A stretch of 64,000 bases of DNA from the NCBI RefSeq assembly GCF_027557445.1, contig NZ_CP106841.1, positions 1,536,001 through 1,600,000 on the forward strand, written 5' to 3'. Each line of letters begins with the position of its first letter. Position 1 is the first letter of the stretch. This DNA comes from Paenalcaligenes faecalis. Its GTDB lineage: Bacteria; Pseudomonadota; Gammaproteobacteria; Burkholderiales; Burkholderiaceae_B. This document shows, in pieces, positions 1-64,000 of the stretch. The notes below the pieces were generated by a model, which did no database searches, was not told where the DNA came from, and saw nothing but the letters and a program-made list of their open reading frames with translations. The position numbers were made by a program, and so were the translations under genes.

Positions 1-573
1 AGGTAAATCATCAATCGCCGCCACCAAGGCTTTACGTAAATCCTGTGACACAAGATGATTAAATGGGTTGTCTGCGGCCGCACTCGGTCCCTCGATGGAA
101 CTTAAAAACTCGAGCGCGTCGGTACCCGCCTCTGCGCCTTGACGGCGAGCGAGGTCTTCGTAGTGAATCACCTGCACACCGCTGGCTTCCTCTAGTAAGA
201 CCTGATATTCGTCTAGCTCTAATTCGAGTTCCTGCGCCACCTCTTGCTCTGTTGGTTCACGCATTAAACGTTGCCGCAAGGCCGCGATAGCCGTTTCGAT
301 CTGACGCGCTTTAGAGCGCACACTACGCGACAACCAATCCTGCGAGCGCAATTCATCCAATATAGAGCCCCGTATTCGGGTAATCGCATAGGTTTCAAAC
401 TGGGCATCTGCCATTTGTTGATAGCGTCGAATGGCGTCCAGCAAGCCCATCATACCAGCCTGAATCAAATCATCTAGCTCTACACTAGAGGGTAACCGAG
501 CCATCATCTGTAAGGCTTGACGACGTACCAGTGGGGCGTATTGACCAACCAAAACATCTTCAGAACGTGACAT
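1..573 (-). CDS. fliA: RNA polymerase sigma-28 factor FliA, 3' end cut by window
   Basis: Reading leftward from an ATG at 573, an open frame of 191 codons reaches the window edge without a stop. It begins MSRSEDVLVGQYAPLVRRQA and continues with sigma-70 region 2 (ELDDLIQAGMMGLLDAIRRY, then FETYAITRIRGSILDELRSQ, DWLSRSVR), which binds core enzyme and the -10 element, followed by region 3 (REPTEQEVAQEL). Region 4 is outside the window. FliA directs transcription of late flagellar and chemotaxis genes and is inhibited by FlgM, encoded at 31926. It is divergent from flaG, which has a consensus FliA promoter. The 179-bp spacer holds the inverted repeat AATAGG-N10-CCTATT (598-619) upstream of this gene. 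Identification is firm; only the C-terminus is unseen. Confidence 0.95.
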   Translation of the reverse strand, partial: MSRSEDVLVGQYAPLVRRQALQMMARLPSSVELDDLIQAGMMGLLDAIRRYQQMADAQFETYAITRIRGSILDELRSQDWLSRSVRSKARQIETAIAALRQRLMREPTEQEVAQELELELDEYQVLLEEASGVQVIHYEDLARRQGAEAGTDALEFLSSIEGPSAAADNPFNHLVSQDLRKALVAAIDDLP

Positions 574-689
574 AAGCAATCTTATAAGAACAAGAAGAAT
601 AGGTCTATTATGCCCTATTTAGTCGTAGGTATTACAGCTTGTTAACACAAATCAAAGACAAAGCCATTAAGTAATACCCAAAGACAGGC

Positions 690-716
690 TAAACTTTAGA
701 TTCAAGTAGCCGTTAA
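690..716 (+). promoter_or_regulatory. sigma-28 (FliA) promoter of flaG-fliDST
   Basis: TAAACTTT (690-697), an 11-base spacer and GCCGTTAA (709-716) match the enterobacterial FliA consensus TAAAGTTT-N11-GCCGATAA at 14 of 16 positions with exact spacing. The -10 part lies inside a perfect palindrome CCGTTAACGG (710-719). It sits 36 bases before the flaG start codon. Recognition by FliA is inferred from this match; the same architecture recurs before flgK and flgM. Confidence 0.88.
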
Positions 717-752
717 CGGTAGTAACTGTCATTTTACCATCAGGAGCCTCTT

Positions 753-1163
753 ATGGTGACCCCTATCACCTCTCAAGCACTCCCCGTTGTAATGCCTGGC
801 ACTCAGCCCGAAACAGATAATCAGGTTCAACGTGTTGAATCCGCTGAACATGTGCAACCCTCTGCTCAGGCCGAAAGCCACACCCAAAACTACAAGCGCT
901 GGCCGCATCGCCCGCCAATGGGTGATATCATTGAGCCAGAAAAAAGTTCGTTAGATACGGCCCTAGAGCAACTGAATGAAAACATGAAAGCGTGGTCTAC
1001 AGGGGTGCGTTTCGATGTGGACCCTGACTCACAACGCTTAGTTGTCTCATTAGTTAACAATGAGTCGGGCGAGGTAATCCGCACCGTGCCCTCTGATGCC
1101 GTCTTACAGATATCCCGAATGATTGCCAAATTTCAGGGCAACAGCATTAACACTAAAGCATAA
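753..1163 (+). CDS. flaG: FlaG family flagellar protein
   Basis: The product is 136 aa. The C-terminal half carries the FlaG signature: an acidic/helical start (LDTALEQLNENMKAW), the strand-rich STGVRFDVDPDSQRLVVSLV, then SGEVIRTVPSDAVLQISRMI. The N-terminal ~50 residues look disordered. FlaG proteins are small proteins linked to filament length in several bacteria; their biochemical role is poorly defined. The start is supported by CAGGAGCC 5 bases upstream. It is first in a probable class-III operon with fliD, fliS and fliT, driven by the FliA-type promoter at 690-716, 42 bases before fliD. Confidence 0.9.
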   Translation: MVTPITSQALPVVMPGTQPETDNQVQRVESAEHVQPSAQAESHTQNYKRWPHRPPMGDIIEPEKSSLDTALEQLNENMKAWSTGVRFDVDPDSQRLVVSLVNNESGEVIRTVPSDAVLQISRMIAKFQGNSINTKA

Positions 1164-1205
1164 TTTAATTACCTAGGCAAACCAAGGTTAAAAGGAACTC
1201 ATATC

Positions 1206-2609
1206 ATGGCTATTTCTTCTATAGGCGTAGGTTCAGGTCTACCACTTGATAAACTGCTCGAAGACATCAGAAAAAGTGAAAACCAGCCTTTAGTCCTCAT
1301 CCAACAAAAACAAATTATCTCCGAGGCGCGTTTATCAGGTTACGGCATTATTAAAGGCTCGCTTACTGATCTTCAGAAGTCTAGCCAGGCCCTAACTAAA
1401 GCTGAAACCTACGGTGCCCTCAAAGCCACTTCATCCAGCGAAGCCTTAGGTATTAAGGTCGAAAATAAGGCTGTCGCAGGCAACTACAACATCAAAGTCG
1501 AAACTCTAGCAACCCAGCAATCATTAGTATTAGCGGGTCAGCCATCCCGTGACCAGAACATTGGTACTGGTGGTTCTATTGACATCACCTTAGCTAATGG
1601 CGAGTCTCACTCCGTTCAATTAGGCTCTGACACCTCATTACAGGGTGTAATGAAAGCCATTAATGCGGACCCTAAGGCTGGCGTCCAAGCCACGATGGTT
1701 AATGATGGCAATCCTGACAGCCCGTATCGTCTAATGATTACGGCCAAAGATACTGGCACAGAGGCCTCTGTAGCTACAATCAATGTCACTGGCAACGACG
1801 ACTTAAATGCGGTCTTAGGTTTTAATAACATTGAGGAAAATGGTGTCACCCAATCCAGTGGCAGTTACACCGTCAGCGATGCCCAAAATGCCAAGCTCAC
1901 TATCAACGGCATCGAGGTCAATAGTCAGTCCAACTCGATCGAAGATGTGATCGAGGGCGTGACCATTGATTTAAAATCCATGCCCAAAGACGGCGAGACG
2001 GTTAAAGTCGCCATTACTCGTGATGACACGGCCGCCATTAATGCGGTTAAAGATTTTGTAAAGTCTTACAATGCGTTATTAGACACCATCAAATCCCAAA
2101 CCGCATTTGATGTAGAAAACGAAAAAAGTAGCGCTTTAACGGGTGATTCTTTAGTACGCCGCGTAGAGACCCAGATGCGTAGTGTATTAAATGGTGCGGA
2201 AGGCTCTGGCGCAATTCGTACTTTGGCTGACCTTGGCATTAAAACGGACTACAAAACCGGTAAACTCGAAATTGATGATAAAAAACTGACCGCTGCCGTC
2301 AAAGATAACTTAGCTGACGTAACTGGTTTCCTCAGTGGCGAAAACGGTCTAGGTAAAAAAATGGACGGCGCAGCCAACGAGTTCATCAAATCAGGCGGTC
2401 TAATCAGCAATGCGACTGACGGTATTGATCGCAACATTAAGGATCTGAAAAAGCAATACGCAGCCACCTCTGAACGCATTGATAACAAAATGGAAAACTA
2501 CCGCAAACAGTTTTCCCAGCTTGATGTGATGGTTAACCAAATGAATGGCGTCAGTAACTATTTAAACCAGCAACTCTCTATGCTGGCCAACATGAACAAC
2601 CAGAAATAA
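1206..2609 (+). CDS. fliD: Flagellar filament cap protein FliD
   Basis: The 467-aa product is of normal FliD length. The N-terminus (MAISSIGVGSGLPLDKLLED) and the extreme C-terminus (GVSNYLNQQLSMLANMNNQK) are the coiled-coil terminal segments typical of FliD, with the FliD_N domain in roughly the first 100 residues and FliD_C from about 220 to the end. FliD is exported by the flagellar type III apparatus and forms the distal cap under which flagellin monomers are folded into the filament. AAAGGAAC precedes the start. Its export chaperone FliT and the flagellin chaperone FliS are encoded immediately downstream. The flagellin gene, often next to fliD, is absent here. Confidence 0.97.
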   Translation: MAISSIGVGSGLPLDKLLEDIRKSENQPLVLIQQKQIISEARLSGYGIIKGSLTDLQKSSQALTKAETYGALKATSSSEALGIKVENKAVAGNYNIKVETLATQQSLVLAGQPSRDQNIGTGGSIDITLANGESHSVQLGSDTSLQGVMKAINADPKAGVQATMVNDGNPDSPYRLMITAKDTGTEASVATINVTGNDDLNAVLGFNNIEENGVTQSSGSYTVSDAQNAKLTINGIEVNSQSNSIEDVIEGVTIDLKSMPKDGETVKVAITRDDTAAINAVKDFVKSYNALLDTIKSQTAFDVENEKSSALTGDSLVRRVETQMRSVLNGAEGSGAIRTLADLGIKTDYKTGKLEIDDKKLTAAVKDNLADVTGFLSGENGLGKKMDGAANEFIKSGGLISNATDGIDRNIKDLKKQYAATSERIDNKMENYRKQFSQLDVMVNQMNGVSNYLNQQLSMLANMNNQK

Positions 2610-2610
2610 G

Positions 2611-3021
2611 ATGACCTACGCTCCTCGTCGCGGCCCTGGGGGCCGCCCCACTGCCCAGTCCTATGCCAACATAGGGCTGGAAACCAAAGTCTTCAGCGCC
2701 AGCCCCGAAGAGCTTATTTCTTTGCTTTTTGATGGGGGCCGGGCCGCCATACTAAAGGCGAAGCTTCACTTCGAAAATAATCAAATCGCCCAACGCGGCG
2801 AGGCCATTTCCAAAGCCATTGATATTGTAGAAACCGGCCTAAAGCTATCCGTAAGCAAAGAGAAAGGCGGTGAAATCGCCGATCAACTGATTATTGCCTA
2901 TGACTTAATCGTGTATCATTTAACACAGGCCAACCTACACGCTGACCCAAAACGTCTGGATATTGCTGAACAAATGCTCACGACTCTCAGCGATACATGG
3001 AAAGAAGCCACTCAAAAATAA
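2611..3021 (+). CDS. fliS: Flagellar export chaperone FliS (flagellin chaperone)
   Basis: 136 aa. Residues from about 18 on (SYANIGLETKVFSASPEELI, then SLLFDGGRAAILKAKLHFEN) are the standard four-helix FliS fold, in which the helix bundle clamps the flagellin C-terminus and stops premature polymerisation in the cytoplasm. The first ~15 residues (PRRGPGGRPTAQ) are a basic, glycine-rich leader. The ATG lies one base after the fliD stop codon (TAAGATG), implying translational coupling. Confidence 0.95.
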   Translation: MTYAPRRGPGGRPTAQSYANIGLETKVFSASPEELISLLFDGGRAAILKAKLHFENNQIAQRGEAISKAIDIVETGLKLSVSKEKGGEIADQLIIAYDLIVYHLTQANLHADPKRLDIAEQMLTTLSDTWKEATQK

Positions 3022-3036
3022 TGCACAGGTAAAATT

Positions 3037-3369
3037 ATGACTAGCCCCTCTGACACTCTGCAACAGTACGAGTTAATCGCCCAGATTACGAATCGTATGG
3101 TGAACCAAGCCCGCACCAACCAGTGGTCCGAGGTACTAGAGTTGAGTCACAGCTATATTCAGGCTGTTGAGCACTTAAAGCAAATTAATCAGCTTTCCGA
3201 TTCAGAGCGCTTAGCACGTCGCTCTTTATTGACTCGTATCCTCGAAGATGACGCCGAGATTCGTCAATTAGTTCAACCTGAACTCAAACGCTTAGGGCAC
3301 CTACTGGGTGGCATAAAGCGCCAAAAAACGGTGGTTCAGGCCTATTGCGCCCCTAGCTTGAACGCATGA
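3037..3369 (+). CDS. fliT: Flagellar protein FliT (FliD export chaperone)
   Basis: 110 aa, predicted all-helical, starting MTSPSDTLQQYELIAQITNR, with helix motifs ARTNQWSEVLELSHSYIQAV and ILEDDAEIRQLVQPELKRLG of the FliT family. FliT binds the cap protein FliD for export and, in enterobacteria, also antagonises FlhDC when free, giving feedback from cap assembly to early gene expression. It starts 15 bases after fliS, and its TGA overlaps the next gene's ATG as ATGA at 3366-3369. FliT sequences are weakly conserved, so position after fliDS is part of the argument. Confidence 0.85.
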   Translation: MTSPSDTLQQYELIAQITNRMVNQARTNQWSEVLELSHSYIQAVEHLKQINQLSDSERLARRSLLTRILEDDAEIRQLVQPELKRLGHLLGGIKRQKTVVQAYCAPSLNA

Positions 3370-4679
3370 GCCTTGGACCGTCATCCCTCGGTAATTTATT
3401 AGTTCAACGCCTAGACACTGCTCTAGGCGTTAGTCAACCTGCACAAAACCGCACTGGCGCGCACCCTGATGCCTTGCGGCAATCTCAACCAGCTCATCGC
3501 CTTAACCCCAACGAAAATCAGCGTAATCGTACAACCCAAGAGTCTGTCGATAAGGCACGCCAACAAAGCCGTAGCACAGGCGTAGGTCGTCAAGACGCTC
3601 GTCTGACCGATCAGCTCAAAAGCTATACAGATAATCGCTTTACGGCCTCGGCCCCTACCACTCTGGGTCGTACAGCACGCACGTTGCTAACCTTACTAAA
3701 TAGCTATAGCAATCAACCCGTCCAAGGACGTCAACCCTTGATGCAGCCTCAACAGCTAGCTCAACTGGTTAAGCATGCAACGCCGTCGCATCAGAATGCT
3801 CAGGCGAATCGGGCGCCAACGACCCAGTCAGGCCAGCCCTCTAACGCGGCGGCAGCTGCCAGCCAGTCCGGGCGGCTTGCTAGCACGCCCCCTACAATCA
3901 GCGCCTCTACCACTGCTGCTACTGCCTCAGCGACTACTGCCTCTGCGACTACTGGCGCGTCAACCCCGGCTCTTTCACTGACCACCTTAGCCAATACCAT
4001 TGGTGGGGCTACCACCTTAGTTAACGCCTTTACCCAGGCACTCACTCAAAATGTGCAACAAAGTGGCATGTTCTATGAGTCCCACTTAGCCAAACTGGTT
4101 AAAGGTCAAGCCGATCCGGCCCAATTACGCCAGCAACCTCAGGCCGAGCTGCATCACCAAAGCCAACAGGTTGCTGCTAAATCCGCTAAAGGCAGTTCTT
4201 TGTTACAGGGTAAAGCGCCTGCTGAGCCACTCCCTTCGACCACCTTACAACAAGCGGGAATTGACCCTTCTGCCCAACAGTTAGTCCGCCAACAGTTAGA
4301 CGTATTGGCAAATCAACTCTTTATGTGGCGTGGTGAGGCATGGCCGGGTGCCATGATGGAGTGGGAAATCCAACGTCGTCACGAGGAGGAATCCCAAGAA
4401 AAAAACCCATCCTCTGATAATCCTGATGATCTACCTTGGCAAACACGATTGCGTGTAGATCTACCCCGCTTAGGCGAGGTAGAAACCCGTTTATATATTG
4501 ACGACAAAAAACTACGTATGCATATACGGGCTCCGGCAGCGGCAACCCATTTAACAGACAACATGCAACAATTAGTGCAACGTCTGCAGGCCCAAGGTTT
4601 ACAGATAGAACAATTCCAAATCAGTCGCCAAGACGAACTCCAACTAGATCCACCGTTGTATGTCCACGAATCCGAATAG
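3366..4679 (+). CDS. Second FliK-like flagellar hook-length control family protein
   Basis: 437 aa. The first ~300 residues are low-complexity (Gln/Ala/Ser/Thr rich, with an Ala-Thr stretch near residues 175-205 encoded by short repeats around 3900-3960). The C-terminal ~130 residues form a compact region ending in RVDLPRLGEVETRLYIDDKK and a coil-like MQQLVQRLQAQGLQIEQFQI, which resembles the FliK/Flg_hook C-terminal domain. A canonical FliK is encoded separately at 10899, so this is a divergent paralogue. It overlaps fliT by 4 bases and the following FlhB-like gene by 20. Family assignment rests on the C-terminal pattern and on the pairing with an FlhB-C-terminal protein, which mirrors the FliK-FlhB partnership. 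Confidence 0.72.
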   Translation: MSLGPSSLGNLLVQRLDTALGVSQPAQNRTGAHPDALRQSQPAHRLNPNENQRNRTTQESVDKARQQSRSTGVGRQDARLTDQLKSYTDNRFTASAPTTLGRTARTLLTLLNSYSNQPVQGRQPLMQPQQLAQLVKHATPSHQNAQANRAPTTQSGQPSNAAAAASQSGRLASTPPTISASTTAATASATTASATTGASTPALSLTTLANTIGGATTLVNAFTQALTQNVQQSGMFYESHLAKLVKGQADPAQLRQQPQAELHHQSQQVAAKSAKGSSLLQGKAPAEPLPSTTLQQAGIDPSAQQLVRQQLDVLANQLFMWRGEAWPGAMMEWEIQRRHEEESQEKNPSSDNPDDLPWQTRLRVDLPRLGEVETRLYIDDKKLRMHIRAPAAATHLTDNMQQLVQRLQAQGLQIEQFQISRQDELQLDPPLYVHESE

Positions 4680-4986
4680 ACCACCTAATTCCGCTGTTGC
4701 CTTGCGATATGATCCCACCGATGATAATGCGCCACGGGTCGTGGCTAAAGGCTATGGTCATATTGCCGATGCGATTATTCAAACAGCCAAAGAAAATGAT
4801 TTGTATGTCCATGAGTCCAAAGAACTTGTCGGACTATTGATGCAAGTGGACTTAGATCAACATATTCCGCCAGAACTGTATCTGGTTATTGCAGAATTGT
4901 TGGCTTGGTTATATGCTTTAGAGTCTGACGATCCAAATTTGGAACGTCTGCTTCCCGCGCCCCCATCCCCAGATTCTGGGATTTAA
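4660..4986 (+). CDS. Stand-alone FlhB C-terminal domain protein (FhlB / EscU-YscU-HrcU switch family)
   Basis: 108 aa with no membrane segment. PPNSAVALRYDP, then APRVVAKGYGHIADAIIQTA and the helical HIPPELYLVIAELLAWLYAL, align by eye with the part of FlhB after its NPTH autocleavage site (compare NPTHYAVALKY, VVAKGMDLTAQRIK, EIPVELYSAVAEVLAWVYQL of the full FlhB at 37243). The NPTH site itself is missing, so no autocleavage is expected. Similar short proteins exist beside flagellar genes in other bacteria (YlqH/FhlB type) and can partly substitute for the FlhB C-terminus. The start overlaps the end of the FliK-like gene by 20 bases. Confidence 0.85.
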   Translation: MSTNPNRPPNSAVALRYDPTDDNAPRVVAKGYGHIADAIIQTAKENDLYVHESKELVGLLMQVDLDQHIPPELYLVIAELLAWLYALESDDPNLERLLPAPPSPDSGI

Positions 4987-5084
4987 TCATCTGTGAATTA
5001 ATAAAGCACGATAAACCCCGTTTTTTGACGCTTGATGGACGGCTTGACTAGACATAACTAAATGTAAAGTATTTCGTAGACAAA

Positions 5085-5106
5085 GCCTATTACTATAGGC
5101 CTATTA
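5085..5106. promoter_or_regulatory. Inverted and direct repeat upstream of fliE
   Basis: In the 140-base gap before fliE, GCCTAT-TACT-ATAGGC (5085-5100) is a perfect inverted repeat, and GCCTATTA occurs twice with a 14-base period (5085 and 5099). It lies 20-40 bases before the fliE start. The related repeat AATAGG-N10-CCTATT lies upstream of fliA at 598-619. An activator site, for example for FlhDC, is a guess from position only. Confidence 0.4.
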
Positions 5107-5126
5107 TTTATCTACGGGTTAGCAAC

Positions 5127-5459
5127 ATGACAACATCATCACTCTCTGCCATTGACTCTGTTATTGCTCAAATGCGCAGTGTGGCAAAAACTGCCGCCAA
5201 CGCGCCAATTACCACCACGGTAAACACCAGCTCACCTTCTGGGTTTGCGGGTGAACTACAACGCAGTATGGATCGCTTAGCCGCCACGCAAAATAGTGCC
5301 AATGCTCAGGCAGAAAGCTTTGTGGCTGGCACCTCAACGGCATCACTCAATGATGTTATGATTGACCTCCAAAAAGCAAGTCTCGCCTTTCAAACCAGTG
5401 TACAGGTACGAAATCGCTTAGTGCAGGCCTACCAGTCTGTCGCCAGCATGCCTGTTTAA
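5127..5459 (+). CDS. fliE: Flagellar hook-basal body complex protein FliE
   Basis: 110 aa, the usual size. The C-terminal half (SLNDVMIDLQKASLAFQTSV, then QVRNRLVQAYQSVASMPV) carries the conserved FliE helices that join the MS ring to the proximal rod; the N-terminal half is variable. FliE is the first substrate of the flagellar export machine. It begins a new transcription unit after a 140-base gap containing repeats, and is separated from fliF by 121 bases in which I see no gene. Confidence 0.95.
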   Translation: MTTSSLSAIDSVIAQMRSVAKTAANAPITTTVNTSSPSGFAGELQRSMDRLAATQNSANAQAESFVAGTSTASLNDVMIDLQKASLAFQTSVQVRNRLVQAYQSVASMPV

Positions 5460-5580
5460 GGTCTTTGTAGCCGTCTGCTTTTATCCTTTGTCTAACCCTT
5501 ACCGTTTTTTCCATGCAACTCACGGTTAAAAACCTGAAGATTCAGCCTTGGTATTTACTTTTCACCTTACGAGATCCTAG

Positions 5581-7290
5581 ATGAGCCAGGCCGCCCCAAT
5601 GATAGAACGAGTCCCCGGCTTAAACTTTTTGCGCACTCTACCCCGCGCAGCCCAGATTGGTGCTGCTGCAGCGGTTGTTGCGCTTATTGTTGTTGCTACG
5701 ATGTGGTCTCGCACGCCCGACTACTCGGTTCTGTTCTCTAACCTAGACGACCGTGATGGTGGGGTTATAGTGAACGCCTTAGGGCAAATGAACGTTCCTT
5801 ACCAGTTTTCCGATAATGGCAGTGCCATTCTTGTCCCCAAAGAAAAAGTACACGAGGCTAGAATGCAGTTGGCCAGTCAAGGCCTACCTCGCGGCGGTAA
5901 TGTGGGTTTTGAGCTACTGGATCAGTCTCGATTTGGTGCCAGCCAATTTACCGAGCAGGTGACTTACCAGCGCGCCTTAGAGGGCGAATTAGCTAATTCA
6001 ATACGTGCTGTGCATGCAGTACAAGAGGCTCGGGTTCACCTTGCTATCCCGCGTGAAACTCTATTTGTTCGTGATCGCCAACCCCCTACCGCTTCTGTTT
6101 TAGTGTCCATTTACCCCGGGCGCACCCTCTCAGAGGGTCAGGTCGCAGCAATACGTTGGCTTGTATCCTCTAGCGTACCCTCTTTAAACGCCGAAAATGT
6201 ATCTGTTGTTGACCAAGATGGTCGATTGTTAACACCGCCTACTGGCGAAGCCGGTGGCTCAAACGCTCAACGCGATTTTGTCTCTGATATCGAGCATCGT
6301 TCTGTTCAACGTATTCTCACTATTCTCAATCCTTTATTAGGACCGGGCAATGTACGCGCCCAAGTGAGCGCTGATGTAGACTTTGCCCGTCGCGAACAAA
6401 CTTCCGAAGTCTATAGGCCAAATCAAAAACCAGGCGAAGCCGCGGTGCGCAGCGAACAAAGCAGCGTGGCCTTACAAAATCATACCTTAGGGGCCGAAGG
6501 TGTTCCCGGCGCCTTGACTAATCAGGCGCCAGTAAACCCCGTTGCTCCTATTATTGACGAGAACGCTGCGGCTACTGCTGCCAACCCTGCCACCACCCCG
6601 ACCGACGCGGATACACCGGATAACGAAAACCTAGATGCCCGTTTAAGCACCCTAGAGGCTCAGGCTCGCTTGGTATCCCCATCAGGCAATGCTCGTACCG
6701 ATATTACAACTAATTACGAAGTCGATCGCACCATCAGTCACGTCAAAGGCCCCGCTGGTGAACTAAAACGTTTATCTGTCGCCGTGGTGATAAATCATCG
6801 CTATATTGATAAGGAATACACCTCCCTAGAGGCCGAGGAGTTAGAAAACATTCGTGCTTTGGTGATGCAAGCCGTTGGTTATTCCGCAGAGCGTGGCGAC
6901 ACGATCAGTGTGGTAAACAGTCGCTTTACCGACCCCCAAGACACGTCCATTCCTTTCTGGAAAAACAGTGTTTACACCGAGACTGCCGTGACTTTGCTAA
7001 AATATCTCTTATTTGCGATTCTGTTCTTTGTGTTCTGGCGTGTGGTCGTAAACCCCATTATTCAGGGTTTAATCCAAGCTCGTTCACAGGCCCAAGTCAT
7101 GCGTGAAGAGGTCGAAGAAGACCTAGAGCGTCAGCAGGCGGCCAAAGAACGTGCGGCAGAGATCAATCGCTACGAAGACAACATTAGTACAGCTCGCAGT
7201 ATGGCTGAAAAAGACCCGCGCGCAGTGGCAATGGTACTGCGCTCTTGGATGAACAACAAAGATAACGACGATGACAACAAGCGACGCTGA
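5581..7290 (+). CDS. fliF: Flagellar MS-ring protein FliF
   Basis: 569 aa. One membrane segment lies near residues 24-42 (AAQIGAAAAVVALIVVATMW) and a second near 462-485 (LLKYLLFAILFFVFWRVVVN), flanking the periplasmic YscJ/FliF ring domains (TPDYSVLFSNLDDRDGGVIV; GNVRAQVSADVDFARREQ). The cytoplasmic tail ends in KDPRAVAMVLRSWMNNKDND, the FliG-binding segment. FliF polymerises into the MS ring, on which the rotor and export gate assemble. It starts at an ATG directly after CGAGATCCTAG, heads the continuous fliF-R block, and overlaps fliG by 20 bases. Confidence 0.98.
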   Translation: MSQAAPMIERVPGLNFLRTLPRAAQIGAAAAVVALIVVATMWSRTPDYSVLFSNLDDRDGGVIVNALGQMNVPYQFSDNGSAILVPKEKVHEARMQLASQGLPRGGNVGFELLDQSRFGASQFTEQVTYQRALEGELANSIRAVHAVQEARVHLAIPRETLFVRDRQPPTASVLVSIYPGRTLSEGQVAAIRWLVSSSVPSLNAENVSVVDQDGRLLTPPTGEAGGSNAQRDFVSDIEHRSVQRILTILNPLLGPGNVRAQVSADVDFARREQTSEVYRPNQKPGEAAVRSEQSSVALQNHTLGAEGVPGALTNQAPVNPVAPIIDENAAATAANPATTPTDADTPDNENLDARLSTLEAQARLVSPSGNARTDITTNYEVDRTISHVKGPAGELKRLSVAVVINHRYIDKEYTSLEAEELENIRALVMQAVGYSAERGDTISVVNSRFTDPQDTSIPFWKNSVYTETAVTLLKYLLFAILFFVFWRVVVNPIIQGLIQARSQAQVMREEVEEDLERQQAAKERAAEINRYEDNISTARSMAEKDPRAVAMVLRSWMNNKDNDDDNKRR

Positions 7291-8278
7291 TAAATTACGT
7301 GATAGCGCTGTGCTAATGATGGCGCTTGGCGAAGACGCCGCCTCAGAGGTGTTTAAATTCCTTAATCCTAAAGAGGTTCAGGAGTTAGGTTCTGCGATGG
7401 CTAACCTAAAGCAACTCACCCGTAATGATATGGATGAAGTCCTCGAAGAGTTCCGCCAAGAGGCAGATCAGTTCATGGCCGTCACCTTAGATTCAAACGA
7501 ATACATTCGTTCGGTACTTACTAAAGCTTTAGGTTCTGATCGGGCTGCCGGTATTATCGAAGACATTTTGGATGCCGAGGGTGGTGGAGGCAGTGGCATT
7601 GATGCCTTAAACTGGCTTGACGCCCATGGTGTGGCTGAACTAATCGCCGATGAACACCCCCAGATTATTGCTACTATTTTAGTTCACTTAGAACGAGATC
7701 GTGCCGCAGACATTTTAGTTGAACTCAACGAGCGCCTACGCGATGATGTGGTTTTACGTATCGCGACGTTTGGTGGTGTACAGCCCAACGCACTACAAGA
7801 ACTCACTGAGGTTCTGAATGGCATGCTATCCGGCCAAGGCGCAAAACGCAGCAAAATGGGTGGTCCTCGTACTGCTGCTGAGATCCTGAACTACATGAAT
7901 GCAGCCAACGAGGAAGCCATCGTCAGCAGCTTGCGTTCTATGGATGCGGATCTCACCGATCGCATTGTTGAGGAAATGTTTGTCTTCGATAACCTCATGG
8001 ATGTGGAAGACACGGCTATTCAGCTTATTCTCAAAGAGGTAGAAACCACATCGTTAACGGTTGCCCTAAAAGGGGCTGCCGAAGAGCTGCGCGAAAAATT
8101 CTTCAAAAACATGTCCAACCGTGCTGCGGATATGCTGCGCGAAGACATCGAAGCCCAAGGCCCAATCCGCGTTTCCAAGGTCGAGGAAGAACAAAAAGTG
8201 GTGGTCGAGGTCGCCCGCCGCTTGGCCGAAACAGGCCAAATTACGCTGACTGGACTAGGAAGCGACGAGTATGTCTAA
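7271..8278 (+). CDS. fliG: Flagellar motor switch protein FliG
   Basis: 335 aa. The middle-domain EHPQ motif is at residues 128-131 (LIADEHPQIIATILVHLERD), and the C-terminal torque helix region reads EELREKFFKNMSNRAADMLR with the conserved charged residues that interact with MotA. FliG links the MS ring (FliF) to FliM and transmits both torque and the CheY-P-induced switch. It overlaps fliF by 20 and fliH by 8 bases. Confidence 0.98.
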   Translation: MTTSDADKLRDSAVLMMALGEDAASEVFKFLNPKEVQELGSAMANLKQLTRNDMDEVLEEFRQEADQFMAVTLDSNEYIRSVLTKALGSDRAAGIIEDILDAEGGGGSGIDALNWLDAHGVAELIADEHPQIIATILVHLERDRAADILVELNERLRDDVVLRIATFGGVQPNALQELTEVLNGMLSGQGAKRSKMGGPRTAAEILNYMNAANEEAIVSSLRSMDADLTDRIVEEMFVFDNLMDVEDTAIQLILKEVETTSLTVALKGAAEELREKFFKNMSNRAADMLREDIEAQGPIRVSKVEEEQKVVVEVARRLAETGQITLTGLGSDEYV

Positions 8279-9008
8279 TCAAGGACGTTCTCCATACGCA
8301 CAGGAGCACTGGCAACGCTGGGAGATGGATGCATTTGATATGCCGTCCTCCCCTGATGCCGAGGTAGAGCCTGATGTGGATATGGAGGCCATTCTTGCAG
8401 AGATTGCTGAACTCAAAGCCCTTGCTCAACAGCAAGGGCATGCCGAAGGCTACGCCAAAGGACATCAGCAAGGTCTAGAAAAAGGACAGCCCGAAGGGTA
8501 TAAAACAGGCTTCGATGAAGGAAAAGCCAAGGGAAAAGAACAAGGCTACACCGAGGGCTACGAAAAAGGCAGTCAGACTGCGGCCCAAGAATCAGCCCAG
8601 CTTGCTTCAATTACCCACACAACCGCTACCGCCTTAAATCAGTTGCACGAAGACCTAGGGCAAGCCGTCCTAGCGCTAGCTGTGGATATTGCACAACACG
8701 TATTACAAACTGAATTAAAGCAGTATCCCGAACAACTTATCCCCTTAATCCAAAACGTCCTGAAAGATACCGAGCAATCTGATCAAGCCGTCACTATTTT
8801 ACTCAACCCCGATGACGTCGCTTTGGTAGAACAGCATTTAGCGGATGATTTACAGCACAATAATTGGCGCTTGAAAGCAGACGAAGCCATTCGTGCTGGC
8901 GGGGTCGAAATTAAAACGGCATTGGGTCACATTGATGCCACGCTTGAAACGCGTTGGCGCAGAGCCTTGTCACGCCTCGGCCCCTCTGACCCTAACATTT
9001 CGTTATGA
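8271..9008 (+). CDS. fliH: Flagellar assembly protein FliH (negative regulator of FliI)
   Basis: 245 aa. Residues 56-100 are an unbroken run of glycines every fourth position (G56, G60 and so on to G100), for example [17 protein letters not shown], giving a GxxxG helix as known from FliH/YscL proteins. The C-terminal part ([20 protein letters not shown] onward) is the FliH/YscL domain that binds the FliI ATPase and resembles the peripheral stalk of F/V-ATPases. The N-terminus has the conserved aromatic stretch [17 protein letters not shown]. It overlaps fliG by 8 and fliI by 4 bases (ATGA). Confidence 0.95.
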
Positions 9009-10447
9009 CGTCGCCGCGCCCTACTCAACAATGGTTAGCTCAGCTACAAACCGCTAGCCTACGTATTCAAAGTAGTGACACCATTGCACGCAGTGGTCGT
9101 ATTACAAAGGCCACCGGATTAGTTCTGGAGGCTACAGGCTTACGTTTACCGTTGGGCGCTGCCTGCCGCATCCAAGTCTCTGAGTCATTGGACTTATGGG
9201 CCAGTGCGGAGGTTGTTGGTTTTGATGGTGATACGATTTTTTTAATGCCTCATCACGAAACCATGGGCTTGCGCTCCGGTGCCTTAATTCTACCCGTAGA
9301 GCCTGTGACAGAAAGCCCCGTAACACTTGATGAAAATGCCCGTATACAACAACCCGAACCCCCGGCCTTAGCCCAACAACTGCCTATAGGCGACCACTTA
9401 CTAGGTCGCGTGGTCGATGCATCTGGCAATGCCCTTGATAACTTGGGCTCACTTAGCATTGGCCCTAAAGCCAGCTTAAATGCCAAATTCATCAACCCCT
9501 TAGATCGCATCCCGATTACCCAAACAATGGATGTGGGAGTCCGTGCAATTAATGGTTTATTATCAGTAGGTCGTGGACAACGCATGGGCCTATTTGCTGG
9601 CTCGGGCGTCGGTAAAAGTGTGCTGCTTGGTATGATGGCTCGTTATACCGAGGCCGATGTTATTGTGGTTGGCCTCATTGGGGAACGAGGCCGTGAGGTT
9701 AAAGAGTTCATCGAACAAAACTTAGGCGAAGTCGGCTTGAAACGCGCGGTGGTAGTTGCTGCCCCTGCCGACGTATCACCATTATTACGTTTGCAAGGTG
9801 CCGTTTACGCGACCCGTATTGCAGAACATTTCCGAGATCAAGGTAAGCATGTGCTGCTGATCATGGATTCGCTGACCCGTTATGCGATGGCTCAACGAGA
9901 GATTGCGTTAGCCATTGGTGAGCCGCCTGCCACTAAAGGCTATCCACCCTCTGTTTTTAATAAGTTACCTACTTTAGTTGAACGCGCTGGAAATGGCGTG
10001 CAGTCCAAAAACGGTGAAGCCTCTGGTTCAATTACCGCCTTTTATACCGTATTGACCGAGGGCGATGATCAGCAAGATCCTATCGCTGATTCGTCCCGCG
10101 CTATTCTAGATGGCCATGTGGTATTATCTAGACGTCTAGCTGAAAGTGGCCACTACCCTGCTATTGACGTAGAGGCCTCTATTTCACGGGTGATGTCTGC
10201 CGTTGTGAGTCCCGATCACATTAAACTGGTGCATCGTTTTAAGCAAATCATGTCCACCTACCAACGTAATCGTGACTTAATTGCAGTAGGGGCTTATCAG
10301 CGGGGTAATGATCCGACCATTGACGACGCCATTGAGCGTTTTCCTTGGCTAGAAACCTACTTACGTCAGGGCGTAGATACACCGGTTAGCTTTGATCAAG
10401 CCGTCAATGAATTAAGTGCCATATTAGGGGTCAATGCCAATGTCTAG
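9005..10447 (+). CDS. fliI: Flagellum-specific ATPase FliI
   Basis: 480 aa. The Walker A motif GSGVGKS is at residues 199-205, preceded by RGQRMGLFA. Walker B lies in [20 protein letters not shown], with the F1-beta-like [14 protein letters not shown] following. FliI is the hexameric ATPase of the type III export apparatus and unfolds or releases substrates, working with FliH and FliJ, which are encoded on either side. Its start overlaps the fliH stop as ATGA, and its 3' end overlaps fliJ by 14 bases. Confidence 0.98.
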
Positions 10448-10886
10448 CTCCTCCATGAAAACGCTTATTGATCTGGCGGAAAACGACATCAACCAACAAA
10501 CCCAACGCCTACAGCGTTTAAATGCCGATAAGGTTGGGGCTGATAATCAGTTAGCCGCCCTAAAACAATACCGCGAAGACTACAGCAATCGCTTGCTGCA
10601 ATCCAGTCAAGCGGGCGTATCTATGGCGAACTATCACAACTTTTACCGCTTTATTGGCACTTTGGATCAAGCTATTACACAGCAAAATAGTCTAATAGAA
10701 CAATTGAATGTAAAAATCCAAGAACAACAGCAACACTGGTTTGCTGCAAAGCAGCGATTAAATGCATACCAAACACTGCAAGAGCGCCGCGACTACGAAC
10801 AAGCACAACACCTTTTGCGCCAAGAGCAACGTACTAATGACGAACTCTCTGCTGCCATGCACTACCGACTACATCATACTAATTAA
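10434..10886 (+). CDS. fliJ: Flagellar export protein FliJ
   Basis: 150 aa, almost entirely predicted coiled coil ([20 protein letters not shown] to the C-terminal [20 protein letters not shown]), the fold of FliJ, which acts like the gamma subunit in the centre of the FliI hexamer and connects to FlhA. Another ATG two codons on (10440) is possible. It overlaps fliI by 14 bases and is 12 bases from fliK. Confidence 0.92.
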
Positions 10887-10898
10887 TTGGGTTAACGA

Positions 10899-12374
10899 AT
10901 GAACGCACTTCTGTTGACGACACTCAATAGCGCTACCCCCTCTGGAATTGGCGCACTGCTAAATAAAAAAGCAGGCCCTTCTGACTCGACTTTTGCTGAA
11001 CTATTAAGCCAGCAATCCGAGGCTTTAGATCCCCAATTACTTGAAATGCTACAGTCCTTAAATCTAGACCCTAAGGCTCAAAAAGAGTTACTGGCTCAAT
11101 TAGAACAGCTCGGTATTGCGCCTGAGCAGCTAAAAAACCTTGCGCTACAGTTACAGCTAAACTATAGCGCTCATACAAAAAACGCACTAAACACCAACGA
11201 CACAAAGACAAATACGTCTTCGCTTGATTCAAAGTCAAACCAAGCCCAAACTGCTGCTGATTTTATTAGCTCCACTCTATTTGTAGCTAGAGAGTCCAGC
11301 GCCTTGCGACAGCATGCTCAGGCCTCCTCGTTGACTGCAAGACACTTAGCAGAAACCAGCTCTAAAGACAACGCAAAGCCTCTACCTTTATTAAACGCTA
11401 CTACCCAAAATAATACTAAACCTCTGCCTACACTGAATGCTGAGATTCAAAGCAACGCAAAGCCTCTGTCTTTCTTGAACACCAATACTCAAGATACTAC
11501 TAAACCTCTGCCTACACTGAACGCTGAGATTCAAAGCAACACAAAGCCTCTGTCTTTCTTGAACACCAATACTCAAGATAATACTAAACCTCTGCCTACA
11601 CTGAACGCTGAGATTCAAAGCAACGCAAAGCCTCTGTCTTTCTTGAACGCGGAAAATCCAAAATCAGGCGCAGTACGCGTGAACCTAGCTATTGATAGCC
11701 TCAGTCAAAATAACGGTTTAGCCCAAAAAAACAAAGACCAAGCAGCGCAGAGAGTAGAGCTCTTAACTGAGCAGTTGTCGTTAAAACAAACTACTGTGCC
11801 ATTAACCCAAACGACGGCAACGCCAGAGTTCTCGTTGCAAAACCTAACGCAATCGGCTCTGCAAGTTAGCTCCCTACCCGCTGCTCAATTGGCATCTAGC
11901 CACAGTCTACAAATCACAACCCCTGTGCAACAAACGGCACAATGGGGTGCTGATTTTAGCCGAGTTATGGTGCAATTGGGCCAACAAGGTGCGCAAAACC
12001 CAGGGCTACAAACTGCTGAAATCCGCTTAGATCCGCCTGAACTAGGCCCATTACGTATTGTGCTATCTGTTACTGAAAGCGTAGCAAATGCCATGATTTT
12101 TGCGGCTCATGCCCAAACACGATTGACGGTAGAACAAGCATTACCTCAATTACAGCAACAATTAGCTCAAGCAGGGCTCAGCCTAGGCGAAGCCAATGTC
12201 AGTGACCAAGGCTTTTCAGCACAGTCTGAACAACACGCAGATAAAAACCCCAACAAACCAGCGACATTCAGTTTGACTGGATCAAACCAATCAGACGATA
12301 ACTCTGGTTTATTGGCCTCAGCTACAGACACTCAACGCGTCGATTCAAATGCTATAATCGACACATTTGCCTAA
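10899..12374 (+). CDS. fliK: Flagellar hook-length control protein FliK with internal tandem repeats
   Basis: 491 aa. The C-terminal domain (about residues 350-445) has the FliK core: WGADFSRVMVQLGQQGAQ, then LQTAEIRLDPPELGPLRIVL and LTVEQALPQLQQQLAQAGLS. This domain flips FlhB specificity from rod/hook to filament substrates, while the long N-terminal region acts as an intermittently secreted ruler that sets hook length. Residues 159-256 are seven 14-residue repeats alternating TKPLPTLNAEIQSN and AKPLSFLNTNTQDT, nearly identical at DNA level (see repeat 11373-11666). It starts 12 bases after fliJ. A second, divergent FliK-like gene lies at 3366. Confidence 0.95.
   Translation: MNALLLTTLNSATPSGIGALLNKKAGPSDSTFAELLSQQSEALDPQLLEMLQSLNLDPKAQKELLAQLEQLGIAPEQLKNLALQLQLNYSAHTKNALNTNDTKTNTSSLDSKSNQAQTAADFISSTLFVARESSALRQHAQASSLTARHLAETSSKDNAKPLPLLNATTQNNTKPLPTLNAEIQSNAKPLSFLNTNTQDTTKPLPTLNAEIQSNTKPLSFLNTNTQDNTKPLPTLNAEIQSNAKPLSFLNAENPKSGAVRVNLAIDSLSQNNGLAQKNKDQAAQRVELLTEQLSLKQTTVPLTQTTATPEFSLQNLTQSALQVSSLPAAQLASSHSLQITTPVQQTAQWGADFSRVMVQLGQQGAQNPGLQTAEIRLDPPELGPLRIVLSVTESVANAMIFAAHAQTRLTVEQALPQLQQQLAQAGLSLGEANVSDQGFSAQSEQHADKNPNKPATFSLTGSNQSDDNSGLLASATDTQRVDSNAIIDTFA
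11373..11666 (+). repeat. In-frame 42-bp (84-bp higher-order) tandem repeat in fliK
   Basis: Seven 42-base units at 11373, 11415, 11457, 11499, 11541, 11583 and 11625. Units 2, 4 and 6 encode TKPLPTLNAEIQSN and differ from one another at a single base (T in unit 2, C in units 4 and 6, within AAYGCTGAG). Units 3 and 5 encode A/TKPLSFLNTNTQDT/N and differ at three bases. Units 1 and 7 are diverged edges. The alternation makes an 84-base period. Every unit is a multiple of three, so gain or loss of copies keeps the reading frame. Confidence 0.95.
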
Positions 12375-12413
12375 CATTTGTTACTCCTTTAAACGGAGTT
12401 GTTGTTTATTCCC

Positions 12414-13022
12414 ATGGCTACATCTACTACTGCTCGTAAACGCTCTGCCAATGCGGCTGCTCCCGAAGAAGCGCCAGCACGTCGCCAGCGTAAACCATCT
12501 AAAATTAAGCGTCTTTTACGTACCTTACTTTTAGTGCTTATTGTGATTGCTGCTAGTGTAGGGGCTACGCTCTACTACACGTGGCCAGCCAATACGCCAC
12601 TACTTAGTTTTTTACAAAAAGAGGCGGCCCCTATCGACGAGGAAGCTCCAGCACAGGCTCCTGTACGCCCTGCTGCGCCACCCCCACCGCCGCCGCCCTC
12701 TGAAAAGCCTATTTTTTCAGCGCTAGATCCTTTTACCGTCACCTTAAATGATGGGTCAAATCGCTCGCGTGTGCTACACGTAGCCATTACCTTACGCGTA
12801 GCAGATGAGCCGTCCAGTATTATGCTGCACGAATATATGCCAATGGTACGAGACCGTGTTTTAAAGATCTTGTCAGAACAACACCCTGTACACGTACAAA
12901 CTCCCGAAGGCCGAGAGCAGCTCGTGGACGCATTGACTCATGCCCTTCGTGCTCCTTATGACTTGAGCCCAACGGCACCACGTATTACTAATGTGTTATT
13001 TACCGCCTTTGTGGTCCAATAA
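12414..13022 (+). CDS. fliL: Flagellar basal body-associated protein FliL
   Basis: 202 aa from the ATG at 12414. A basic cytoplasmic head (RKRSANAAAPEEAPARRQRK) precedes one membrane helix at about residues 35-58 (LLRTLLLVLIVIAASVGATL), then a proline-rich linker with seven consecutive prolines, then the periplasmic FliL domain (FSALDPFTVTLNDGSNRSR to PRITNVLFTAFVVQ). FliL surrounds the MotAB stator and supports its function under load. In-frame TTG codons at 12399 and 12402 are possible earlier starts. The stop overlaps the fliM ATG by one base (TAATG). Confidence 0.92.
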   Translation: MATSTTARKRSANAAAPEEAPARRQRKPSKIKRLLRTLLLVLIVIAASVGATLYYTWPANTPLLSFLQKEAAPIDEEAPAQAPVRPAAPPPPPPPSEKPIFSALDPFTVTLNDGSNRSRVLHVAITLRVADEPSSIMLHEYMPMVRDRVLKILSEQHPVHVQTPEGREQLVDALTHALRAPYDLSPTAPRITNVLFTAFVVQ

Positions 13023-14050
13023 TGACGTATCAAAGTTTTTTATCTCAAGACGAAGTCGATGCCCTACTAGCTGGCGTTACGGGTGAGCCTAGCGATGATG
13101 GCTCAGAGCCCAGTGATGCCTCTAGTGGGGTTAGAGCCTATGACCTAGCCTCCCCAGAGCGGGTCATTCGTCACCGCATGCAAACGCTTGAATTGATCAA
13201 TGAGCGTTTTGCGCGACGCCTGCGCAGCACCATGCTCAGCTTTATGCGTCGTAATGCGGATATTACGGTAGGCTCCATTCGCATTCAAAAATACAGTGAC
13301 TTTGAGCGTAATCTGCCTGTACCAAGCAACCTCAATATGGTGAGCTTAAAGCCTTTGCGTGGGATCTCTCTATTTACCTTTGATCCCAACTTGGTTTTTC
13401 TAATTATTGATAGTTTATTTGGTGGGCATGGTCGATATAACACTCGCGTCGAGGGCCGTGACTTTACTGTCACCGAACAACGTATTATTTTACGTTTACT
13501 AGAACTCACGCTGGATTGCTACTGTAACTCGTGGGAACCTGTATACAAAATCGAAGCGGAATACATTCGCTCCGAAATGCACACTAAGTTTGCTAGTATT
13601 AGTTCTGGTAATGAGTTAGTGGTCGTGACCTCTTTCAATATTGAGTTCGGAGCCCAAGGCGGTAATTTAAATGTGTGCTTACCCTACTCAATGATTGAGC
13701 CAGTGCGCGACTTACTCATTCGCCCACTGCAAGACACGAGCAATGATGCCATTGACCAACGCTGGACCCAGCAACTGACCCATCAAGTACGCAGTGCTGA
13801 GGTTGACTTAATTGCTGACTTTACCAAGATTAATCTCGCAGTGCGTGATTTACTTAAACTTAAAGTCAATGATGTACTACCCATAGAGATTCCAGAAAAA
13901 ATAACCGCCCATGTTGATGGCGTACCTGTTCTAGAAGGCTCTTACGGTACTTTTAATAATAAGTACGCCGTGCGCGTACAGAATTTCCTGGCTAATACAG
14001 AACCCGATTTCCACAAGGCAAGGCTCCATGACAGATCCGAACAAAGCTAA
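13022..14050 (+). CDS. fliM: Flagellar motor switch protein FliM
   Basis: 342 aa. The N-terminal LSQDEVDALLAGVTGE is the CheY-P-binding peptide. The middle CheC-like domain contains RFARRLRSTMLSFMRRNADI and ISLFTFDPNLVFLIIDSLFG, followed by GGHGRYNTRVEGRDFT. The C-terminal SPOA domain (DLLKLKVNDVLPIEIPEKIT) binds FliN. FliM is the C-ring protein that receives the chemotaxis signal. It overlaps fliL by 1 and fliN by 23 bases. Confidence 0.98.
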   Translation: MTYQSFLSQDEVDALLAGVTGEPSDDGSEPSDASSGVRAYDLASPERVIRHRMQTLELINERFARRLRSTMLSFMRRNADITVGSIRIQKYSDFERNLPVPSNLNMVSLKPLRGISLFTFDPNLVFLIIDSLFGGHGRYNTRVEGRDFTVTEQRIILRLLELTLDCYCNSWEPVYKIEAEYIRSEMHTKFASISSGNELVVVTSFNIEFGAQGGNLNVCLPYSMIEPVRDLLIRPLQDTSNDAIDQRWTQQLTHQVRSAEVDLIADFTKINLAVRDLLKLKVNDVLPIEIPEKITAHVDGVPVLEGSYGTFNNKYAVRVQNFLANTEPDFHKARLHDRSEQS

Positions 14051-14591
14051 CGACCCACAAGACAACGACGACTTCGAAGTCGATTGGGCTGCCGCAATGG
14101 CGGAGCAACAAGCAGGCGAAGAGTCCGCTTCATCTCCTGATAAAGGCACTCAAGCCGATGGCTTAGGTAGCGTCCAAGAGGATGATTGGGCTGCAGCACT
14201 AGCCGAACAGACCGCAGCAACGATAGGCGCAGATGAAACACCTGCCGAGCAGCCTAAAAAACCCAAAGCTACGCCTAGTCCAGAGGTCTTCCAACCTTTA
14301 GACAAAGCAGAGCCGGGCACCCGCAGCGACATTGATATGATTATGGATATTCCCGTCCAGCTATCAGTAGAGCTCGGTCGTACGCGCATGACACTAAAAA
14401 ATATCTTGCAATTAGGCCAAGGCTCTGTCGTTGAGCTAGACGGTCTAGCCGGTGAACCAATGGATATTTATGTCAATGGCTATTTAATTGCACAAGGCGA
14501 GGTAGTGGTAGTCGAAGAAAAATACGGAATCCGTATTACCGATATCGTCACACCCTCAGACCGTATCCAACGCCTTAATAGCCGTCGCTAA
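14028..14591 (+). CDS. fliN: Flagellar motor switch protein FliN
   Basis: 187 aa, longer than the ~137 aa of enterobacterial FliN because of an acidic N-terminal extension. The C-terminal ~85 residues are the SPOA domain (DIDMIMDIPVQLSVELGRTR, then VVELDGLAGEPMDIYVNGYL and EKYGIRITDIVTPSDRIQRL). The N-terminal part contains two copies of a short motif, VDWAAAMAEQ (W20) and DDWAAALAEQ (W54), where E. coli FliN has a single LWAEALSEQ-like motif. FliN forms the base of the C-ring and docks FliH/FliI. It overlaps fliM by 23 bases. Confidence 0.96.
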   Translation: MTDPNKANDPQDNDDFEVDWAAAMAEQQAGEESASSPDKGTQADGLGSVQEDDWAAALAEQTAATIGADETPAEQPKKPKATPSPEVFQPLDKAEPGTRSDIDMIMDIPVQLSVELGRTRMTLKNILQLGQGSVVELDGLAGEPMDIYVNGYLIAQGEVVVVEEKYGIRITDIVTPSDRIQRLNSRR

Positions 14592-14914
14592 TGACGCAGC
14601 TTGAATTACTTCGACTATCGCTAAGTTTAGTTGTAGTCGTTGTTCTTATTTTTTTTGCGGCGTGGGTAGCACGCCGCAGTGGTTTACTGCGCTCTAAGGG
14701 TCAATCTATCCAAATCATTGCTACGCAATCACTTGGCTCCCGAAACAGTGTCGTTGTCATCGAAATCGAACAGCAGCGTTTAGTGCTTGGGGTCACGGCA
14801 CAACAAATTACTCTGTTGCACACCCTTCCCAAACACGCCGACTTCGAGGCGCAACTTGGCCTCGCCATCACACAACAAAAAGATCAGCAATATAGTGAAA
14901 ATAACGCGCCTTAA
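14591..14914 (+). CDS. fliO: Flagellar biosynthetic protein FliO
   Basis: 107 aa with one membrane helix at residues 9-28 ([20 protein letters not shown]), then a cytoplasmic FliO domain ([20 protein letters not shown], then [18 protein letters not shown]). FliO is a membrane scaffold that helps assemble the FliP-FliR core of the export gate. The ATG overlaps the fliN stop by one base, and the fliP start lies 17 bases before its own stop codon. Confidence 0.93.
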
Positions 14915-15656
14915 CCCTTTTGCATGGCTGCTTTTCCTGTTTGGGCTCTGGCTTCCTTTTGGTGTCGAAGCCCAACAGTTAGGCCTACCCTCTATTACCA
15001 GTAATCCCAATGCAGATGGCAGTCAGACATGGTCTCTGTCAATAGAGACGTTAGTGCTCTTGACCATGATGTCATTTCTGCCAGCGATGCTGATGATGAT
15101 GACAGGCTTTACACGCATTATTATTGTACTGGGCCTACTGCGTAATGCCATGGGCACCAATACCTCACCACCAAACCCAGTACTGATTGGTATTGCTTTA
15201 TTTTTAACTTTTTATACCATGTCACCGGTGTTTGACCAGGTCTACGAGCAAGCTTACGAACCGCTTTCCAAAAACGAAATTACCTTCCAAGAGGCATTAA
15301 GCACAGGGGTAGAGCCTTTTAAGACCTTTATGCTCCATCAAACCCGTGAGACGGACTTGCAGCTGTTTGCTGACATGGCTAATGTGGGTGAAATTCAAAG
15401 CCCAGAAGAACTACCATTACGTATATTAGTGCCCGCCTTTGTCACCAGCGAACTCAAAACCGCCTTTCAAATTGGCTTTACGATTTTTATTCCGTTTTTA
15501 ATTATTGACCTAGTCGTGGCTAGTACGATGATGGCACTAGGGATGATGATGGTGCCTCCGGTCACGATCTCCCTGCCCTTTAAGCTCATGCTTTTTGTAT
15601 TAGCGGATGGCTGGCATTTATTACTCGGCTCTTTGGCTCGCAGCTTTTATCAATAG
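14895..15656 (+). CDS. fliP: Flagellar type III export gate protein FliP (GTG start)
   Basis: 253 aa from the GTG at 14895, which gives a cleavable leader ([20 protein letters not shown], cut likely after GVEA) and the usual length. An upstream in-frame ATG at 14787 would add 36 polar residues inside fliO and is unlikely. The membrane segments carry the family signatures [40 protein letters not shown] and [20 protein letters not shown]. FliP, FliQ and FliR form the helical pore through which rod, hook and filament proteins pass. It overlaps fliO by 20 bases. Confidence 0.95.
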
Positions 15657-15664
15657 GTACGATC

Positions 15665-15934
15665 ATGACGCCTGAAACCGTAATGAGTATGACTCATATC
15701 GCATTACGTATTGCTTTATCAATGGCTGGCCCATTGTTAATCACTGCGCTAATTATCGGTTTAGTCGTAAGTATTTTTCAGGCTGCCACACAGATTAACG
15801 AAATGACCCTTTCGTTTATTCCCAAATTACTTGGTGTAGCAGCTGTTCTGGTCTTATTGGGTCCTTGGCTAATCACTACCATGGTGGATTACATACGCAC
15901 GTTGCTGACGCAAATTCCTACACTGGTTATGTAA
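15665..15934 (+). CDS. fliQ: Flagellar type III export gate protein FliQ
   Basis: 89 aa, two membrane helices (ALSMAGPLLITALIIGLVVS and FIPKLLGVAAVLVLLGPWLI) joined by the conserved FQAATQINEMTLSFIPK, the hallmark of FliQ/YscS. Eight bases after fliP. It contributes four copies to the FliP5Q4R1 export core. Confidence 0.96.
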   Translation: MTPETVMSMTHIALRIALSMAGPLLITALIIGLVVSIFQAATQINEMTLSFIPKLLGVAAVLVLLGPWLITTMVDYIRTLLTQIPTLVM

Positions 15935-15951
15935 ATCCATGCTGATTAGCT

Positions 15952-16737
15952 ATGATTGAATTTACCGCAGACCAACTCTATCTCTGGATTAATGCCTTTA
16001 TTTGGCCTTTTTTTCGTGTTCTTGGCCTGTTCAGCACCGCCCCATTATTCAGCGAGTCCAGCATCACCCCGCAAGCCAAAGTCGGTATTGCTGCTGTCAT
16101 TGCAATTGCTATCGCTCCTACTTTAGCGCCCTTACCTGAGCTCCCTACGGGCTCTTGGGCCGCTCTCTGGTTAGCCTGCCAACAAATTTTAATCGGTATT
16201 GCACTTGGCTTTGTGATGCGTATTGTTTTTGCCGTAGTACTTGTCGCAGGTGAGTTTATTGGTTTTCAGATGGGTTTGTCTTTTGCTGCCTTTTTTGACC
16301 CCTCTACGGGCTCGAATACTGCGGTCATTTCACGACTACTTAATCTAGTCACCATGCTGGTTTTTTTGGCTGCTAATGGGCATTTAGTTATGCTAAAAGC
16401 CTTTTTATATACCTTTGAGATTTTCCCTATTCAGGTCGGTAGCCTTCATCCAAATGGCTGGGGTGTCATTATGGACTGGAGCAAGGAAATTTTTCTCTCT
16501 GGGCTCTTATTAGCATTGCCCTTAGTGATCGTATTGCTGACGATGAATCTGGCTTTTGGGATTCTAAACCGTACCGCGCAACAACTAACTGTATTTGCGG
16601 TTGGTTTTCCTATTACCCTAACTACGGGCATTATTGTTCTTACTATTGTGGTGCCACAAATCACGCCCTTTTTAATGCAATTATTTGAGGCAGGCTATGA
16701 AACCATGGCCCGCCTCATGTATGGCTTTGCTAATTAA
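15952..16737 (+). CDS. fliR: Flagellar type III export gate protein FliR
   Basis: 261 aa, multi-spanning. Signatures include FIWPFFRVLGLFSTAPLFSE at the N-terminus, GEFIGFQMGLSFAAFFDPST in the centre and LAFGILNRTAQQLTVFAVGF before the last helices. FliR is the single-copy plug subunit of the export gate and contacts FlhB. It ends the fliF-R run; its stop codon is only five bases from the convergent stop codon of the chemoreceptor gene at 16743, with no terminator hairpin between them. Confidence 0.97.
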   Translation: MIEFTADQLYLWINAFIWPFFRVLGLFSTAPLFSESSITPQAKVGIAAVIAIAIAPTLAPLPELPTGSWAALWLACQQILIGIALGFVMRIVFAVVLVAGEFIGFQMGLSFAAFFDPSTGSNTAVISRLLNLVTMLVFLAANGHLVMLKAFLYTFEIFPIQVGSLHPNGWGVIMDWSKEIFLSGLLLALPLVIVLLTMNLAFGILNRTAQQLTVFAVGFPITLTTGIIVLTIVVPQITPFLMQLFEAGYETMARLMYGFAN

Positions 16738-16742
16738 AACCA

Positions 16743-18392
16743 CTATTGATGATAATGCAAATAGGCACTAGGGGCTTCGTCTATGATGGAGTCACCGTCT
16801 ACCCTAAACTGAGCTACGGCTTGGGTTAAGTGTTCCGCATGATCTTGTAAAGCCCCAGCTAAGCTGGCTAGCTGCACCACCAATTCCGAGTTTTGCTGCA
16901 CCACTTTATCCATTTGTGACACCGCAACATTCACCTGACCAATCCCATCGGCCTGCTCATCCGAGGCTAGCGTAATATCACTCATGAGTTGGGATGCTGA
17001 GCTCACTGACACCACGACCTCGTCAATGACTTGTCCGGCTTCTGCGGCCTGTTGGGCACCAGCATGTACTCGCAATGAAGAGCTCTCGATTAAGGTTTTG
17101 ACCTCGCTAGCAGCCTGTGCGCTGCGTTGCGCTAAAGCCCTGACCTCTGAGGCCACCACAGCAAAGCCACGACCTTGCTCTCCGGCTCTCGCAGCCTCTA
17201 CTGCGGCGTTTAAAGCCAAAATATTAGTCTGGAAAGCAATCCCATCAATCACATTCACAAACTCCGTGATCTGTGATGAGCTTTGAGCAATCTCGCTCAT
17301 GGTATCGACCACTGTACGTACCGCTTTTCCACCTTTCTGAGCAATGTCTGCGGCTTTCTTAGTCACACCATCTGCCTCAATCGCATGATCCGTATTTAAT
17401 CGCACCGCTGTAGCAATATCACCCATAGAAGCTGCTGTCTGCTGTAGCGCACTGGCGGTTTGTTCCATGCGAGTATTTAGCTCTGTATTACCAGAAAAGA
17501 TTTCTAAAGCGCTATTGTTGATGGTCTGCGCACTATTTCGTACCTGCACCACCATTGACTGCAGCCCACTTTGCATACGTTGTACAGAGGCATAAATAAA
17601 ACCAATTTCATTACTACCCTCAAACTGTACTTGGCGGCTTAAATCGCCGCTGGCAATACGATCAAAATGAACCCCTAAATCACGCAAAGGATTTACTACA
17701 CACTGAGCAAACAGATAACGAATTAAAAAAGTAAAAATAACACCCATTAACAGCCCTGTCACAATAATAATCAGTGCGGTATGGGTACTGCCTCTCGCAA
17801 CCACTAGAAACTCATTCATTTGCGACTGCACATAGGCAGTTAAATCATGCAGGCTACGCTGAAATTCCTCTGCACGTTGATGTCCTATTTGCTCATTGAT
17901 TTCGTAAAAATCAGCATAACTTTTTTGATCTAGCGTTTTAATCAACTGATGAATAACATCATTCATATAAGGACCGTATTTATCATTGACTACCTCTATC
18001 AAGCGCTGACCCTCGGGGTCTAATAGCATTTGATGCTGATAAAAATCCTTATATACCTCTTCGGCTAGTTGAATACTGACCTTTACACTGGCTAATTGCT
18101 GTTCAGCGTATTTTAATAGGTCTGAGTCTCCTCTGTAGCCTGCCTCACGCATTTGATGTGCAATTAACATCAATGTGGCTCTAGCTTCTGAGGTAGAGGC
18201 GGTTAATCCCATAATCTGGGCCTGACGATGGCTTTGTGCCCCTAGGGTTTCAAGCATATCGCCATTTTTATTTAAAAAGTAATAAGCGGAGCCCCCTAAC
18301 ACCACTACTACCAATAGGAATTGACTCATTACTAATAACAATGTCGTACTAATACGAACATGATTTAGCATGGTCATGACTCGACTTAACAT
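16743..18392 (-). CDS. Methyl-accepting chemotaxis protein (4-helix-bundle type sensor)
   Basis: 549 aa from the ATG at 18392 ([20 protein letters not shown]), chosen because AGAGGGG lies 7 bases upstream and because the farther ATG at 18443 overlaps a -10-like element. Two membrane helices (about residues 10-35 and 210-235) bracket a helical periplasmic domain ([20 protein letters not shown] onward) resembling 4HB_MCP. Next come HAMP ([20 protein letters not shown]) and the signalling hairpin with the conserved tip ([20 protein letters not shown], then [16 protein letters not shown]). The tail ends in YLHYHQ, without a CheR-tether pentapeptide. It signals through CheW/CheA; the ligand cannot be deduced. 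Convergent with fliR, and apparently a single-gene unit. Confidence 0.93.
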
Positions 18393-18441
18393 AATACCCC
18401 TCTTTTTATGATGTTTACGTTTGTTAACCTTTTGTTGTTCC

Positions 18442-18471
18442 ATTTAACACAGTCTAGCTAGATTCTGTCAA
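18442..18471 (-). promoter_or_regulatory. Sigma-70-like promoter for the chemoreceptor gene
   Basis: On the minus strand TTGACA (18466-18471), an 18-base spacer and TTAAAT (18442-18447). It places transcription start about 40 bases before the ATG at 18392. Found by inspection; the -35 is perfect and the -10 is weak. No FliA-type sequence is seen here, unlike the other late genes. Confidence 0.5.
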
Positions 18472-18513
18472 TGCTAGCTATTACTAATACATTTAGCTAA
18501 ATGAAATAAACAC

Positions 18514-18543
18514 AAAAAACCCAGCGGTTTAATGCTGGGTTTT
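18514..18543 (-). terminator. Intrinsic terminator after flgK-flgL-mcp-lipoprotein
   Basis: AAAACCCAGC (18516-18525) pairs perfectly with GCTGGGTTTT (18534-18543) around an 8-base loop. Read on the minus strand the stem is followed by six T residues. It lies 18 bases past the lipoprotein stop and closes that operon. Confidence 0.85.
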
Positions 18544-18561
18544 ACTTATAAACATGATCAA

Positions 18562-18921
18562 TTAAGGCTGCACTATAGGCGTAGGCCCTTGATCAGATTG
18601 TACATTCTGGCGTTTAGATATACGTATTAATACATGATTCGCATCAAACTCCATCCATAACTCACGTCCCAGATAAATTCCATCCGGAACTAAAGAGTTC
18701 ACATGAGCCCAACGCGCTGTATATGATCCATCGGGTCTGTAGTAGCGATTTACAGGGTCTGCCTCTAGAAACTCTGTTGCCTCTGCCATGGTTGATATAC
18801 CAGGCTGCAAATGATCCACACCCGAAGATTTAAAATTATTCCCCGTGCTATGACAGCCTGCTAAAGCAAAGACCAAACCTAGAGCCGTATATTTCAGCGC
18901 ATGCACCAATGCTATCCTCAT
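18562..18921 (-). CDS. Small outer-membrane-type lipoprotein of unknown function
   Basis: 119 aa from the ATG at 18921 (MRIALVHALKYTALGLVFAL), whose A overlaps the last base of the upstream chemoreceptor's TAA (TAATG). An earlier ATG at 18936 is less likely. A lipobox LAGC places the lipidated cysteine at residue 23. The mature domain (LQPGISTMAEATEFLEADPV, ARWAHVN, LGRELWMEFDANHVLIRIS) has the look of the SmpA/OmlA (BamE-like) fold, but I cannot confirm the family. It is the last gene of the flgK operon, so expression with late flagellar genes is inferred. Confidence 0.8.
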   Translation of the reverse strand: MRIALVHALKYTALGLVFALAGCHSTGNNFKSSGVDHLQPGISTMAEATEFLEADPVNRYYRPDGSYTARWAHVNSLVPDGIYLGRELWMEFDANHVLIRISKRQNVQSDQGPTPIVQP

Positions 18922-20387
18922 TAAAACTCGACCCAATCGTCTTCAGTCGACGTGTTTTTAGTTCCACTTAGATCGGGACGTAAGAGTTTTTCATTTTTAC
19001 CGGAGGTTGCATTCATCCCAGGGATTTCAGAGGCTTTTTTCTTCGCTGATGCAACTGGGGAGGATGCAGTCTTGGTATGAGATAACCCAGCCGGAGCAGC
19101 TCGATTAGGAGCAGGCTTTCTAACTGTATTAGTACCTATATTGCCTAGAGCCGGTTTTTTTACTGGTTGCTGACGCGCTCTGACCTGACGTGCAGCGATA
19201 TCAATCACTTGAGAGTCTGCGAGTTGATACCCCGTCAAGGTTTCATTTAATACCTGCACCTGTGTATTCATATCTGCCGCTAAACGTGCATTTTCCTCTA
19301 CCATCTGCGCATTTTGCAACGTCGTCACATCCATTTGGCTGACGGCTAAGTTTACCTGATCAATACCACTGGATTGCTCTATGGTCGCAGCACTGATTTC
19401 ACCCATAATATCCGTGACTCGTTTTACAGAGTCAACGATCTCTTGCATAGTGGCACCGGCACGCTCTACCTGCCCAGAACCTTCGCTGACCTTAGAGACC
19501 GAATCCTCAATCAAAGAGGTGATCTCACGAGCAGCTTGCGCACTACGTTGCGCTAAAGCTCGGACCTCGGAGGCAACCACAGCAAAACCACGACCCTGTT
19601 CTCCGGCGCGTGCAGCCTCTACCGCCGCATTCAGGGCTAAGATATTCGTCTGGAAAGCAATGCTATCAATAACACCAACAATATCAGCAATTTTACTTGA
19701 GCTGGCAGAAATGCCTTGCATCGTATTAACGACCTCGCCAACTGCCTGACCACCCCGTTGGGCTACGGTTGAAGCAGTTGCAGCTAACTGATTTGCTTGA
19801 TGCGCATTATCTGCATTTTGACGTACTGTGCCTGCTAATTGCTCCATACTGGCTGCTGTTTGTTGTAATGCAGCAGCTTGCTGCTCAATACGTGAGCTCA
19901 GGCTAGTGTTCCCCCCCGCAATACTATCGGAGTCATCGCTAATTTTAACGATACCATGACGCACCGCACTTAATGTACGAATCAAGCTATCTTGCATCCG
20001 GCGTAATGACTCAAAAACCTGCCCCACCTCGTTTGTGCTTTTACTTATGATCCGTTGAGATAAATCTCCATTTGCAATAGCATCAAAATGATTCTGTAAA
20101 TAGCTCAGGGGTTGAATCAGACGAGTATTAAGATAGAAGTAAGTATAAATCGCTAATACTAGCGTTAATACCGCACAAATAACCACTGTTAATAAAGCAC
20201 TAGAATAACCATCCTCTGCCACCTTAATTGCCGCTCGTACAGCGGCATCCTGACTGGAAACAGAGTTAAGCGCTGCCAATACAGAGCTTAAATTCATCAT
20301 ACTTAAGGCTGCCGCAACGACAGCCAAAAGCAAAAACAGCAACAACGTGACAGCAATGTACGTTCTAAGCTTTACGTTATTCAACAT
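18921..20387 (-). CDS. Methyl-accepting chemotaxis protein with long tail and DWVEF C-terminus
   Basis: 488 aa. Membrane helices lie near residues 10-32 and 60-85, so the periplasmic part is very short (about 30 residues) and no ligand pocket of normal size fits. HAMP follows (FDAIANGDLSRQRI-like) and then the signalling hairpin ([40 protein letters not shown]). The last ~85 residues are a basic, Pro/Ala/Ser-rich linker ending DDWVEF, which fits the x-aromatic-x-x-aromatic pattern of the NWETF CheR/CheB tether. It is co-transcribed with flgK-flgL, 36 bases after flgL, and overlaps the lipoprotein by one base. Confidence 0.93.
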   Translation of the reverse strand: MLNNVKLRTYIAVTLLLFLLLAVVAAALSMMNLSSVLAALNSVSSQDAAVRAAIKVAEDGYSSALLTVVICAVLTLVLAIYTYFYLNTRLIQPLSYLQNHFDAIANGDLSQRIISKSTNEVGQVFESLRRMQDSLIRTLSAVRHGIVKISDDSDSIAGGNTSLSSRIEQQAAALQQTAASMEQLAGTVRQNADNAHQANQLAATASTVAQRGGQAVGEVVNTMQGISASSSKIADIVGVIDSIAFQTNILALNAAVEAARAGEQGRGFAVVASEVRALAQRSAQAAREITSLIEDSVSKVSEGSGQVERAGATMQEIVDSVKRVTDIMGEISAATIEQSSGIDQVNLAVSQMDVTTLQNAQMVEENARLAADMNTQVQVLNETLTGYQLADSQVIDIAARQVRARQQPVKKPALGNIGTNTVRKPAPNRAAPAGLSHTKTASSPVASAKKKASEIPGMNATSGKNEKLLRPDLSGTKNTSTEDDWVEF

Positions 20388-20423
20388 GAAAGGGTCTCAC
20401 AAAAGAGCAAAATAAAAAACGGC

Positions 20424-21695
20424 TTAACCGCGGGCATTAATAGCAAATAGGTTTGTACTCTGGATTTTCTTAAAAGCCAAAGCAGCTGCCTCTAGTGCGG
20501 AGGTGCGTAACTCTAGTTGTGTAGAAGCAGAGTAGTAATCCAAATCTTCTAGACGTGAAATTTCGGAAGCTAAATGCAATCCCTGTAGCTTACCGGAGGA
20601 GTCAATGGCCTCGATTTCATTCATGCGCGCACCAACAGAGGCTCGAACTGTCAGGATATTATCGTAATTCATATCTAATTTCTGCATCGCACCATTTAAG
20701 ACGTTATGCATTTTCGCCTTAGCCACCGGATCCCCATCAACAGGGGTTTTTAGCGCATTCACTACATCTGTTAATGTATTTAATACATTCAAGGTTTCAT
20801 CACCCACTTTAGCTTGAGCATTATCTAGAGTGAATGTATCATCCTTTTCAAGGTTACCGCTAAGTTGCACCGTTACCCCTGAACCTAAATTAATAGTAGA
20901 TTCCTCTTTGGAGGGGTCATAAGGGACTAGTGTAGTCGTAACGCCAGTGGGGCCATATTCAAGCACCTGTATTTTCTCTGTAGGTGGATTCGTCGTTGCA
21001 TCCTCTACATAAGTCAACTCATATTTAGATATCGTTGCGGCTGTATTTGGGTCTGTAATGTTTACACCACCTATAATCCCTGAGCCAAAATTAGCATTGG
21101 ACCCAGATGTCAAAAAGGTCGTGCTGCCTGGTGTAGGGCGTAATAATAAATCTGCGCCATTATCACTACCAGGAAGACGGCGCGTTTGATCCACCTGAAC
21201 CAAACGCTCTACATGGTCACCTTTATATTCATACCGCCCTGTTACATCATCCAAAACAAAAGGCGCTGTACTGCCTTTAGAGCCACTGAAAATATACTGG
21301 CCGTTCGCATCCTTAGAATTAGCTAAGTTTGCAATAGAATCACGCATTTCCTCAAAAACACCGGCTAAAATCGTACGATCCGCATCAGATAGCGTACCGT
21401 TTGTAGCTTCAATCAAACGAGTTTTTGCACCATTCACCTGCGGAATCATAGACATCAACACATTCTCTTCCTCGCCCAAATTACGCAAGGCCACATGACG
21501 GTTTTCAGCAAACCGTAAATTCATAGACTGTGACTGCCCCAAGGTAATGGTTTGCGCAGCAGCCAAAGGATCATCGGCTGCAGTAATCATCCGTTTGCCA
21601 CTACCTAATTGCTGAAAGGTATGCACTAAATCGCTTTGTTGCTTATTAATGGAATTAAGCCCAGTCTGAAAATAGAGAGCAGAACTAATACGCAT
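20424..21695 (-). CDS. flgL: Flagellar hook-filament junction protein FlgL (HAP3)
   Basis: 423 aa. Flagellin-like N-terminal D0/D1 helices (MRISSALYFQTGLNSINKQQ, LGSGKRMITAADDPLAAAQT) and C-terminal helix (RLEDLDYYSASTQLELRTSA) enclose a variable middle (about residues 140-300) that is larger than in the ~317-aa E. coli protein. FlgL with FlgK forms the junction between hook and filament and is secreted after the FliK/FlhB switch. It starts 33 bases after flgK, in the same FliA-driven operon. Confidence 0.96.
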   Translation of the reverse strand: MRISSALYFQTGLNSINKQQSDLVHTFQQLGSGKRMITAADDPLAAAQTITLGQSQSMNLRFAENRHVALRNLGEEENVLMSMIPQVNGAKTRLIEATNGTLSDADRTILAGVFEEMRDSIANLANSKDANGQYIFSGSKGSTAPFVLDDVTGRYEYKGDHVERLVQVDQTRRLPGSDNGADLLLRPTPGSTTFLTSGSNANFGSGIIGGVNITDPNTAATISKYELTYVEDATTNPPTEKIQVLEYGPTGVTTTLVPYDPSKEESTINLGSGVTVQLSGNLEKDDTFTLDNAQAKVGDETLNVLNTLTDVVNALKTPVDGDPVAKAKMHNVLNGAMQKLDMNYDNILTVRASVGARMNEIEAIDSSGKLQGLHLASEISRLEDLDYYSASTQLELRTSALEAAALAFKKIQSTNLFAINARG

Positions 21696-21728
21696 GTTTT
21701 TTCCTTTATCTTTTTATAAGTCTAGGGC

Positions 21729-23429
21729 TTAATTACGTAAACCTAAAATGGTGTCAAACAGGGTAGAGCCTACATCAATCAAACGTGATGCGGCACGGAA
21801 CTGATCGGCATAACGATCTAACATGACGTATTCTTCGTTAAGGTTCACACCAGATACAGCCTGTTGTGCCGCATAGTTTTGCTGAATTAGATTTTTTTGA
21901 GCTTTCGCTGCTGTGCTGTTTTGCTGAGAGTTAACAGCTACACGGTTAACCAACTGTGAGTAAGCATCGTTAAAGCTCATTGAGCCCATCCCTAAGGTTT
22001 TTTCACTTTGAAGCTTAGCCAAATCCAAAGCAATATCGCCATTTGCGGTACCTAGTGCATTACCTTGATCATCTTTGCCTGCGGCCGCTATTTTAGACGG
22101 GTCCCTCATCTCGACCTTAAAGCTGTCAGCAGAGTTACGCGTAGGCTGTAAACGCCAGACATCCCCTTCTTGTGCCTTACCTTCAAGTTTGATAAACAAC
22201 CCATCTTTTTCAAACCCTTCAGGTTTATCAATCTCATCCCACCCCCCTGATGGCAGGGCACGAATATGGTATGCATTACCTTCAAACTTAATTTCGTAAT
22301 CTTGGGCAGTAAGCGCTGCAATACCAGTCACGTCTGAGTCGGGATCATCCTGATCCTCACGTATAAAATCCACCTTAAACTCGCCAGTTCCTTTATTGGA
22401 ATGCGCTTTAGTAGCTGTGTCTGCAATAGATACCTTAAAAAAATCCGTACCGACTCCACTATTTAGATCAAAACCCTGTTTGTGAAGCTGATTGAACTCT
22501 ACAGCCATCCCCACAGCTAAACGACCTAGCGCGTTTTGAGCAGGATCAAGAGTATCTGCACGGTATTGCAACAAGCCACCTAGCTGTCCTGACTTAATTG
22601 ATGTGTCTGCGACCTCTGCTAAAACAGGTTTACCATTAATAAAGCCTGATGTAGTCGCAATCGCATAACGTTTTGGATCAGCAGCTGAAGGCACAGCATG
22701 CAAAGGGTAAATCGTTGGCCCACCCAACAATACCTGTCCTGAGTTTAGCGTTAAGCTAAAATTACCATCCTGCTCTAGAACCTTAACACCGACCAGTTGG
22801 TTCAACTCACTGACAAGTTGATCACGTTGATCTAGCAAATCATTAGGTGCGTGGTTACCTACACCTGAAGCCTTGGCTTTAGTGATTTGCTGATTCATAT
22901 CATCAATGCGCTCTACGTAACTATTGATCTGCGCAACCACAGTATCTATCTGCGTGTTGAGGTTATGACGTTGATTATCAATAAAACGGTTCGCCTCGTT
23001 GATTTGAGTCGCCAAGCTATCAGCACGGCCAATCATTTCTTGACGCGCTGCAGGGTCAGCGGGTGTAGAGGCCACTGCCTGCACACTATCAAAGAACTTT
23101 TGAATAGCTGGACTAACACCTGTAGTACGATCAGCAAATAAATTATTTAGCTGGGCGATTTCATTACCGTAGGAAACAAGCGCCGCCCCGTCGCTTTGTG
23201 CTTTTACGAGCTGATTATGCAAAAAACCATCATAAGCACGTTGAACCGTCACAGCCTGAACGCCACGCCCTATATAGCCTGCACCCGTTGCCCTCGCCCC
23301 ATTGGTCTGGGTTAATACAGACTGGCGGTTGTAACCTTCGACTGCTGCATTATTAATGTTATGACCTGTGGTTTGCAGGTTGTTTTGTGCAGTATTAAGT
23401 GCAGATAGTCCTAGACCGAATAAATTCAT
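21729..23429 (-). CDS. flgK: Flagellar hook-filament junction protein FlgK (HAP1)
   Basis: 566 aa. The N-terminal MNLFGLGLSALNTAQNNLQT, TTGHNINNAAVEGYNRQSVL and the C-terminal VNLNEEYVMLDRYADQFRAA, then ASRLIDVGSTLFDTILGLRN are the standard FlgK ends. FlgK caps the completed hook. It follows a consensus FliA promoter (23506-23532) and a 100-base leader containing a stable small hairpin (23453-23470), and heads the operon flgK-flgL-mcp-lipoprotein. Confidence 0.98.
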   Translation of the reverse strand: MNLFGLGLSALNTAQNNLQTTGHNINNAAVEGYNRQSVLTQTNGARATGAGYIGRGVQAVTVQRAYDGFLHNQLVKAQSDGAALVSYGNEIAQLNNLFADRTTGVSPAIQKFFDSVQAVASTPADPAARQEMIGRADSLATQINEANRFIDNQRHNLNTQIDTVVAQINSYVERIDDMNQQITKAKASGVGNHAPNDLLDQRDQLVSELNQLVGVKVLEQDGNFSLTLNSGQVLLGGPTIYPLHAVPSAADPKRYAIATTSGFINGKPVLAEVADTSIKSGQLGGLLQYRADTLDPAQNALGRLAVGMAVEFNQLHKQGFDLNSGVGTDFFKVSIADTATKAHSNKGTGEFKVDFIREDQDDPDSDVTGIAALTAQDYEIKFEGNAYHIRALPSGGWDEIDKPEGFEKDGLFIKLEGKAQEGDVWRLQPTRNSADSFKVEMRDPSKIAAAGKDDQGNALGTANGDIALDLAKLQSEKTLGMGSMSFNDAYSQLVNRVAVNSQQNSTAAKAQKNLIQQNYAAQQAVSGVNLNEEYVMLDRYADQFRAASRLIDVGSTLFDTILGLRN

Positions 23430-23452
23430 GTGGTGTTCCGTTTAACATTCAT

Positions 23453-23470
23453 GGCTGCACGCATGCAGCC
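23453..23470 (-). other. Hairpin in the flgK leader
   Basis: GGCTGCA (23453-23459), loop CGCA, TGCAGCC (23464-23470): a perfect 7-bp GC-rich stem about 24 bases upstream of the flgK start and about 35 bases downstream of the FliA-type -10 element. It is not followed by a T-run, so a terminator is unlikely. It could affect flgK mRNA stability or translation. Confidence 0.5.
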
Positions 23471-23505
23471 ACTACAGTGTATTCAAGCAGATCAATAGTG
23501 ATATA

Positions 23506-23532
23506 TCTACGGCATTTCTGCTGGTTTCTTTA
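23506..23532 (-). promoter_or_regulatory. sigma-28 (FliA) promoter of flgK-flgL
   Basis: On the minus strand TAAAGAAA (23525-23532), 11 bases, GCCGTAGA (23506-23513). Spacing is exact and the match to TAAAGTTT-N11-GCCGATAA is close. The -35 part overlaps the flgJ stop codon, so flgK transcription can start independently of the upstream flgB-J operon. Confidence 0.85.
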
Positions 23533-24507
23533 GGGCTGTGCACCCGCATCAAAGTAAGCCATGATGGAAATTAACTTATCTGCATAATTAGGGTCCGTCG
23601 CATAGCCTGCGTCTTGAACTCGGCGCGCGGCCTCTTCAGCTGTGCTTGCACGTAGCACGGACTCATAGCGAGGGCTCGTGCTGATTAATCGTGCATAATC
23701 AGTTAACGAATCAGCATAAGAATCATAAGCTCGGAAAGGCTGTTTCATTTTTACCATTTTGCCATTCACAAACTCAGAGGTGGTAATAGTTGCCACTCCA
23801 CCTTTCCAACTACCCGTCGCTTTAATACCAAATAAATTATGACTGGTTGAGCCATCATCCATGAGGATTTCTCTTTTACCCCACCCTGATTCTAAGGCGG
23901 CTTGGCTCATGATCAGTTTTGCTGGAATCCCTGTTTCTGCCGAAGCAACCTGTACCGCATCACGCATTTTATTCACAAACTCGGCGATATGTTTTGGTGC
24001 TCCACCAATGGCTGAGGCCACCTTATCAATAGAACGCACACCAGAAAGCTTGTTGATCAATGCAGTTAATGAGGCGGCGTCAATCAGGCGCCCTTTTTCA
24101 CCTACATCCGAACGCAAATGTGGCAAGCGAGTTGTATTTGCATCGACCGAAGCCCGTTGCGAAGGGAGTTCTTGCGATAATCCTTGGGCTTGCTTCATTT
24201 GTGCAATCAACGCCTCTGCTAAACCAAATCCTGGATTAGACAGGTTCAACGCCATCTGCTCATCACCAATACTTTGACTCATGCGTACCGCTTGACTATC
24301 AAACAGCCCATTGCCACTTGCTGTTTGGCGCGCTTGTTTTAAAAGTTGCTGAATAAACAAGGCCTCGAACTGCTGAGCCACCTGCCGCTGAGACTCCTCA
24401 TTAGCTTGAGCGCCCGTTACCCCTTTACGCAATACAGCGAGTTGCGACGAGTCAAAAATGGATACGGGCTGGCTAGCCCCTGGTCGTGGAAAATAATGCG
24501 CAGACAC
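23530..24507 (-). CDS. flgJ: Flagellar rod-cap and peptidoglycan hydrolase FlgJ (GTG start)
   Basis: 325 aa. The N-terminal domain (QVAQQFEALFIQQLLKQARQ, with SQSIGDEQMALNLSNPG) is the rod-assembly cap. From about residue 165 the glucosaminidase domain follows (AETGIPAKLIMSQAALESGW, GKREI, then SHNLFGIKATGSWKG), with the catalytic glutamate in ALESGWGKRE. It clears peptidoglycan for the rod. The start codon is GTG with AAGGGTG about 10 bases upstream; no upstream ATG is available in frame. It starts 24 bases after flgI. Confidence 0.95.
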   Translation of the reverse strand: MSAHYFPRPGASQPVSIFDSSQLAVLRKGVTGAQANEESQRQVAQQFEALFIQQLLKQARQTASGNGLFDSQAVRMSQSIGDEQMALNLSNPGFGLAEALIAQMKQAQGLSQELPSQRASVDANTTRLPHLRSDVGEKGRLIDAASLTALINKLSGVRSIDKVASAIGGAPKHIAEFVNKMRDAVQVASAETGIPAKLIMSQAALESGWGKREILMDDGSTSHNLFGIKATGSWKGGVATITTSEFVNGKMVKMKQPFRAYDSYADSLTDYARLISTSPRYESVLRASTAEEAARRVQDAGYATDPNYADKLISIMAYFDAGAQP

Positions 24508-24531
24508 GGATCGATCACCCTTAACTATGTA

Positions 24532-25677
24532 TTAGATAATTTCCAAGTCGGCGCGTAATGCGCCTGCACTTTTTAGATTTTGCAAAATAGACAATAAATC
24601 TTGCGGCGTTGCGCCTAAGGCATTTAGGGCTCGAACCACGTCAGACAAATTAGCACTGGTCGTAATCCGTTGTAGGCTACCGCCCTCTGAACGCAGTTCT
24701 ATGTCGGTGCGATCCGTTACCACTGTTTGCCCCCCGGCTAACGGTGCATTGGGCTGATTCACATCGGACTGACTACTAATCACTACCGATAAGTTGCCAT
24801 AAGCAATCGCGGCCTCGTCTATTGTTACCGTGCGATTCATCACTACAGAGCCAGTTCTTGCGTTCACTACGACTCGAGCACGAGCCGGAGGGACTTGTAC
24901 CTGCAAATGCTCTACCTGAGATAAAAATGCAGACTGCGCATGAGGATCTAAAGGAGCTTGTACTCGAACAACTCGACCATCCAAGGCTGTTGCGGTTCCG
25001 GCCCCAAACCGACGATTAATCGCCGCTACTACATTTTGTGCTGTACCAAAATCCGAACTATTAAGCTCTAAGGTTAAGGCCCCATCATAAATATAAGTGG
25101 TAGGCACACTTTGCTCTACAATAGCCCCGCCTGGAATGGTACCGCCATTTAATTGGTTAACCTGTACGCTAGAGCCACCCGACTCTGCGCCGGCTCCGCC
25201 CACTAATAGGTTTCCCTGCGCAATGGCATACACCTGCCCATTCGCACCCTTTAAGGGCGTCATTAATAACGTACCGCCGCGTAGACTTTTCGCATTCCCC
25301 ATTGAGGAAACAACCACATCAACAGCCTGCCCTGGGCGTGAAAATGCAGGTAGCCGTGCTGTTACCATCACGGCTGCAACGTTTTTCAGCTGCATGTTGC
25401 TACCTTGAGGGATAGTCACCCCTAACTGAGACAACATATTGGTTAAGCTTTGTTGTGTAAAAGGGGCTTGGCGAACCTGATCACCACTGCCGTCCAATCC
25501 AACAACTAAGCCATACCCTATAAGCTGGTTATCACGCACACCTTGGATAGAGGCTAAATCTTTAATACGTTCAGCCGCCACAATAGGGCTTATCAATAAG
25601 GACAGAGATAAGGCAGCTGCTTTAAATAAAGCAGTTACACCGATATTTTTTTTTGTTAAGCCCATGGCCATTATCAT
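24532..25677 (-). CDS. flgI: Flagellar P-ring protein FlgI
   Basis: About 381 aa from the ATG at 25677; in-frame ATGs at 25671 and 25665 and a TTG at 25680 are alternatives, and no clear ribosome site decides. A Sec signal peptide ([20 protein letters not shown]) precedes [20 protein letters not shown], and later [20 protein letters not shown], the classical FlgI start of the mature protein. It assembles in the periplasm as the P ring around the rod. It begins within three bases of the flgH stop codon. Confidence 0.96.
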
Positions 25678-25680
25678 CAA

Positions 25681-26373
25681 CTAAAACGGTGAAATATTTA
25701 AGAAAAAGCGCTGCAACCAACCCATGGTTTGAACCTCATCCATCACACCACGGCTACGGTATTCAATACGAGCATCTGCAACTAGGGTCGAAGACACCGT
25801 CCCAGAGCCAGAGATAGATCGTGGGTCCACCACACCCGAGAATCGAATGTATTCACTACCTCGGTTAATCGCTATTTGTTTTTCCCCAGCCACCTGCAAG
25901 TTTCCATTGGGCATCACACCAATTACTGTGGTTGTCAGTGTGCCAGAAAACATATTGTCTGCACGACTACTGCCAGTTCCTTTTGAGGAGTTATTCCCAC
26001 CTGCCTCGAAGTTCTGTCTACTGCCCAAGTCTCCAGGCAATATCGCTGGAGACAAGCCTATCCCCATACCGGCCTCGCTACTGCGATCCGTGTTGGTAGA
26101 TACACTTTTGGCCGCATTCGTTTTTTCTTGGATCATAATCGTCACAATATCACCGATGTTACGCGGGCGACGATCTTCAAATAGTGGGTAGTTACCATAA
26201 GCCGTTGGCTGATAAATTGACCCATTTGCGACGGCTTGGGGCGGCATGGGTGCTGGTGGAGGTGCTGTCAATGGCCCCACCACTACTGGCTCTGGGGGGA
26301 CCATGGCACACGCCCCTAAAAGGCTGACCACGGCTATCAGTAAAACACGATACAAACTAGACCACATACCCAT
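25681..26373 (-). CDS. flgH: Flagellar L-ring lipoprotein FlgH
   Basis: 230 aa. Lipoprotein signal with lipobox LLGAC (cysteine at residue 22), a proline-rich stretch, then the FlgH domain (YGNYPLFEDRRPRNIGDIVT, MIQEKTNAAKSVSTNTDRSS, FSGVVDPRSISGSGTVSSTL, MGWLQRFFLNISPF at the end). It forms the outer-membrane L ring. A second ATG two codons downstream is possible. Ten bases after flgG. Confidence 0.97.
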   Translation of the reverse strand: MGMWSSLYRVLLIAVVSLLGACAMVPPEPVVVGPLTAPPPAPMPPQAVANGSIYQPTAYGNYPLFEDRRPRNIGDIVTIMIQEKTNAAKSVSTNTDRSSEAGMGIGLSPAILPGDLGSRQNFEAGGNNSSKGTGSSRADNMFSGTLTTTVIGVMPNGNLQVAGEKQIAINRGSEYIRFSGVVDPRSISGSGTVSSTLVADARIEYRSRGVMDEVQTMGWLQRFFLNISPF

Positions 26374-26383
26374 GCCTTTATCG

Positions 26384-27169
26384 TTAGATTTGAGTCAAGC
26401 GACCCAACATCTGATCGGAAGTCTGTACGGCTTTGCTATTCATTTCGTAAGCACGCTGCGCCGTGATCATATTAACCAGTTCTTCAGCAACGTTCACGTT
26501 CGAGGTTTCCGTGTATTCCTGCAGGATCAAGCCAGCCCCATCCATGCCTGGCTGCAAAAAGTTAGCAGCACCGGAGGCATCTGTTTCTACAAATAAGTTT
26601 TCGCCCATACTTTGTAAACCGCTGGTATTTACAAAAGTAGTTAACTGCAACTGGCCCACCTCTACACTGGTTCCTACGGCTCCGGGCTGAGTAACAGACA
26701 CAGTACCATCACGAGAGATTTCAATTTGCAATGCGTTATCAGGAATATTAACTGGTGGCTGCAATGGGTATCCACCTGCTGTTACCAACTGACCATTTTG
26801 ATCCAGTTGCAGCTGACCGTTACGGGTATAAGCAAAAGTTCCGTCAGGCATTTCAACCTGAAAGTAACCACGCCCTTGAATCGCTACGTCTAAGGAATGG
26901 CCTGTGTTGTTTAATCCACCCTGACTATGAATGCGCTCTGTCGCTACCGTGCGCACACCCGTGCCCAACTGTAAGCCCGTCGGCAATTGATTTGCTGCGC
27001 CCACCTGAGCCCCAGGCTGACGAATAGTTTGATACATCAAGTCTTCGAAAACAGGGCGACTACGTTTAAAGCCTGACGTATTCACGTTGGCCAAGTTATT
27101 AGAAATAACGTCTAAGTTTGTTTGCTGGGCTTCTAAACCCGTTTTCGCAATCCAAAGTGAGCGAATCAT
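26384..27169 (-). CDS. flgG: Flagellar distal rod protein FlgG
   Basis: 261 aa, the usual length. [40 protein letters not shown] at the start and [40 protein letters not shown] at the end are the conserved rod-protein helices. FlgG builds the distal rod through the P and L rings. It lies 30 bases after flgF. Confidence 0.98.
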
Positions 27170-27199
27170 AAAATACCTTTAGATAAATAAGCGGGCTAA

Positions 27200-27946
27200 T
27201 TAGCCGTTAGTCGAAAGAATACTGTTGGCCTTTTCTTCGCGTGTACTTGCATCTGAAATGACTTTCATTTGCATCTCGAAGCGGCGCGTATTGTTAATCA
27301 TGGCAACCATGGCCTCGGCGGGATTCACGTTGCTTTTTTCCACAAAGCCGGAGGCTATGCTGACCTGATCATCTGGCTGGGCCACTGCACCATTGGCTAA
27401 CCGGAACCAGCCATCATCACCGCGCACCATCTCTGCCATATCTGGGTTGACTAATTTAAGCTGCCCCATGATCTGAATATCACGCGGATTATCACCCGCA
27501 CCTAAGGCTGAAATCTGCCCATCAGTCGAAAACGTCACAGAGCCACGATCTGGTAATTCCACTGGGCCACCATCAGCAGATAACACAGGAAAACCCTGTT
27601 TAGTCACCAGCATATTATTCGCATCTACGCTGAAATCACCTGCACGCGTGTAGGCTTCGCCTGTTGGAGTCTGGATCGCAAACCAACCATCACCACGGAT
27701 CGCCACATCTAGAGCATGACCGGTTTCGGCCAGCGCACCCTGTTCATTTTTAGTCCCCGGCGTTACGGTTGCCGTGGAGACCCGAGTTGGGAATAACGCC
27801 CCACCCTGTAGGGGTACGGCACGCTGAATGGCAAGCTGCTCTCTGAAGCCAGTGGTATTGATATTTGCCAAGTTATTGGACACAGCGGACTGCTGTTCTA
27901 GCAGTCTCTGCGCCCCATTCATGGCTGTATAAATGATGCGATCCAT
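27200..27946 (-). CDS. flgF: Flagellar proximal rod protein FlgF
   Basis: 248 aa. MDRIIYTAMNGAQRLLEQQS with AVSNNLANINTTGFREQLAI, and C-terminal VEKSNVNPAEAMVAMINNTR, RFEMQMKVISDA identify FlgF. It forms part of the rod between FlgBC and FlgG. Nineteen bases after flgE. Confidence 0.97.
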   Translation of the reverse strand: MDRIIYTAMNGAQRLLEQQSAVSNNLANINTTGFREQLAIQRAVPLQGGALFPTRVSTATVTPGTKNEQGALAETGHALDVAIRGDGWFAIQTPTGEAYTRAGDFSVDANNMLVTKQGFPVLSADGGPVELPDRGSVTFSTDGQISALGAGDNPRDIQIMGQLKLVNPDMAEMVRGDDGWFRLANGAVAQPDDQVSIASGFVEKSNVNPAEAMVAMINNTRRFEMQMKVISDASTREEKANSILSTNG

Positions 27947-27965
27947 AGCGATGTACCTATACTAA

Positions 27966-29366
27966 TTAGCGTAATGTAATCAGTGTTTGTAGGATTTGAT
28001 CCTGTGTTTTAATGGTTTGTGCATTAGCCTGATACGTACGCTGCGCAATAATCATATTGACCAGCTCTTGGCTCATGTCTACGTTGGATTCCTCTACGGC
28101 CTGACCTTTAAGGGTAGCTAAGCCGTTAGTACCAGGTTTGCCTAAGTTCGCTGCACCCGACACACCGGTTTCAATCCATGCATTACCACCAATGGGTTTT
28201 AGGCCATTTAGATTATTAAAGTCAGCTAATACTAACTGCCCCATGACCTTGGATTCGTCGTTGGTGTAGTTAGCAATAATGTCACCATTAGAAGCGATAG
28301 ACATGCTGGCGTATTCACCCGTGGTATAACCATTTTGTGTAGATGCAGGGCTAAAATCACCGCCAAACTGGGTAGAACCATTGTAATCAAGAGTAATAGT
28401 CAAGTTGGCAGCGGGAGACCCATCAGCACCTATATCAGTTATACTCAGCTCATAGGGATGAACTGTAATTAGCTTCCCCTCATCATCAAAATCAGCATGG
28501 GGCCCAACTATACGCCCTGCGGAGTCAAACACTAAACGATGTTTAAGCATATTATCGTTTACCCCATACTCCCCTCCTGCTGCTCCAATACCTGATGAGG
28601 ATGAACCCGGAGCATCGGCTGTGCCTGAGGAACCTTCAGTAGTTCCAGCCACGGAACTTATAAATTTATCACCAAATTTATAATAAACATCCCATGTATT
28701 TCCACTACCCTCGACCTTAACAAAATACTGAGTTAATTGGTGTGGATTACCTAAAGAGTCATAGACCGTCATAGGTAAACTGTGTGTGTAGTTTTCTGGG
28801 TTGTTTAAATCAAAGGCAGGTTTGTATACAATATCTGGGGCTACGCCCGTCCCGACCATCCCTGTGTTAGAGCCAGCAATACCCTCTGAGCGAGAATCAA
28901 AGTTTGCTTTAATCGTTGAGTTAGTGGTTGCTTTAGGATCAATATTACCCACAGGAACTTTAATGGGACCTAGTTCAGCAGAAATAGTGCCATCGGCATT
29001 GGCCATATAACCGGTTAAGCGATGTCCTTGGGCATTAACGAGCTCTAGATCCCTGTTCGGTGCAAACTGACCATTGCGTGAATACACGACTACACCGCTT
29101 GGATCCAACATACGGAACAACCCTTTGTCACCGTCAATGGCCATATCAAACTGATTGCCTGTGGTGCTGAGGTTACCTGTAGTAAAGCGTTGATTTACAC
29201 TGGCTACCTGTACACCTAACCCAACACGTGAACTGGCGTAGACATCAGCAAATGCAATAGAAGCAGACTTAAAGCCTACGGTGCTGGAGTTAGCAATGTT
29301 GTTACCAATAACGTCTAAGTTTTGTGAAGCCGCATTTAAGCCGCTTAAGCCTTGTCCGAAACCCAT
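27966..29366 (-). CDS. flgE: Flagellar hook protein FlgE
   Basis: 466 aa. The N-terminal GFGQGLSGLNAASQNLDVIG and NNIANSSTVGFKSASIAFAD and the C-terminal VEESNVDMSQELVNMIIAQR, TYQANAQTIKTQDQILQTLI are standard; the middle (about residues 230-270, rich in Gly/Ser: GTTEGSSGTADAPGSSSSG) is the surface-exposed variable part. FlgE polymerises into the hook under the FlgD cap; hook length is set by FliK. It follows flgD after a 64-base gap. Confidence 0.98.
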   Translation of the reverse strand: MGFGQGLSGLNAASQNLDVIGNNIANSSTVGFKSASIAFADVYASSRVGLGVQVASVNQRFTTGNLSTTGNQFDMAIDGDKGLFRMLDPSGVVVYSRNGQFAPNRDLELVNAQGHRLTGYMANADGTISAELGPIKVPVGNIDPKATTNSTIKANFDSRSEGIAGSNTGMVGTGVAPDIVYKPAFDLNNPENYTHSLPMTVYDSLGNPHQLTQYFVKVEGSGNTWDVYYKFGDKFISSVAGTTEGSSGTADAPGSSSSGIGAAGGEYGVNDNMLKHRLVFDSAGRIVGPHADFDDEGKLITVHPYELSITDIGADGSPAANLTITLDYNGSTQFGGDFSPASTQNGYTTGEYASMSIASNGDIIANYTNDESKVMGQLVLADFNNLNGLKPIGGNAWIETGVSGAANLGKPGTNGLATLKGQAVEESNVDMSQELVNMIIAQRTYQANAQTIKTQDQILQTLITLR

Positions 29367-29430
29367 GATTTTCCTTTATTCAGTCCGAAATAATGTGGCA
29401 GCCGGATACTGTTCGGCCTGCCCGCCGAAA

Positions 29431-30126
29431 TTACATAATTTTGCGAATATCTAGCAGCGAGTAATTACCTGCTAAACCTAAATTTAACTGTAGGCCTTGG
29501 GTTGTGTACGCAACACTATCTACCCGACCTGAACGAAGTGCCTCTGCTGCTACGGGAGCACCATCACCAATGGTGGCTTTTACCTCTACGCTGTAGGCCC
29601 CATCTGGCAGAACTACACCCGTATTATCGCGACCATCCCATTCTAAGGAGTAAATGCCTGCGGCTTTAGCATCGACCTCCATTTCACGCACGGCCTTGCC
29701 GCTGCCATCCAAAATAGTCACCACCACCTTATCTGCACCGCTCATGAGGTCTATACCAAACGGAGTAGCGGTCTTAATCTCTGGGTTTTCAGGGTCTGAG
29801 CCTAAGGATATTTTAGAGCCCGGTACTAATACATCTTTACCAATTAGCGCAGCAGCCTGCATAGACTGTGACACATCCATTTGCCCAGCCAAGCCCAACA
29901 AGGTGTCATTAAGTTGCTGAATGCCCTGCACGGTAGAGAGCTGAGCCAATTGACTTGTAATTTGATCATTTTCCATTGGGTTCAATGGATCCTGATTGCG
30001 TAGCTGTGTAATTAAAAGCGTCAAGAAACGGTCTTGGGTATCACCCATTAAATCCACACGACCTCGCGCCGAAGCCAGAGCAGCACCTGCCGGATTATTA
30101 CCGTTTACATTATTTACCGTTGTCAT
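29431..30126 (-). CDS. flgD: Flagellar hook assembly (cap) protein FlgD
   Basis: 231 aa. The N-terminal DTQDRFLTLLITQLRNQDPL, NPMENDQITSQLAQLSTVQG is the conserved FlgD secretion/cap region, followed by the FLG/Ig-like domain (IYSLEWDGRDNTGVVLPDGA) and a tudor-like segment. It caps the growing hook. Three bases after flgC. Confidence 0.97.
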   Translation of the reverse strand: MTTVNNVNGNNPAGAALASARGRVDLMGDTQDRFLTLLITQLRNQDPLNPMENDQITSQLAQLSTVQGIQQLNDTLLGLAGQMDVSQSMQAAALIGKDVLVPGSKISLGSDPENPEIKTATPFGIDLMSGADKVVVTILDGSGKAVREMEVDAKAAGIYSLEWDGRDNTGVVLPDGAYSVEVKATIGDGAPVAAEALRSGRVDSVAYTTQGLQLNLGLAGNYSLLDIRKIM

Positions 30127-30129
30127 GGA

Positions 30130-30549
30130 TTATTGACCTATAGTTAAAGTGCGCATCATGAGGCTTTTCGTTGTATTAACCACCTCTACGTTGGCCTGAT
30201 AGGAGCGTGAGGCAGAAATCATATTTACGGTTTCAGCAACAACATCTACGTTTGGCATGAGCACATAGCCGTCTTCATTAGCTAATGGGTGATGAGGGTC
30301 ATACTGGAGGCGCCCTGGCGTGTTGTCTTGTTTGATGGCAGACACGCGTACCCCGCCGACTCCGGCCGCCTGAGAGGCGGGATCAGCCAAAGGAGTAACC
30401 TGAAAAACAACATGACGCGCCTTGTAGGGCTGCCCATCTGGGCCCGCTGCACTGTCTGCATTCGCAATATTGCTGGCGGTGACGTTCATACGTTGCGATT
30501 GGGCGGTCAATGCCGAACCTGCAATCTGAAAAATGGAGAAACTGCTCAT
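30130..30549 (-). CDS. flgC: Flagellar proximal rod protein FlgC
   Basis: 139 aa. [33 protein letters not shown] at the start and [40 protein letters not shown] at the end match FlgC. Proximal rod subunit exported with FlgB. Nine bases after flgB. Confidence 0.97.
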
Positions 30550-30558
30550 AGAGAACCT

Positions 30559-30972
30559 TTATTGCTGCAGTGCAGCCATTAATCCCTTAACCCGCTGAGA
30601 CAACAACGCAATACTGGTTTGATACTGCATTGTGTTTTCAGCAAATGCCATACGTTCCACATCCATATCCACCGTATTACCGTCTAGTGCAGGTTGCAAT
30701 GACTGTCTATAAAGCAACTGTGAATCAAGTGCCGAAAGTGCTGTACCTGGTAAGTGGCGAGTAGAGGTTAACGCCAAAGTAGTGGGGCCTACGCTTTTAG
30801 TTTGACCTGTGCCCATTGCATTTTGCAATGCTGACGAGAAGTCAAAGTCACGCGCTTTATAGTTAGGCGTATCTGCGTTAGCGATATTGGCGGCCAAGAC
30901 TTCTTGGCGCTGTTGACGTAATGCCAATGCCGTCTGATGGAAGCCAAAATGGTTATTTAATCGATCAATCAT
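30559..30972 (-). CDS. flgB: Flagellar proximal rod protein FlgB
   Basis: 137 aa from the ATG at 30972 (MIDRLNNHFGFHQTALALRQ), which agrees with the usual FlgB N-terminus; an in-frame TTG six codons earlier is rejected. QEVLAANIANADTPNYKARD and the C-terminal NTVDMDVERMAFAENTMQYQ are conserved. First gene of the flgB-J operon, divergent from flgA. Confidence 0.96.
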   Translation of the reverse strand: MIDRLNNHFGFHQTALALRQQRQEVLAANIANADTPNYKARDFDFSSALQNAMGTGQTKSVGPTTLALTSTRHLPGTALSALDSQLLYRQSLQPALDGNTVDMDVERMAFAENTMQYQTSIALLSQRVKGLMAALQQ

Positions 30973-31151
30973 AATGGAAGATGATAACAAAATTTACGCA
31001 TAGCAAAAACCAGTAAAGAATTCTAAAGACTTTACCACCCAGTAACACTCATGGTAACTCATTGTTGTTAACGTTAAACTATGAATAAGGCAACTAAAAC
31101 TCTGCCAGTTTCAGCATTGCTATTCGTGCTGCCCTTTTACGTATAGGTACC
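30973..31151. promoter_or_regulatory. Divergent flgB/flgA control region
   Basis: A 179-base spacer between the start codons of flgB (-) and flgA (+). It contains a perfect 10-bp palindrome TTAACGTTAA at 31068-31077 and otherwise no gene. It must hold the promoters of the flgB-J operon and of flgA, normally class II (FlhDC-dependent). I cannot assign the boxes with confidence. Confidence 0.45.
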
Positions 31152-31835
31152 ATGATCAAATCTATTTTATTAACGCTAATCCTGAGCATTAGCTCAGTAG
31201 TCAGCGCCCAAACTCTGCAAGACCCAGAACAAATCGTCTCTGAGGTAGAGCAGTTTTTACTGAATCAGACCAGCAGTTACCCAGGAACCGCATCGGTTTA
31301 TGTCACTGCCCCCGCCATCCGTAATCAAATTCAGTGTGAACACCTGCAACCCTTTTTACCGTCTGGGTCCAGATTACGCTCACGCATGAGCGTGGCTGTA
31401 CGGTGCCAGTCACCTCAGGCATGGACTGTTCATGCACAAGCCGAACTCTCAATTGTAGGCTTTTATTATATTAGCAACCGATCCATACAAGTAGGGGAAA
31501 TCATCAGTCTGGATGATATGATTCCTCGCGAAGGTGACTTATTACGTATCGCGCCTAACTCGATAACAGACCCTAGCCTTGCCATTGGCTATATCACTAC
31601 ACAACGCATCAATACAGGCAGCCCTATTAAAAGCAATGCTCTTAGGGACCCTCAATCTATACAGCGAGGCCAAGCAGTAAGAACCATAGCTCGAGGCGTA
31701 GGTTTTACAGCAACAGGCGAAGGCCAAGCCTTACAAAGCGGTGCGCCGGGTGCTCAAATACAAGTGAGAGCCAGCTCAGGCCAAATCATTACCGGTACGG
31801 TTTTAGATAATCAAACTGTACAGATATTGATGTAA
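31152..31835 (+). CDS. flgA: Flagellar P-ring assembly chaperone FlgA
   Basis: 227 aa. A Sec signal peptide (MIKSILLTLILSISSVVSA) precedes a SAF/FlgA domain (YYISNRSIQVGEIISLDDMI; GQAVRTIARGVGFTATGEGQ; VRASSGQIITGTVLDNQTVQ at the C-terminus). FlgA helps FlgI fold and assemble in the periplasm. It is divergent from flgB and 90 bases upstream of flgM, which has its own FliA promoter in that gap. Confidence 0.95.
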   Translation: MIKSILLTLILSISSVVSAQTLQDPEQIVSEVEQFLLNQTSSYPGTASVYVTAPAIRNQIQCEHLQPFLPSGSRLRSRMSVAVRCQSPQAWTVHAQAELSIVGFYYISNRSIQVGEIISLDDMIPREGDLLRIAPNSITDPSLAIGYITTQRINTGSPIKSNALRDPQSIQRGQAVRTIARGVGFTATGEGQALQSGAPGAQIQVRASSGQIITGTVLDNQTVQILM

Positions 31836-31862
31836 ATCAAGGAAATAAATACAGGCTAACCC

Positions 31863-31889
31863 TAAAGAATTTTTACTCCTTGCCGTTAC
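31863..31889 (+). promoter_or_regulatory. sigma-28 (FliA) promoter of flgM-flgN
   Basis: TAAAGAAT (31863-31870), 11 bases, GCCGTTAC (31882-31889), exact FliA spacing. It gives late, FliA-dependent synthesis of FlgM, in addition to any read-through from flgA, and so a feedback loop in which FliA drives its own inhibitor. Confidence 0.86.
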
Positions 31890-31925
31890 TAATCCAACAA
31901 CGCCCTATTCTGCCCGGAGCCTTAC

Positions 31926-32210
31926 ATGAAAATCACTAACAATAACTACAGACACAACATACCAGAGCGCATTAACCAAAAAAACACGGCCGTTAATGCC
32001 TACCAAGAAACCAATTCTGCATCCCGTAGTGCTGCGGTAGACCTCAGCCCTGCTGCTCGCCAACTACAGCAACTTCAGTCATCCACCAATGACATAGATA
32101 TGGGCCGCGTTCAAGCATTGCGCGATGCCATCGCCAATGGTACTTTAGAGATGGATACTAGCCGCATCGCGGATAGTATAATTAACAGTGCTAGAGACCT
32201 CTTAAAGTAG
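31926..32210 (+). CDS. flgM: Anti-sigma-28 factor FlgM
   Basis: 94 aa. The N-terminal half is polar and probably unfolded. The C-terminal half has the conserved sigma-binding helices: AVDLSPAARQLQQL, then MGRVQALRDAIANGTLEMDT, SRIADSIINSARDLLK. FlgM binds FliA until it is exported through the finished hook, coupling late gene expression to assembly. Six bases before flgN. Confidence 0.95.
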   Translation: MKITNNNYRHNIPERINQKNTAVNAYQETNSASRSAAVDLSPAARQLQQLQSSTNDIDMGRVQALRDAIANGTLEMDTSRIADSIINSARDLLK

Positions 32211-32216
32211 TCAACC

Positions 32217-32687
32217 ATGTCGTCCATTGTCTTATACAACCTAATACAAACTGAATACGAACTAATGCAGCATTTTTTGTTTTCCTTGGAAAAGGAAAAT
32301 GAACTGTTGCTTAGTAGCTATAGCAATGACGACCTCTATGACCTGACTGAATTAAAAAACCAATACGCCGACCAGCTTAGCCAAACCTCCGTGCAGCGTG
32401 AAAATACATTGGCTGAATTAGGTCTACCTGCAGGACGCGATGGACTGCTGGCCGCTAAATCCCTGTCAGACGATTTGAATGAGCTGATTCAAGATCTATT
32501 TGATACAGCTGAAAAAGCACAAAAGCTCAACAACGAGAACGGGTTATTAATTCAAACCTATTTGGACTACAGCGTCCAAGCCCTAGAGGCATTATCACAG
32601 GCCAACCCAAAAGCGGCTGACATCTACGATGCTAAGGGCCAAAAACAATCAGCAACCTCATCAAAACGAGGCATTGTACGAGCATAA
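32217..32687 (+). CDS. flgN: Flagellar export chaperone FlgN (for FlgK/FlgL)
   Basis: 156 aa, helical, with the FlgN pattern LIQTEYELMQHFLFSLEKEN, then LTELKNQYADQLSQTSVQRE, and AQKLNNENGLLIQTYLDYSV. FlgN escorts the junction proteins FlgK and FlgL to the export gate. It ends at a bidirectional terminator facing flhF. Confidence 0.92.
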   Translation: MSSIVLYNLIQTEYELMQHFLFSLEKENELLLSSYSNDDLYDLTELKNQYADQLSQTSVQRENTLAELGLPAGRDGLLAAKSLSDDLNELIQDLFDTAEKAQKLNNENGLLIQTYLDYSVQALEALSQANPKAADIYDAKGQKQSATSSKRGIVRA

Positions 32688-32698
32688 TACAATAGCAT

Positions 32699-32737
32699 AA
32701 AAAAAAGCAGAACCTTAATATGTCTCTGCTTTTTTTA
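32699..32737. terminator. Bidirectional terminator between flgN and flhF
   Basis: AAAAAAGCAGA (32701-32711) pairs with TCTGCTTTTTT (32725-32735) around a 13-base loop; the flanking A and T runs give a U-tail in both directions. It lies 11 bases after the flgN stop and 22 bases after the convergent flhF stop. Confidence 0.88.
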
Positions 32738-32758
32738 CGTTTATTTGCGTTAAACCAG

Positions 32759-35125
32759 CTACTGCTGTTGTAATAAGTCTTTTAAATTAAACAACTTTAA
32801 AAGCGATGAGGTTATCTGAGTCTGACGCAAAGCCGTAGGGCCAGCAAACTGCAACAAAAGCTGATTCACCGGACGCAAAGGCTTGTATTGCTCCAGCTCC
32901 CACGCCGCCCCACCAAACAAAGCAGCTAGTTCTAATAACATATCTCGATCTAGCTGATATTGTTTAGCAAAATTTTGCAGTGTTTTTTGGTGATAGGCGC
33001 GCCCCACAAAACGTAATGCATTTTTACTCTCAGTGTGCTGCAATAACCAAACAGCTAACTGCTCTGGGCTACTCATTAGCCCTTGATTTAGCAAGCTAAA
33101 CACATAAAACGTTTTGACCTCAGCCATCGTTTTGGTATCAAGAATCTGCAGCGCATACAACTGTAAACGCACGACCTCGCCACCACGGCTACGCAGCTCT
33201 ATCGGAGCCTGTGCATACCAAAAGCTTAAACCACTTAATTTTATGCCCGCCACACTTTGGAAAGGTAGTGGCATACGTGCATAGTTAATCGCGTAAAAAT
33301 CCAATCTTTTAGCGATAGCCGCAGGCGTGCTATGACCATCAATATGCCAACAACGTGTAGAAGGCGCCACTAAGGCCATTACATTTATCTGATCTTGCTG
33401 CCATTGCTGCCAAAGCTGATTGTTGTGCTCTTCGACCCAATGCACACGAGGGCTAGGGGGAGTGTTTTTTTCTACCCATTTTATAGCGTGTTGTAATTCA
33501 AACCGACTGGCTTTTGGATCTACCCGTTGATTAAGGCCACTATTGGTATACCACGCCGTTTTATCGCTCAGTTGCAACAACGGCATGGCTAATAATTCTC
33601 CACTACCAGCCCCTACTACAGTGGCATACAGCTGTGATTGCTCTGCACTGAGGTGTTGCTTCATGTGATGAATCTGTACTGGTTGTGCGATTGCTAATTC
33701 ATTGGCCTCTAATACACTGTTACGCAGTTGACTAATAGAGAAATCGGGCAGATCAGGCAATTGATGTTTTTTCTTGCTATCACGCCATAAATCAAATGCC
33801 ACAGAAGCAAAGGCAGCCTCATCGACTAAACCAGCAACCTTACGTAACTGATCAATATTAATTTCATCATTTGAAAGACTGCTCAGGGCTAAAATCTGTT
33901 TTAACATATGATTATGCGTAGCAATACTTTGGGCCTGCGCCTGCTGTTGCACATCAGCAGCAGACACTAATGCTGCTAAATCTGCTGTGGTAGGAGCAAA
34001 CAAGGCACGATTATTTGGACTTTGAGATAACGCCATGTCCACTAATTGACTGGCCGTTAGATAACGTAGATTTTCTGGGACTCGCTGCCCATCAGATACA
34101 TAGTGAATAGGTAGCTGATAGCGCAATGCTACATCCAATGAGGCCCCTAATCGACTGGCTTCGTCTACTTTTGTAATAATACACCCAGCTAATGGGGAGC
34201 CACCATCTTTACTATACATGCGGGCTACTTCGTCCAAGGTATCACCATGACTCGCCGCATTTAACGCCAGTAAACGCTGAATACGACGCCCACCACTGGC
34301 CAGCATAGCTGCCTGATCTTGAACGTACTTATCACGCTGACTTACCCCTACATTATCAATCAAAATAACCTGATCGGCACGCAAACCTAACATAACTTGA
34401 CGTAATTGCTGTGCATTTTGTACCACATGCACCGTCACATGCATTAAATCAGCATAGATTTTTAGCTGCTCATGCGCGCCAATTCGATACGTATCCGTAG
34501 TTATCAATACAACATTTTCAGCACTAAACTTACGCACGGCACGAGCTGCCAATTTAGCAATAGTGGTTGTTTTACCTACCCCTGTAGGCCCTACTAGGGC
34601 TAAGGCCAAACCGGGTTGCCATAAATGATCTTCACTTTTTAAGACGGGCAAATGGGTGTCTAGCTCTTTGCGTACCCATTGCATTGCTGCGCGCAAGGAA
34701 AGATTAGACGGCAGCCGTTTTAACATGGCACGCAATAATGCCGTACTAAAGCCATAGGCCAATAGGCTTTGAAATAAATTCAATAAATCTGGACTAACGC
34801 GAAGCTGATTGCTCCACATCACCTCTTCGATGCGTCCCTCTAGAGACCCCTTTAACGAGTTGATCGCATTCATAACCTCTAGCGTGCCACCACCAGCAAC
34901 ACGAGGCGGAGGCGTCATGGGAGGTCTAGTCATCGATGGATTAGAAGCCGGGGCTGCGGCAGCCATTGGGCTTTCTTCTGGGGCCGCAGTTGAATCAGCA
35001 GCCAGTATCTCTACCCCACCATTGACCCGTTTGTTGGACACAATCAGCGCATCGGGCCCAAGAGCCATACGCACCTGACGCATTGCCTCACGACTGGTCG
35101 CACCAAAAAACCGACTTATACTCAT
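32759..35125 (-). CDS. flhF: Flagellar SRP-type GTPase FlhF with long C-terminal extension
   Basis: 788 aa, much longer than well-studied FlhF proteins (roughly 370-500 aa). Residues 1-45 are the basic N-terminus (MSISRFFGATSREAMRQVRM), 50-80 a Pro/Ala linker, and about 110-370 the N and G domains: P-loop GPTGVGKT at 179-186, TDTYRIGAHEQL at 210-221, TKVDEASRLG at 318-327, SDGQRVPENL at 344-353. The G3 motif, DTxG in most relatives, reads DNVG (257-260). Residues ~395-788 are an additional region with no motif I recognise. FlhF normally places or activates flagellar assembly at the membrane. It follows flhA by 3 bases; its usual partner FlhG is not in the window. Confidence 0.93.
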   Translation of the reverse strand: MSISRFFGATSREAMRQVRMALGPDALIVSNKRVNGGVEILAADSTAAPEESPMAAAAPASNPSMTRPPMTPPPRVAGGGTLEVMNAINSLKGSLEGRIEEVMWSNQLRVSPDLLNLFQSLLAYGFSTALLRAMLKRLPSNLSLRAAMQWVRKELDTHLPVLKSEDHLWQPGLALALVGPTGVGKTTTIAKLAARAVRKFSAENVVLITTDTYRIGAHEQLKIYADLMHVTVHVVQNAQQLRQVMLGLRADQVILIDNVGVSQRDKYVQDQAAMLASGGRRIQRLLALNAASHGDTLDEVARMYSKDGGSPLAGCIITKVDEASRLGASLDVALRYQLPIHYVSDGQRVPENLRYLTASQLVDMALSQSPNNRALFAPTTADLAALVSAADVQQQAQAQSIATHNHMLKQILALSSLSNDEINIDQLRKVAGLVDEAAFASVAFDLWRDSKKKHQLPDLPDFSISQLRNSVLEANELAIAQPVQIHHMKQHLSAEQSQLYATVVGAGSGELLAMPLLQLSDKTAWYTNSGLNQRVDPKASRFELQHAIKWVEKNTPPSPRVHWVEEHNNQLWQQWQQDQINVMALVAPSTRCWHIDGHSTPAAIAKRLDFYAINYARMPLPFQSVAGIKLSGLSFWYAQAPIELRSRGGEVVRLQLYALQILDTKTMAEVKTFYVFSLLNQGLMSSPEQLAVWLLQHTESKNALRFVGRAYHQKTLQNFAKQYQLDRDMLLELAALFGGAAWELEQYKPLRPVNQLLLQFAGPTALRQTQITSSLLKLFNLKDLLQQQ

Positions 35126-35128
35126 TTA

Positions 35129-37240
35129 TTAGCCACCTATAACTGCTGTCACACGCATCATGCGCTCTTCAGGAACCTCTTGGGTAGATAATACACCGAG
35201 TTGGGGGAGCTGCTGACGCAAAAAACGGGCCAAAGAAGGACGCAAGACCGGACTTACAACCAAAACGGCGGGGTCACCCATTGACTCTTGTTGCTCTACG
35301 GCTTTGGCAGCTTCGCTCAGTAAACTTTCCGCCAGACCTGGCTCTAACGCCCCACTGGTAGTAAGAGCTTGAGTTAAGACATTTTCCAAACGCCCATCTA
35401 GACTAATAACGCGCATTTCTGCATCGCCAGGGAACCATTGCTGAGTGATCGCACGTCCCAAAGCCAAGCGAACATGCGCTAAGAGTTCTGCATTCTCATC
35501 TAGGTGAGCACCGGCCTGTGTTTGCTGCGTGATACGAGGGGCGGCCTCGGCCAATGCCTCAAGAACTGTACGCATATCACGGATAGGAACCTCTTCTTCG
35601 AGCAGTCCTCGTAGCACATTATGCAAAGTCCCTACATTAACGACCTTGGGCACTACGTCCTCAACCAAACGTGGTAAATCTCTGGATACTCTATCCAATA
35701 GCTGCTGAACCTCTTGACGACCTAACAGTTGAGAGCCAAAACGGTGGAGTAAATGGTTCAAATGCGTAGCAATAACAGTGCTGGCATCCACCACTGTATA
35801 CCCTGCAATTTGTGCCTGTTCGCGTAAGCTGACATCAATCCAATAAGCAGGCAATCCAAAAGCCGGATCAGTGGTTGCAGCTCCCGGTAGTTTCATTGAG
35901 ACACCACCCGGGTCAATGGCTAGCCATTGACTAGGCATAGCACTACCATGCCCAACCTCTACCCCATGCAATAAAATTCGATAATCATTAGGCTTTAGCT
36001 CTAAGTTATCTCGTATATGCACAACCGGCGGCAAAAAACCAATATCTTGAGCATATTTTTTGCGCAAACTTCGTATCCGGTGCAGTAACTCTCCGTTCTG
36101 TGCATGATCGACCAAAGAAATAAGCCTATAGCCAACCTCTAAGCCCAGTGGGTCCACGAGCGATACATCATCCCAGCTTGCCTCTGCCGCAGCGGCCTCT
36201 GCGGCATCTAATACTGCATCTGGAGCATGCTCACTTTCGACCAGCACCTCTTGTTCTTTTTTCAGCATATACCAACCCACACTGGCTAATAATGCAGCTA
36301 AAAACAAAAAGGCTAAATGAGGCATACCAGGAATTAACCCCATCGTTCCCAAAATACCAGCTGTTAAAAACATAACATTAGGATTTGAGAATAACTGGGT
36401 TACCATTTGGGTCCCCACATCATCATCAGCGGTAGTTACTCTAGACACCACCACACCGGCTGCCGTCGAAATAATCAAAGCAGGAATCTGGGCCACCAAG
36501 CCATCACCAATGGTCAATAGCGTATAGACATGGCCAGCCTCTCCAAAAGAAAGATCGTGCTGCCCCACCCCTACAATTAAACCACCTACTACGTTAATCA
36601 CCATGATTAGCAGACCCGCAATAGCGTCTCCGCGCACAAACTTACTGGCCCCATCCATAGAGCCATAAAAATCCGCCTCTTGGGAAACTTCATTTCGACG
36701 ACGACGCGCCTCGTCCTCTCCGATAAGGCCCGCATTTAAATCTGCGTCAATCGCCATTTGCTTGCCCGGCATAGCATCTAGGGTAAAGCGAGCCCCTACC
36801 TCGGCAATACGTCCAGCCCCTTTCGTAATCACCATAAAGTTAATGATAATTAAGATCAAGAACACAATCAGACCAACCGCGAAGTTCCCCCCTACCAAAA
36901 AGTGTCCAAACGCTTCAATCACCTGCCCAGCTGCATCAGGACCCTCGTGACCTTTGAGCAAAACAATTCGTGTAGAAGCAACGTTTAGACCTAAACGTAA
37001 TAAGGTAGAGAACAACAATATTGATGGGAACGCGGCAAAATCAAGAGGCTTTCTGGTGAACATAGCCACCAATAACACCATGATCGAAACGGCAATATTA
37101 AAAGTAAACAATAAGTCCAATAAGAATGGCGGCAAAGGCAAAACCATCATGGACAAAATCATCAAAATCAATACTGGGCCGACTAGTATTTTAGCTTGAG
37201 CCCCACCTGATGATCGAAAAAATGCTAACAAATTATTCAT
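35129..37240 (-). CDS. flhA: Flagellar export gate protein FlhA
   Basis: 703 aa. About eight membrane helices in the first ~330 residues (ILVGPVLILMILSMMVLPLP; STRIVLLKGHEGPDAAGQVI, EAFGHFLVGGNFAVGLIVFL), with the FHIPEP motif region GAGRIAEVGARFTLDAMPGK and NEVSQEADFYGSMDGASKFV. A soluble C-terminal domain (about 370-700: VGYRLISLVDHAQNGELLHR, AYWIDVSLREQAQIAGYTVV) forms the nonameric ring that receives chaperone-substrate complexes. It starts two bases after flhB. Confidence 0.98.
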   Translation of the reverse strand: MNNLLAFFRSSGGAQAKILVGPVLILMILSMMVLPLPPFLLDLLFTFNIAVSIMVLLVAMFTRKPLDFAAFPSILLFSTLLRLGLNVASTRIVLLKGHEGPDAAGQVIEAFGHFLVGGNFAVGLIVFLILIIINFMVITKGAGRIAEVGARFTLDAMPGKQMAIDADLNAGLIGEDEARRRRNEVSQEADFYGSMDGASKFVRGDAIAGLLIMVINVVGGLIVGVGQHDLSFGEAGHVYTLLTIGDGLVAQIPALIISTAAGVVVSRVTTADDDVGTQMVTQLFSNPNVMFLTAGILGTMGLIPGMPHLAFLFLAALLASVGWYMLKKEQEVLVESEHAPDAVLDAAEAAAAEASWDDVSLVDPLGLEVGYRLISLVDHAQNGELLHRIRSLRKKYAQDIGFLPPVVHIRDNLELKPNDYRILLHGVEVGHGSAMPSQWLAIDPGGVSMKLPGAATTDPAFGLPAYWIDVSLREQAQIAGYTVVDASTVIATHLNHLLHRFGSQLLGRQEVQQLLDRVSRDLPRLVEDVVPKVVNVGTLHNVLRGLLEEEVPIRDMRTVLEALAEAAPRITQQTQAGAHLDENAELLAHVRLALGRAITQQWFPGDAEMRVISLDGRLENVLTQALTTSGALEPGLAESLLSEAAKAVEQQESMGDPAVLVVSPVLRPSLARFLRQQLPQLGVLSTQEVPEERMMRVTAVIGG

Positions 37241-37242
37241 AC

Positions 37243-38394
37243 TTACTGTCTACCAGTAGAGGTGGACTCTTGCGGGTCCATGCCCGCCGGAATATTAAGA
37301 TTAGAAGGAGTCGGAGGCATCGTGCCCTCGCCTCGTTCCCAATTACGTAATTGATAAACCCAAGCTAAGACCTCTGCCACAGCAGAGTAAAGTTCAACAG
37401 GGATTTCTTGGTTAAGCTCTACGTGCTTATTCAAAGCTCTAGCTAATGCAGGGGCCTCAAACAACGGCACCCTAGCCTCAGAAGCAACGTCTTTAATACG
37501 TTGGGCGGTTAAATCCATCCCTTTAGCCACCACTTTAGGCGCGGCGGCCTGCCCCTCTGCGTATTTCAAGGCCACAGCATAGTGAGTCGGGTTAGTAATC
37601 ACCACATCTGCCTGGGGTACCTCTGACATCATTCGTCGCTGAGCCATGGCTCTCTGTTGTGATCGAATTCGACCTTTAACATGCGGGTCCCCATCACTTT
37701 GCTTGTGTTCGTCTTTAAGGTCTTGTTTAGACATACGCAGTTTTTTCAAATGGCTATAAATTTGCCAAGGTACATCTATCGCCACGATTAAAAGCAAACT
37801 CGAAATAATCAAAGCACAACACAAAGCGACTAATTCTAACCCTTTTACCATCCCTTCGGTGGGAGATAAATGCATTAAACCTAGCATATCGCCTTGATAG
37901 TGACGCATCACTAAAACAGCTACCGTACCGATTAAAAAAACTTTGCCTAGGGCCTTTAATAACTCAATCAAACTTTGGGCAGAAAACATGCGTTTAATGC
38001 CTTTTAGCAAATTTAACTTCTCTAGTTTAGGCTCTAGAGCCTTTGCGCTAAAGATCAACCCACCTAAGGCTACAGAGGAGAAAATCGCCACGACAAACAG
38101 CACACCAAATAATGGCAATATAGCCATAAAAGCCTGCGATGCAGATTTTACAGCCGTAGTTACCATTAAAGAGTCATCCCGAATCAACCCAGGATCAAAC
38201 CACATACTACGTTGAACCACCGAACTAAGAGCGGTATACAAACTTTGTCCGAGCATCCATAGCGTAGCCACACCCAACGCTAACAGCAAAAAGGTATTTA
38301 ACTCACGCGATCTAGGCGTCTGCCCCTCTTCTTTGGCTTTTTCCAGCCTCCGGGGCGACGCCGGTTCGGTTTTTTCTACATCACTATCGGCCAT
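37243..38394 (-). CDS. flhB: Flagellar export switch protein FlhB
   Basis: 383 aa. A basic N-terminus (EKTEPASPRRLEKAKEEGQT) and four membrane helices precede a cytoplasmic domain with the autocleavage motif NPTHYAVAL, followed by VVAKGMDLTAQRIKDVASEA and EIPVELYSAVAEVLAWVYQL. Cleavage at N-P lets FliK switch secretion from hook to filament proteins. It heads flhB-flhA-flhF. A terminator-like hairpin (38416-38441) sits only 21 bases upstream of the start codon, leaving no room for an ordinary promoter between them. Confidence 0.98.
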   Translation of the reverse strand: MADSDVEKTEPASPRRLEKAKEEGQTPRSRELNTFLLLALGVATLWMLGQSLYTALSSVVQRSMWFDPGLIRDDSLMVTTAVKSASQAFMAILPLFGVLFVVAIFSSVALGGLIFSAKALEPKLEKLNLLKGIKRMFSAQSLIELLKALGKVFLIGTVAVLVMRHYQGDMLGLMHLSPTEGMVKGLELVALCCALIISSLLLIVAIDVPWQIYSHLKKLRMSKQDLKDEHKQSDGDPHVKGRIRSQQRAMAQRRMMSEVPQADVVITNPTHYAVALKYAEGQAAAPKVVAKGMDLTAQRIKDVASEARVPLFEAPALARALNKHVELNQEIPVELYSAVAEVLAWVYQLRNWERGEGTMPPTPSNLNIPAGMDPQESTSTGRQ

Positions 38395-38415
38395 AAGCGC
38401 TCAGCGAATCAAAAT

Positions 38416-38441
38416 AAAAGCCCAGCAGTAGCTGGGCTTTT
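38416..38441 (-). terminator. Terminator after cheZ, in the leader of flhBAF
   Basis: AAAAGCCCAGC (38416-38426) and GCTGGGCTTTT (38431-38441) form a perfect 11-bp stem with loop AGTA; on the minus strand it is followed by TTTTATTTT. It lies about 100 bases past the cheZ stop and 21 bases before the flhB start codon. It can end the che operon, but flhBAF transcripts begun further upstream would have to read through it. Confidence 0.85.
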
Positions 38442-38541
38442 AAGCACAAAAGACTGCCTTAGTCTAACGATTCTAAGACAAGCTACGTAATTTGAACTAG
38501 GGAAAAAAGGCAAAAACCTTCGCCTGTTCATCACTCCGCCA

Positions 38542-39180
38542 CTAGAAGCCTAGGCTAGACAATAAATCATCCACCTCGTCCTGATCTGTCAATACGTTCT
38601 CAGGACTGGTATCTACCGCAGGACCATTCAACAACGTCTCTGTTTCTTCGCGCTTTTCTGTTGGAACACTATCCATCAATACCTGCACTAGCTCTGTTTC
38701 CAAAGCACCAATGACGCCCAGCATTCCCTTAATAACCTGTCCAGTTAAATCCTGAAAGTCTTGAGCCATGATGATTTCCATCAAGCTCTCTTGGGTCAAT
38801 TGCGTTTTAGTTGAGATGTCTTGCAAAAACTGACGAGTATCTGCAATCAGCTCGGCTTGCTCTGAACTATCACCACTTTCTTCTGTTTTTACCCAACGTT
38901 CTTGTAAAAACTGTGCATCCGCAGAGAGTTCTTCTTGGAGAGGTTGAGCTAATTCAGCTGCATTTAATACACGATTAGCCGCCTGCTCTGTCATTCGTCC
39001 TACGTAACGTAAGCGATCGCGAGCATCAGGAATTGATTGGGCAGCGTCCTTAATGGCATTGTCCAAACCTAATTCACGCATGCTTTCACGCAGCATACGC
39101 GTTAAGCGAGCAATGCGTTGAACCACATCTAAAGGTTGCTCGATGCGGCCACCATCTACCATTTGATCGGAGGCGTCCAT
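38542..39180 (-). CDS. cheZ: CheY-P phosphatase CheZ
   Basis: 212 aa. The central helical region contains AQDFQDLTGQVIKGMLGVIG, the conserved stretch that supplies the catalytic glutamine (DFQDLTGQ). The extreme C-terminus, DEVDDLLSSLGF, is the CheY-docking peptide. CheZ dephosphorylates CheY-P and so terminates the switching signal. It is the last gene of the motA-cheZ operon, 17 bases after cheY. Confidence 0.96.
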   Translation of the reverse strand: MDASDQMVDGGRIEQPLDVVQRIARLTRMLRESMRELGLDNAIKDAAQSIPDARDRLRYVGRMTEQAANRVLNAAELAQPLQEELSADAQFLQERWVKTEESGDSSEQAELIADTRQFLQDISTKTQLTQESLMEIIMAQDFQDLTGQVIKGMLGVIGALETELVQVLMDSVPTEKREETETLLNGPAVDTSPENVLTDQDEVDDLLSSLGF

Positions 39181-39197
39181 CTTTAACTCCTTAAATT

Positions 39198-39587
39198 TTA
39201 AGAGCCCATTTTCTCAAAGATTTTATTGAGCTTCTCTTCGAGCGTGGCTGCAGTAAAGGGCTTAACCACATAGCCACTTGCACCAGCTTGAGCTGCGGCA
39301 ATAATATTTTCCTTTTTAGCCTCTGCCGTCACCATTAGAACAGGCAAATTAGCTAGATTAGCATCCGCTCGAATTTGTTTGAGCATTTCTAAACCATCTA
39401 AATTGGGCATATTCCAATCGGACACGACAAAATCAAAACTACCATTACGTAGTTTTTCTAGACCTATCGCCCCGTCTTCGGCTTCATCTACGTTTTCGTA
39501 TCCTAAATCCTTTAGGAGGTTACGAATAATGCGACGCATGGTGGGAAAATCATCTACAACTAAAATTTTTAAATTTTTATTGGTCAT
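39198..39587 (-). CDS. cheY: Chemotaxis response regulator CheY
   Basis: 129 aa single receiver domain. The acid pair is D12/D13, the phosphoacceptor D57 ([16 protein letters not shown]), followed by the conserved T ([11 protein letters not shown]) and K (VKPFTAATL). CheY-P binds FliM to reverse flagellar rotation. It lies between cheB and cheZ. Confidence 0.98.
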
Positions 39588-39630
39588 TCAAATACACTCC
39601 AATAACAAACAATAGGCAGCGGACTCGCTG

Positions 39631-40689
39631 TTATACACGATGGCCGTAAGCCCCAGCACTAGCTAAAATTCGTTCGCTAATCTCTGATAACGGGACGGCT
39701 TCATCTGCAGCACCAATCATCAACGCTTCGCGCGGCATACCAAAAACAACGCAGCTCGCTTCGTCTTGAGCGAAAGTCACTGCACCTGCTTTTTTCATTG
39801 CCAACATACCTTGCGCACCATCTTTACCCATACCGGTTAATAATACGCCTACTGCATTTTTCCCAGCCATTTCTGCTGCTGAGTTAAATAAAACATCTAC
39901 CGATGGACGGTGTCGATTTACGGGTTCACTGTCCTCTAGTTCCACCACATAGTTCGCCCCAGAGCGTGCTAATTTCATATGAGCAATACCACCGGGTGCT
40001 AAATAAACGTGTCCAGGCAATACACGCTGCCCGTGCTCTGCCTCATGAACCTGAACCTGACATAGCGAATCTAGCCGTTGCACAAAGGAACGAGTAAAAC
40101 CAGCTGGCATATGTTGGGTAATCATAATAGCAGGACTATTGGATGGCAAAGGCTCTAAAACCTGACGAATTGCTTCGGTCCCCCCCGTAGAGGCCCCTAT
40201 CATGATCAGTTTCTCAGTCGTTGCAAATCGGCCTGTTAAGGTCTTTGGAGCGGCTGTTGCGCTGGCTTGCGCCATACGACGACGCGGCCTAGACATTGCC
40301 GCAGCTCGAATCTTATCCGCAATAATGTCTGAATACTCCAACAAGCCATCTCGAAGACCTAAACGCGGCTTAGTTACAAAATCGACTGCCCCTAATTCCA
40401 GAGCACGAATCGTAATGTCTGAATTACGCTCTGTCAATGAGGAAACCATTACGACTGGCATAGGGCGTAATCGCATCAGACGTTCTAGGAAATCCAAACC
40501 GTCCATACGCGGCATCTCTACGTCTAGCGTGAGCACATCAGGGGTATATTCCTTAATGAGGTCTCTAGCCACAATAGGATCAGGCGCAACAGCAACCACT
40601 TCCATATCAGAGTGACTATTAATGATCTCCACCATGAGGCTGCGTACTAGCGCTGAATCATCTACACATAAAACACGTATTTTCTTCAT
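39631..40689 (-). CDS. cheB: Chemoreceptor methylesterase/glutamine deamidase CheB
   Basis: 352 aa. N-terminal receiver domain with D56 ([15 protein letters not shown]), a ~45-residue linker, then the methylesterase domain with the catalytic triad residues visible in [10 protein letters not shown] (Ser), TQHMPAGFT (His) and [11 protein letters not shown] (Asp). It removes methyl groups from receptors when phosphorylated by CheA, providing adaptation. With no cheD nearby, CheB would also deamidate receptors, as in enterobacteria. Forty bases after cheR. Confidence 0.98.
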
Positions 40690-40729
40690 AACAACAACAT
40701 AAAGTTAATTAATAGCGCCCTAAACCAAG

Positions 40730-41575
40730 TTAAGTGCGTACATACACGGTCTGCCCTTGCAACTTAAAAGAGGTCGTCATATGAGAGAAGTTTTCGGAGT
40801 GCCCCACAAAAAGCAAACCACCCGGTTTTAGTGTTTTTGCAAAACGCTCTAATATCTGAGCCTGTGTAGGCTTATCAAAGTAAATCATGACGTTTCGGCA
40901 AAAAATAGCATCGAAAGTACGGCCATGAGGCCACCCTTCGCCTGAAACCAGATTTACTACATCAAACTCCAACATTTTCTGCAAATTAGGCTTGACCCTA
41001 GCCATACCATTAAAGCTACCTGTGCCCCGATAAAAGTATTTTTTTAATATAGGCTGAGGAATAGGCTGCACACGATCTAAGGTGTACACCCCTTGTCGAG
41101 CCCGCTCTACTGCAACTGTATCAATATCCGTGGCATAGACCTGAACCCCGCTATCGGGAACAGGTATAGTTTCTTGTAAAGTAATTGCTATAGAGTAGGG
41201 TTCTTCGCCCGTTGAACAGGCACTACTCCATACCGAGATAGGTTTTTGACGGTCTTTGACATAATTTGCCAAAATTTCAAAATGGTGTTGCTCTCGATAA
41301 AAGGCGGTGTGGTTAATGGTAAAGATAGTAATAAATCGTTCCCACTCAGGTGAAGAGGGGTTGTAATCCAAGTGGTCTAAATACTCACTCACCTTTTGAA
41401 GGTTTAATTTTTTAGTATAAAGACCCAAATTACGCGCAACCATGTCTTCTTTATGGTTACCTAATATAATACCGGTACGTGATTTGATTAAGCGTGTAGC
41501 TCTATCAAAATCATAAGGCGTCATTGCTGGAACCCCAGGCAATGAGTAAACAAAAGCTTCTGATGGCTGCGTCAT
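40730..41575 (-). CDS. cheR: Chemoreceptor methyltransferase CheR
   Basis: 281 aa. The N-terminal helical domain (YDFDRATRLIKSRTGIILGN) precedes the SAM-binding Rossmann domain (PISVWSSACSTGEEPYSIAI, then VYATDIDTVAVERARQGVYT) and FCRNVMIYFDKPTQAQILER, GGLLFVGHSENF. It methylates receptor glutamates for adaptation. The chemoreceptor at 18921 carries a C-terminus that could tether it. Fifteen bases after the mcp. Confidence 0.98.
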   Translation of the reverse strand: MTQPSEAFVYSLPGVPAMTPYDFDRATRLIKSRTGIILGNHKEDMVARNLGLYTKKLNLQKVSEYLDHLDYNPSSPEWERFITIFTINHTAFYREQHHFEILANYVKDRQKPISVWSSACSTGEEPYSIAITLQETIPVPDSGVQVYATDIDTVAVERARQGVYTLDRVQPIPQPILKKYFYRGTGSFNGMARVKPNLQKMLEFDVVNLVSGEGWPHGRTFDAIFCRNVMIYFDKPTQAQILERFAKTLKPGGLLFVGHSENFSHMTTSFKLQGQTVYVRT

Positions 41576-41590
41576 AAACTGGCTATTAAT

Positions 41591-43315
41591 CTAGCGCTCC
41601 GTAATATAAATATGCTCGTCTAAAGCATGAGAAAGCGTATGATTATCCATATCCCCTTCGGACATCTCAATCACCACATTCTCATTCATTCTAAAAATAG
41701 CAACAACTTCAGAGAGTCGTTCTGCATGATCTTGTAGCGACTCTGCAGCTAACGCAGCCTGCTGAACTAAACGTGTATTTTGCTGCACCACCGAGTCCAT
41801 TTCCAATACGGCTCGGTTAACTTGCTCGATGCCTATAGATTGCTCATTAGAAGCATCGGATATCTCACTCATTAACGTAGTAACACCTTCGACAGCATGT
41901 ACTACGTCTCCTACAACTTTCCCTGCCTGATCAACCTGTTGTGTACCAGTGTGCACTTTTTGTAACGAGTCCGTAATAAGTGCTTTGATCTCACGAGCGG
42001 CTTGGGCGCTGCGTTGAGCCAAAGACCTAACCTCCCCGGCTACAACAGCAAAGCCACGGCCTTGCTCTCCGGCACGAGCAGCCTCTACAGCCGCGTTCAG
42101 TGCCAATATATTCGTTTGAAAAGCAATACTATCGATAACATTCACAATATCGGAAATCTTATCGGCACTGCTAGAGATTTCCTGCATGGTGTGCACCACA
42201 GACGCAACAGCCTCTCCACCTTGTCGTGCAACCTGAGAGCTTTTTTGAGCTACCTGATTGGCCTCGGTGGCATTAGCCGTATTTTGCTGCACTGTACTCG
42301 ACAATTCATCCATACTGGCAGCCGTCTGTTGCAAAGCGGATACTTGATTCGTAGATCGACTGCTTAAGTCCACAGTCCCACTATAAATATCACCTGCATG
42401 TGACCGAATCTGCTCTACGCCCTGCCTTACACTGAGCACCATTCGCTGCAGTTCAAGTTGCATATGACCAAGGCCCTTAAATAACACGCCAATTTCATTC
42501 GTTGACGTAGTATCAATAACCTCAGTTAAGTTGCCTTGAGCGATCTGCGAGAAATGCTCATCAATACGCCGCAAAGGTAATAGCACCATCCGATTTAAAA
42601 ACCAATAAACCAGTACAGAAATCAAAAAGGAAAAAATCATCGCCACGCTAACTAGCTGCATAACAAGTGCATACTGTTTAGCCTCACGTTGAGCATGACC
42701 CTCTACAATATCTTTTTGCTGCAAGGTCTGTTGCATCACCTCAGTATAAAGGTCTTCCTCCAGGGAGCTTACCCGTGAATTTAAAAGCGAATTAAACTCA
42801 CTAATACGTCCCTCTTGGAGAAAATCCATTAATGGCGTCACCCCATTAGCAATAAGCGCATGATATTGCTCGATAATCCGCTTATACCCTCGCTCTAACT
42901 CGGACACCTGACTACCTAGATTTTCATAACGAGCAAAATTCTCTTGAGAGGACTGTAGTCGCATACGTGCCTGCTCAAGTAGATATCCCGTTTTTCCATC
43001 CAAACTCTGCGCCACACCCGCACCCTCTTCGACCCAAGAGCTTAATGTTGTGTAGTCTTGGCTTCCCACATTTTGGGCATAGCTAGCCAGAGCTCGCCCT
43101 AAAAGGGTTTGGGTTTCCTTGTAGCGGTCCAAAGACGTGTTTAGGGCATCAGCAGCCTGTTGGTGTTGTACGATCTGCTGAAGTGCTGCATTATTTTGGC
43201 GCAGAGATAGAATGCCTAAAGCAGCCCCACCAATTAAAGCCAAAATAAAAAACAAAAGCACGATGATCAAACTTGTTCTAACTTTTAAGTCGTTAAAACT
43301 AAATAAGCGTTTCAT
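41591..43315 (-). CDS. Methyl-accepting chemotaxis protein within the che operon
   Basis: 574 aa. TM1 near residues 14-37 (LIIVLLFFILALIGGAALGI), a periplasmic helical domain of about 165 residues (Tar/4HB type, NNAALQQIVQHQQAADALNT), TM2 near 210-232 (VSVAMIFSFLISVLVYWFLN), HAMP (DEHFSQIAQGNLTEVIDTTS), then the signalling hairpin ([40 protein letters not shown]). The C-terminus HALDEHIYITER has no tether pentapeptide. It lies 44 bases after cheW, so it is likely a major receptor; the ligand is unknown. Confidence 0.95.
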   Translation of the reverse strand: MKRLFSFNDLKVRTSLIIVLLFFILALIGGAALGILSLRQNNAALQQIVQHQQAADALNTSLDRYKETQTLLGRALASYAQNVGSQDYTTLSSWVEEGAGVAQSLDGKTGYLLEQARMRLQSSQENFARYENLGSQVSELERGYKRIIEQYHALIANGVTPLMDFLQEGRISEFNSLLNSRVSSLEEDLYTEVMQQTLQQKDIVEGHAQREAKQYALVMQLVSVAMIFSFLISVLVYWFLNRMVLLPLRRIDEHFSQIAQGNLTEVIDTTSTNEIGVLFKGLGHMQLELQRMVLSVRQGVEQIRSHAGDIYSGTVDLSSRSTNQVSALQQTAASMDELSSTVQQNTANATEANQVAQKSSQVARQGGEAVASVVHTMQEISSSADKISDIVNVIDSIAFQTNILALNAAVEAARAGEQGRGFAVVAGEVRSLAQRSAQAAREIKALITDSLQKVHTGTQQVDQAGKVVGDVVHAVEGVTTLMSEISDASNEQSIGIEQVNRAVLEMDSVVQQNTRLVQQAALAAESLQDHAERLSEVVAIFRMNENVVIEMSEGDMDNHTLSHALDEHIYITER

Positions 43316-43359
43316 ACGTATCCTTTATTTCGTTAAGCGGCTCATTAGTGAGACTCTTT

Positions 43360-43863
43360 TTACATCACCGCATTATCTACCAACGCCATTTCTTCGCTAG
43401 TCATTAGTTTTTCTATGTCGACCAAAATCAACATACGCTCTGCTAAGGTTCCAATACCGGTCAAATACTCGGTAGAAAGAACAGCACTACCAAACTGCGG
43501 TGCATCGCTAATTTGTTCTTTTTGCAGCATTAACACATCAGAAACGCCATCAACTACCACCCCAACAACCCGCGTTTCTAAATTCAAAATAACCACAACC
43601 GTTTGGTGGTCATACGATATGTCCTGTAGATTAAATTTAATTCGTAAATCCACAATAGGAACAATCACACCACGTAAATTAGTCACCCCTTTAATAAAAG
43701 GGGGCACATTTGCAATACGAGTGACTGTTTGAGCTTCGTAGCCACGAATCTCTTGGACCTTAAGAATATCAATACCGTACTCTTGCTCCTCAAGAATAAA
43801 GACTAAGTACTCTTTGCCGCTGCTCTCACTGCGTTCTGTTCCGGCAGCCAAGTGGTTACTCAT
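43360..43863 (-). CDS. cheW: Chemotaxis coupling protein CheW
   Basis: 167 aa, one CheW domain ([80 protein letters not shown]). It joins receptors to CheA. Eighteen bases after cheA. Confidence 0.98.
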
Positions 43864-43881
43864 GAATACTCCGTGTATGAA

Positions 43882-45948
43882 TTAGTTAAGCGTTGCTGTT
43901 GATAAAGAGCTGCGCTCGCGGGTTAGGCGATGCAAAGCAAATACATCTACAATCAGCGCCACACTACCGTCTCCGAGAATAGTGGCGGCTGAGATACCTG
44001 GAATTTTGCGATAGTTAGCCTCTAGGTTTTTTACAACTACCTGATGCTGACCAATCAAATGATCAACAATTAATGCAAATCGCATGTCCTCTGCTTGTAA
44101 TACGACTGCAATGGCCTTTTTCATGTCTTTTTCGTAACCATCAACAGAGAATACATCCCCCAAAGACACAACGGGCAAATACTCACCACGCACATACATG
44201 ACTCGGTCCTCGACCGTCATATTGCGCATTTGCTCCTCGGTAGGCTGCATGGATTCCGTAACGTGGCTGAGAGGAAGAATAAAGGTTTCCTCTCCGACCT
44301 GCACTGACATCCCATCCAAAATAGCTAATGTTAAAGGCAACACAATACGTGTAGTAGTACCCTGTCCTTCGCGAGAGAACATCTGCACATGACCACCCAT
44401 ACTTTGAATGTTACGGCGTACTACGTCCATCCCTACCCCACGACCAGAAATAGCTGTGACTTGTTCTGCAGTCGAAAAACCAGGAGCAAATAACAGCTGC
44501 CATAGTTCCTCATCAGGTAGGTTTTCATTAGTTGTTAAGCCATTAGCTAAGGCTTTTTTAAGAATCTTATCGCGTTTTAATCCGCCACCATCATCAATCA
44601 CTTCGATTACGATATGACCGCCTTGATGCTGAGCTGATAGGGTTAATGTACCCTCACGTTTTTTACCCGCTGCCTCTCGCTGATCCGGCATCTCAATCCC
44701 GTGGTCGATACTGTTTCGAACCAAATGCGTAAGCGGGTCAATAATACGCTCAATTAAGCTTTTATCTAGCTCTGTAGCAGCACCACGCGTCACTAGGCGG
44801 ATCTCTTTTTCCATACGTGCTGCATTTTCACGAACCACTCGCGGAAAACGACTAAACACATAGTCCATTGGCATCATGCGGATAGACATAACTGCCTCTT
44901 GCAGGTCGCGCGCATTACGTTCTAATTGCTCAATGCCATTAAGTAAGCGGTCATGGATCACTGGATCTAGCGTAGACGCTGTCTGCACCAACATCGCTTG
45001 CGTAATCACGAGCTCACCCACCAAGTTAATGATTTGGTCTACTTTCTCTACGCCAACACGTAATGTACTGGACTCACTTCGGGCAGAAGGTGCGGCGGGT
45101 TTAGCTGCTTTTTTGGTTGTATTGGTTGCTGCAACAGCTTTTGGCTCATCAACGACCGCTGGGGGCGCTGTCACCACTGGCTCTGGGGCGGCCTCGACTT
45201 GAGGGGCTTTTGGAATGGTCTCTGTCTTAGGCGCTTGGCCCGGAATAGCCTCGTAAGCAATAGACAATTGATCTGTATTAACAACGAAACAACATACTGC
45301 CTCAATATCATCTGCCGACGCAGTGGTTTCTAGCCAAATAGATAGTGAATTATCGCCTTTCTCTTCGTGCAAGATGTCACCCATTAAGGCCATTTCTTCA
45401 CGAAGAACATCTAAGTCCTTATCAGCGGCATTAGAAACCGTTAAACGCAAGGGCAGCTTATCATTCGAAGTGGATGATGGAGTGGGAGCCGCAGCTGGGG
45501 CAGGCTCTACCGCAACCGGTGCTTCTTTGACTGCACCGGTTCCCTCTGCGTGCTCTTTGGCGATTTGTCGTAATTGAGCACAGATATGCTGGTAAGTGTC
45601 TTCGTCAGGGCTAGCACCATTACGATAAGCAACGACCTGATCACTTAGAATATCTTTGGTTTCCAAAAATAAATCAATCAAGTCTTGGCGCAAGGCCATC
45701 TCGCCATCACGTATAAAATCAAGCAGGTTTTCTAACAAATGGGTTGTATCAGCCAAATGACCAAAACAGCCAAATGTAGCAGCCCCACCCTTAATAGAGT
45801 GAGCAGCACGGAATATAGCATTGAGCATATCACCGTCTGGATCATCAATATCCAGCTCTAGCAATAATCGCTCCATATCAGCCAGAAGCTCATCAGCCTC
45901 ATCAAAGAATGTATCGTAGAATTGACTTAAATCGACACCGGAGCTCAT
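43882..45948 (-). CDS. cheA: Chemotaxis sensor histidine kinase CheA
   Basis: 688 aa. P1 Hpt domain with phosphoacceptor H50 (IFRAAHSIKGGAATFG); a Pro/Ala-rich linker around residues 140-165; a P2-like segment with a further Ala/Pro linker to ~300; P3 dimerisation helices (VEKVDQIINLVGELVITQAM); P4 kinase with N box LVRNSIDHGIEMPDQREAAG, G1 VIDDGGGL and G2 ISGRGVGMDVV; P5 CheW-like C-terminus (DGMSVQVGEETFILPLSHVT). It phosphorylates CheY and CheB. It follows motB after 121 bases in which I see no gene. Confidence 0.98.
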   Translation of the reverse strand: MSSGVDLSQFYDTFFDEADELLADMERLLLELDIDDPDGDMLNAIFRAAHSIKGGAATFGCFGHLADTTHLLENLLDFIRDGEMALRQDLIDLFLETKDILSDQVVAYRNGASPDEDTYQHICAQLRQIAKEHAEGTGAVKEAPVAVEPAPAAAPTPSSTSNDKLPLRLTVSNAADKDLDVLREEMALMGDILHEEKGDNSLSIWLETTASADDIEAVCCFVVNTDQLSIAYEAIPGQAPKTETIPKAPQVEAAPEPVVTAPPAVVDEPKAVAATNTTKKAAKPAAPSARSESSTLRVGVEKVDQIINLVGELVITQAMLVQTASTLDPVIHDRLLNGIEQLERNARDLQEAVMSIRMMPMDYVFSRFPRVVRENAARMEKEIRLVTRGAATELDKSLIERIIDPLTHLVRNSIDHGIEMPDQREAAGKKREGTLTLSAQHQGGHIVIEVIDDGGGLKRDKILKKALANGLTTNENLPDEELWQLLFAPGFSTAEQVTAISGRGVGMDVVRRNIQSMGGHVQMFSREGQGTTTRIVLPLTLAILDGMSVQVGEETFILPLSHVTESMQPTEEQMRNMTVEDRVMYVRGEYLPVVSLGDVFSVDGYEKDMKKAIAVVLQAEDMRFALIVDHLIGQHQVVVKNLEANYRKIPGISAATILGDGSVALIVDVFALHRLTRERSSLSTATLN

Positions 45949-46069
45949 AGCTGCTTCCTTTGTAACATAGCTACCCCATTACAATTCGTAGTAGATCTAA
46001 CCTCTGTTAGATCACCTCTTATATTCACTTAATTTAGGATCTATTCCTGCATTACTGTACGACTTTGGC

Positions 46070-47065
46070 TTAATTCGTTGATTGAGCCGCATCATGCACA
46101 TCCCTATCTATACCATCATTTGTAATAGATTGTACAGCCTCCATTTCCTGAAGGCTTAGCCCTTGTGTGGGAGTGGGAGAGCTAGGGATCATTGTTGTAT
46201 CCTGATCGTACAAATCACTTAGGTCATGGTTAGTACGTCCTGACTCATTTTGCGCATCAATTCGCTCTTCGGCCTGACGGCTAAGTACAGTAATGCTAAT
46301 ACGACGGTTTACGGCTGCAGCTGGGTTATCTTTAATAAGACTCACCGTTGAAGATAACCCTAAAATTTGCTTAATTTTGTCTTCAGCTAGTCCCCCAGCC
46401 ACTAGCTCTTTACGAGCGGCATTAGCTCGATCAGCAGAAAGCTCCCAATTACTGTATTCGCGCTCGCCACTTGCATATTGAAAAGAATCGGTATAACCCG
46501 CAATTTGTAACCGGTTCGGCATTTCGTTTAATAGACCACTAAGAGCCCGTAGAATTGTGCGCATATATGACTGCACACTTGCGCTACCCATCGCAAACAT
46601 AGGTCGGTTTTGTTTATCTATGATTTGAATACGCAAACCATCTTGAGTCATATCCAGAAGTAGCTGTGGATGGAATTCACGCAGATTTGGATCTGACTGG
46701 ATCAGTGTTTCAAGCTCAAACTTGAGATCCTCTAGGCGACTCATGTCACGGGCATGGCCGTCGTTCTCTACCCCTCCGGCAGCTGCATTGGGGTTAGGAA
46801 TAATACTGGGCTCGCCCCCGGGGATAACACTGGTTGAATGTTCAGCACGCATACCTCCACTCACGGCTTCCAATAAAGGCATCCGAAAGTAGTCCGCGAT
46901 TTCTTTGAGTTCCTCTTTAGGTATTAGCGTTAAGATCCACATTACCAAAAAGAACGCCATCATTGCTGTCATAAAGTCAGCATATGCAATTTTCCAACTG
47001 CCCCCGTGACGCTCTTTTCCGCGTTTACCCTTGCGGCGTACAACAATAATGTTATCTTTGCTCAT
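46070..47065 (-). CDS. motB: Flagellar stator protein MotB
   Basis: 331 aa. The N-terminus is basic (RRKGKRGKERHGGSWK), followed by the single membrane helix YADFMTAMMAFFLVMWILTL, in which the aspartate is the proton-binding residue. A plug/linker and an OmpA-like peptidoglycan-binding domain follow (LNEMPNRLQIAGYTDSFQYA, NWELSADRANAARKELVAGG, NRRISITVL). It anchors the stator to the cell wall. The C-terminal ~60 residues after the OmpA domain are polar and variable. Eleven bases after motA. Confidence 0.97.
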   Translation of the reverse strand: MSKDNIIVVRRKGKRGKERHGGSWKIAYADFMTAMMAFFLVMWILTLIPKEELKEIADYFRMPLLEAVSGGMRAEHSTSVIPGGEPSIIPNPNAAAGGVENDGHARDMSRLEDLKFELETLIQSDPNLREFHPQLLLDMTQDGLRIQIIDKQNRPMFAMGSASVQSYMRTILRALSGLLNEMPNRLQIAGYTDSFQYASGEREYSNWELSADRANAARKELVAGGLAEDKIKQILGLSSTVSLIKDNPAAAVNRRISITVLSRQAEERIDAQNESGRTNHDLSDLYDQDTTMIPSSPTPTQGLSLQEMEAVQSITNDGIDRDVHDAAQSTN

Positions 47066-47076
47066 ACAAACTCGCT

Positions 47077-47946
47077 TTACTTATTAGCACTTGCACGTGA
47101 TTGGCGTACATGTTCCTCGAGTTCGATAAACGAAGGTCTCTCTGCAGTGAATAGAACTTTGCGTCCAAATTCAACGGCTAAAGGAGGAGGGTATCCATTT
47201 AAATTCGCGAGTAGCGTGACTTTGATACATTCGAGTACTTTCACTGCCGCATTATTACGACCATCAATGACTTGGGCTAAAGGCGCCACAAAGCCGTAGG
47301 CAAGTAAAATACCTAAAAAAGTACCTACCATCGCTTTAGAGATCAAGTCAGCTAAAATTGCCGGGGGCTGATCCACAGACGCTAATGCTTTAATCACCCC
47401 TAGAACCGCCGCCACAATACCGAAGGCTGGCAAAGCATCTGCCACTGAATGTAGCGCATCAGCGGGGATAGAGCGTTCTTGGTGTAGACTATCAATCTCT
47501 TGATCCATAAGCGACTCAATTTCAAATGCACTCATGTTTCCACTGATCATAATACGCATGTAGTCACAGATGAATTCAATCAACATATTATCGCGTAAGA
47601 TAGTTGGATATGCGGTAAAAATAGCACTTTGTTTTGGATCCTCGATATCCGACTCGATCGCCATCATCCCGTCTCGACGCGCCTTATTAAGTAACGCATA
47701 CAATAGACTTAATAGCTCCATGTATAAGGCTTTATTATAAGGGGAGCTTTTTACCGCCGTGCCTATTGCCTTAATAAGTAAACTAATAGAGCGCCCACTG
47801 CTTGCCGCAAAATAGGCTCCAGCCGCTGCCCCTCCGATCAATAAGAGTTCAAACGGTTGGTATAGCGCGCCCAATGAGCCGCCCAAGGCAACAAAGCTGC
47901 CAAATACCGAGAAAAATACAATTAAATAACCAAGAATTATAAACAC
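47077..47946 (-). CDS. motA: Flagellar stator protein MotA (GTG start)
   Basis: 289 aa. The GTG start is supported by the conserved MotA N-terminus FIILGYLIVFFSVFGSFVAL and by AAGGCG about 6 bases upstream. Four membrane helices, the cytoplasmic loop (MAIESDIEDPKQSAIFTAYP) and helices 3-4 (ADALPAFGIVAAVLGVIKAL; MVGTFLGILLAYGFVAPLAQ) are typical. With MotB it conducts protons and drives FliG. It is first in motA-motB-cheAW-mcp-cheRBYZ, 114 bases after flhC; no FliA-type promoter is obvious in that gap. Confidence 0.97.
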   Translation of the reverse strand: MFIILGYLIVFFSVFGSFVALGGSLGALYQPFELLLIGGAAAGAYFAASSGRSISLLIKAIGTAVKSSPYNKALYMELLSLLYALLNKARRDGMMAIESDIEDPKQSAIFTAYPTILRDNMLIEFICDYMRIMISGNMSAFEIESLMDQEIDSLHQERSIPADALHSVADALPAFGIVAAVLGVIKALASVDQPPAILADLISKAMVGTFLGILLAYGFVAPLAQVIDGRNNAAVKVLECIKVTLLANLNGYPPPLAVEFGRKVLFTAERPSFIELEEHVRQSRASANK

Positions 47947-48060
47947 GAGAACGCCTTGATTCAGTACACCTAACGAGTATAGTCACCTTTTTATAGCAAA
48001 CATAAAACGTCCGTTAAGAGGCCTTTTCATGCTTAGCTTATGGCTTCATACATCTTGTAA

Positions 48061-48696
48061 CTATGACTCGTTAAGATTCTGCCCTGTTGTTGATTTTTTA
48101 AGCCTACTGTTTGGTATAGCTTTGACTAGCGTAGGCGTTTTAGCTACCTGCTTCTTAGCTTTTTTGCTTGCCCGTGTTTTTCCAGCACGAGGAGGCGGTT
48201 TACAAATAGCACAAACAAAGCCCTTATCCGGATCATGAGCATGCGCAATAAAATGGCCTCCGCAACGCTCACATTCGGACAATTGTAACATCCCACTTTC
48301 AAAAAAGCGTAGTAGCATCCACGCACGAGTAAAACTGAGTACAGGCTCATCTCCTTTCCCTTCGGCTCTACCCGCATTGGCTTGTTCAAGATAAAGCTTA
48401 TAACTCTCTATTAAGGCCTGAGTCTTACGAGCAGGCGTTAACTGATCCATGTAGCAATAAATGCTATAAAGAATCGTAGAGTGAATATTCGGAAGCCATG
48501 TAGTGAACCAATCGACCGAAAATGGAAGCATCCCTTTAGGTGGAGAGCAGCCGCGTATTTCTCGGTAGAGTCGTGCTAACCGATCATAGCTTAGAGAAGT
48601 CTCGGCTTGCAATACCTGTAGCCTAGCCCCCAACTCTATCATTTGAGTTGCTAAGTCAATATCTTTAGCCTCTTGGGTTACGCTTTTAATCGCCAT
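48061..48696 (-). CDS. flhC: Flagellar master transcriptional activator FlhC
   Basis: 211 aa from the ATG at 48696 (MAIKSVTQEAKDIDLATQMI), which lies 10 bases after the flhD stop; longer frames would run inside flhD. The body matches FlhC (ELGARLQVLQAETSLSYDRL, then ARLYREIRGCSPPKGMLPFS). The zinc site is CERC...CAIC, with two CxxC pairs. The last ~40 residues are a lysine-rich tail (KTRASKKAKKQVAKTP) beyond the usual ~190 aa. With FlhD it forms the FlhD4C2 activator of class-II flagellar promoters. Confidence 0.96.
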   Translation of the reverse strand: MAIKSVTQEAKDIDLATQMIELGARLQVLQAETSLSYDRLARLYREIRGCSPPKGMLPFSVDWFTTWLPNIHSTILYSIYCYMDQLTPARKTQALIESYKLYLEQANAGRAEGKGDEPVLSFTRAWMLLRFFESGMLQLSECERCGGHFIAHAHDPDKGFVCAICKPPPRAGKTRASKKAKKQVAKTPTLVKAIPNSRLKKSTTGQNLNES

Positions 48697-48706
48697 TTTA
48701 CGGCCA

Positions 48707-49039
48707 TTAAATCGTATCTTCTGCAGCAGCTGTAGCTCGCTGAGAAAGAAGAATAGTTGAGTGCGCCTGTTGCAAGACACCACCCAATACATTTTGGGTT
48801 AGGGTAGACAGCAACTCATAGTCGTTTAATCTAAAGGCACACAATAATGTATTTGAGGCAGACAACTTAATTATCTGCGCCGGGGATAAATTTAAAACCG
48901 TTTCAGCCACGTCCTCATCAAAACCTAATCGGTACATGCCTACCGCTAAATTCTCACGTAACAAACGCTGGGCCAAAAGCAAGTAGGACAAATTAACTTC
49001 TTGAATATCGCTCAATAACGAGTTGTCTAAAACGGGCAT
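48707..49039 (-). CDS. flhD: Flagellar master transcriptional activator FlhD
   Basis: 110 aa. [20 protein letters not shown], then [40 protein letters not shown] are the conserved FlhD helices. The start has a strong ribosome site, AGGAGGG, five bases upstream. It forms the activator with FlhC and stands at the top of the regulatory cascade for the preceding 48 kb. Confidence 0.96.
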
Positions 49040-49376
49040 AAGGCCCTCCTTATAAATTATCGAGTTATAGAAAGTCTAGATCAATAAACACACTTTTCGT
49101 GCTGTTACTTTTCTCGATAAAGCGCAGCACACCTAGCAACCAATAAAAGTTATCTGGCAAACTTTTGACACATCATTTATCTAATATTAACAGAATGCAA
49201 AAAGCTCACGCTAGGCTCTCACTAAAACCATGACATACATCAAGAAAAAAACAATTATGTAACCAATTAGTGTTTAAAACCTACATCGCTATAGACTTAC
49301 TTACATCCAATAACCAACACATAGTTTAAACCTATAGGAATTTATTATTGAATGTAATTCAATATAGCCCGTATAT
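49040..49376. promoter_or_regulatory. Gene-free region between flhD start and glpD end
   Basis: 337 AT-rich bases with no credible coding frame. It must contain the flhDC promoter and any activator or repressor sites. I see the flhD ribosome site (49044-49050) and, next to glpD, the perfect inverted repeat TATTGAAT-GTA-ATTCAATA (49346-49364), which could be a weak glpD terminator but lacks a T-run. No clear sigma-70 promoter at a usable distance could be picked with confidence. Confidence 0.5.
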
Positions 49377-50960
49377 CTATCGACATTGATAGTGATTACA
49401 AAGAGCTAAAAACTCGGATAATCGACAAGAGCTTACGCCCTCTTCCTGGAGTATTTCCGCCACACGCGCTGCGGCCTCTTTTGATTTATCTGCATCTAAA
49501 AACAGCCATCTAGAACGACGAGCCAAAATATCCTCTACCGTTCTCGCATACTCATAGCGCACAGCAAAACGCACCATCGCCTCAGTAAGCCCTGGCAAGA
49601 TTTCATTTTCTGCACCGGTTAAACTTTGAACCCAGCCTGACTCAGACCCATACGCAGCCACATCAGGCAACGCGTGCAAATTTCGAGTGGAGCCATCTGT
49701 TGGAGCACCAACTAATCGTAAGTGCTTAGTGACAGAGGGCTTTAAATGCCCTAGCAGCTGATGAGCAACACAGTGTTCTAGCACGTCCTCAGCCATCGCT
49801 CTATATGTTGTCCACTTGCCGCCCGTCACAGTCACTAAGCCCGAATCACTATGAACAATAGTGTGTTCCCGACTCAGTTTTTTTGTATTTCCGACCTCAG
49901 TGCTTGCTTTTACTAATGGACGTAAGCCCACCCACACGCTACGCACGTCTGCTCGGGTGGGCGCTTTAGCTAAATAATTAGCCGCCTCTGACAAAATAAA
50001 CTCAATTTCCTGCTCATAGGCATCAGGCTCGCGCGCTAAGTCAGGGCGAGGAGTGTCTGTTGTACCCAAAATGACCTTACCTAGCCAAGGAACCGCAAAA
50101 AGCACCCGGCCATCAGCTGTTTTAGGAACTAAAAGAGCATGCTCACTGGGCAGAAATGCTCTATCAACCACCACATGCACCCCTTGACTTGGACTAACCA
50201 TTGGTGCAACAGTTTGCCCTTGATGTGTGGCATCCATTTTACGCACATCATCAACCCACACTCCTGTTGCATTAACTACACATGTTGCATGCAAGGTGTA
50301 TTTCTCATTGCTCTCTGCATCCTCACAGACAACGCCAGCCACTTTACCCTCTTTATATAACAAATTGATAACAGGGCAGTAATTAACTAATAACGCAGAA
50401 TTTGCAGCGGCTGTACGTGCTAGAGCAATGGCAAGTCGAGCATCGTCAAACTGCCCATCCCAATACATAACCCCCCCCTTTAGCCCTTGGGTCCGTACCC
50501 CGGGTAAAGCTTCTGCAGCAGCCCGCTTGGCTAGAAATCGAGTTGCCCCCAACCCATCCTGACCGGCTAGGGTGTCATAAGCCTTTAAGCCTATGCCATA
50601 AAAAGGGGTCTCCCAACACTTATACGAGGGCATAACAAAGCCCAAAGGGGCTGCTAAATGAGGAGCGTTTCTTAATAATGTCGTACGCTCATGCAAGGCT
50701 TCGCGCACTAAAGAAATATTCCCTTGAGCTAAATAGCGCACACCGCCATGCACGAGCTTTGTGGCTCGGGATGAGGTTCCTTTAGCAAAGTCATGGGACT
50801 CGAGCAATACAACAGAGAGGCCGCGAGCTGAAGCATCCACGGCAATACCTAGGCCTGTAGCTCCACCACCTATTACAATTAAATCAACTTGCTCAACACG
50901 CCCTAGGGCATCCAAAAGTTGGGATCTATCAGTAAGTAACGGAGAAATTCTTGAAGTCAT
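49377..50960 (-). CDS. glpD: Aerobic glycerol-3-phosphate dehydrogenase GlpD
   Basis: 527 aa. N-terminal FAD-binding motif VDLIVIGGGATGLGIAVDAS, followed by LLESHDFAKGTSSRATKLVH, GGVRYL. The DAO fold continues to VWVGLRPLVKAS and VTVTGGKWTTYRAMAEDVLE, and a C-terminal DAO_C domain (RYEYARTVEDILARRSRWLF) is present. It oxidises sn-glycerol-3-phosphate to dihydroxyacetone phosphate and passes electrons to quinone at the inner membrane. Divergent from glpK, with an 88-base shared control region. Confidence 0.97.
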   Translation of the reverse strand: MTSRISPLLTDRSQLLDALGRVEQVDLIVIGGGATGLGIAVDASARGLSVVLLESHDFAKGTSSRATKLVHGGVRYLAQGNISLVREALHERTTLLRNAPHLAAPLGFVMPSYKCWETPFYGIGLKAYDTLAGQDGLGATRFLAKRAAAEALPGVRTQGLKGGVMYWDGQFDDARLAIALARTAAANSALLVNYCPVINLLYKEGKVAGVVCEDAESNEKYTLHATCVVNATGVWVDDVRKMDATHQGQTVAPMVSPSQGVHVVVDRAFLPSEHALLVPKTADGRVLFAVPWLGKVILGTTDTPRPDLAREPDAYEQEIEFILSEAANYLAKAPTRADVRSVWVGLRPLVKASTEVGNTKKLSREHTIVHSDSGLVTVTGGKWTTYRAMAEDVLEHCVAHQLLGHLKPSVTKHLRLVGAPTDGSTRNLHALPDVAAYGSESGWVQSLTGAENEILPGLTEAMVRFAVRYEYARTVEDILARRSRWLFLDADKSKEAAARVAEILQEEGVSSCRLSEFLALCNHYQCR

Positions 50961-50994
50961 TGAGGATAAACCAAAAAAAACAAATGCGGCCTAT

Positions 50995-51020
50995 AGTTTA
51001 GTTCAAGCTGAGGCTAAACT
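50995..51020. promoter_or_regulatory. Inverted repeat in the glpD-glpK divergent region
   Basis: AGTTTAG (50995-51001), 12 bases, CTAAACT (51014-51020) in the 88-base gap between the two start codons. A shared operator for a glycerol-3-phosphate-responsive regulator is plausible from position, but no regulator gene is present in the window and the sequence matches no GlpR site that I can recall. Confidence 0.4.
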
Positions 51021-51048
51021 TGTGTGGTTATATGGAAATTAATGTTTT

Positions 51049-52539
51049 ATGACTTATTTACTTGCACTTGACCAAGGAACATCTAGCTCTAGAGCTATTG
51101 TATTTGACCAACAAGGTCAGATTATTAGTTCGGCCCAACAAGAGTTCCCACAAATTTACCCTCAATCCGGCTGGGTAGAGCATGACCCTTTGGCGATTTG
51201 GTCCAGCCAGCTCAGTACTGCTCAACTCGCATTAAAACAACAGCAGATTCCTGCCCATCAGATCAAAGCGATTGGAATTACGAATCAACGAGAAACCACT
51301 CTGCTGTGGGATAAGCGTAATGGGAAACCTATACATAACGCCATTGTCTGGCAAGATCGTCGCTCGGAATCCCTCTGCCAACGTTTACGCTCTGCAGGCC
51401 ATGAGAAATCTGTCTTAGAGAAAACCGGATTACGAATAGACGCCTACTTTTCTGCCACCAAAATCGCTTGGTTATTTGAACAAAAACCGGAGCTCTACGA
51501 TCTGGCCGACCAAGGGCACCTTGCCTTTGGTACAGTAGATAGCTGGCTAATCTGGCAGCTATCAAAAGGTAACTCGCATTGCACAGATGTGAGTAACGCC
51601 TCTCGTACCTTATTATTTAATATACATACTCAGCAATGGGACTCGGATCTACTGCGTCTCTTTAATATCCCTGCGTCAATTCTACCCACCGTGCAAAGCT
51701 CCAGCAGTCACTTTGGTATGTGCGATGCGGATTTTCTTGGGCATCGCATACCCATCACTGGCGTCGCAGGCGATCAACAAAGCGCCCTGTTCGGTCAAGC
51801 TTGTTTCGAGCCAGGGATGGCTAAAAACACCTATGGCACGGGTTGCTTTATGCTGATGCATACGGGCAGTATTATTCAGCAATCAAGTAATGGCCTTATT
51901 AGCACATGTGCAGCACAACCTAACGGGACTCCAGCTTACGCCCTAGAAGGCAGCGTATTTGTGGCTGGCGCTGTGGTGCAGTGGTTACGTGATGGTCTAG
52001 GCGCCTTTACACATAGCCATGAGATTGAACGTCTCGCCCTAAGTGTCCCAGACTCTGGCGGCGTCACCTTTGTACCGGCATTTACGGGGCTTGGTGCACC
52101 GTACTGGGATGCGAATGCGCGCGGTACGATTACAGGATTGAGTCGCGGCAGTACCATGGCACACATTGCCCGTGCTGCATTAGAAAGCATTGCCTACCAA
52201 AGTACAGCCCTGCTAGAGGCCATGAGTTTAGACGCCCTTCAATCTGGCGCCCCACCACTTAACGAGTTACGTGTGGATGGGGGAGCAAGCCAAAACAATC
52301 TATTAATGCAGTTTCAAGCCGACTTATTAGGCATTCCGGTTGTTCGACCAACATTAATTGAAACAACGGCGTTGGGTGCAGCCTATTTAGCAGGCTTAGG
52401 CGCTGGCGTCTATCAAAACACCGATGAGTTACAGCAGCTTTGGCAGATTGATCGCGTGTTTGAGCCACAAATTGATAGACAAGAAGCCCAACAACATATG
52501 CAACGCTGGCATCAAGCCATCACCCAAACCTGTGCTTAA
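51049..52539 (+). CDS. glpK: Glycerol kinase GlpK
   Basis: 496 aa, the standard length. FGGY kinase motifs: [20 protein letters not shown] at the N-terminus; [20 protein letters not shown] with [45 protein letters not shown]; and [20 protein letters not shown] with [18 protein letters not shown]. It phosphorylates glycerol to the substrate of GlpD encoded opposite. No glpF facilitator gene is present nearby. Confidence 0.98.
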
Positions 52540-52553
52540 AAAAGGAAAACCAC

Positions 52554-53021
52554 ATGCGTAACATTGCGTTAGCCATTGGTGTTTTTGTTGTTCTTCTCGT
52601 GGCCTTAAGTTTTGGAGAAAAACTAGGCACTGAGCTTTTCTCATGGATTTCTTCATTTACTGGTTGGGCTTTTCACAACCTACAAGATGTGACGTTAGCT
52701 GTACAACATTACATCGCAATGAACTGGGCCAAGGTACTCATTGCCCTACTTTTGACCCTTCCTATCAGCTACTGGATTAGTCAGCGCCACACCAGCGAAG
52801 AAGCTGGCCATTCAAGACAAAACCGCAGAAAAATTGCTATTTTTCTTGCTTTTTTCCTTGGTTGGCTTGGCGCTCATCGATTTTATGTAGGTCAAATAGG
52901 CTGGGGGCTTTTTTACTTGATACTATTCTACATTTTTGCCCCTCTGGTCATACTAGTCAGCTGGATTGACGCCCTACGTTATTTACTCATGAGTGACGAA
53001 GACTTTGCATTACGTCTATAA
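52554..53021 (+). CDS. TM2-domain membrane protein
   Basis: 155 aa. An N-terminal hydrophobic helix (residues 4-21, ALAIGVFVVLLVALSF) and a second near 58-76 precede the TM2 domain: basic HSRQNRRK, then FLAFFLGWLGAHRFYVGQIG and LFYLILFYIFAPLVILVSWI with the DALRYLLMSDEDF tail. The G-x-HRFYxG motif is diagnostic for the family. Function in bacteria is unknown. It lies 14 bases after glpK, preceded by AAGGAAA, so it is probably co-transcribed with glpK; it overlaps the next frame by 29 bases. Confidence 0.85.
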   Translation: MRNIALAIGVFVVLLVALSFGEKLGTELFSWISSFTGWAFHNLQDVTLAVQHYIAMNWAKVLIALLLTLPISYWISQRHTSEEAGHSRQNRRKIAIFLAFFLGWLGAHRFYVGQIGWGLFYLILFYIFAPLVILVSWIDALRYLLMSDEDFALRL

Positions 53022-53748
53022 CTATTTAGCAGCACCTCAACACAACGAGTGTGATGAGGTGCTATTTGACTTAGCTGCACATGCACCACAGGCGATGATC
53101 TGGCAAGGAAGTACAGGTTTAGTTGTCCCTCGTTCCTATGCCCAAGATGCCTCTTTTATTCAGTGCCAAACAGAGCTACGTCAACAGGGCTGGCCCATTA
53201 GCGTGCGCCAATCAGGCGGTGGAGTTGTGCCACAAGGCCCTGGCATTTGGAATCTCAGTCTGGCATGGCGCCAATATGGTCGTCCCCTTGATTTAGCAGA
53301 GCAAGCATATATACAGCTTTGCACACCAATCCAACAGGCTTTAGCTGATTGCGGTCTCTCAAGCAGCACACAAGCGGTACAAGGCTCATTTTGTGACGGG
53401 CGTTTTAATCTGGCTGTCTTACATCAAGGAGTAAACAAAAAAATCGTAGGAACTGCACAAGTTTGGAAGCGCATAAAAGCGCCTGACACCTTGACCTACC
53501 CAAAAAGAAAACCGGGCGACCCAAAGGACTGGCACGTTGTCTTAGCCCATGCCTTAATTTTAGTAAATGTAGATCTTGCCCTAGTGACCCACCAAGCAAA
53601 CCAAGTAGAAAAAGCCTTAGGTCGCAACACACGTTATCAAGCACAACGCATCTGCGACCTATCTCGCTTAGGCATTACGCCCGACTTGTTTTTATCGTCT
53701 CTGCAACGACGTCTTCAGCAGCAACCTGTTCCTCATGCTCAATACTAG
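52993..53748 (+). CDS. Lipoate-protein ligase family (BPL/LplA/LipB-like) protein
   Basis: 251 aa if started at the GTG at 52993; an in-frame TTG at 53005 is an alternative, and no ATG is available near. RQSGGGVVPQGPGIWNLSLA corresponds to the ligand-binding RRxSGGGxVxH loop of lipoate ligases with the usual His replaced by Gln, and KKIVGTAQVWK supplies the lysine position expected to bind the adenylate. The pattern suggests lipoate or octanoate transfer; a scaffold without activity cannot be excluded. It overlaps the TM2 gene by 29 bases, and its last 74 bases overlap the convergent sulP gene. Confidence 0.75.
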   Translation: MTKTLHYVYNYLAAPQHNECDEVLFDLAAHAPQAMIWQGSTGLVVPRSYAQDASFIQCQTELRQQGWPISVRQSGGGVVPQGPGIWNLSLAWRQYGRPLDLAEQAYIQLCTPIQQALADCGLSSSTQAVQGSFCDGRFNLAVLHQGVNKKIVGTAQVWKRIKAPDTLTYPKRKPGDPKDWHVVLAHALILVNVDLALVTHQANQVEKALGRNTRYQAQRICDLSRLGITPDLFLSSLQRRLQQQPVPHAQY

Positions 53749-55366
53749 CCATTGCGCTAGGAATTGAATCATGAATAGCATGAGCCCCTACTTTTTTAGT
53801 GACCCCCATACGGTTTAACTTACGTCGAATACTAGGATTAACCTCGGACAGCATGACTCGGACCTCTTTTTTCTGGTACACACTAATCGCCTTATCTAAG
53901 GCTGCTAATGCCGTCCCATCAGCAAAAGGAACATGGTGCAATCGAATAATGACGGTATGCACCGACTCATCGAGTTGCTCTAGGGCTCGCTCAAAGGGAT
54001 CAACAGCAGCAAAAAAGAAAGGTCCCTCTACTGTTAATACAGCGACATGATTTGGAACCGTTACCCCATCAAGACTAAACTCTCGCTTTAATGTCTTCGC
54101 ATCCTGACGCTCAACACGCACACTATCGGCCATACGCTTTAAAAAATGCAACATGGCAAGAACCACACCAATATTAACGGCAACGACCAAATCAGCAAAC
54201 ACAGTCAATCCAAAAGTGACTAATAAAATCACTACATCGGCCTTAGGAGCACCACGTAAGGTATCTACGACTAACTTAAGTTGACTCATATTCCATGCCA
54301 CCATAAATAAAATGGCAGCTAAGGTGGCCAACGGAATATTTACGGCTAATGGTGCCAAAACCACCAAAACAAGCACTAAAACAACTACATGCACAATGCC
54401 AGCAATAGGACTATTTCCGCCATTACGCACGTTTGTTGCTGTACGAGCAATGGCCCCTGTTGCGGCAATCCCCCCAAACAGGGGCGATAGTATATTAGCG
54501 ACTCCTTGACCTATTAACTCTTGATTAGAGTGATGGCGTGTATTTGTCATTCCATCTGCCACTACTGCCGAAAGTAATGACTCAATCGCACCCAGCATCG
54601 CGATCGCAAAGGCAGGTCCTATAAGCTCAACCATGCGGCTTAGCGTAATATCCGGTAAGTGAAAACTAGGTAAGCCACGAGGAATTTCACCAAAAGCGGT
54701 ACCGATGGTCGAGACAGAGGGAAACTGGAAAATAGCTTGTGCCGTAGTCAATACAATCAAAGCAACTAAAGGGCCAGGCACCCTCTCCATCCGAGGAATG
54801 CGGGGGGCGTAAATCACAATTAATAATGACACGACTGCAATGAAAGTGGTCATCAAATCCATCTGTGGGAAAGCGTGAATTAGCTGCCAAAATTTTTCGT
54901 GAAAATGTTGCCCTGTTACCGCTGGTAAGCCAAAGAAGTCTTTCCATTGCCCCACCCAAATAATGACACCAATTCCAGCTGTAAATCCTACAATCACAGG
55001 AGCAGGGATAAACTTAATGACAGCACCCATTCGGGCAAAACCTAAGACCAATAAAATGCCCCCAGCCATCAAGGTGGCTATCTGCAGCCCCTCTACACCA
55101 TGTTGAGCCACTACCGCAGCCAAAATAACAATAAAAGCCCCTGTAGGGCCTGCTATCTGAACACGGCTCCCTCCCAATATGGATACAGCTAAACCCGCAA
55201 CAATAGCAGTATATATCCCTTGCTCTGGACTAACTCCCGAGGCAATGGCAAAGGCCATCCCCAAAGGTAAGGCGACCACCCCTACAATAATGCCCGCGAT
55301 ACAATTAGACATCCAATGTTTACGTGCCAATAGCCCAGCCCGTTTAGCCTCAAGTAAGGCGATCAT
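53675..55366 (-). CDS. SulP family inorganic anion transporter
   Basis: 563 aa. About a dozen membrane helices, with the SulP signature region near the start (IIVGVVALPLGMAFAIASGV, SPEQGIYTAIVAGLAVSILG, GSRVQIAGPTGAFIVILAAV). The C-terminal STAS domain begins near residue 435 (VAVLTVEGPFFFAAVDPFER) and continues with IIRLHHVPFADGTALAALDK. Members take up sulfate, bicarbonate or other anions; the substrate cannot be told from sequence. Convergent with the lipoate-ligase-like gene, with a 74-base 3' overlap. Confidence 0.93.
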   Translation of the reverse strand: MIALLEAKRAGLLARKHWMSNCIAGIIVGVVALPLGMAFAIASGVSPEQGIYTAIVAGLAVSILGGSRVQIAGPTGAFIVILAAVVAQHGVEGLQIATLMAGGILLVLGFARMGAVIKFIPAPVIVGFTAGIGVIIWVGQWKDFFGLPAVTGQHFHEKFWQLIHAFPQMDLMTTFIAVVSLLIVIYAPRIPRMERVPGPLVALIVLTTAQAIFQFPSVSTIGTAFGEIPRGLPSFHLPDITLSRMVELIGPAFAIAMLGAIESLLSAVVADGMTNTRHHSNQELIGQGVANILSPLFGGIAATGAIARTATNVRNGGNSPIAGIVHVVVLVLVLVVLAPLAVNIPLATLAAILFMVAWNMSQLKLVVDTLRGAPKADVVILLVTFGLTVFADLVVAVNIGVVLAMLHFLKRMADSVRVERQDAKTLKREFSLDGVTVPNHVAVLTVEGPFFFAAVDPFERALEQLDESVHTVIIRLHHVPFADGTALAALDKAISVYQKKEVRVMLSEVNPSIRRKLNRMGVTKKVGAHAIHDSIPSAMASIEHEEQVAAEDVVAETIKTSRA

Positions 55367-55411
55367 AAATAGCTATCTCCTGATAATAGTTGATTAACTC
55401 TGTCTATTTAT

Positions 55412-57688
55412 TTAAACGCCTGTACGCGCTTTTAGCAACCGTAAACTATTTAAAACCACAAGAAGACTGGCTCCCACATCAGCAAATACCGCCATCCACA
55501 TGGTCGCAAGCCCCATCATCGCTAACACCAAGAAAATCAACTTAATACCTAAGGCTGCACTAATATTTTGCACCAACACATGATGTAAGGCTGTAGAAAG
55601 ACGCATGGTATAGGAAATTTTGGCTAGGTCGTCGTTCATAATGGCAATATCAGCTGTCTCTATCGCCATATCAGACCCTAATGCTCCCATCGCAAAACTT
55701 AAGTCTGCTTTGGCTAAAGCGGGAGCATCATTAATTCCATCTCCTACCATGCCAGACAAGGCGTACTGTTGCGTACGCTGTGTGATAATCTGCAATTTAT
55801 CCTCTGGCATCAAGTCACCTTGAGCATGACGTATGCCAACCTGTTCAGCCACATGCTGTACAGCAAATGCATTGTCTCCTGACAACATCTCTACCTGCAC
55901 ACCTAAACCCTGTAAATCAGCAATGGCTTGTTGTACCCCCGGCTTGAGTTGATCCGCAATTGCAAAGGCCGCTAATAACTGCTGCTCTTTAGCTAAAAAC
56001 ACAAAGCTAGCGCCATTTTTCTGCCATTGCGCATACCATTTTTTAAATCCAGCATCTTGCTCAAAGTCAGCTTCTACTGCCCAGCTCAGTTTACCTAAAC
56101 GCCATTGCTCTGCATTTAGCTCAGCCATCACGCCTGACCCTGCCACAGCCATAAAAGAGAGAAACTCCCGAGGCATCGCCTCAGTAGGCAAGGACTGTGC
56201 CAGTGCTATGGAAGCAGGATGATCGGAGCGACTAGCCAAAGCCTGAGCAATTGAAATAAGTTCAGCCCGTCTGCTCTCATCCACCACGTATTGATCTTGT
56301 AAGCTAGGCATACCCGCTGTAATCGTGCCTGTTTTATCCACCGCCAAATAATCTAATCTGCGGGCTCTTTCTATATGCAAACCACCTTTAACCAGTAGAC
56401 CCGCGCGAGCTGCAGTGGCCAATGCGCTAACTACCGCCACAGGGGTTGAGATAACCAATGCACATGGACAAGCAATTACTAACAGCACTAATGCTTTGTA
56501 AATCCAATCACCCCACGTTCCTCCAAAAACCAATGGTCCGAATAAGGCTAATGCAACAGCGGCTACCGTCACAATGGGGGTATAAACCTGAGAGAACTGA
56601 TCCACAAAACGCTGCACTGGTGCTTTACTCTGTTGAGCTTGCTGCACAGATAAAGCAATACGCGCCAGCAAGCTGTCGTCATAGCGGCCTGAGCTACGAT
56701 ACTGCAGCTCTCCCATCCCGTTCACCGTACCCGCATACAGCGTGTCTCCTGCCTGTTTAGCTACGGCTAAACTTTCACCAGTAATCGATGCCTGATTCAC
56801 TGCAGATTCACCCAGCTCTACCACACCATCCAACCCAATTCTGGCGCCTGGCAGTACCTTGATTCTACTTCCTGCCGGCACTGTATTTGCCGGCTTTTTC
56901 TGCCATTGACCCAAGTCGTCAAGCACATCCACCTCATCGGGTGTTAATGCTAATAATCCATCTACAGCACGACGAGCTCGGTCCAAAGATCGGGCCTCTA
57001 TGTATTCAGCCAGCGCAAATAAAGACATCACCATGGCTGCTTCTGGCCACTCACCTAAGAGCACAGCCCCTGTCACGGCAATACTCATCAAGGCATTAAT
57101 GTTCAAATTACGATTTTTGAGAGCAATAAGCCCTTTTTTATAAACAGTTCCACCCGTTAGTAAAATAGCAAAGATAGAAAATGGAATAATGAGCCAAGCA
57201 CTCCAATCCAACCACACACCTAACTCTGCTACCAATGCCAACAACACAGAGGCGGTAATCATTATGAACTCTTTTTTCTTTGAGCCAGATGACAGAGTAT
57301 GTTGAGAGACATGCTCATCTATCAGCACAGGTTGCATACCTAAATGCTGGATCGCGACCATTAACTCCTGTTGGTATCCTGTACGATGCACCACATCCAA
57401 CTGCCGTTGCATTAAATTAAATTGCAAAGCCACCACTTGCTCTTGACCTGCTAATTTTTTGCGAATCAATTGCTCCTCTACTGGGCAATCCATCTGCTCA
57501 ATCCTCAGACGGGTTAACTCTTGCCCGGCCACAGCTTGTAATACGGTTTGAACTGATTCGTAGGTGGCATCAGCACAACATGAGTCTGAGCTTACATGCG
57601 CATGATGTGTATGTGCTGCGTCTCCCGCAGGCGTTTTATGGTGATCGTCGCCCGAACAGCAACCCTGTGATAGATGTTCAACACTCAT
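55412..57688 (-). CDS. cadA: P1B-type heavy-metal (Zn/Cd/Pb) exporting ATPase
   Basis: 758 aa from the ATG at 57688 (MSVEHLSQGCCSGDDHHKTP), which has AGAGAGG upstream. A frame open to 57727 would start inside the MerR-type promoter and is rejected. A His/Cys-rich N-terminus (GDAAHTHHAHVSSDSCCADA) precedes a metal-binding domain with MDCPVEE, eight membrane helices, the CPC motif in VIACPCALVISTP, the phosphorylation site DKTGTITAG, and MVGDGINDAPALAKADLSFA. It pumps Zn2+, Cd2+ and/or Pb2+ out of the cytoplasm at ATP cost. Regulated by the divergent CadR-like protein; CadA and ZntA are equally valid names. Confidence 0.93.
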   Translation of the reverse strand: MSVEHLSQGCCSGDDHHKTPAGDAAHTHHAHVSSDSCCADATYESVQTVLQAVAGQELTRLRIEQMDCPVEEQLIRKKLAGQEQVVALQFNLMQRQLDVVHRTGYQQELMVAIQHLGMQPVLIDEHVSQHTLSSGSKKKEFIMITASVLLALVAELGVWLDWSAWLIIPFSIFAILLTGGTVYKKGLIALKNRNLNINALMSIAVTGAVLLGEWPEAAMVMSLFALAEYIEARSLDRARRAVDGLLALTPDEVDVLDDLGQWQKKPANTVPAGSRIKVLPGARIGLDGVVELGESAVNQASITGESLAVAKQAGDTLYAGTVNGMGELQYRSSGRYDDSLLARIALSVQQAQQSKAPVQRFVDQFSQVYTPIVTVAAVALALFGPLVFGGTWGDWIYKALVLLVIACPCALVISTPVAVVSALATAARAGLLVKGGLHIERARRLDYLAVDKTGTITAGMPSLQDQYVVDESRRAELISIAQALASRSDHPASIALAQSLPTEAMPREFLSFMAVAGSGVMAELNAEQWRLGKLSWAVEADFEQDAGFKKWYAQWQKNGASFVFLAKEQQLLAAFAIADQLKPGVQQAIADLQGLGVQVEMLSGDNAFAVQHVAEQVGIRHAQGDLMPEDKLQIITQRTQQYALSGMVGDGINDAPALAKADLSFAMGALGSDMAIETADIAIMNDDLAKISYTMRLSTALHHVLVQNISAALGIKLIFLVLAMMGLATMWMAVFADVGASLLVVLNSLRLLKARTGV

Positions 57689-57717
57689 AACAACCTCTCT
57701 GAATTCATGTATGCTTT

Positions 57718-57749
57718 TAGTAAACACCTTGAAGTAACTACAAGGTCAA
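57718..57749 (-). promoter_or_regulatory. MerR-family operator-promoter of the metal ATPase gene
   Basis: On the minus strand TTGACC (57744-57749), a 20-base spacer and TTACTA (57718-57723). The spacer region carries the dyad ACCTTG-N9-CAAGGT (57726-57746, + strand). An over-long spacer with a dyad between -35 and -10 is the hallmark of MerR-family promoters, where metal-bound regulator untwists DNA. It also shows that ATPase translation must begin at 57688. Confidence 0.88.
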
Positions 57750-57763
57750 GATAGGAGTAAATA

Positions 57764-58189
57764 ATGAAAATAGGCGAACTCGCATCACAGACCCTCTGTC
57801 CTACAGAAACCATTCGCTATTATGAAAAAATTGGTTTACTACCTGAGGCGTACAGAGATAGTAATAATTATCGGCAATACCATGAGGTTCATGTAGAACG
57901 TCTGCGTTTTATACGTAACTGTCGCAGTTTAGATATGACTCACGAAGAGATTCGTAATTTATTAGCTATCATGGATGCGCCTCAACAAACCTGTGAACCC
58001 GTCACGGATATTATTGCGACTCATTTACAGCACGTAGATATACGTATTAAAGAATTACAACAGCTACGCCAACAATTGCAGCAGTTACAACACGCCTGCG
58101 CTCACGAAGGCACAGCCGAAGACTGTGGTATTTTAGATCGCATCAGCAATATGACACCGCTACCTGTGAACGAAACGCATTTGGGTTAA
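57764..58189 (+). CDS. cadR: MerR-family Cd(II)/Pb(II)/Zn-responsive regulator, CadR type
   Basis: 141 aa. N-terminal winged helix MKIGELASQTLCPTETIRYY, EKIGLLPEAYRDSNNYRQYH, then a long dimerisation helix (DIRIKELQQLRQQLQQLQHA). Cysteines at 77, 112 and 121 match the metal-binding positions of CadR/PbrR proteins (C77, C112 and ~C119). It activates the divergent ATPase gene through the dyad promoter at 57718-57749, which it presumably also uses for autoregulation. Confidence 0.93.
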   Translation: MKIGELASQTLCPTETIRYYEKIGLLPEAYRDSNNYRQYHEVHVERLRFIRNCRSLDMTHEEIRNLLAIMDAPQQTCEPVTDIIATHLQHVDIRIKELQQLRQQLQQLQHACAHEGTAEDCGILDRISNMTPLPVNETHLG

Positions 58190-58198
58190 TAAAAAACA

Positions 58199-58224
58199 TA
58201 AAAAAAGGCGTCCAACAGGACGCC
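58199..58224 (-). terminator. Intrinsic terminator after the arsR-yeeE operon
   Basis: GGCGTCC (58207-58213), loop AACA, GGACGCC (58218-58224). Read on the minus strand the GC-rich stem is followed by seven T residues, with further T runs. It lies 27 bases past the stop of the 58252 gene and also separates it from the convergent cadR. Confidence 0.85.
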
Positions 58225-58251
58225 AAAGGTACTACACACAGATTCACAGCA

Positions 58252-58662
58252 TTATTTAAAAAACAGACGTGGCACTAAGGCTCCAACTAGCATAGCGGGC
58301 ACAAACCACCAAGCCATACCAATACCAGCACCAAAAGACACCAGAGCAGGCCCTGGGCAATAGCCCGCTAGCCCCCAGCCTACCCCAAATAAAGCACTGC
58401 CAATTAGCAGCTTTTTATCCACATCCGTGCGCGTAGGAAGCTCCATTTTTACCCCGCTGACCGGTTGGATTTTATTTTTTTTCGCCAAACTAAATGGAAT
58501 AATAGCTACCGCAATAGCTCCCCCCATAACAAAAGCCAAAGAAGGATCCCACTGCCCAGCTAAATCCAAAAAACCTTGCACCTTATCTGGGTGAGCCAAC
58601 CCAGAAATTAACAAGCCAAAACCAAACAATAATCCGGCAAGCGCGCCACCCACTATCATCAT
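58252..58662 (-). CDS. YeeE/YedE-like (DUF6691) membrane protein, second half-size subunit
   Basis: 136 aa from the tandem ATGs at 58662/58659, with AGGGG about 8 bases upstream; a longer frame overlapping the preceding gene is unlikely. Four membrane helices; signatures GLLISGLAHPDKVQGFLDLA near the N-terminus and FGVGWGLAGYCPGPALVSFG, with the conserved cysteine in GYCPGPAL. Members of this superfamily (YeeE/TsuA) transport thiosulfate or related sulfur compounds through conserved cysteines; the paired half-size form (PmpB-like) accompanies BigR-type loci. Third in the arsR operon. Confidence 0.85.
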   Translation of the reverse strand: MMIVGGALAGLLFGFGLLISGLAHPDKVQGFLDLAGQWDPSLAFVMGGAIAVAIIPFSLAKKNKIQPVSGVKMELPTRTDVDKKLLIGSALFGVGWGLAGYCPGPALVSFGAGIGMAWWFVPAMLVGALVPRLFFK

Positions 58663-58675
58663 GCTATTACCCCTA

Positions 58676-59110
58676 TTAAATGATGCCCAAAAGATGGCGG
58701 AATAGATAAACCGTGGCAAAGCCGGTAATCATAAAGCTCAGTGTTGCAATCATGGATCGGCCTGATAAACGAGAAATACCGCATACGCCATGCCCGCTGG
58801 TACAACCAGAGCCCAAAGCACTACCAAAGCCAACCAATAACCCAGCGATAATAAGCACTGAAATAGCTCGGGGATGTGCTTGGGGCATTTGGCCTCCTAA
58901 CGCCATATAAACCCAAGGAGAAACTAGCACGCCGATAAGAGCGGCTATACGCCAACTGCGTTGTCCGCCCCCAAATAGAGAGGCAGTCAAGATTCCACTA
59001 ATGCCAAACACTCGGCCATTAACCACTAACAGCACGACAGCAGCTAAGCCAATTAACGCACCACCTAACAATGACTGCCATGGGGTAAATGCGGCCCAAT
59101 CTATACTCAT
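58676..59110 (-). CDS. YeeE/YedE-like membrane protein, first half-size subunit
   Basis: 144 aa from the ATG at 59110 ([20 protein letters not shown]), which overlaps the arsR-type gene's stop as ATGA. Four helices; the signature [20 protein letters not shown] has two conserved cysteines thought to relay a sulfur species. It is the PmpA-like partner of the 58252 gene, 13 bases apart. Together they probably form one transporter for a thiosulfate/sulfide-derived compound, by analogy with YeeE; direction and substrate are not deducible. Confidence 0.87.
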
Positions 59111-59433
59111 TTCTCTTGCTCCTTGGGTGCACAAAACACCTGATAAAGGGTTTGCATAATAGCTAAAACATCTGGATTTTCGAGACGGTAATACACATAC
59201 TTACCCTCGCGCCGCGTTTGCACTAAATCGTCTTTGCGTAGCACGGTAAGCTGCTGTGATAAGGTAGGTTGCTCAATACCACTGGCCTCTCCGATTTGAC
59301 TGACATTTTTCTCTCCGCTGACCAATAAGCACAAAATGAGCAAACGATCCGGATTGGCTAATCGACTAAGTAAAGTAGCAGCCTCGGAGGCTAGCTCATT
59401 GAGTTGCATAATTTGTTGTGTATCTACTGACAT
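59107..59433 (-). CDS. ArsR-family two-cysteine regulator (BigR/SqrR-like persulfide sensor)
   Basis: 108 aa winged helix. LANPDRLLILCLLVSGEKNV and the recognition helix EQPTLSQQLTVLRKDDLVQT, then RREGKYVYYRLENPDVLAIM. It has exactly two cysteines, C35 in helix 2 and C101 in the last helix, the arrangement by which BigR/SqrR form a di- or tetrasulfide on contact with sulfane sulfur and leave DNA. No CxC or DxHx10H metal sites are present. It heads the yeeE pair (ATGA overlap) and is divergent from a persulfide dioxygenase gene, supporting a sulfide-response role. Confidence 0.86.
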   Translation of the reverse strand: MSVDTQQIMQLNELASEAATLLSRLANPDRLLILCLLVSGEKNVSQIGEASGIEQPTLSQQLTVLRKDDLVQTRREGKYVYYRLENPDVLAIMQTLYQVFCAPKEQEK

Positions 59434-59502
59434 AGTTGCAAAAGTTTCTATAAATATTATACTTTATTATATATTATAAATTCATATATTAAAAGGTACC
59501 CC
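59434..59502. promoter_or_regulatory. AT-rich divergent operator/promoter of the sulfur locus
   Basis: The whole 69-base gap between the ArsR-type regulator and the dioxygenase is nearly pure A/T. It includes an 18-base near-palindrome, TTTATTATATATTATAAA (59463-59480, 16 of 18 positions symmetrical). This is a plausible binding site for the adjacent repressor controlling both directions; the assignment is by position and symmetry only. Confidence 0.5.
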
Positions 59503-60369
59503 ATGATAACTCCGCACGCAGAAGCTTTTTTTGACCCTTTAACCTCTACCTACTCATATGTGGTTCATGCAGAGGGCAATCCACAGTGTGCCATTATTGA
59601 TCCTGTGCTTGATTATGAACCGCACTCAGCAACCACCTCCACTCGATCTGCCCAGCAACTCATTGACTACATTAAAAAGAATCAACTAGAACTACAGTGG
59701 ATTATAGAAACCCATGCTCATGCCGATCACCTCTCAGCAGGATCGTGGATTAAGTCCCAATTAGGGGGGCAACTAGCCATTGGTACGCCAATCACTCAAG
59801 TTCAACATACCTTTAAGAACATTTACCACTTAAACGATCAAGTCAAAACGAATGGCGAGCCCTTTGATAGACTTTTTGCTGCTGAAGAACAATTTCTTAT
59901 AGGAGATATGGTTGTTGATGTACTGCATGTGCCTGGCCATACCCCCGCAGATATGGCGTATCACGTCCATGGTTTAGGTATTTTTGTAGGGGATACTATT
60001 TTCTTACCCGATGTGGGCTCTGCGCGCTGCGATTTCCCCGGAGGCAATGCAGAGCAACTATATGATTCTGTACACCGTCTACTCGCATTTCCAGAAGACA
60101 CCGTCTTATTCATGTGCCACGACTACCCTCCTACCAGCCGTGAAGCTCAATATCACTGTACAGTCGCCGATCAAAGAAAAAATAACATCCACCTTCGCGA
60201 TGGTATCAGTAAGGCTGAGTTCGTCGCCATGCGCACTCAACGAGACGCCACACTAGGTTTACCTAAACTGATGCTACCCGCACTACAAGTCAACATTCAA
60301 GCAGGACAGCTACCCACCGCCGAAGAAGATGGTCATCGCTACCTAAAAATCCCACTCAATCGTTTTTAA
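59503..60369 (+). CDS. ETHE1-like persulfide dioxygenase (metallo-beta-lactamase fold)
   Basis: 288 aa. Mono-iron MBL-fold motifs: IIETHAHADHLSAGSWIK (HxHxDH), VLHVPGHTPADMAYHV (third His), FVGDTIFLPDVGSARCDFPG (bridging Asp and the ETHE1-type GxxRxDFPG), and FMCHDYPPTSREAQ (final His). The family oxidises glutathione persulfide to sulfite; BigR-linked members (Blh) act the same way. It starts after AAAAGG and is divergently transcribed from its likely regulator. Confidence 0.92.
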   Translation: MITPHAEAFFDPLTSTYSYVVHAEGNPQCAIIDPVLDYEPHSATTSTRSAQQLIDYIKKNQLELQWIIETHAHADHLSAGSWIKSQLGGQLAIGTPITQVQHTFKNIYHLNDQVKTNGEPFDRLFAAEEQFLIGDMVVDVLHVPGHTPADMAYHVHGLGIFVGDTIFLPDVGSARCDFPGGNAEQLYDSVHRLLAFPEDTVLFMCHDYPPTSREAQYHCTVADQRKNNIHLRDGISKAEFVAMRTQRDATLGLPKLMLPALQVNIQAGQLPTAEEDGHRYLKIPLNRF

Positions 60370-60410
60370 TACTCGTGACGCATCCATAGGTACTCGCCAG
60401 AATAGACAAT

Positions 60411-60440
60411 AAGAGCCACTCACTGGGCTAAGTGGCTCTT
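60411..60440. terminator. Hairpin between the dioxygenase and EamA genes
   Basis: AAGAGCCACT (60411-60420) and AGTGGCTCTT (60431-60440) form a perfect 10-bp stem around a 10-base loop, between convergent genes and one base from the EamA stop codon. T-tracts on either side are poor, so termination strength is uncertain. Confidence 0.65.
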
Positions 60441-60441
60441 A

Positions 60442-61344
60442 TCAACGTCTGCCTAGCACCATCGCCCCAGTGAGAACCAAAACAGTCCCAGCAATTTGCA
60501 AACTCGTAATCGGCTCACCCAAAAACCAAAAGGCAAGAAACAAAATAGATACCGGGCCTAGCAACCCTAATTGAGCTGTCATGGGCGCACCAATGCGTTC
60601 AACTGACCACATAATCATAAATGTGGGTGCTACGGTGTTTAGGGTGGCATGAATTAAAGACAAGCCATACACAGGCATAGGCTGCACCAAACCTTGCCAG
60701 CCTTGAACAACAAAAAAGTGAATTAACGTATAAACCGCCGAGGTACTCATCGCATAGGCCACTAAGCGCGTAGAACCAATTTTTTTCAATAGCTCCCCAG
60801 ATCCGATCAAGTAAATCGCATAAGACAATGCTGAGCCTAATACACAAGCGGCTCCCAACAACACATTATCCCCATCTAAGCTCAGGTCCTGAACAAAGAC
60901 TAAACTGACGCCTAGATATGACAGAGCCAACGCAAGCCACTGTTTTGCCATAATGACTTTTTTTAAGAAAAGAGCCGAAAACAGCAACACAAAAGTAGGC
61001 GACAAAAAGAGAATCAAACGCTCTAGACTGGCCGTAATATACTGCAACCCCATAAAGTCCAATAGACTGGCTAAGTAATAGCCCAAAAAGCCCAACACAA
61101 CGAGCTGAGCACGTTGCGCCATAGTTAATTTGGGAATATCCCCTTTGTGAGCACGATGCGCCTGCCACAATGCAATCCCTAAAAAAACAGGTAATGAAAG
61201 CAACATCCTAAAACCAATAACGGTCAGTGCATCTGCCCCATGCTCATACGTAAGCTTAGCCACTATCGCCTTAGCTGAAAATAACACCGACCCAAAGCCA
61301 GCAAGAAAAAACCCCACCAAAAACTGGTGACGAGCAGGACTCAT
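60442..61344 (-). CDS. EamA-family (drug/metabolite superfamily) transporter
   Basis: 300 aa from the ATG at 61344 (MSPARHQFLVGFFLAGFGSV), which has GGAG 7 bases upstream; a GTG six codons earlier is less likely. About ten membrane helices arranged as two EamA repeats (AGFGSVLFSAKAIVAKLTYE, then FLSPTFVLLFSALFLKKVIM in the first; TSAVYTLIHFFVVQGWQGLV, then LLGPVSILFLAFWFLGEPIT and LQIAGTVLVLTGAMVLG in the second). Substrate unknown; relatives export amino acids or metabolites. Apparently monocistronic. Confidence 0.88.
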   Translation of the reverse strand: MSPARHQFLVGFFLAGFGSVLFSAKAIVAKLTYEHGADALTVIGFRMLLSLPVFLGIALWQAHRAHKGDIPKLTMAQRAQLVVLGFLGYYLASLLDFMGLQYITASLERLILFLSPTFVLLFSALFLKKVIMAKQWLALALSYLGVSLVFVQDLSLDGDNVLLGAACVLGSALSYAIYLIGSGELLKKIGSTRLVAYAMSTSAVYTLIHFFVVQGWQGLVQPMPVYGLSLIHATLNTVAPTFMIMWSVERIGAPMTAQLGLLGPVSILFLAFWFLGEPITSLQIAGTVLVLTGAMVLGRR

Positions 61345-61501
61345 GACTACTCCAATAAGCACGAATAAAAAATTATTTTACGATAATGCTTGCAATAAAC
61401 AAAAATCATTGTTATAGTTTTATTTCTTTGGCGGACATGGCAACAAAAAGCCCTGCTAAAGACGCGTGAAAATCCAGTTTAAAACATTTAGAAATAAATA
61501 G

Positions 61502-61531
61502 TTGCAAAACAATTTAAAATGATGTTATACT
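61502..61531 (+). promoter_or_regulatory. Sigma-70 promoter of the tRNA-Asn gene
   Basis: TTGCAA (61502-61507), 18 bases, TATACT (61526-61531), ending 15 bases before the first tRNA base. Position and AT-rich context fit a stable-RNA promoter. Confidence 0.7.
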
Positions 61532-61546
61532 AGATTTTTAAGCAAT

Positions 61547-61622
61547 TCCCCGATAGCTCAGTCGGTAGAGCGACGGACTGTTAATCCGCAGGTCACAGGT
61601 TCGAGCCCTGTTCGGGGAGCCA
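61547..61622 (+). tRNA. tRNA-Asn (anticodon GUU)
   Basis: 76 bases including an encoded CCA. Acceptor arms TCCCCGA (61547-61553) and TCGGGGA (61612-61618) pair fully, with discriminator G. The D arm is AGCTCAGTCGGTAGAGC, the anticodon loop CTGTTAA gives GUU at 61580-61582, and the T arm is ACAGGTTCGAGCCCTGT. The outermost anticodon-stem pair is A-C, where E. coli has G-U. A promoter lies upstream and a terminator downstream, so it is a single-gene unit. Confidence 0.98.
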
Positions 61623-61650
61623 GAATTCACCTTGTAAATCAAGGACTTAA

Positions 61651-61676
61651 AAGCCACCTTAAAGGTGGCTTTTTTG
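61651..61676 (+). terminator. Intrinsic terminator of tRNA-Asn
   Basis: AAGCCACCTT (61651-61660) pairs with AAGGTGGCTT around a very short AT loop, followed by TTTTTGTTTT. About 30 bases past the tRNA CCA end. Confidence 0.88.
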
Positions 61677-61756
61677 TTTTCTACGCTAGGTGTGACTTAA
61701 ACGTGCCCTACAATTCTAAGAACTGCAGGGCTATTTAATGCGACAACTAGAAAAAC

Positions 61757-62110
61757 TTAGATTTGACGTAAGTGATGCGTATTAGGTAGTTCTTTGAGCT
61801 GGTCTTTCGTGTAACCTCGCAAAATAAAACGATCTGCGGTGTGCTCAATGTGATCACATGCAATACGCACCGCATGCTCACCCATTCCTAAAAAGCCTCC
61901 CACTCCAACTACATAGTATTGAGCGCGGCCATCTGCGCCTAATATCACATCGCGCACATCACCCATTTTTTCATCATACTCATTGTATACATCCTGACTC
62001 AACAGGTCGTCTTTCACAGAGCAACCATTAGGGTAATGAGTGTAGGGGGCTGAGTTGATAGTAGCCTGCCCAACTGGGGCGCTAGCATGTTCAGAACGAA
62101 TTGGATCCAT
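61757..62110 (-). CDS. PRC-barrel domain protein without signal peptide
   Basis: 117 aa. The C-terminal ~75 residues (DVYNEYDEKMGDVRDVILGA, then YYVVGVGGFLGMGEHAVRIA and DRFILRGYTKDQLKELP) are a PRC barrel like that of the next gene upstream. The N-terminal ~35 residues (EHASAPVGQATINSAPYTHY) are polar with no export signal, unlike the paralogue. AAGGAG precedes the ATG. PRC-barrel proteins of this type are often stress- or envelope-associated, but the function is unknown. It lies 49 bases after the paralogue, probably in one transcript. Confidence 0.82.
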   Translation of the reverse strand: MDPIRSEHASAPVGQATINSAPYTHYPNGCSVKDDLLSQDVYNEYDEKMGDVRDVILGADGRAQYYVVGVGGFLGMGEHAVRIACDHIEHTADRFILRGYTKDQLKELPNTHHLRQI

Positions 62111-62159
62111 AATAAAACTCCTTACAAGAATAGAGATTGGTGCAATTACTTGAATTAGC

Positions 62160-62546
62160 TCACTTCCATTGGGGTAACTCTTTCAAGCGATCTTTCGTGT
62201 AGCCTTGCAAAGTAAAGCGATCCTTGCCCGGTTGTAACTCACTAAATGGTAAGGACACATCATGCTCCCCCATTCCTAAAAAACCACCTACGCCCAATAC
62301 ATAATGGGTAGCAGTACCCTTTGCATCCAAAATCACATCACGGATGTCACCAATTTTTTCATCCTGCTCGTTATAAACGCTTTTTCCTATCAGATTATTT
62401 TTGACTCCCCACCCTCTTACCATTTCTGACTGAACCGCGGAAGTTCCTGCTGCAGACGGAGCAGAAGGTGGTGTGGACTGAGCAAACGCACTAGAACCAA
62501 ATGCACAAGCTAATGAGCATACAGTGATAGCTGTTAATTTATTCAT
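62160..62546 (-). CDS. Exported PRC-barrel domain protein
   Basis: 128 aa from the ATG at 62546, with AAGGAGAG immediately upstream (an in-frame start 8 codons earlier is disfavoured). A Sec signal peptide (MNKLTAITVCSLACAFGSSA, cut likely after FA) leads to a linker and a PRC barrel (SVYNEQDEKIGDIRDVILDA, then HYVLGVGGFLGMGEHDVSLP and DRFTLQGYTKDRLKELPQWK). About two thirds of the barrel positions are shared with the 61757 protein, so the pair arose by tandem duplication. Periplasmic location is inferred. Confidence 0.85.
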   Translation of the reverse strand: MNKLTAITVCSLACAFGSSAFAQSTPPSAPSAAGTSAVQSEMVRGWGVKNNLIGKSVYNEQDEKIGDIRDVILDAKGTATHYVLGVGGFLGMGEHDVSLPFSELQPGKDRFTLQGYTKDRLKELPQWK

Positions 62547-62990
62547 TGAGCTCTCCTTTTCATTAATCAAAGCAATAACTTAGGGCAGAGCCGTTACGCT
62601 CTACCTACGTTATTGTTAAGTTCAAGGTAGCACGTCTTATTTCACATCTAAACCCCAAAACAACTCTACTTTGTAGCAAAACCTGACAAGCCCCCCTTTG
62701 AAAGGAGCCACACAGACAACCACATAACCCATTGATTTAAAATGATTTTATTTTCCAGAAAGAGCCGTATCATCCTAACGTATTTGTTACAATAGAGCGC
62801 AGCCTTTCCTATACCTAAAACGTTTTTTCAAGGGTGACATCATAAAAACTCACTGCTCAATGCCACAGTGTTAATGACGTACGCACCTCATTATCACGTC
62901 TAGCATCTGTAACACCAAACCATGAGTTATAAGTTAAAAAATTAGTTCCCACATAGTGCGTCACTATAGAACAAGCGTTGAAACCATAAA

Positions 62991-63022
62991 AAAAGAGGCT
63001 GACAAGCTATTCAGCCTCTTTT
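62991..63022. terminator. Orphan bidirectional terminator hairpin
   Basis: AAAAGAGGCTGA (62991-63002), 8-base loop, TCAGCCTCTTTT (63011-63022), with U-runs possible in both directions and the longer one on the minus strand. No gene ends here on either strand within 400 bases except the incoming tnpB. Confidence 0.8.
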
Positions 63023-63042
63023 TGTGTCCTATACCAAGTCAC

Positions 63043-63075
63043 TTGCATTTACCCATCATAAGAACCTAAATGCAA
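63043..63075. repeat. 9-bp perfect inverted repeat next to the tnpB 3' end
   Basis: TTGCATTTA (63043-63051), 15 bases, TAAATGCAA (63067-63075), 43 bases beyond the tnpB stop. It could be the right-end hairpin of an IS200/IS605-type element or simply flanking host DNA; base composition here is host-like. Confidence 0.4.
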
Positions 63076-63118
63076 ACTTAACCCTCTCCACCGTTCTGCA
63101 ATACCTACGCAAAACCAG

Positions 63119-64000
63119 TCATTTCTGACTAAATCTGCTGCTTGCTTCCTGCTTCACCGAGGCCGGTTTCACCGCGCTCTTGCGAGTGCGGCCAGCGCCT
63201 TCCTCTCCACAGGCTGACACGGTGGAACTCACCGCCATGTTCTTCAGATTGGTTGCCGCGTTCAGGTCGCGGTCATGGACCACGCCACAGGCGGGGCACG
63301 TCCACTCGCGCACGACCAGCGGCAGAGCTTCGAGCCTGTGCCCGCAAGCCGAACACGTCTTGCTGCTCGGGTAGAACCGATCTGCCACAACGACCTGCCC
63401 GCCGCGCATCACCGTCTTGTATTCCAGTTGCCGACGGAACTCGAAGAAGCCCATATCGGCGATGGAGCGGGCCAGATGGCGGTTCCTCACCATGCCGCGC
63501 ACGTTCAGGTCCTCAATGCCAATGGTGTGGAATCGGCGCGTGAGGTCCGTCGTGAGCTTGTGCAGGGCGTCCGAACGGATCGCGGCAATGCGGGCATGCA
63601 GCCTCGCCAGCTTCGCCTTGGCCTTCTTGCGATTGGCTGATCCTTTTTGTTTGCGGCTCAGACTGCGCGAGAGCCGTTGCAACCGGGCCTGCAGCGCCTT
63701 GTGAGGCTTCGGACCGGGGATCGGCGGCTCTCCCGTTGAGAGCGTCGCCAGCGCCGCAACACCCAAATCCACGCCCACCACGCCTTGGTTTTTAGCTTGG
63801 GGTAGATGTGAATCGTCTTGGGTATCCACGGCAATGCTGACAAACCAGCGGTCGGCCACACGGGAGACCGTGGCCGACAGGATCTTGCCCGCGAAGCGCA
63901 ACGACTCGCGCATGCGCACCCATCCCAGATTGGGGATGCGTATGCGGCAGCCGTCGATGCTGAACTGGTCATTGGTGAGCGTGAAACGGTCGTGCACGCC
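63119..64000 (-). CDS. tnpB: IS200/IS605-family TnpB (RNA-guided nuclease), N-terminus beyond window
   Basis: 294 codons are visible, reading in from the window edge. RuvC-like motifs are intact: Asp in GVVGVDLGVAALATLSTG, Glu in TIGIEDLNVRGMVRNRHLA, and the final Asp in HDRDLNAATNL. The zinc ribbon CSACGH...CPACG lies between the last two, and the C-terminus SSTVSACGEEGAGRTRKSAV, then KPASVKQEASSRFSQK is typical of IS605-group TnpB. TnpB proteins use an RNA made from the transposon right end to cut DNA matching the excised site, helping transposon retention. The region is far richer in G and C than the rest of the window, indicating recent transfer. No tnpA is visible. Confidence 0.93.
   Translation of the reverse strand, partial: GVHDRFTLTNDQFSIDGCRIRIPNLGWVRMRESLRFAGKILSATVSRVADRWFVSIAVDTQDDSHLPQAKNQGVVGVDLGVAALATLSTGEPPIPGPKPHKALQARLQRLSRSLSRKQKGSANRKKAKAKLARLHARIAAIRSDALHKLTTDLTRRFHTIGIEDLNVRGMVRNRHLARSIADMGFFEFRRQLEYKTVMRGGQVVVADRFYPSSKTCSACGHRLEALPLVVREWTCPACGVVHDRDLNAATNLKNMAVSSTVSACGEEGAGRTRKSAVKPASVKQEASSRFSQK
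63119..64000. mobile_element. IS200/IS605-type insertion sequence, right part only
   Basis: Defined by tnpB and by an abrupt change from AT-rich to GC-rich DNA at about 63118-63125, close to the tnpB stop codon. The left end is outside the window and the exact right end is not certain; it could extend to the inverted repeat at 63043-63075. Confidence 0.7.

Follow-up and report, generated by a model that had tools for sequence, protein, structure and literature searches.

An apparently recent in-frame minisatellite in the hook-length control gene fliK of Paenalcaligenes faecalis as a probable extension of the flagellar ruler

The flagellar gene fliK of Paenalcaligenes faecalis carries an array of seven in-frame 42-base units. 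The array covers 294 bases, exactly positions 11373-11666 of the window (the whole stretch of 64,000 nucleotides that was analysed), and encodes FliK residues 159-256, with 14 residues per unit. Judged from sequence comparison, it appears to be a genuine expansion by which the hook ruler grew recently and in frame. We propose that this minisatellite extends the ruler and thus leads to a longer hook, and that its copy number evolves slowly under selection. This reading is given a probability of roughly 0.6. In this process a 42-base piece and then an 84-base piece would have been duplicated in tandem, by slippage or unequal recombination, within a disordered ruler or linker part, adding 98 residues to a ruler otherwise of about congener length. 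As FliK would be exported through the growing hook, the extra length would delay the switch to filament export. The copy number would shift on an evolutionary timescale, with selection keeping it near a working value, and would not act primarily as a fast phase-variation switch.

The identity of the gene as fliK, assigned beforehand by a reading of the sequence only, was verified. The protein matched PF02120 with an E-value of 4.9e-20 and 71.6 bits (Pfam cut-off 29.8), and FliJ and FliL are encoded on either side (Table 1). FliI precedes FliJ in this flagellar run, and further genes of the run were read from their ORFs as fliF, fliG, fliH and fliM to fliR. With the NCBIfam equivalog model NF007514 (PRK10118) the protein scored 44.3 bits over residues 275-490, below the cut-off of 396. 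Since domain and operon place agree, this model is regarded as a narrow one for the FliK of another lineage. The partners FlhB (422 bits) and FlgD (83 bits) were found in the same genome. No other complete ORF of at least 80 aa overlaps the array on either strand, and a tRNA (61547-61619) was the only hit of the whole window in Rfam when gathering thresholds were applied.

Table 1 Position of fliK, its neighbours, its conserved domain and the seven repeat units in the window
Feature	Position	Strand	Basis or remark
fliJ	10434-10886		upstream neighbour of fliK; Pfam match
fliK, flagellar hook-length control protein, 491 aa	10899..12374	+	ORF list, PF02120 and neighbours
Unit 1 AKPLPLLNATTQNN	11373..11414	+	diverged edge copy, S-like; 10/42 differences to units 3 and 5
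Unit 2, P type, TKPLPTLNAEIQSN	11415..11456	+	1/42 differences to units 4 and 6
Unit 3, S type, AKPLSFLNTNTQDT	11457..11498	+	2/42 differences to unit 5
Unit 4, P type, TKPLPTLNAEIQSN	11499..11540	+	identical to unit 6
Unit 5, S type, TKPLSFLNTNTQDN	11541..11582	+	2/42 differences to unit 3
Unit 6, P type, TKPLPTLNAEIQSN	11583..11624	+	identical to unit 4
Unit 7 AKPLSFLNAENPKS	11625..11666	+	S type for the first 24 bases, then departs; TRF end at 11648
Flg_hook domain (FlhB-binding and export-switching by homology)	11985..12221	+	PF02120, residues 363-441
fliL	12399-13022 (ORF)		downstream neighbour of fliK; Pfam match

The array is real and more than a chance result. Tandem Repeats Finder (TRF) reported it at 11364-11648 with a period of 84 bases, 3.4 copies and a score of 477, and also with a period of 42 bases and 5.2 copies. 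The highest TRF score among 200 codon-shuffled copies of the gene was 57. On the protein level the self-match of the array scored 288, compared to a maximum of 62 in 300 shuffles. Within 464 kb of the own genome (the window and 20 further stretches, of 2.73 Mb) it was the strongest array, followed by a runner-up with a score of 267, located at L147 1089-1232 (9 bases, 16 copies). Another array was seen at L135 2343-2430 (15 bases, 5.9 copies).

Two types of unit, P and S, alternate in the array and differ from each other at 16-19 of 42 positions; KPL and LN are kept in all seven units. As the P units are near-identical, the S units likewise, and both types are far apart, the 84-base P+S pair is taken as the recent duplication unit. 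Between the pairs U2U3 and U4U5 one synonymous and two non-synonymous changes were counted. The unit differences therefore point to an old 42-base duplication which diverged, and to a recent multiplication of the 84-base pair. This agrees with the recent origin or homogenisation that the sequence-only reading had suggested. Its further statements on three units one base apart over 42 (units 2, 4 and 6, differing by at most one base) and on the reading frame (units of 42 bases, all multiples of three) were likewise found to be right, and the array is positioned upstream of the switch domain (residues 159-256 vs 363-441). Its description of seven near-identical repeats has to be narrowed: it applies to the P units (at most 1/42) and to the S units 3 and 5 (2/42), but not to the edge units 1 and 7.

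In the genus Paenalcaligenes a FliK match was obtained for nine of eleven genomes, including that of the window. Eight congener FliKs were compared. Of these, L003 is cut by the end of its contig, and for L007 a clear start is lacking. The other six, counted from the first ATG, comprise 398 (L002), 417 (L004), 404 (L005), 415 (L006), 422 (L008) and 420 aa (L009). Without the array the FliK of the window would have 491 - 98 = 393 aa. This is close to the 398-422 aa of the congeners, and the array is thus added length, extending the ruler by roughly one quarter. Among the best 80 of 92 matches, the closest named FliK sequences were those of two MAGs with the label Alcaligenaceae, two with the label Paenalcaligenes and P. 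hominis DSM 26613, with P. niemegkensis and P. suwonensis placed lower in the same best 80 of 92. These matches came from other species; a protein scan of genome contigs confirmed no relative, and viral contigs yielded no match.

The array DNA gave no match in the 40 other genomes searched, ten of them congeners. Compared to the eight congener FliK proteins, the array scored no better than its shuffles, of which 53 to 201 of 300 reached the score. No detectable repeat like the array was seen in the six complete congener FliKs. Because of this absence in relatives, together with the congener lengths, the array is read as a gain in the lineage of the window that added length. A single ancestral unit in the congeners was considered after a first alignment with the closest relative had given a hint of LNT...D; it was ruled out, since shuffles score as well. 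A degenerate 14-residue repeat of LLADLQDTGIDPKTL type was observed at residues ~49-96 of two congener FliKs, L004 and L005 (G008, G009). It is located N-terminally, apart from the position of the window array, and its self-match was reached by 1 and 7 of 300 shuffles, respectively.

FliK-type ORFs were surveyed for comparable arrays (TRF score of at least 100, period of at least 9). Out of 240 loci, 236 gave a hit with a C-terminal profile built for this purpose. The set retained comprised 199 distinct ORFs, of which 190 were closed at the 5' end. The sample was not random. Some regions were hand-picked, and one set was chosen for long ORFs. Arrays were detected in 19 of the 190 closed ORFs, upstream of the C-terminal domain in all 19 and with a period divisible by three in 18. 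With a score of at least 200, arrays remained in 12 of the 199 distinct ORFs. The positives comprise 15 of 79 ORFs from a draw across the phylum (nine of the 15 supplied by one family), one of 78 from the family of the window (the window itself) and three of 33 others. These 33 ORFs are mostly from Gammaproteobacteria and include the fliK of E. coli K-12 and a second Flg_hook protein of the window. FliK ORFs contained 20 arrays in 306.7 kb, in contrast to one in 536.2 kb of neighbouring DNA at the same loci (binomial p 2e-8).

The median ORF length was 587 with an array and 462 without, and the ORF length rises with the array length (slope 0.98 for all 190, 0.76 for the 19 positives). Such arrays may recur simply because repeats are tolerated in a disordered protein of low complexity. 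Two loci need separate mention: the array of L205 (6 bases, score 170) was excluded by the period limit of 9, and that of L097, one of the 19, has a period of 14 at bases 10-59 of its ORF, does not keep the reading frame and is probably situated ahead of the start codon. Very long in-frame arrays, for instance 7.5 copies of 123 bases and 8.0 copies of 102 bases, were seen in other lineages in L186 (G374), L219 (G291), L190 (G323), L204 (G349) and L192 (G347), with ORFs of 728-856 aa. The arrays found elsewhere resemble that of the window in their tandem units, in a period divisible by three and in the location upstream of the C-terminal domain, but their unit sequences are different (by eye) and their periods range from 18 to 150 bases. 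On this comparison of sequences they are read as independent origins.

The units could also be binding modules, e.g. for the hook cap FlgD or the hook protein FlgE, which were amplified for avidity or for slower export and not for length. KPL and LN in all seven units would fit such a role, as would the binding of FlgD and FlgE by FliKN of Salmonella (excerpts of PMC6972891). However, nothing above the level of shuffles was found in the eight congener FliKs, and on visual comparison the unit sequences of arrays in other lineages appear unrelated. We regard this explanation as very improbable.

Salmonella provides the reference for the placement of the array and for its expected effect; the following data are given as far as the available excerpts of both papers report them. 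FliK of Salmonella is divided into a ruler (residues 1-207), a linker (208-267) and a switch (268-405) (PMC6972891). By analogy to this layout, the window array would fall into the ruler/linker part, flanked by the N-terminal part and by the FlhB-switching domain. In an AF2 model, residues 153-264 are predicted to be without helix or strand, with a mean pLDDT of 36.5 and low confidence throughout. Salmonella FliK variants of 363-785 aa gave hooks of 42-135 nm under tight control, equal to 0.2 nm per residue; this value came from helical inserts and was read as helical (PMC6126814). A fully extended chain corresponds to 0.37 nm per residue (PMC6972891, Discussion). Calculated with 0.2 nm (at most 0.37 nm) per residue, 14 residues amount to 2.8 nm (5.2 nm), 28 to 5.6 nm (10.4 nm) and 98 to 19.6 nm (36 nm). 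Under Salmonella scaling the hook would thus be expected to gain about 20 nm, or about 3 nm per unit. That FliK length sets hook length, as claimed before for this gene, is published for Salmonella (PMC6126814, PMC6972891) and would apply to the organism of the window by analogy. On the same analogy, an effect of the array on function would likely be exerted via length.

The relation is not purely additive, since both a longer linker and large linker deletions impaired control in Salmonella: 40 additional linker residues worsened switching, and large deletions loosened the control, so that short hooks occurred together with longer ones and with polyhooks (excerpts of PMC6972891). The same excerpts describe a mixed role of the linker, part ruler and part switch. 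This role, the predicted lack of structure in the array region, the lack of array-related sequence in eight congener FliKs and the general proneness of FliK to arrays (19/190) would all be compatible with neutral slack, i.e. a minisatellite tolerated in a disordered linker. The protein would be longer and the hook unchanged, if measuring is done by another segment or if the linker is not stretched. Against this, the hooks of Salmonella change with the size of insertions and of moderate linker deletions, the latter shortening the hook more with increasing size (PMC6126814, PMC6972891, both in excerpts).

Two further observations suggest that length matters, which argues against neutral slack. 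For E. coli, 60 rows were taken at even spacing from 5136 records with a match. The length of fliK was 1128 bp in 59 of them, and the sixtieth matched only 112 bases, 10% of the gene. The use of E. coli as a within-species proxy for the array was dropped: the fliK of K-12 has no TRF array with a score of at least 50, and the species is therefore silent on array stability. The second observation comes from one genus in which an array of eight units was kept despite unit turnover. In L170 (G272) and L178 (G264) an orthologous 19-residue unit is present in eight copies each, 152 aa in both. Between matching units, those at the edges (1, 2 and 8) differ by 0.175-0.211 and the inner ones (3-7) by 0.246-0.316. 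Units differ by 0.167 and 0.212 within the species, compared to 0.296 between them. This pattern indicates independent homogenisation at constant copy number. Overall, we consider a neutral array rather unlikely, and an extension of the ruler under selection on its length is preferred.

Within the same genus the copy number has also changed. G256 and G291 share an orthologous 34-residue unit, with five copies in the former and nine in the latter. None of 500 shuffles scored as high as the match between the edge units, and one of 500 did so for one inner pair. The C-terminal parts comprise 327 residues in both proteins, the N-terminal parts 201 and 104. From G256 to G291 the array thus gains 136 aa and the N-terminal part loses 97 aa, a net difference of 39 residues. 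Since the N-terminal part is shorter by 97 aa, the gain of the array is partly offset elsewhere. On the level of sequence these two pairs, the whole basis at genus level, favour slow change under a length constraint rather than a fast switch.

Intragenic VNTRs and contingency loci consist of near-identical in-frame tandem units, and their defining property is copy-number polymorphism. In the array of the window, known from one genome, five of seven units are within 1-2 bases of their own type. The sequence-only reading had considered it as a contingency locus, with frequent copy-number change between strains or in culture and a hook tuned by 28 or 14 residues at a time. Near-identical in-frame 84-base units would be a good substrate for slippage or unequal crossing-over, the orthologous fliK array with five units in one species and nine in its congener is in line with this, and repeat numbers of the ruler YscP are reported to differ between strains of one species (PMC3469391, in part). 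But eight units are present in both G272 and G264 despite independent homogenisation, and Salmonella hooks off the wild-type length swim more poorly (PMC6126814, in part). Because off-optimum hooks reduce motility, free copy-number variation would be selected against. Such a locus is therefore considered improbable for the window, and we infer for the preferred ruler extension that selection acts on length.

The nearest known system is YscP, the needle ruler of Y. enterocolitica. According to the accessible part of PMC3469391, motifs of 14, 25 and 46 aa vary in number between strains, from 452 to 538 aa in total length, and needle length is linear in YscP length. YscP/SctP is a ruler of the FliK/SctP family (PMC6972891, Discussion, in part), and like the FliK of the window it contains repeated motifs. 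In contrast, YscP belongs to the injectisome needle and has several motifs, with strain variation documented, whereas the window array comes from a single genome. An altered FliK length is further known from engineered Salmonella proteins, there with a change in hook length of 0.2 nm per residue over 363-785 aa, and an in-gene duplication of 100 aa in Salmonella FliK arose as a suppressor (PMC6972891, PMC6126814, excerpts). These variants are laboratory constructs or suppressors, the inserts being alpha-helical pieces of YscP (PMC6126814, in part), whereas the array described here is natural, rich in proline and asparagine and predicted to be unstructured.

Tuning by repeat number had been put forward as not known to be described. 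This view can be upheld in part: the principle is reported for the related ruler YscP (PMC3469391, in part), but the accessible portions of the open-licence literature contained no description of a fliK whose repeat number varies naturally. In the accessible portions of PMC3265458 and PMC7677006, fliK is named for selection or recombination and not for repeats. What appears to be new here is the generality of arrays in FliK. In a wider view, FliK rulers across the phylum could evolve hook length to a considerable extent via birth, homogenisation and loss of in-frame minisatellites in the disordered ruler/linker. Repeat number would then be a heritable and quickly reversible dial between strains and species, and the species of the window would have been caught soon after an expansion by 98 residues. 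This generalisation is speculative and, on balance, unlikely.

Hook length is a trait on the nanometre scale which is governed by one protein. Countable in-frame units in fliK therefore offer a testable relation of genotype to length, from units over predicted nanometres to hooks. The congener pairs (five vs nine and eight vs eight copies) and the recent array of the window provide natural test material beside the precedent of the Yersinia needle ruler.

Some minor features of the window were observed in addition. The second Flg_hook protein (437 aa, 3366-4679, domain match at 4434-4637) has a small 15-base repeat of its own at 3919-3954. It is directly followed by a short ORF of 108 aa (4660-4986) that resembles the C-terminus of FlhB and scores below the family cut-off. 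The flagellar cluster thus contains, besides fliK, another pair that resembles a ruler and a switch. A short 24-base repeat with 1.9 copies and 83% match is located at 20164-20211.
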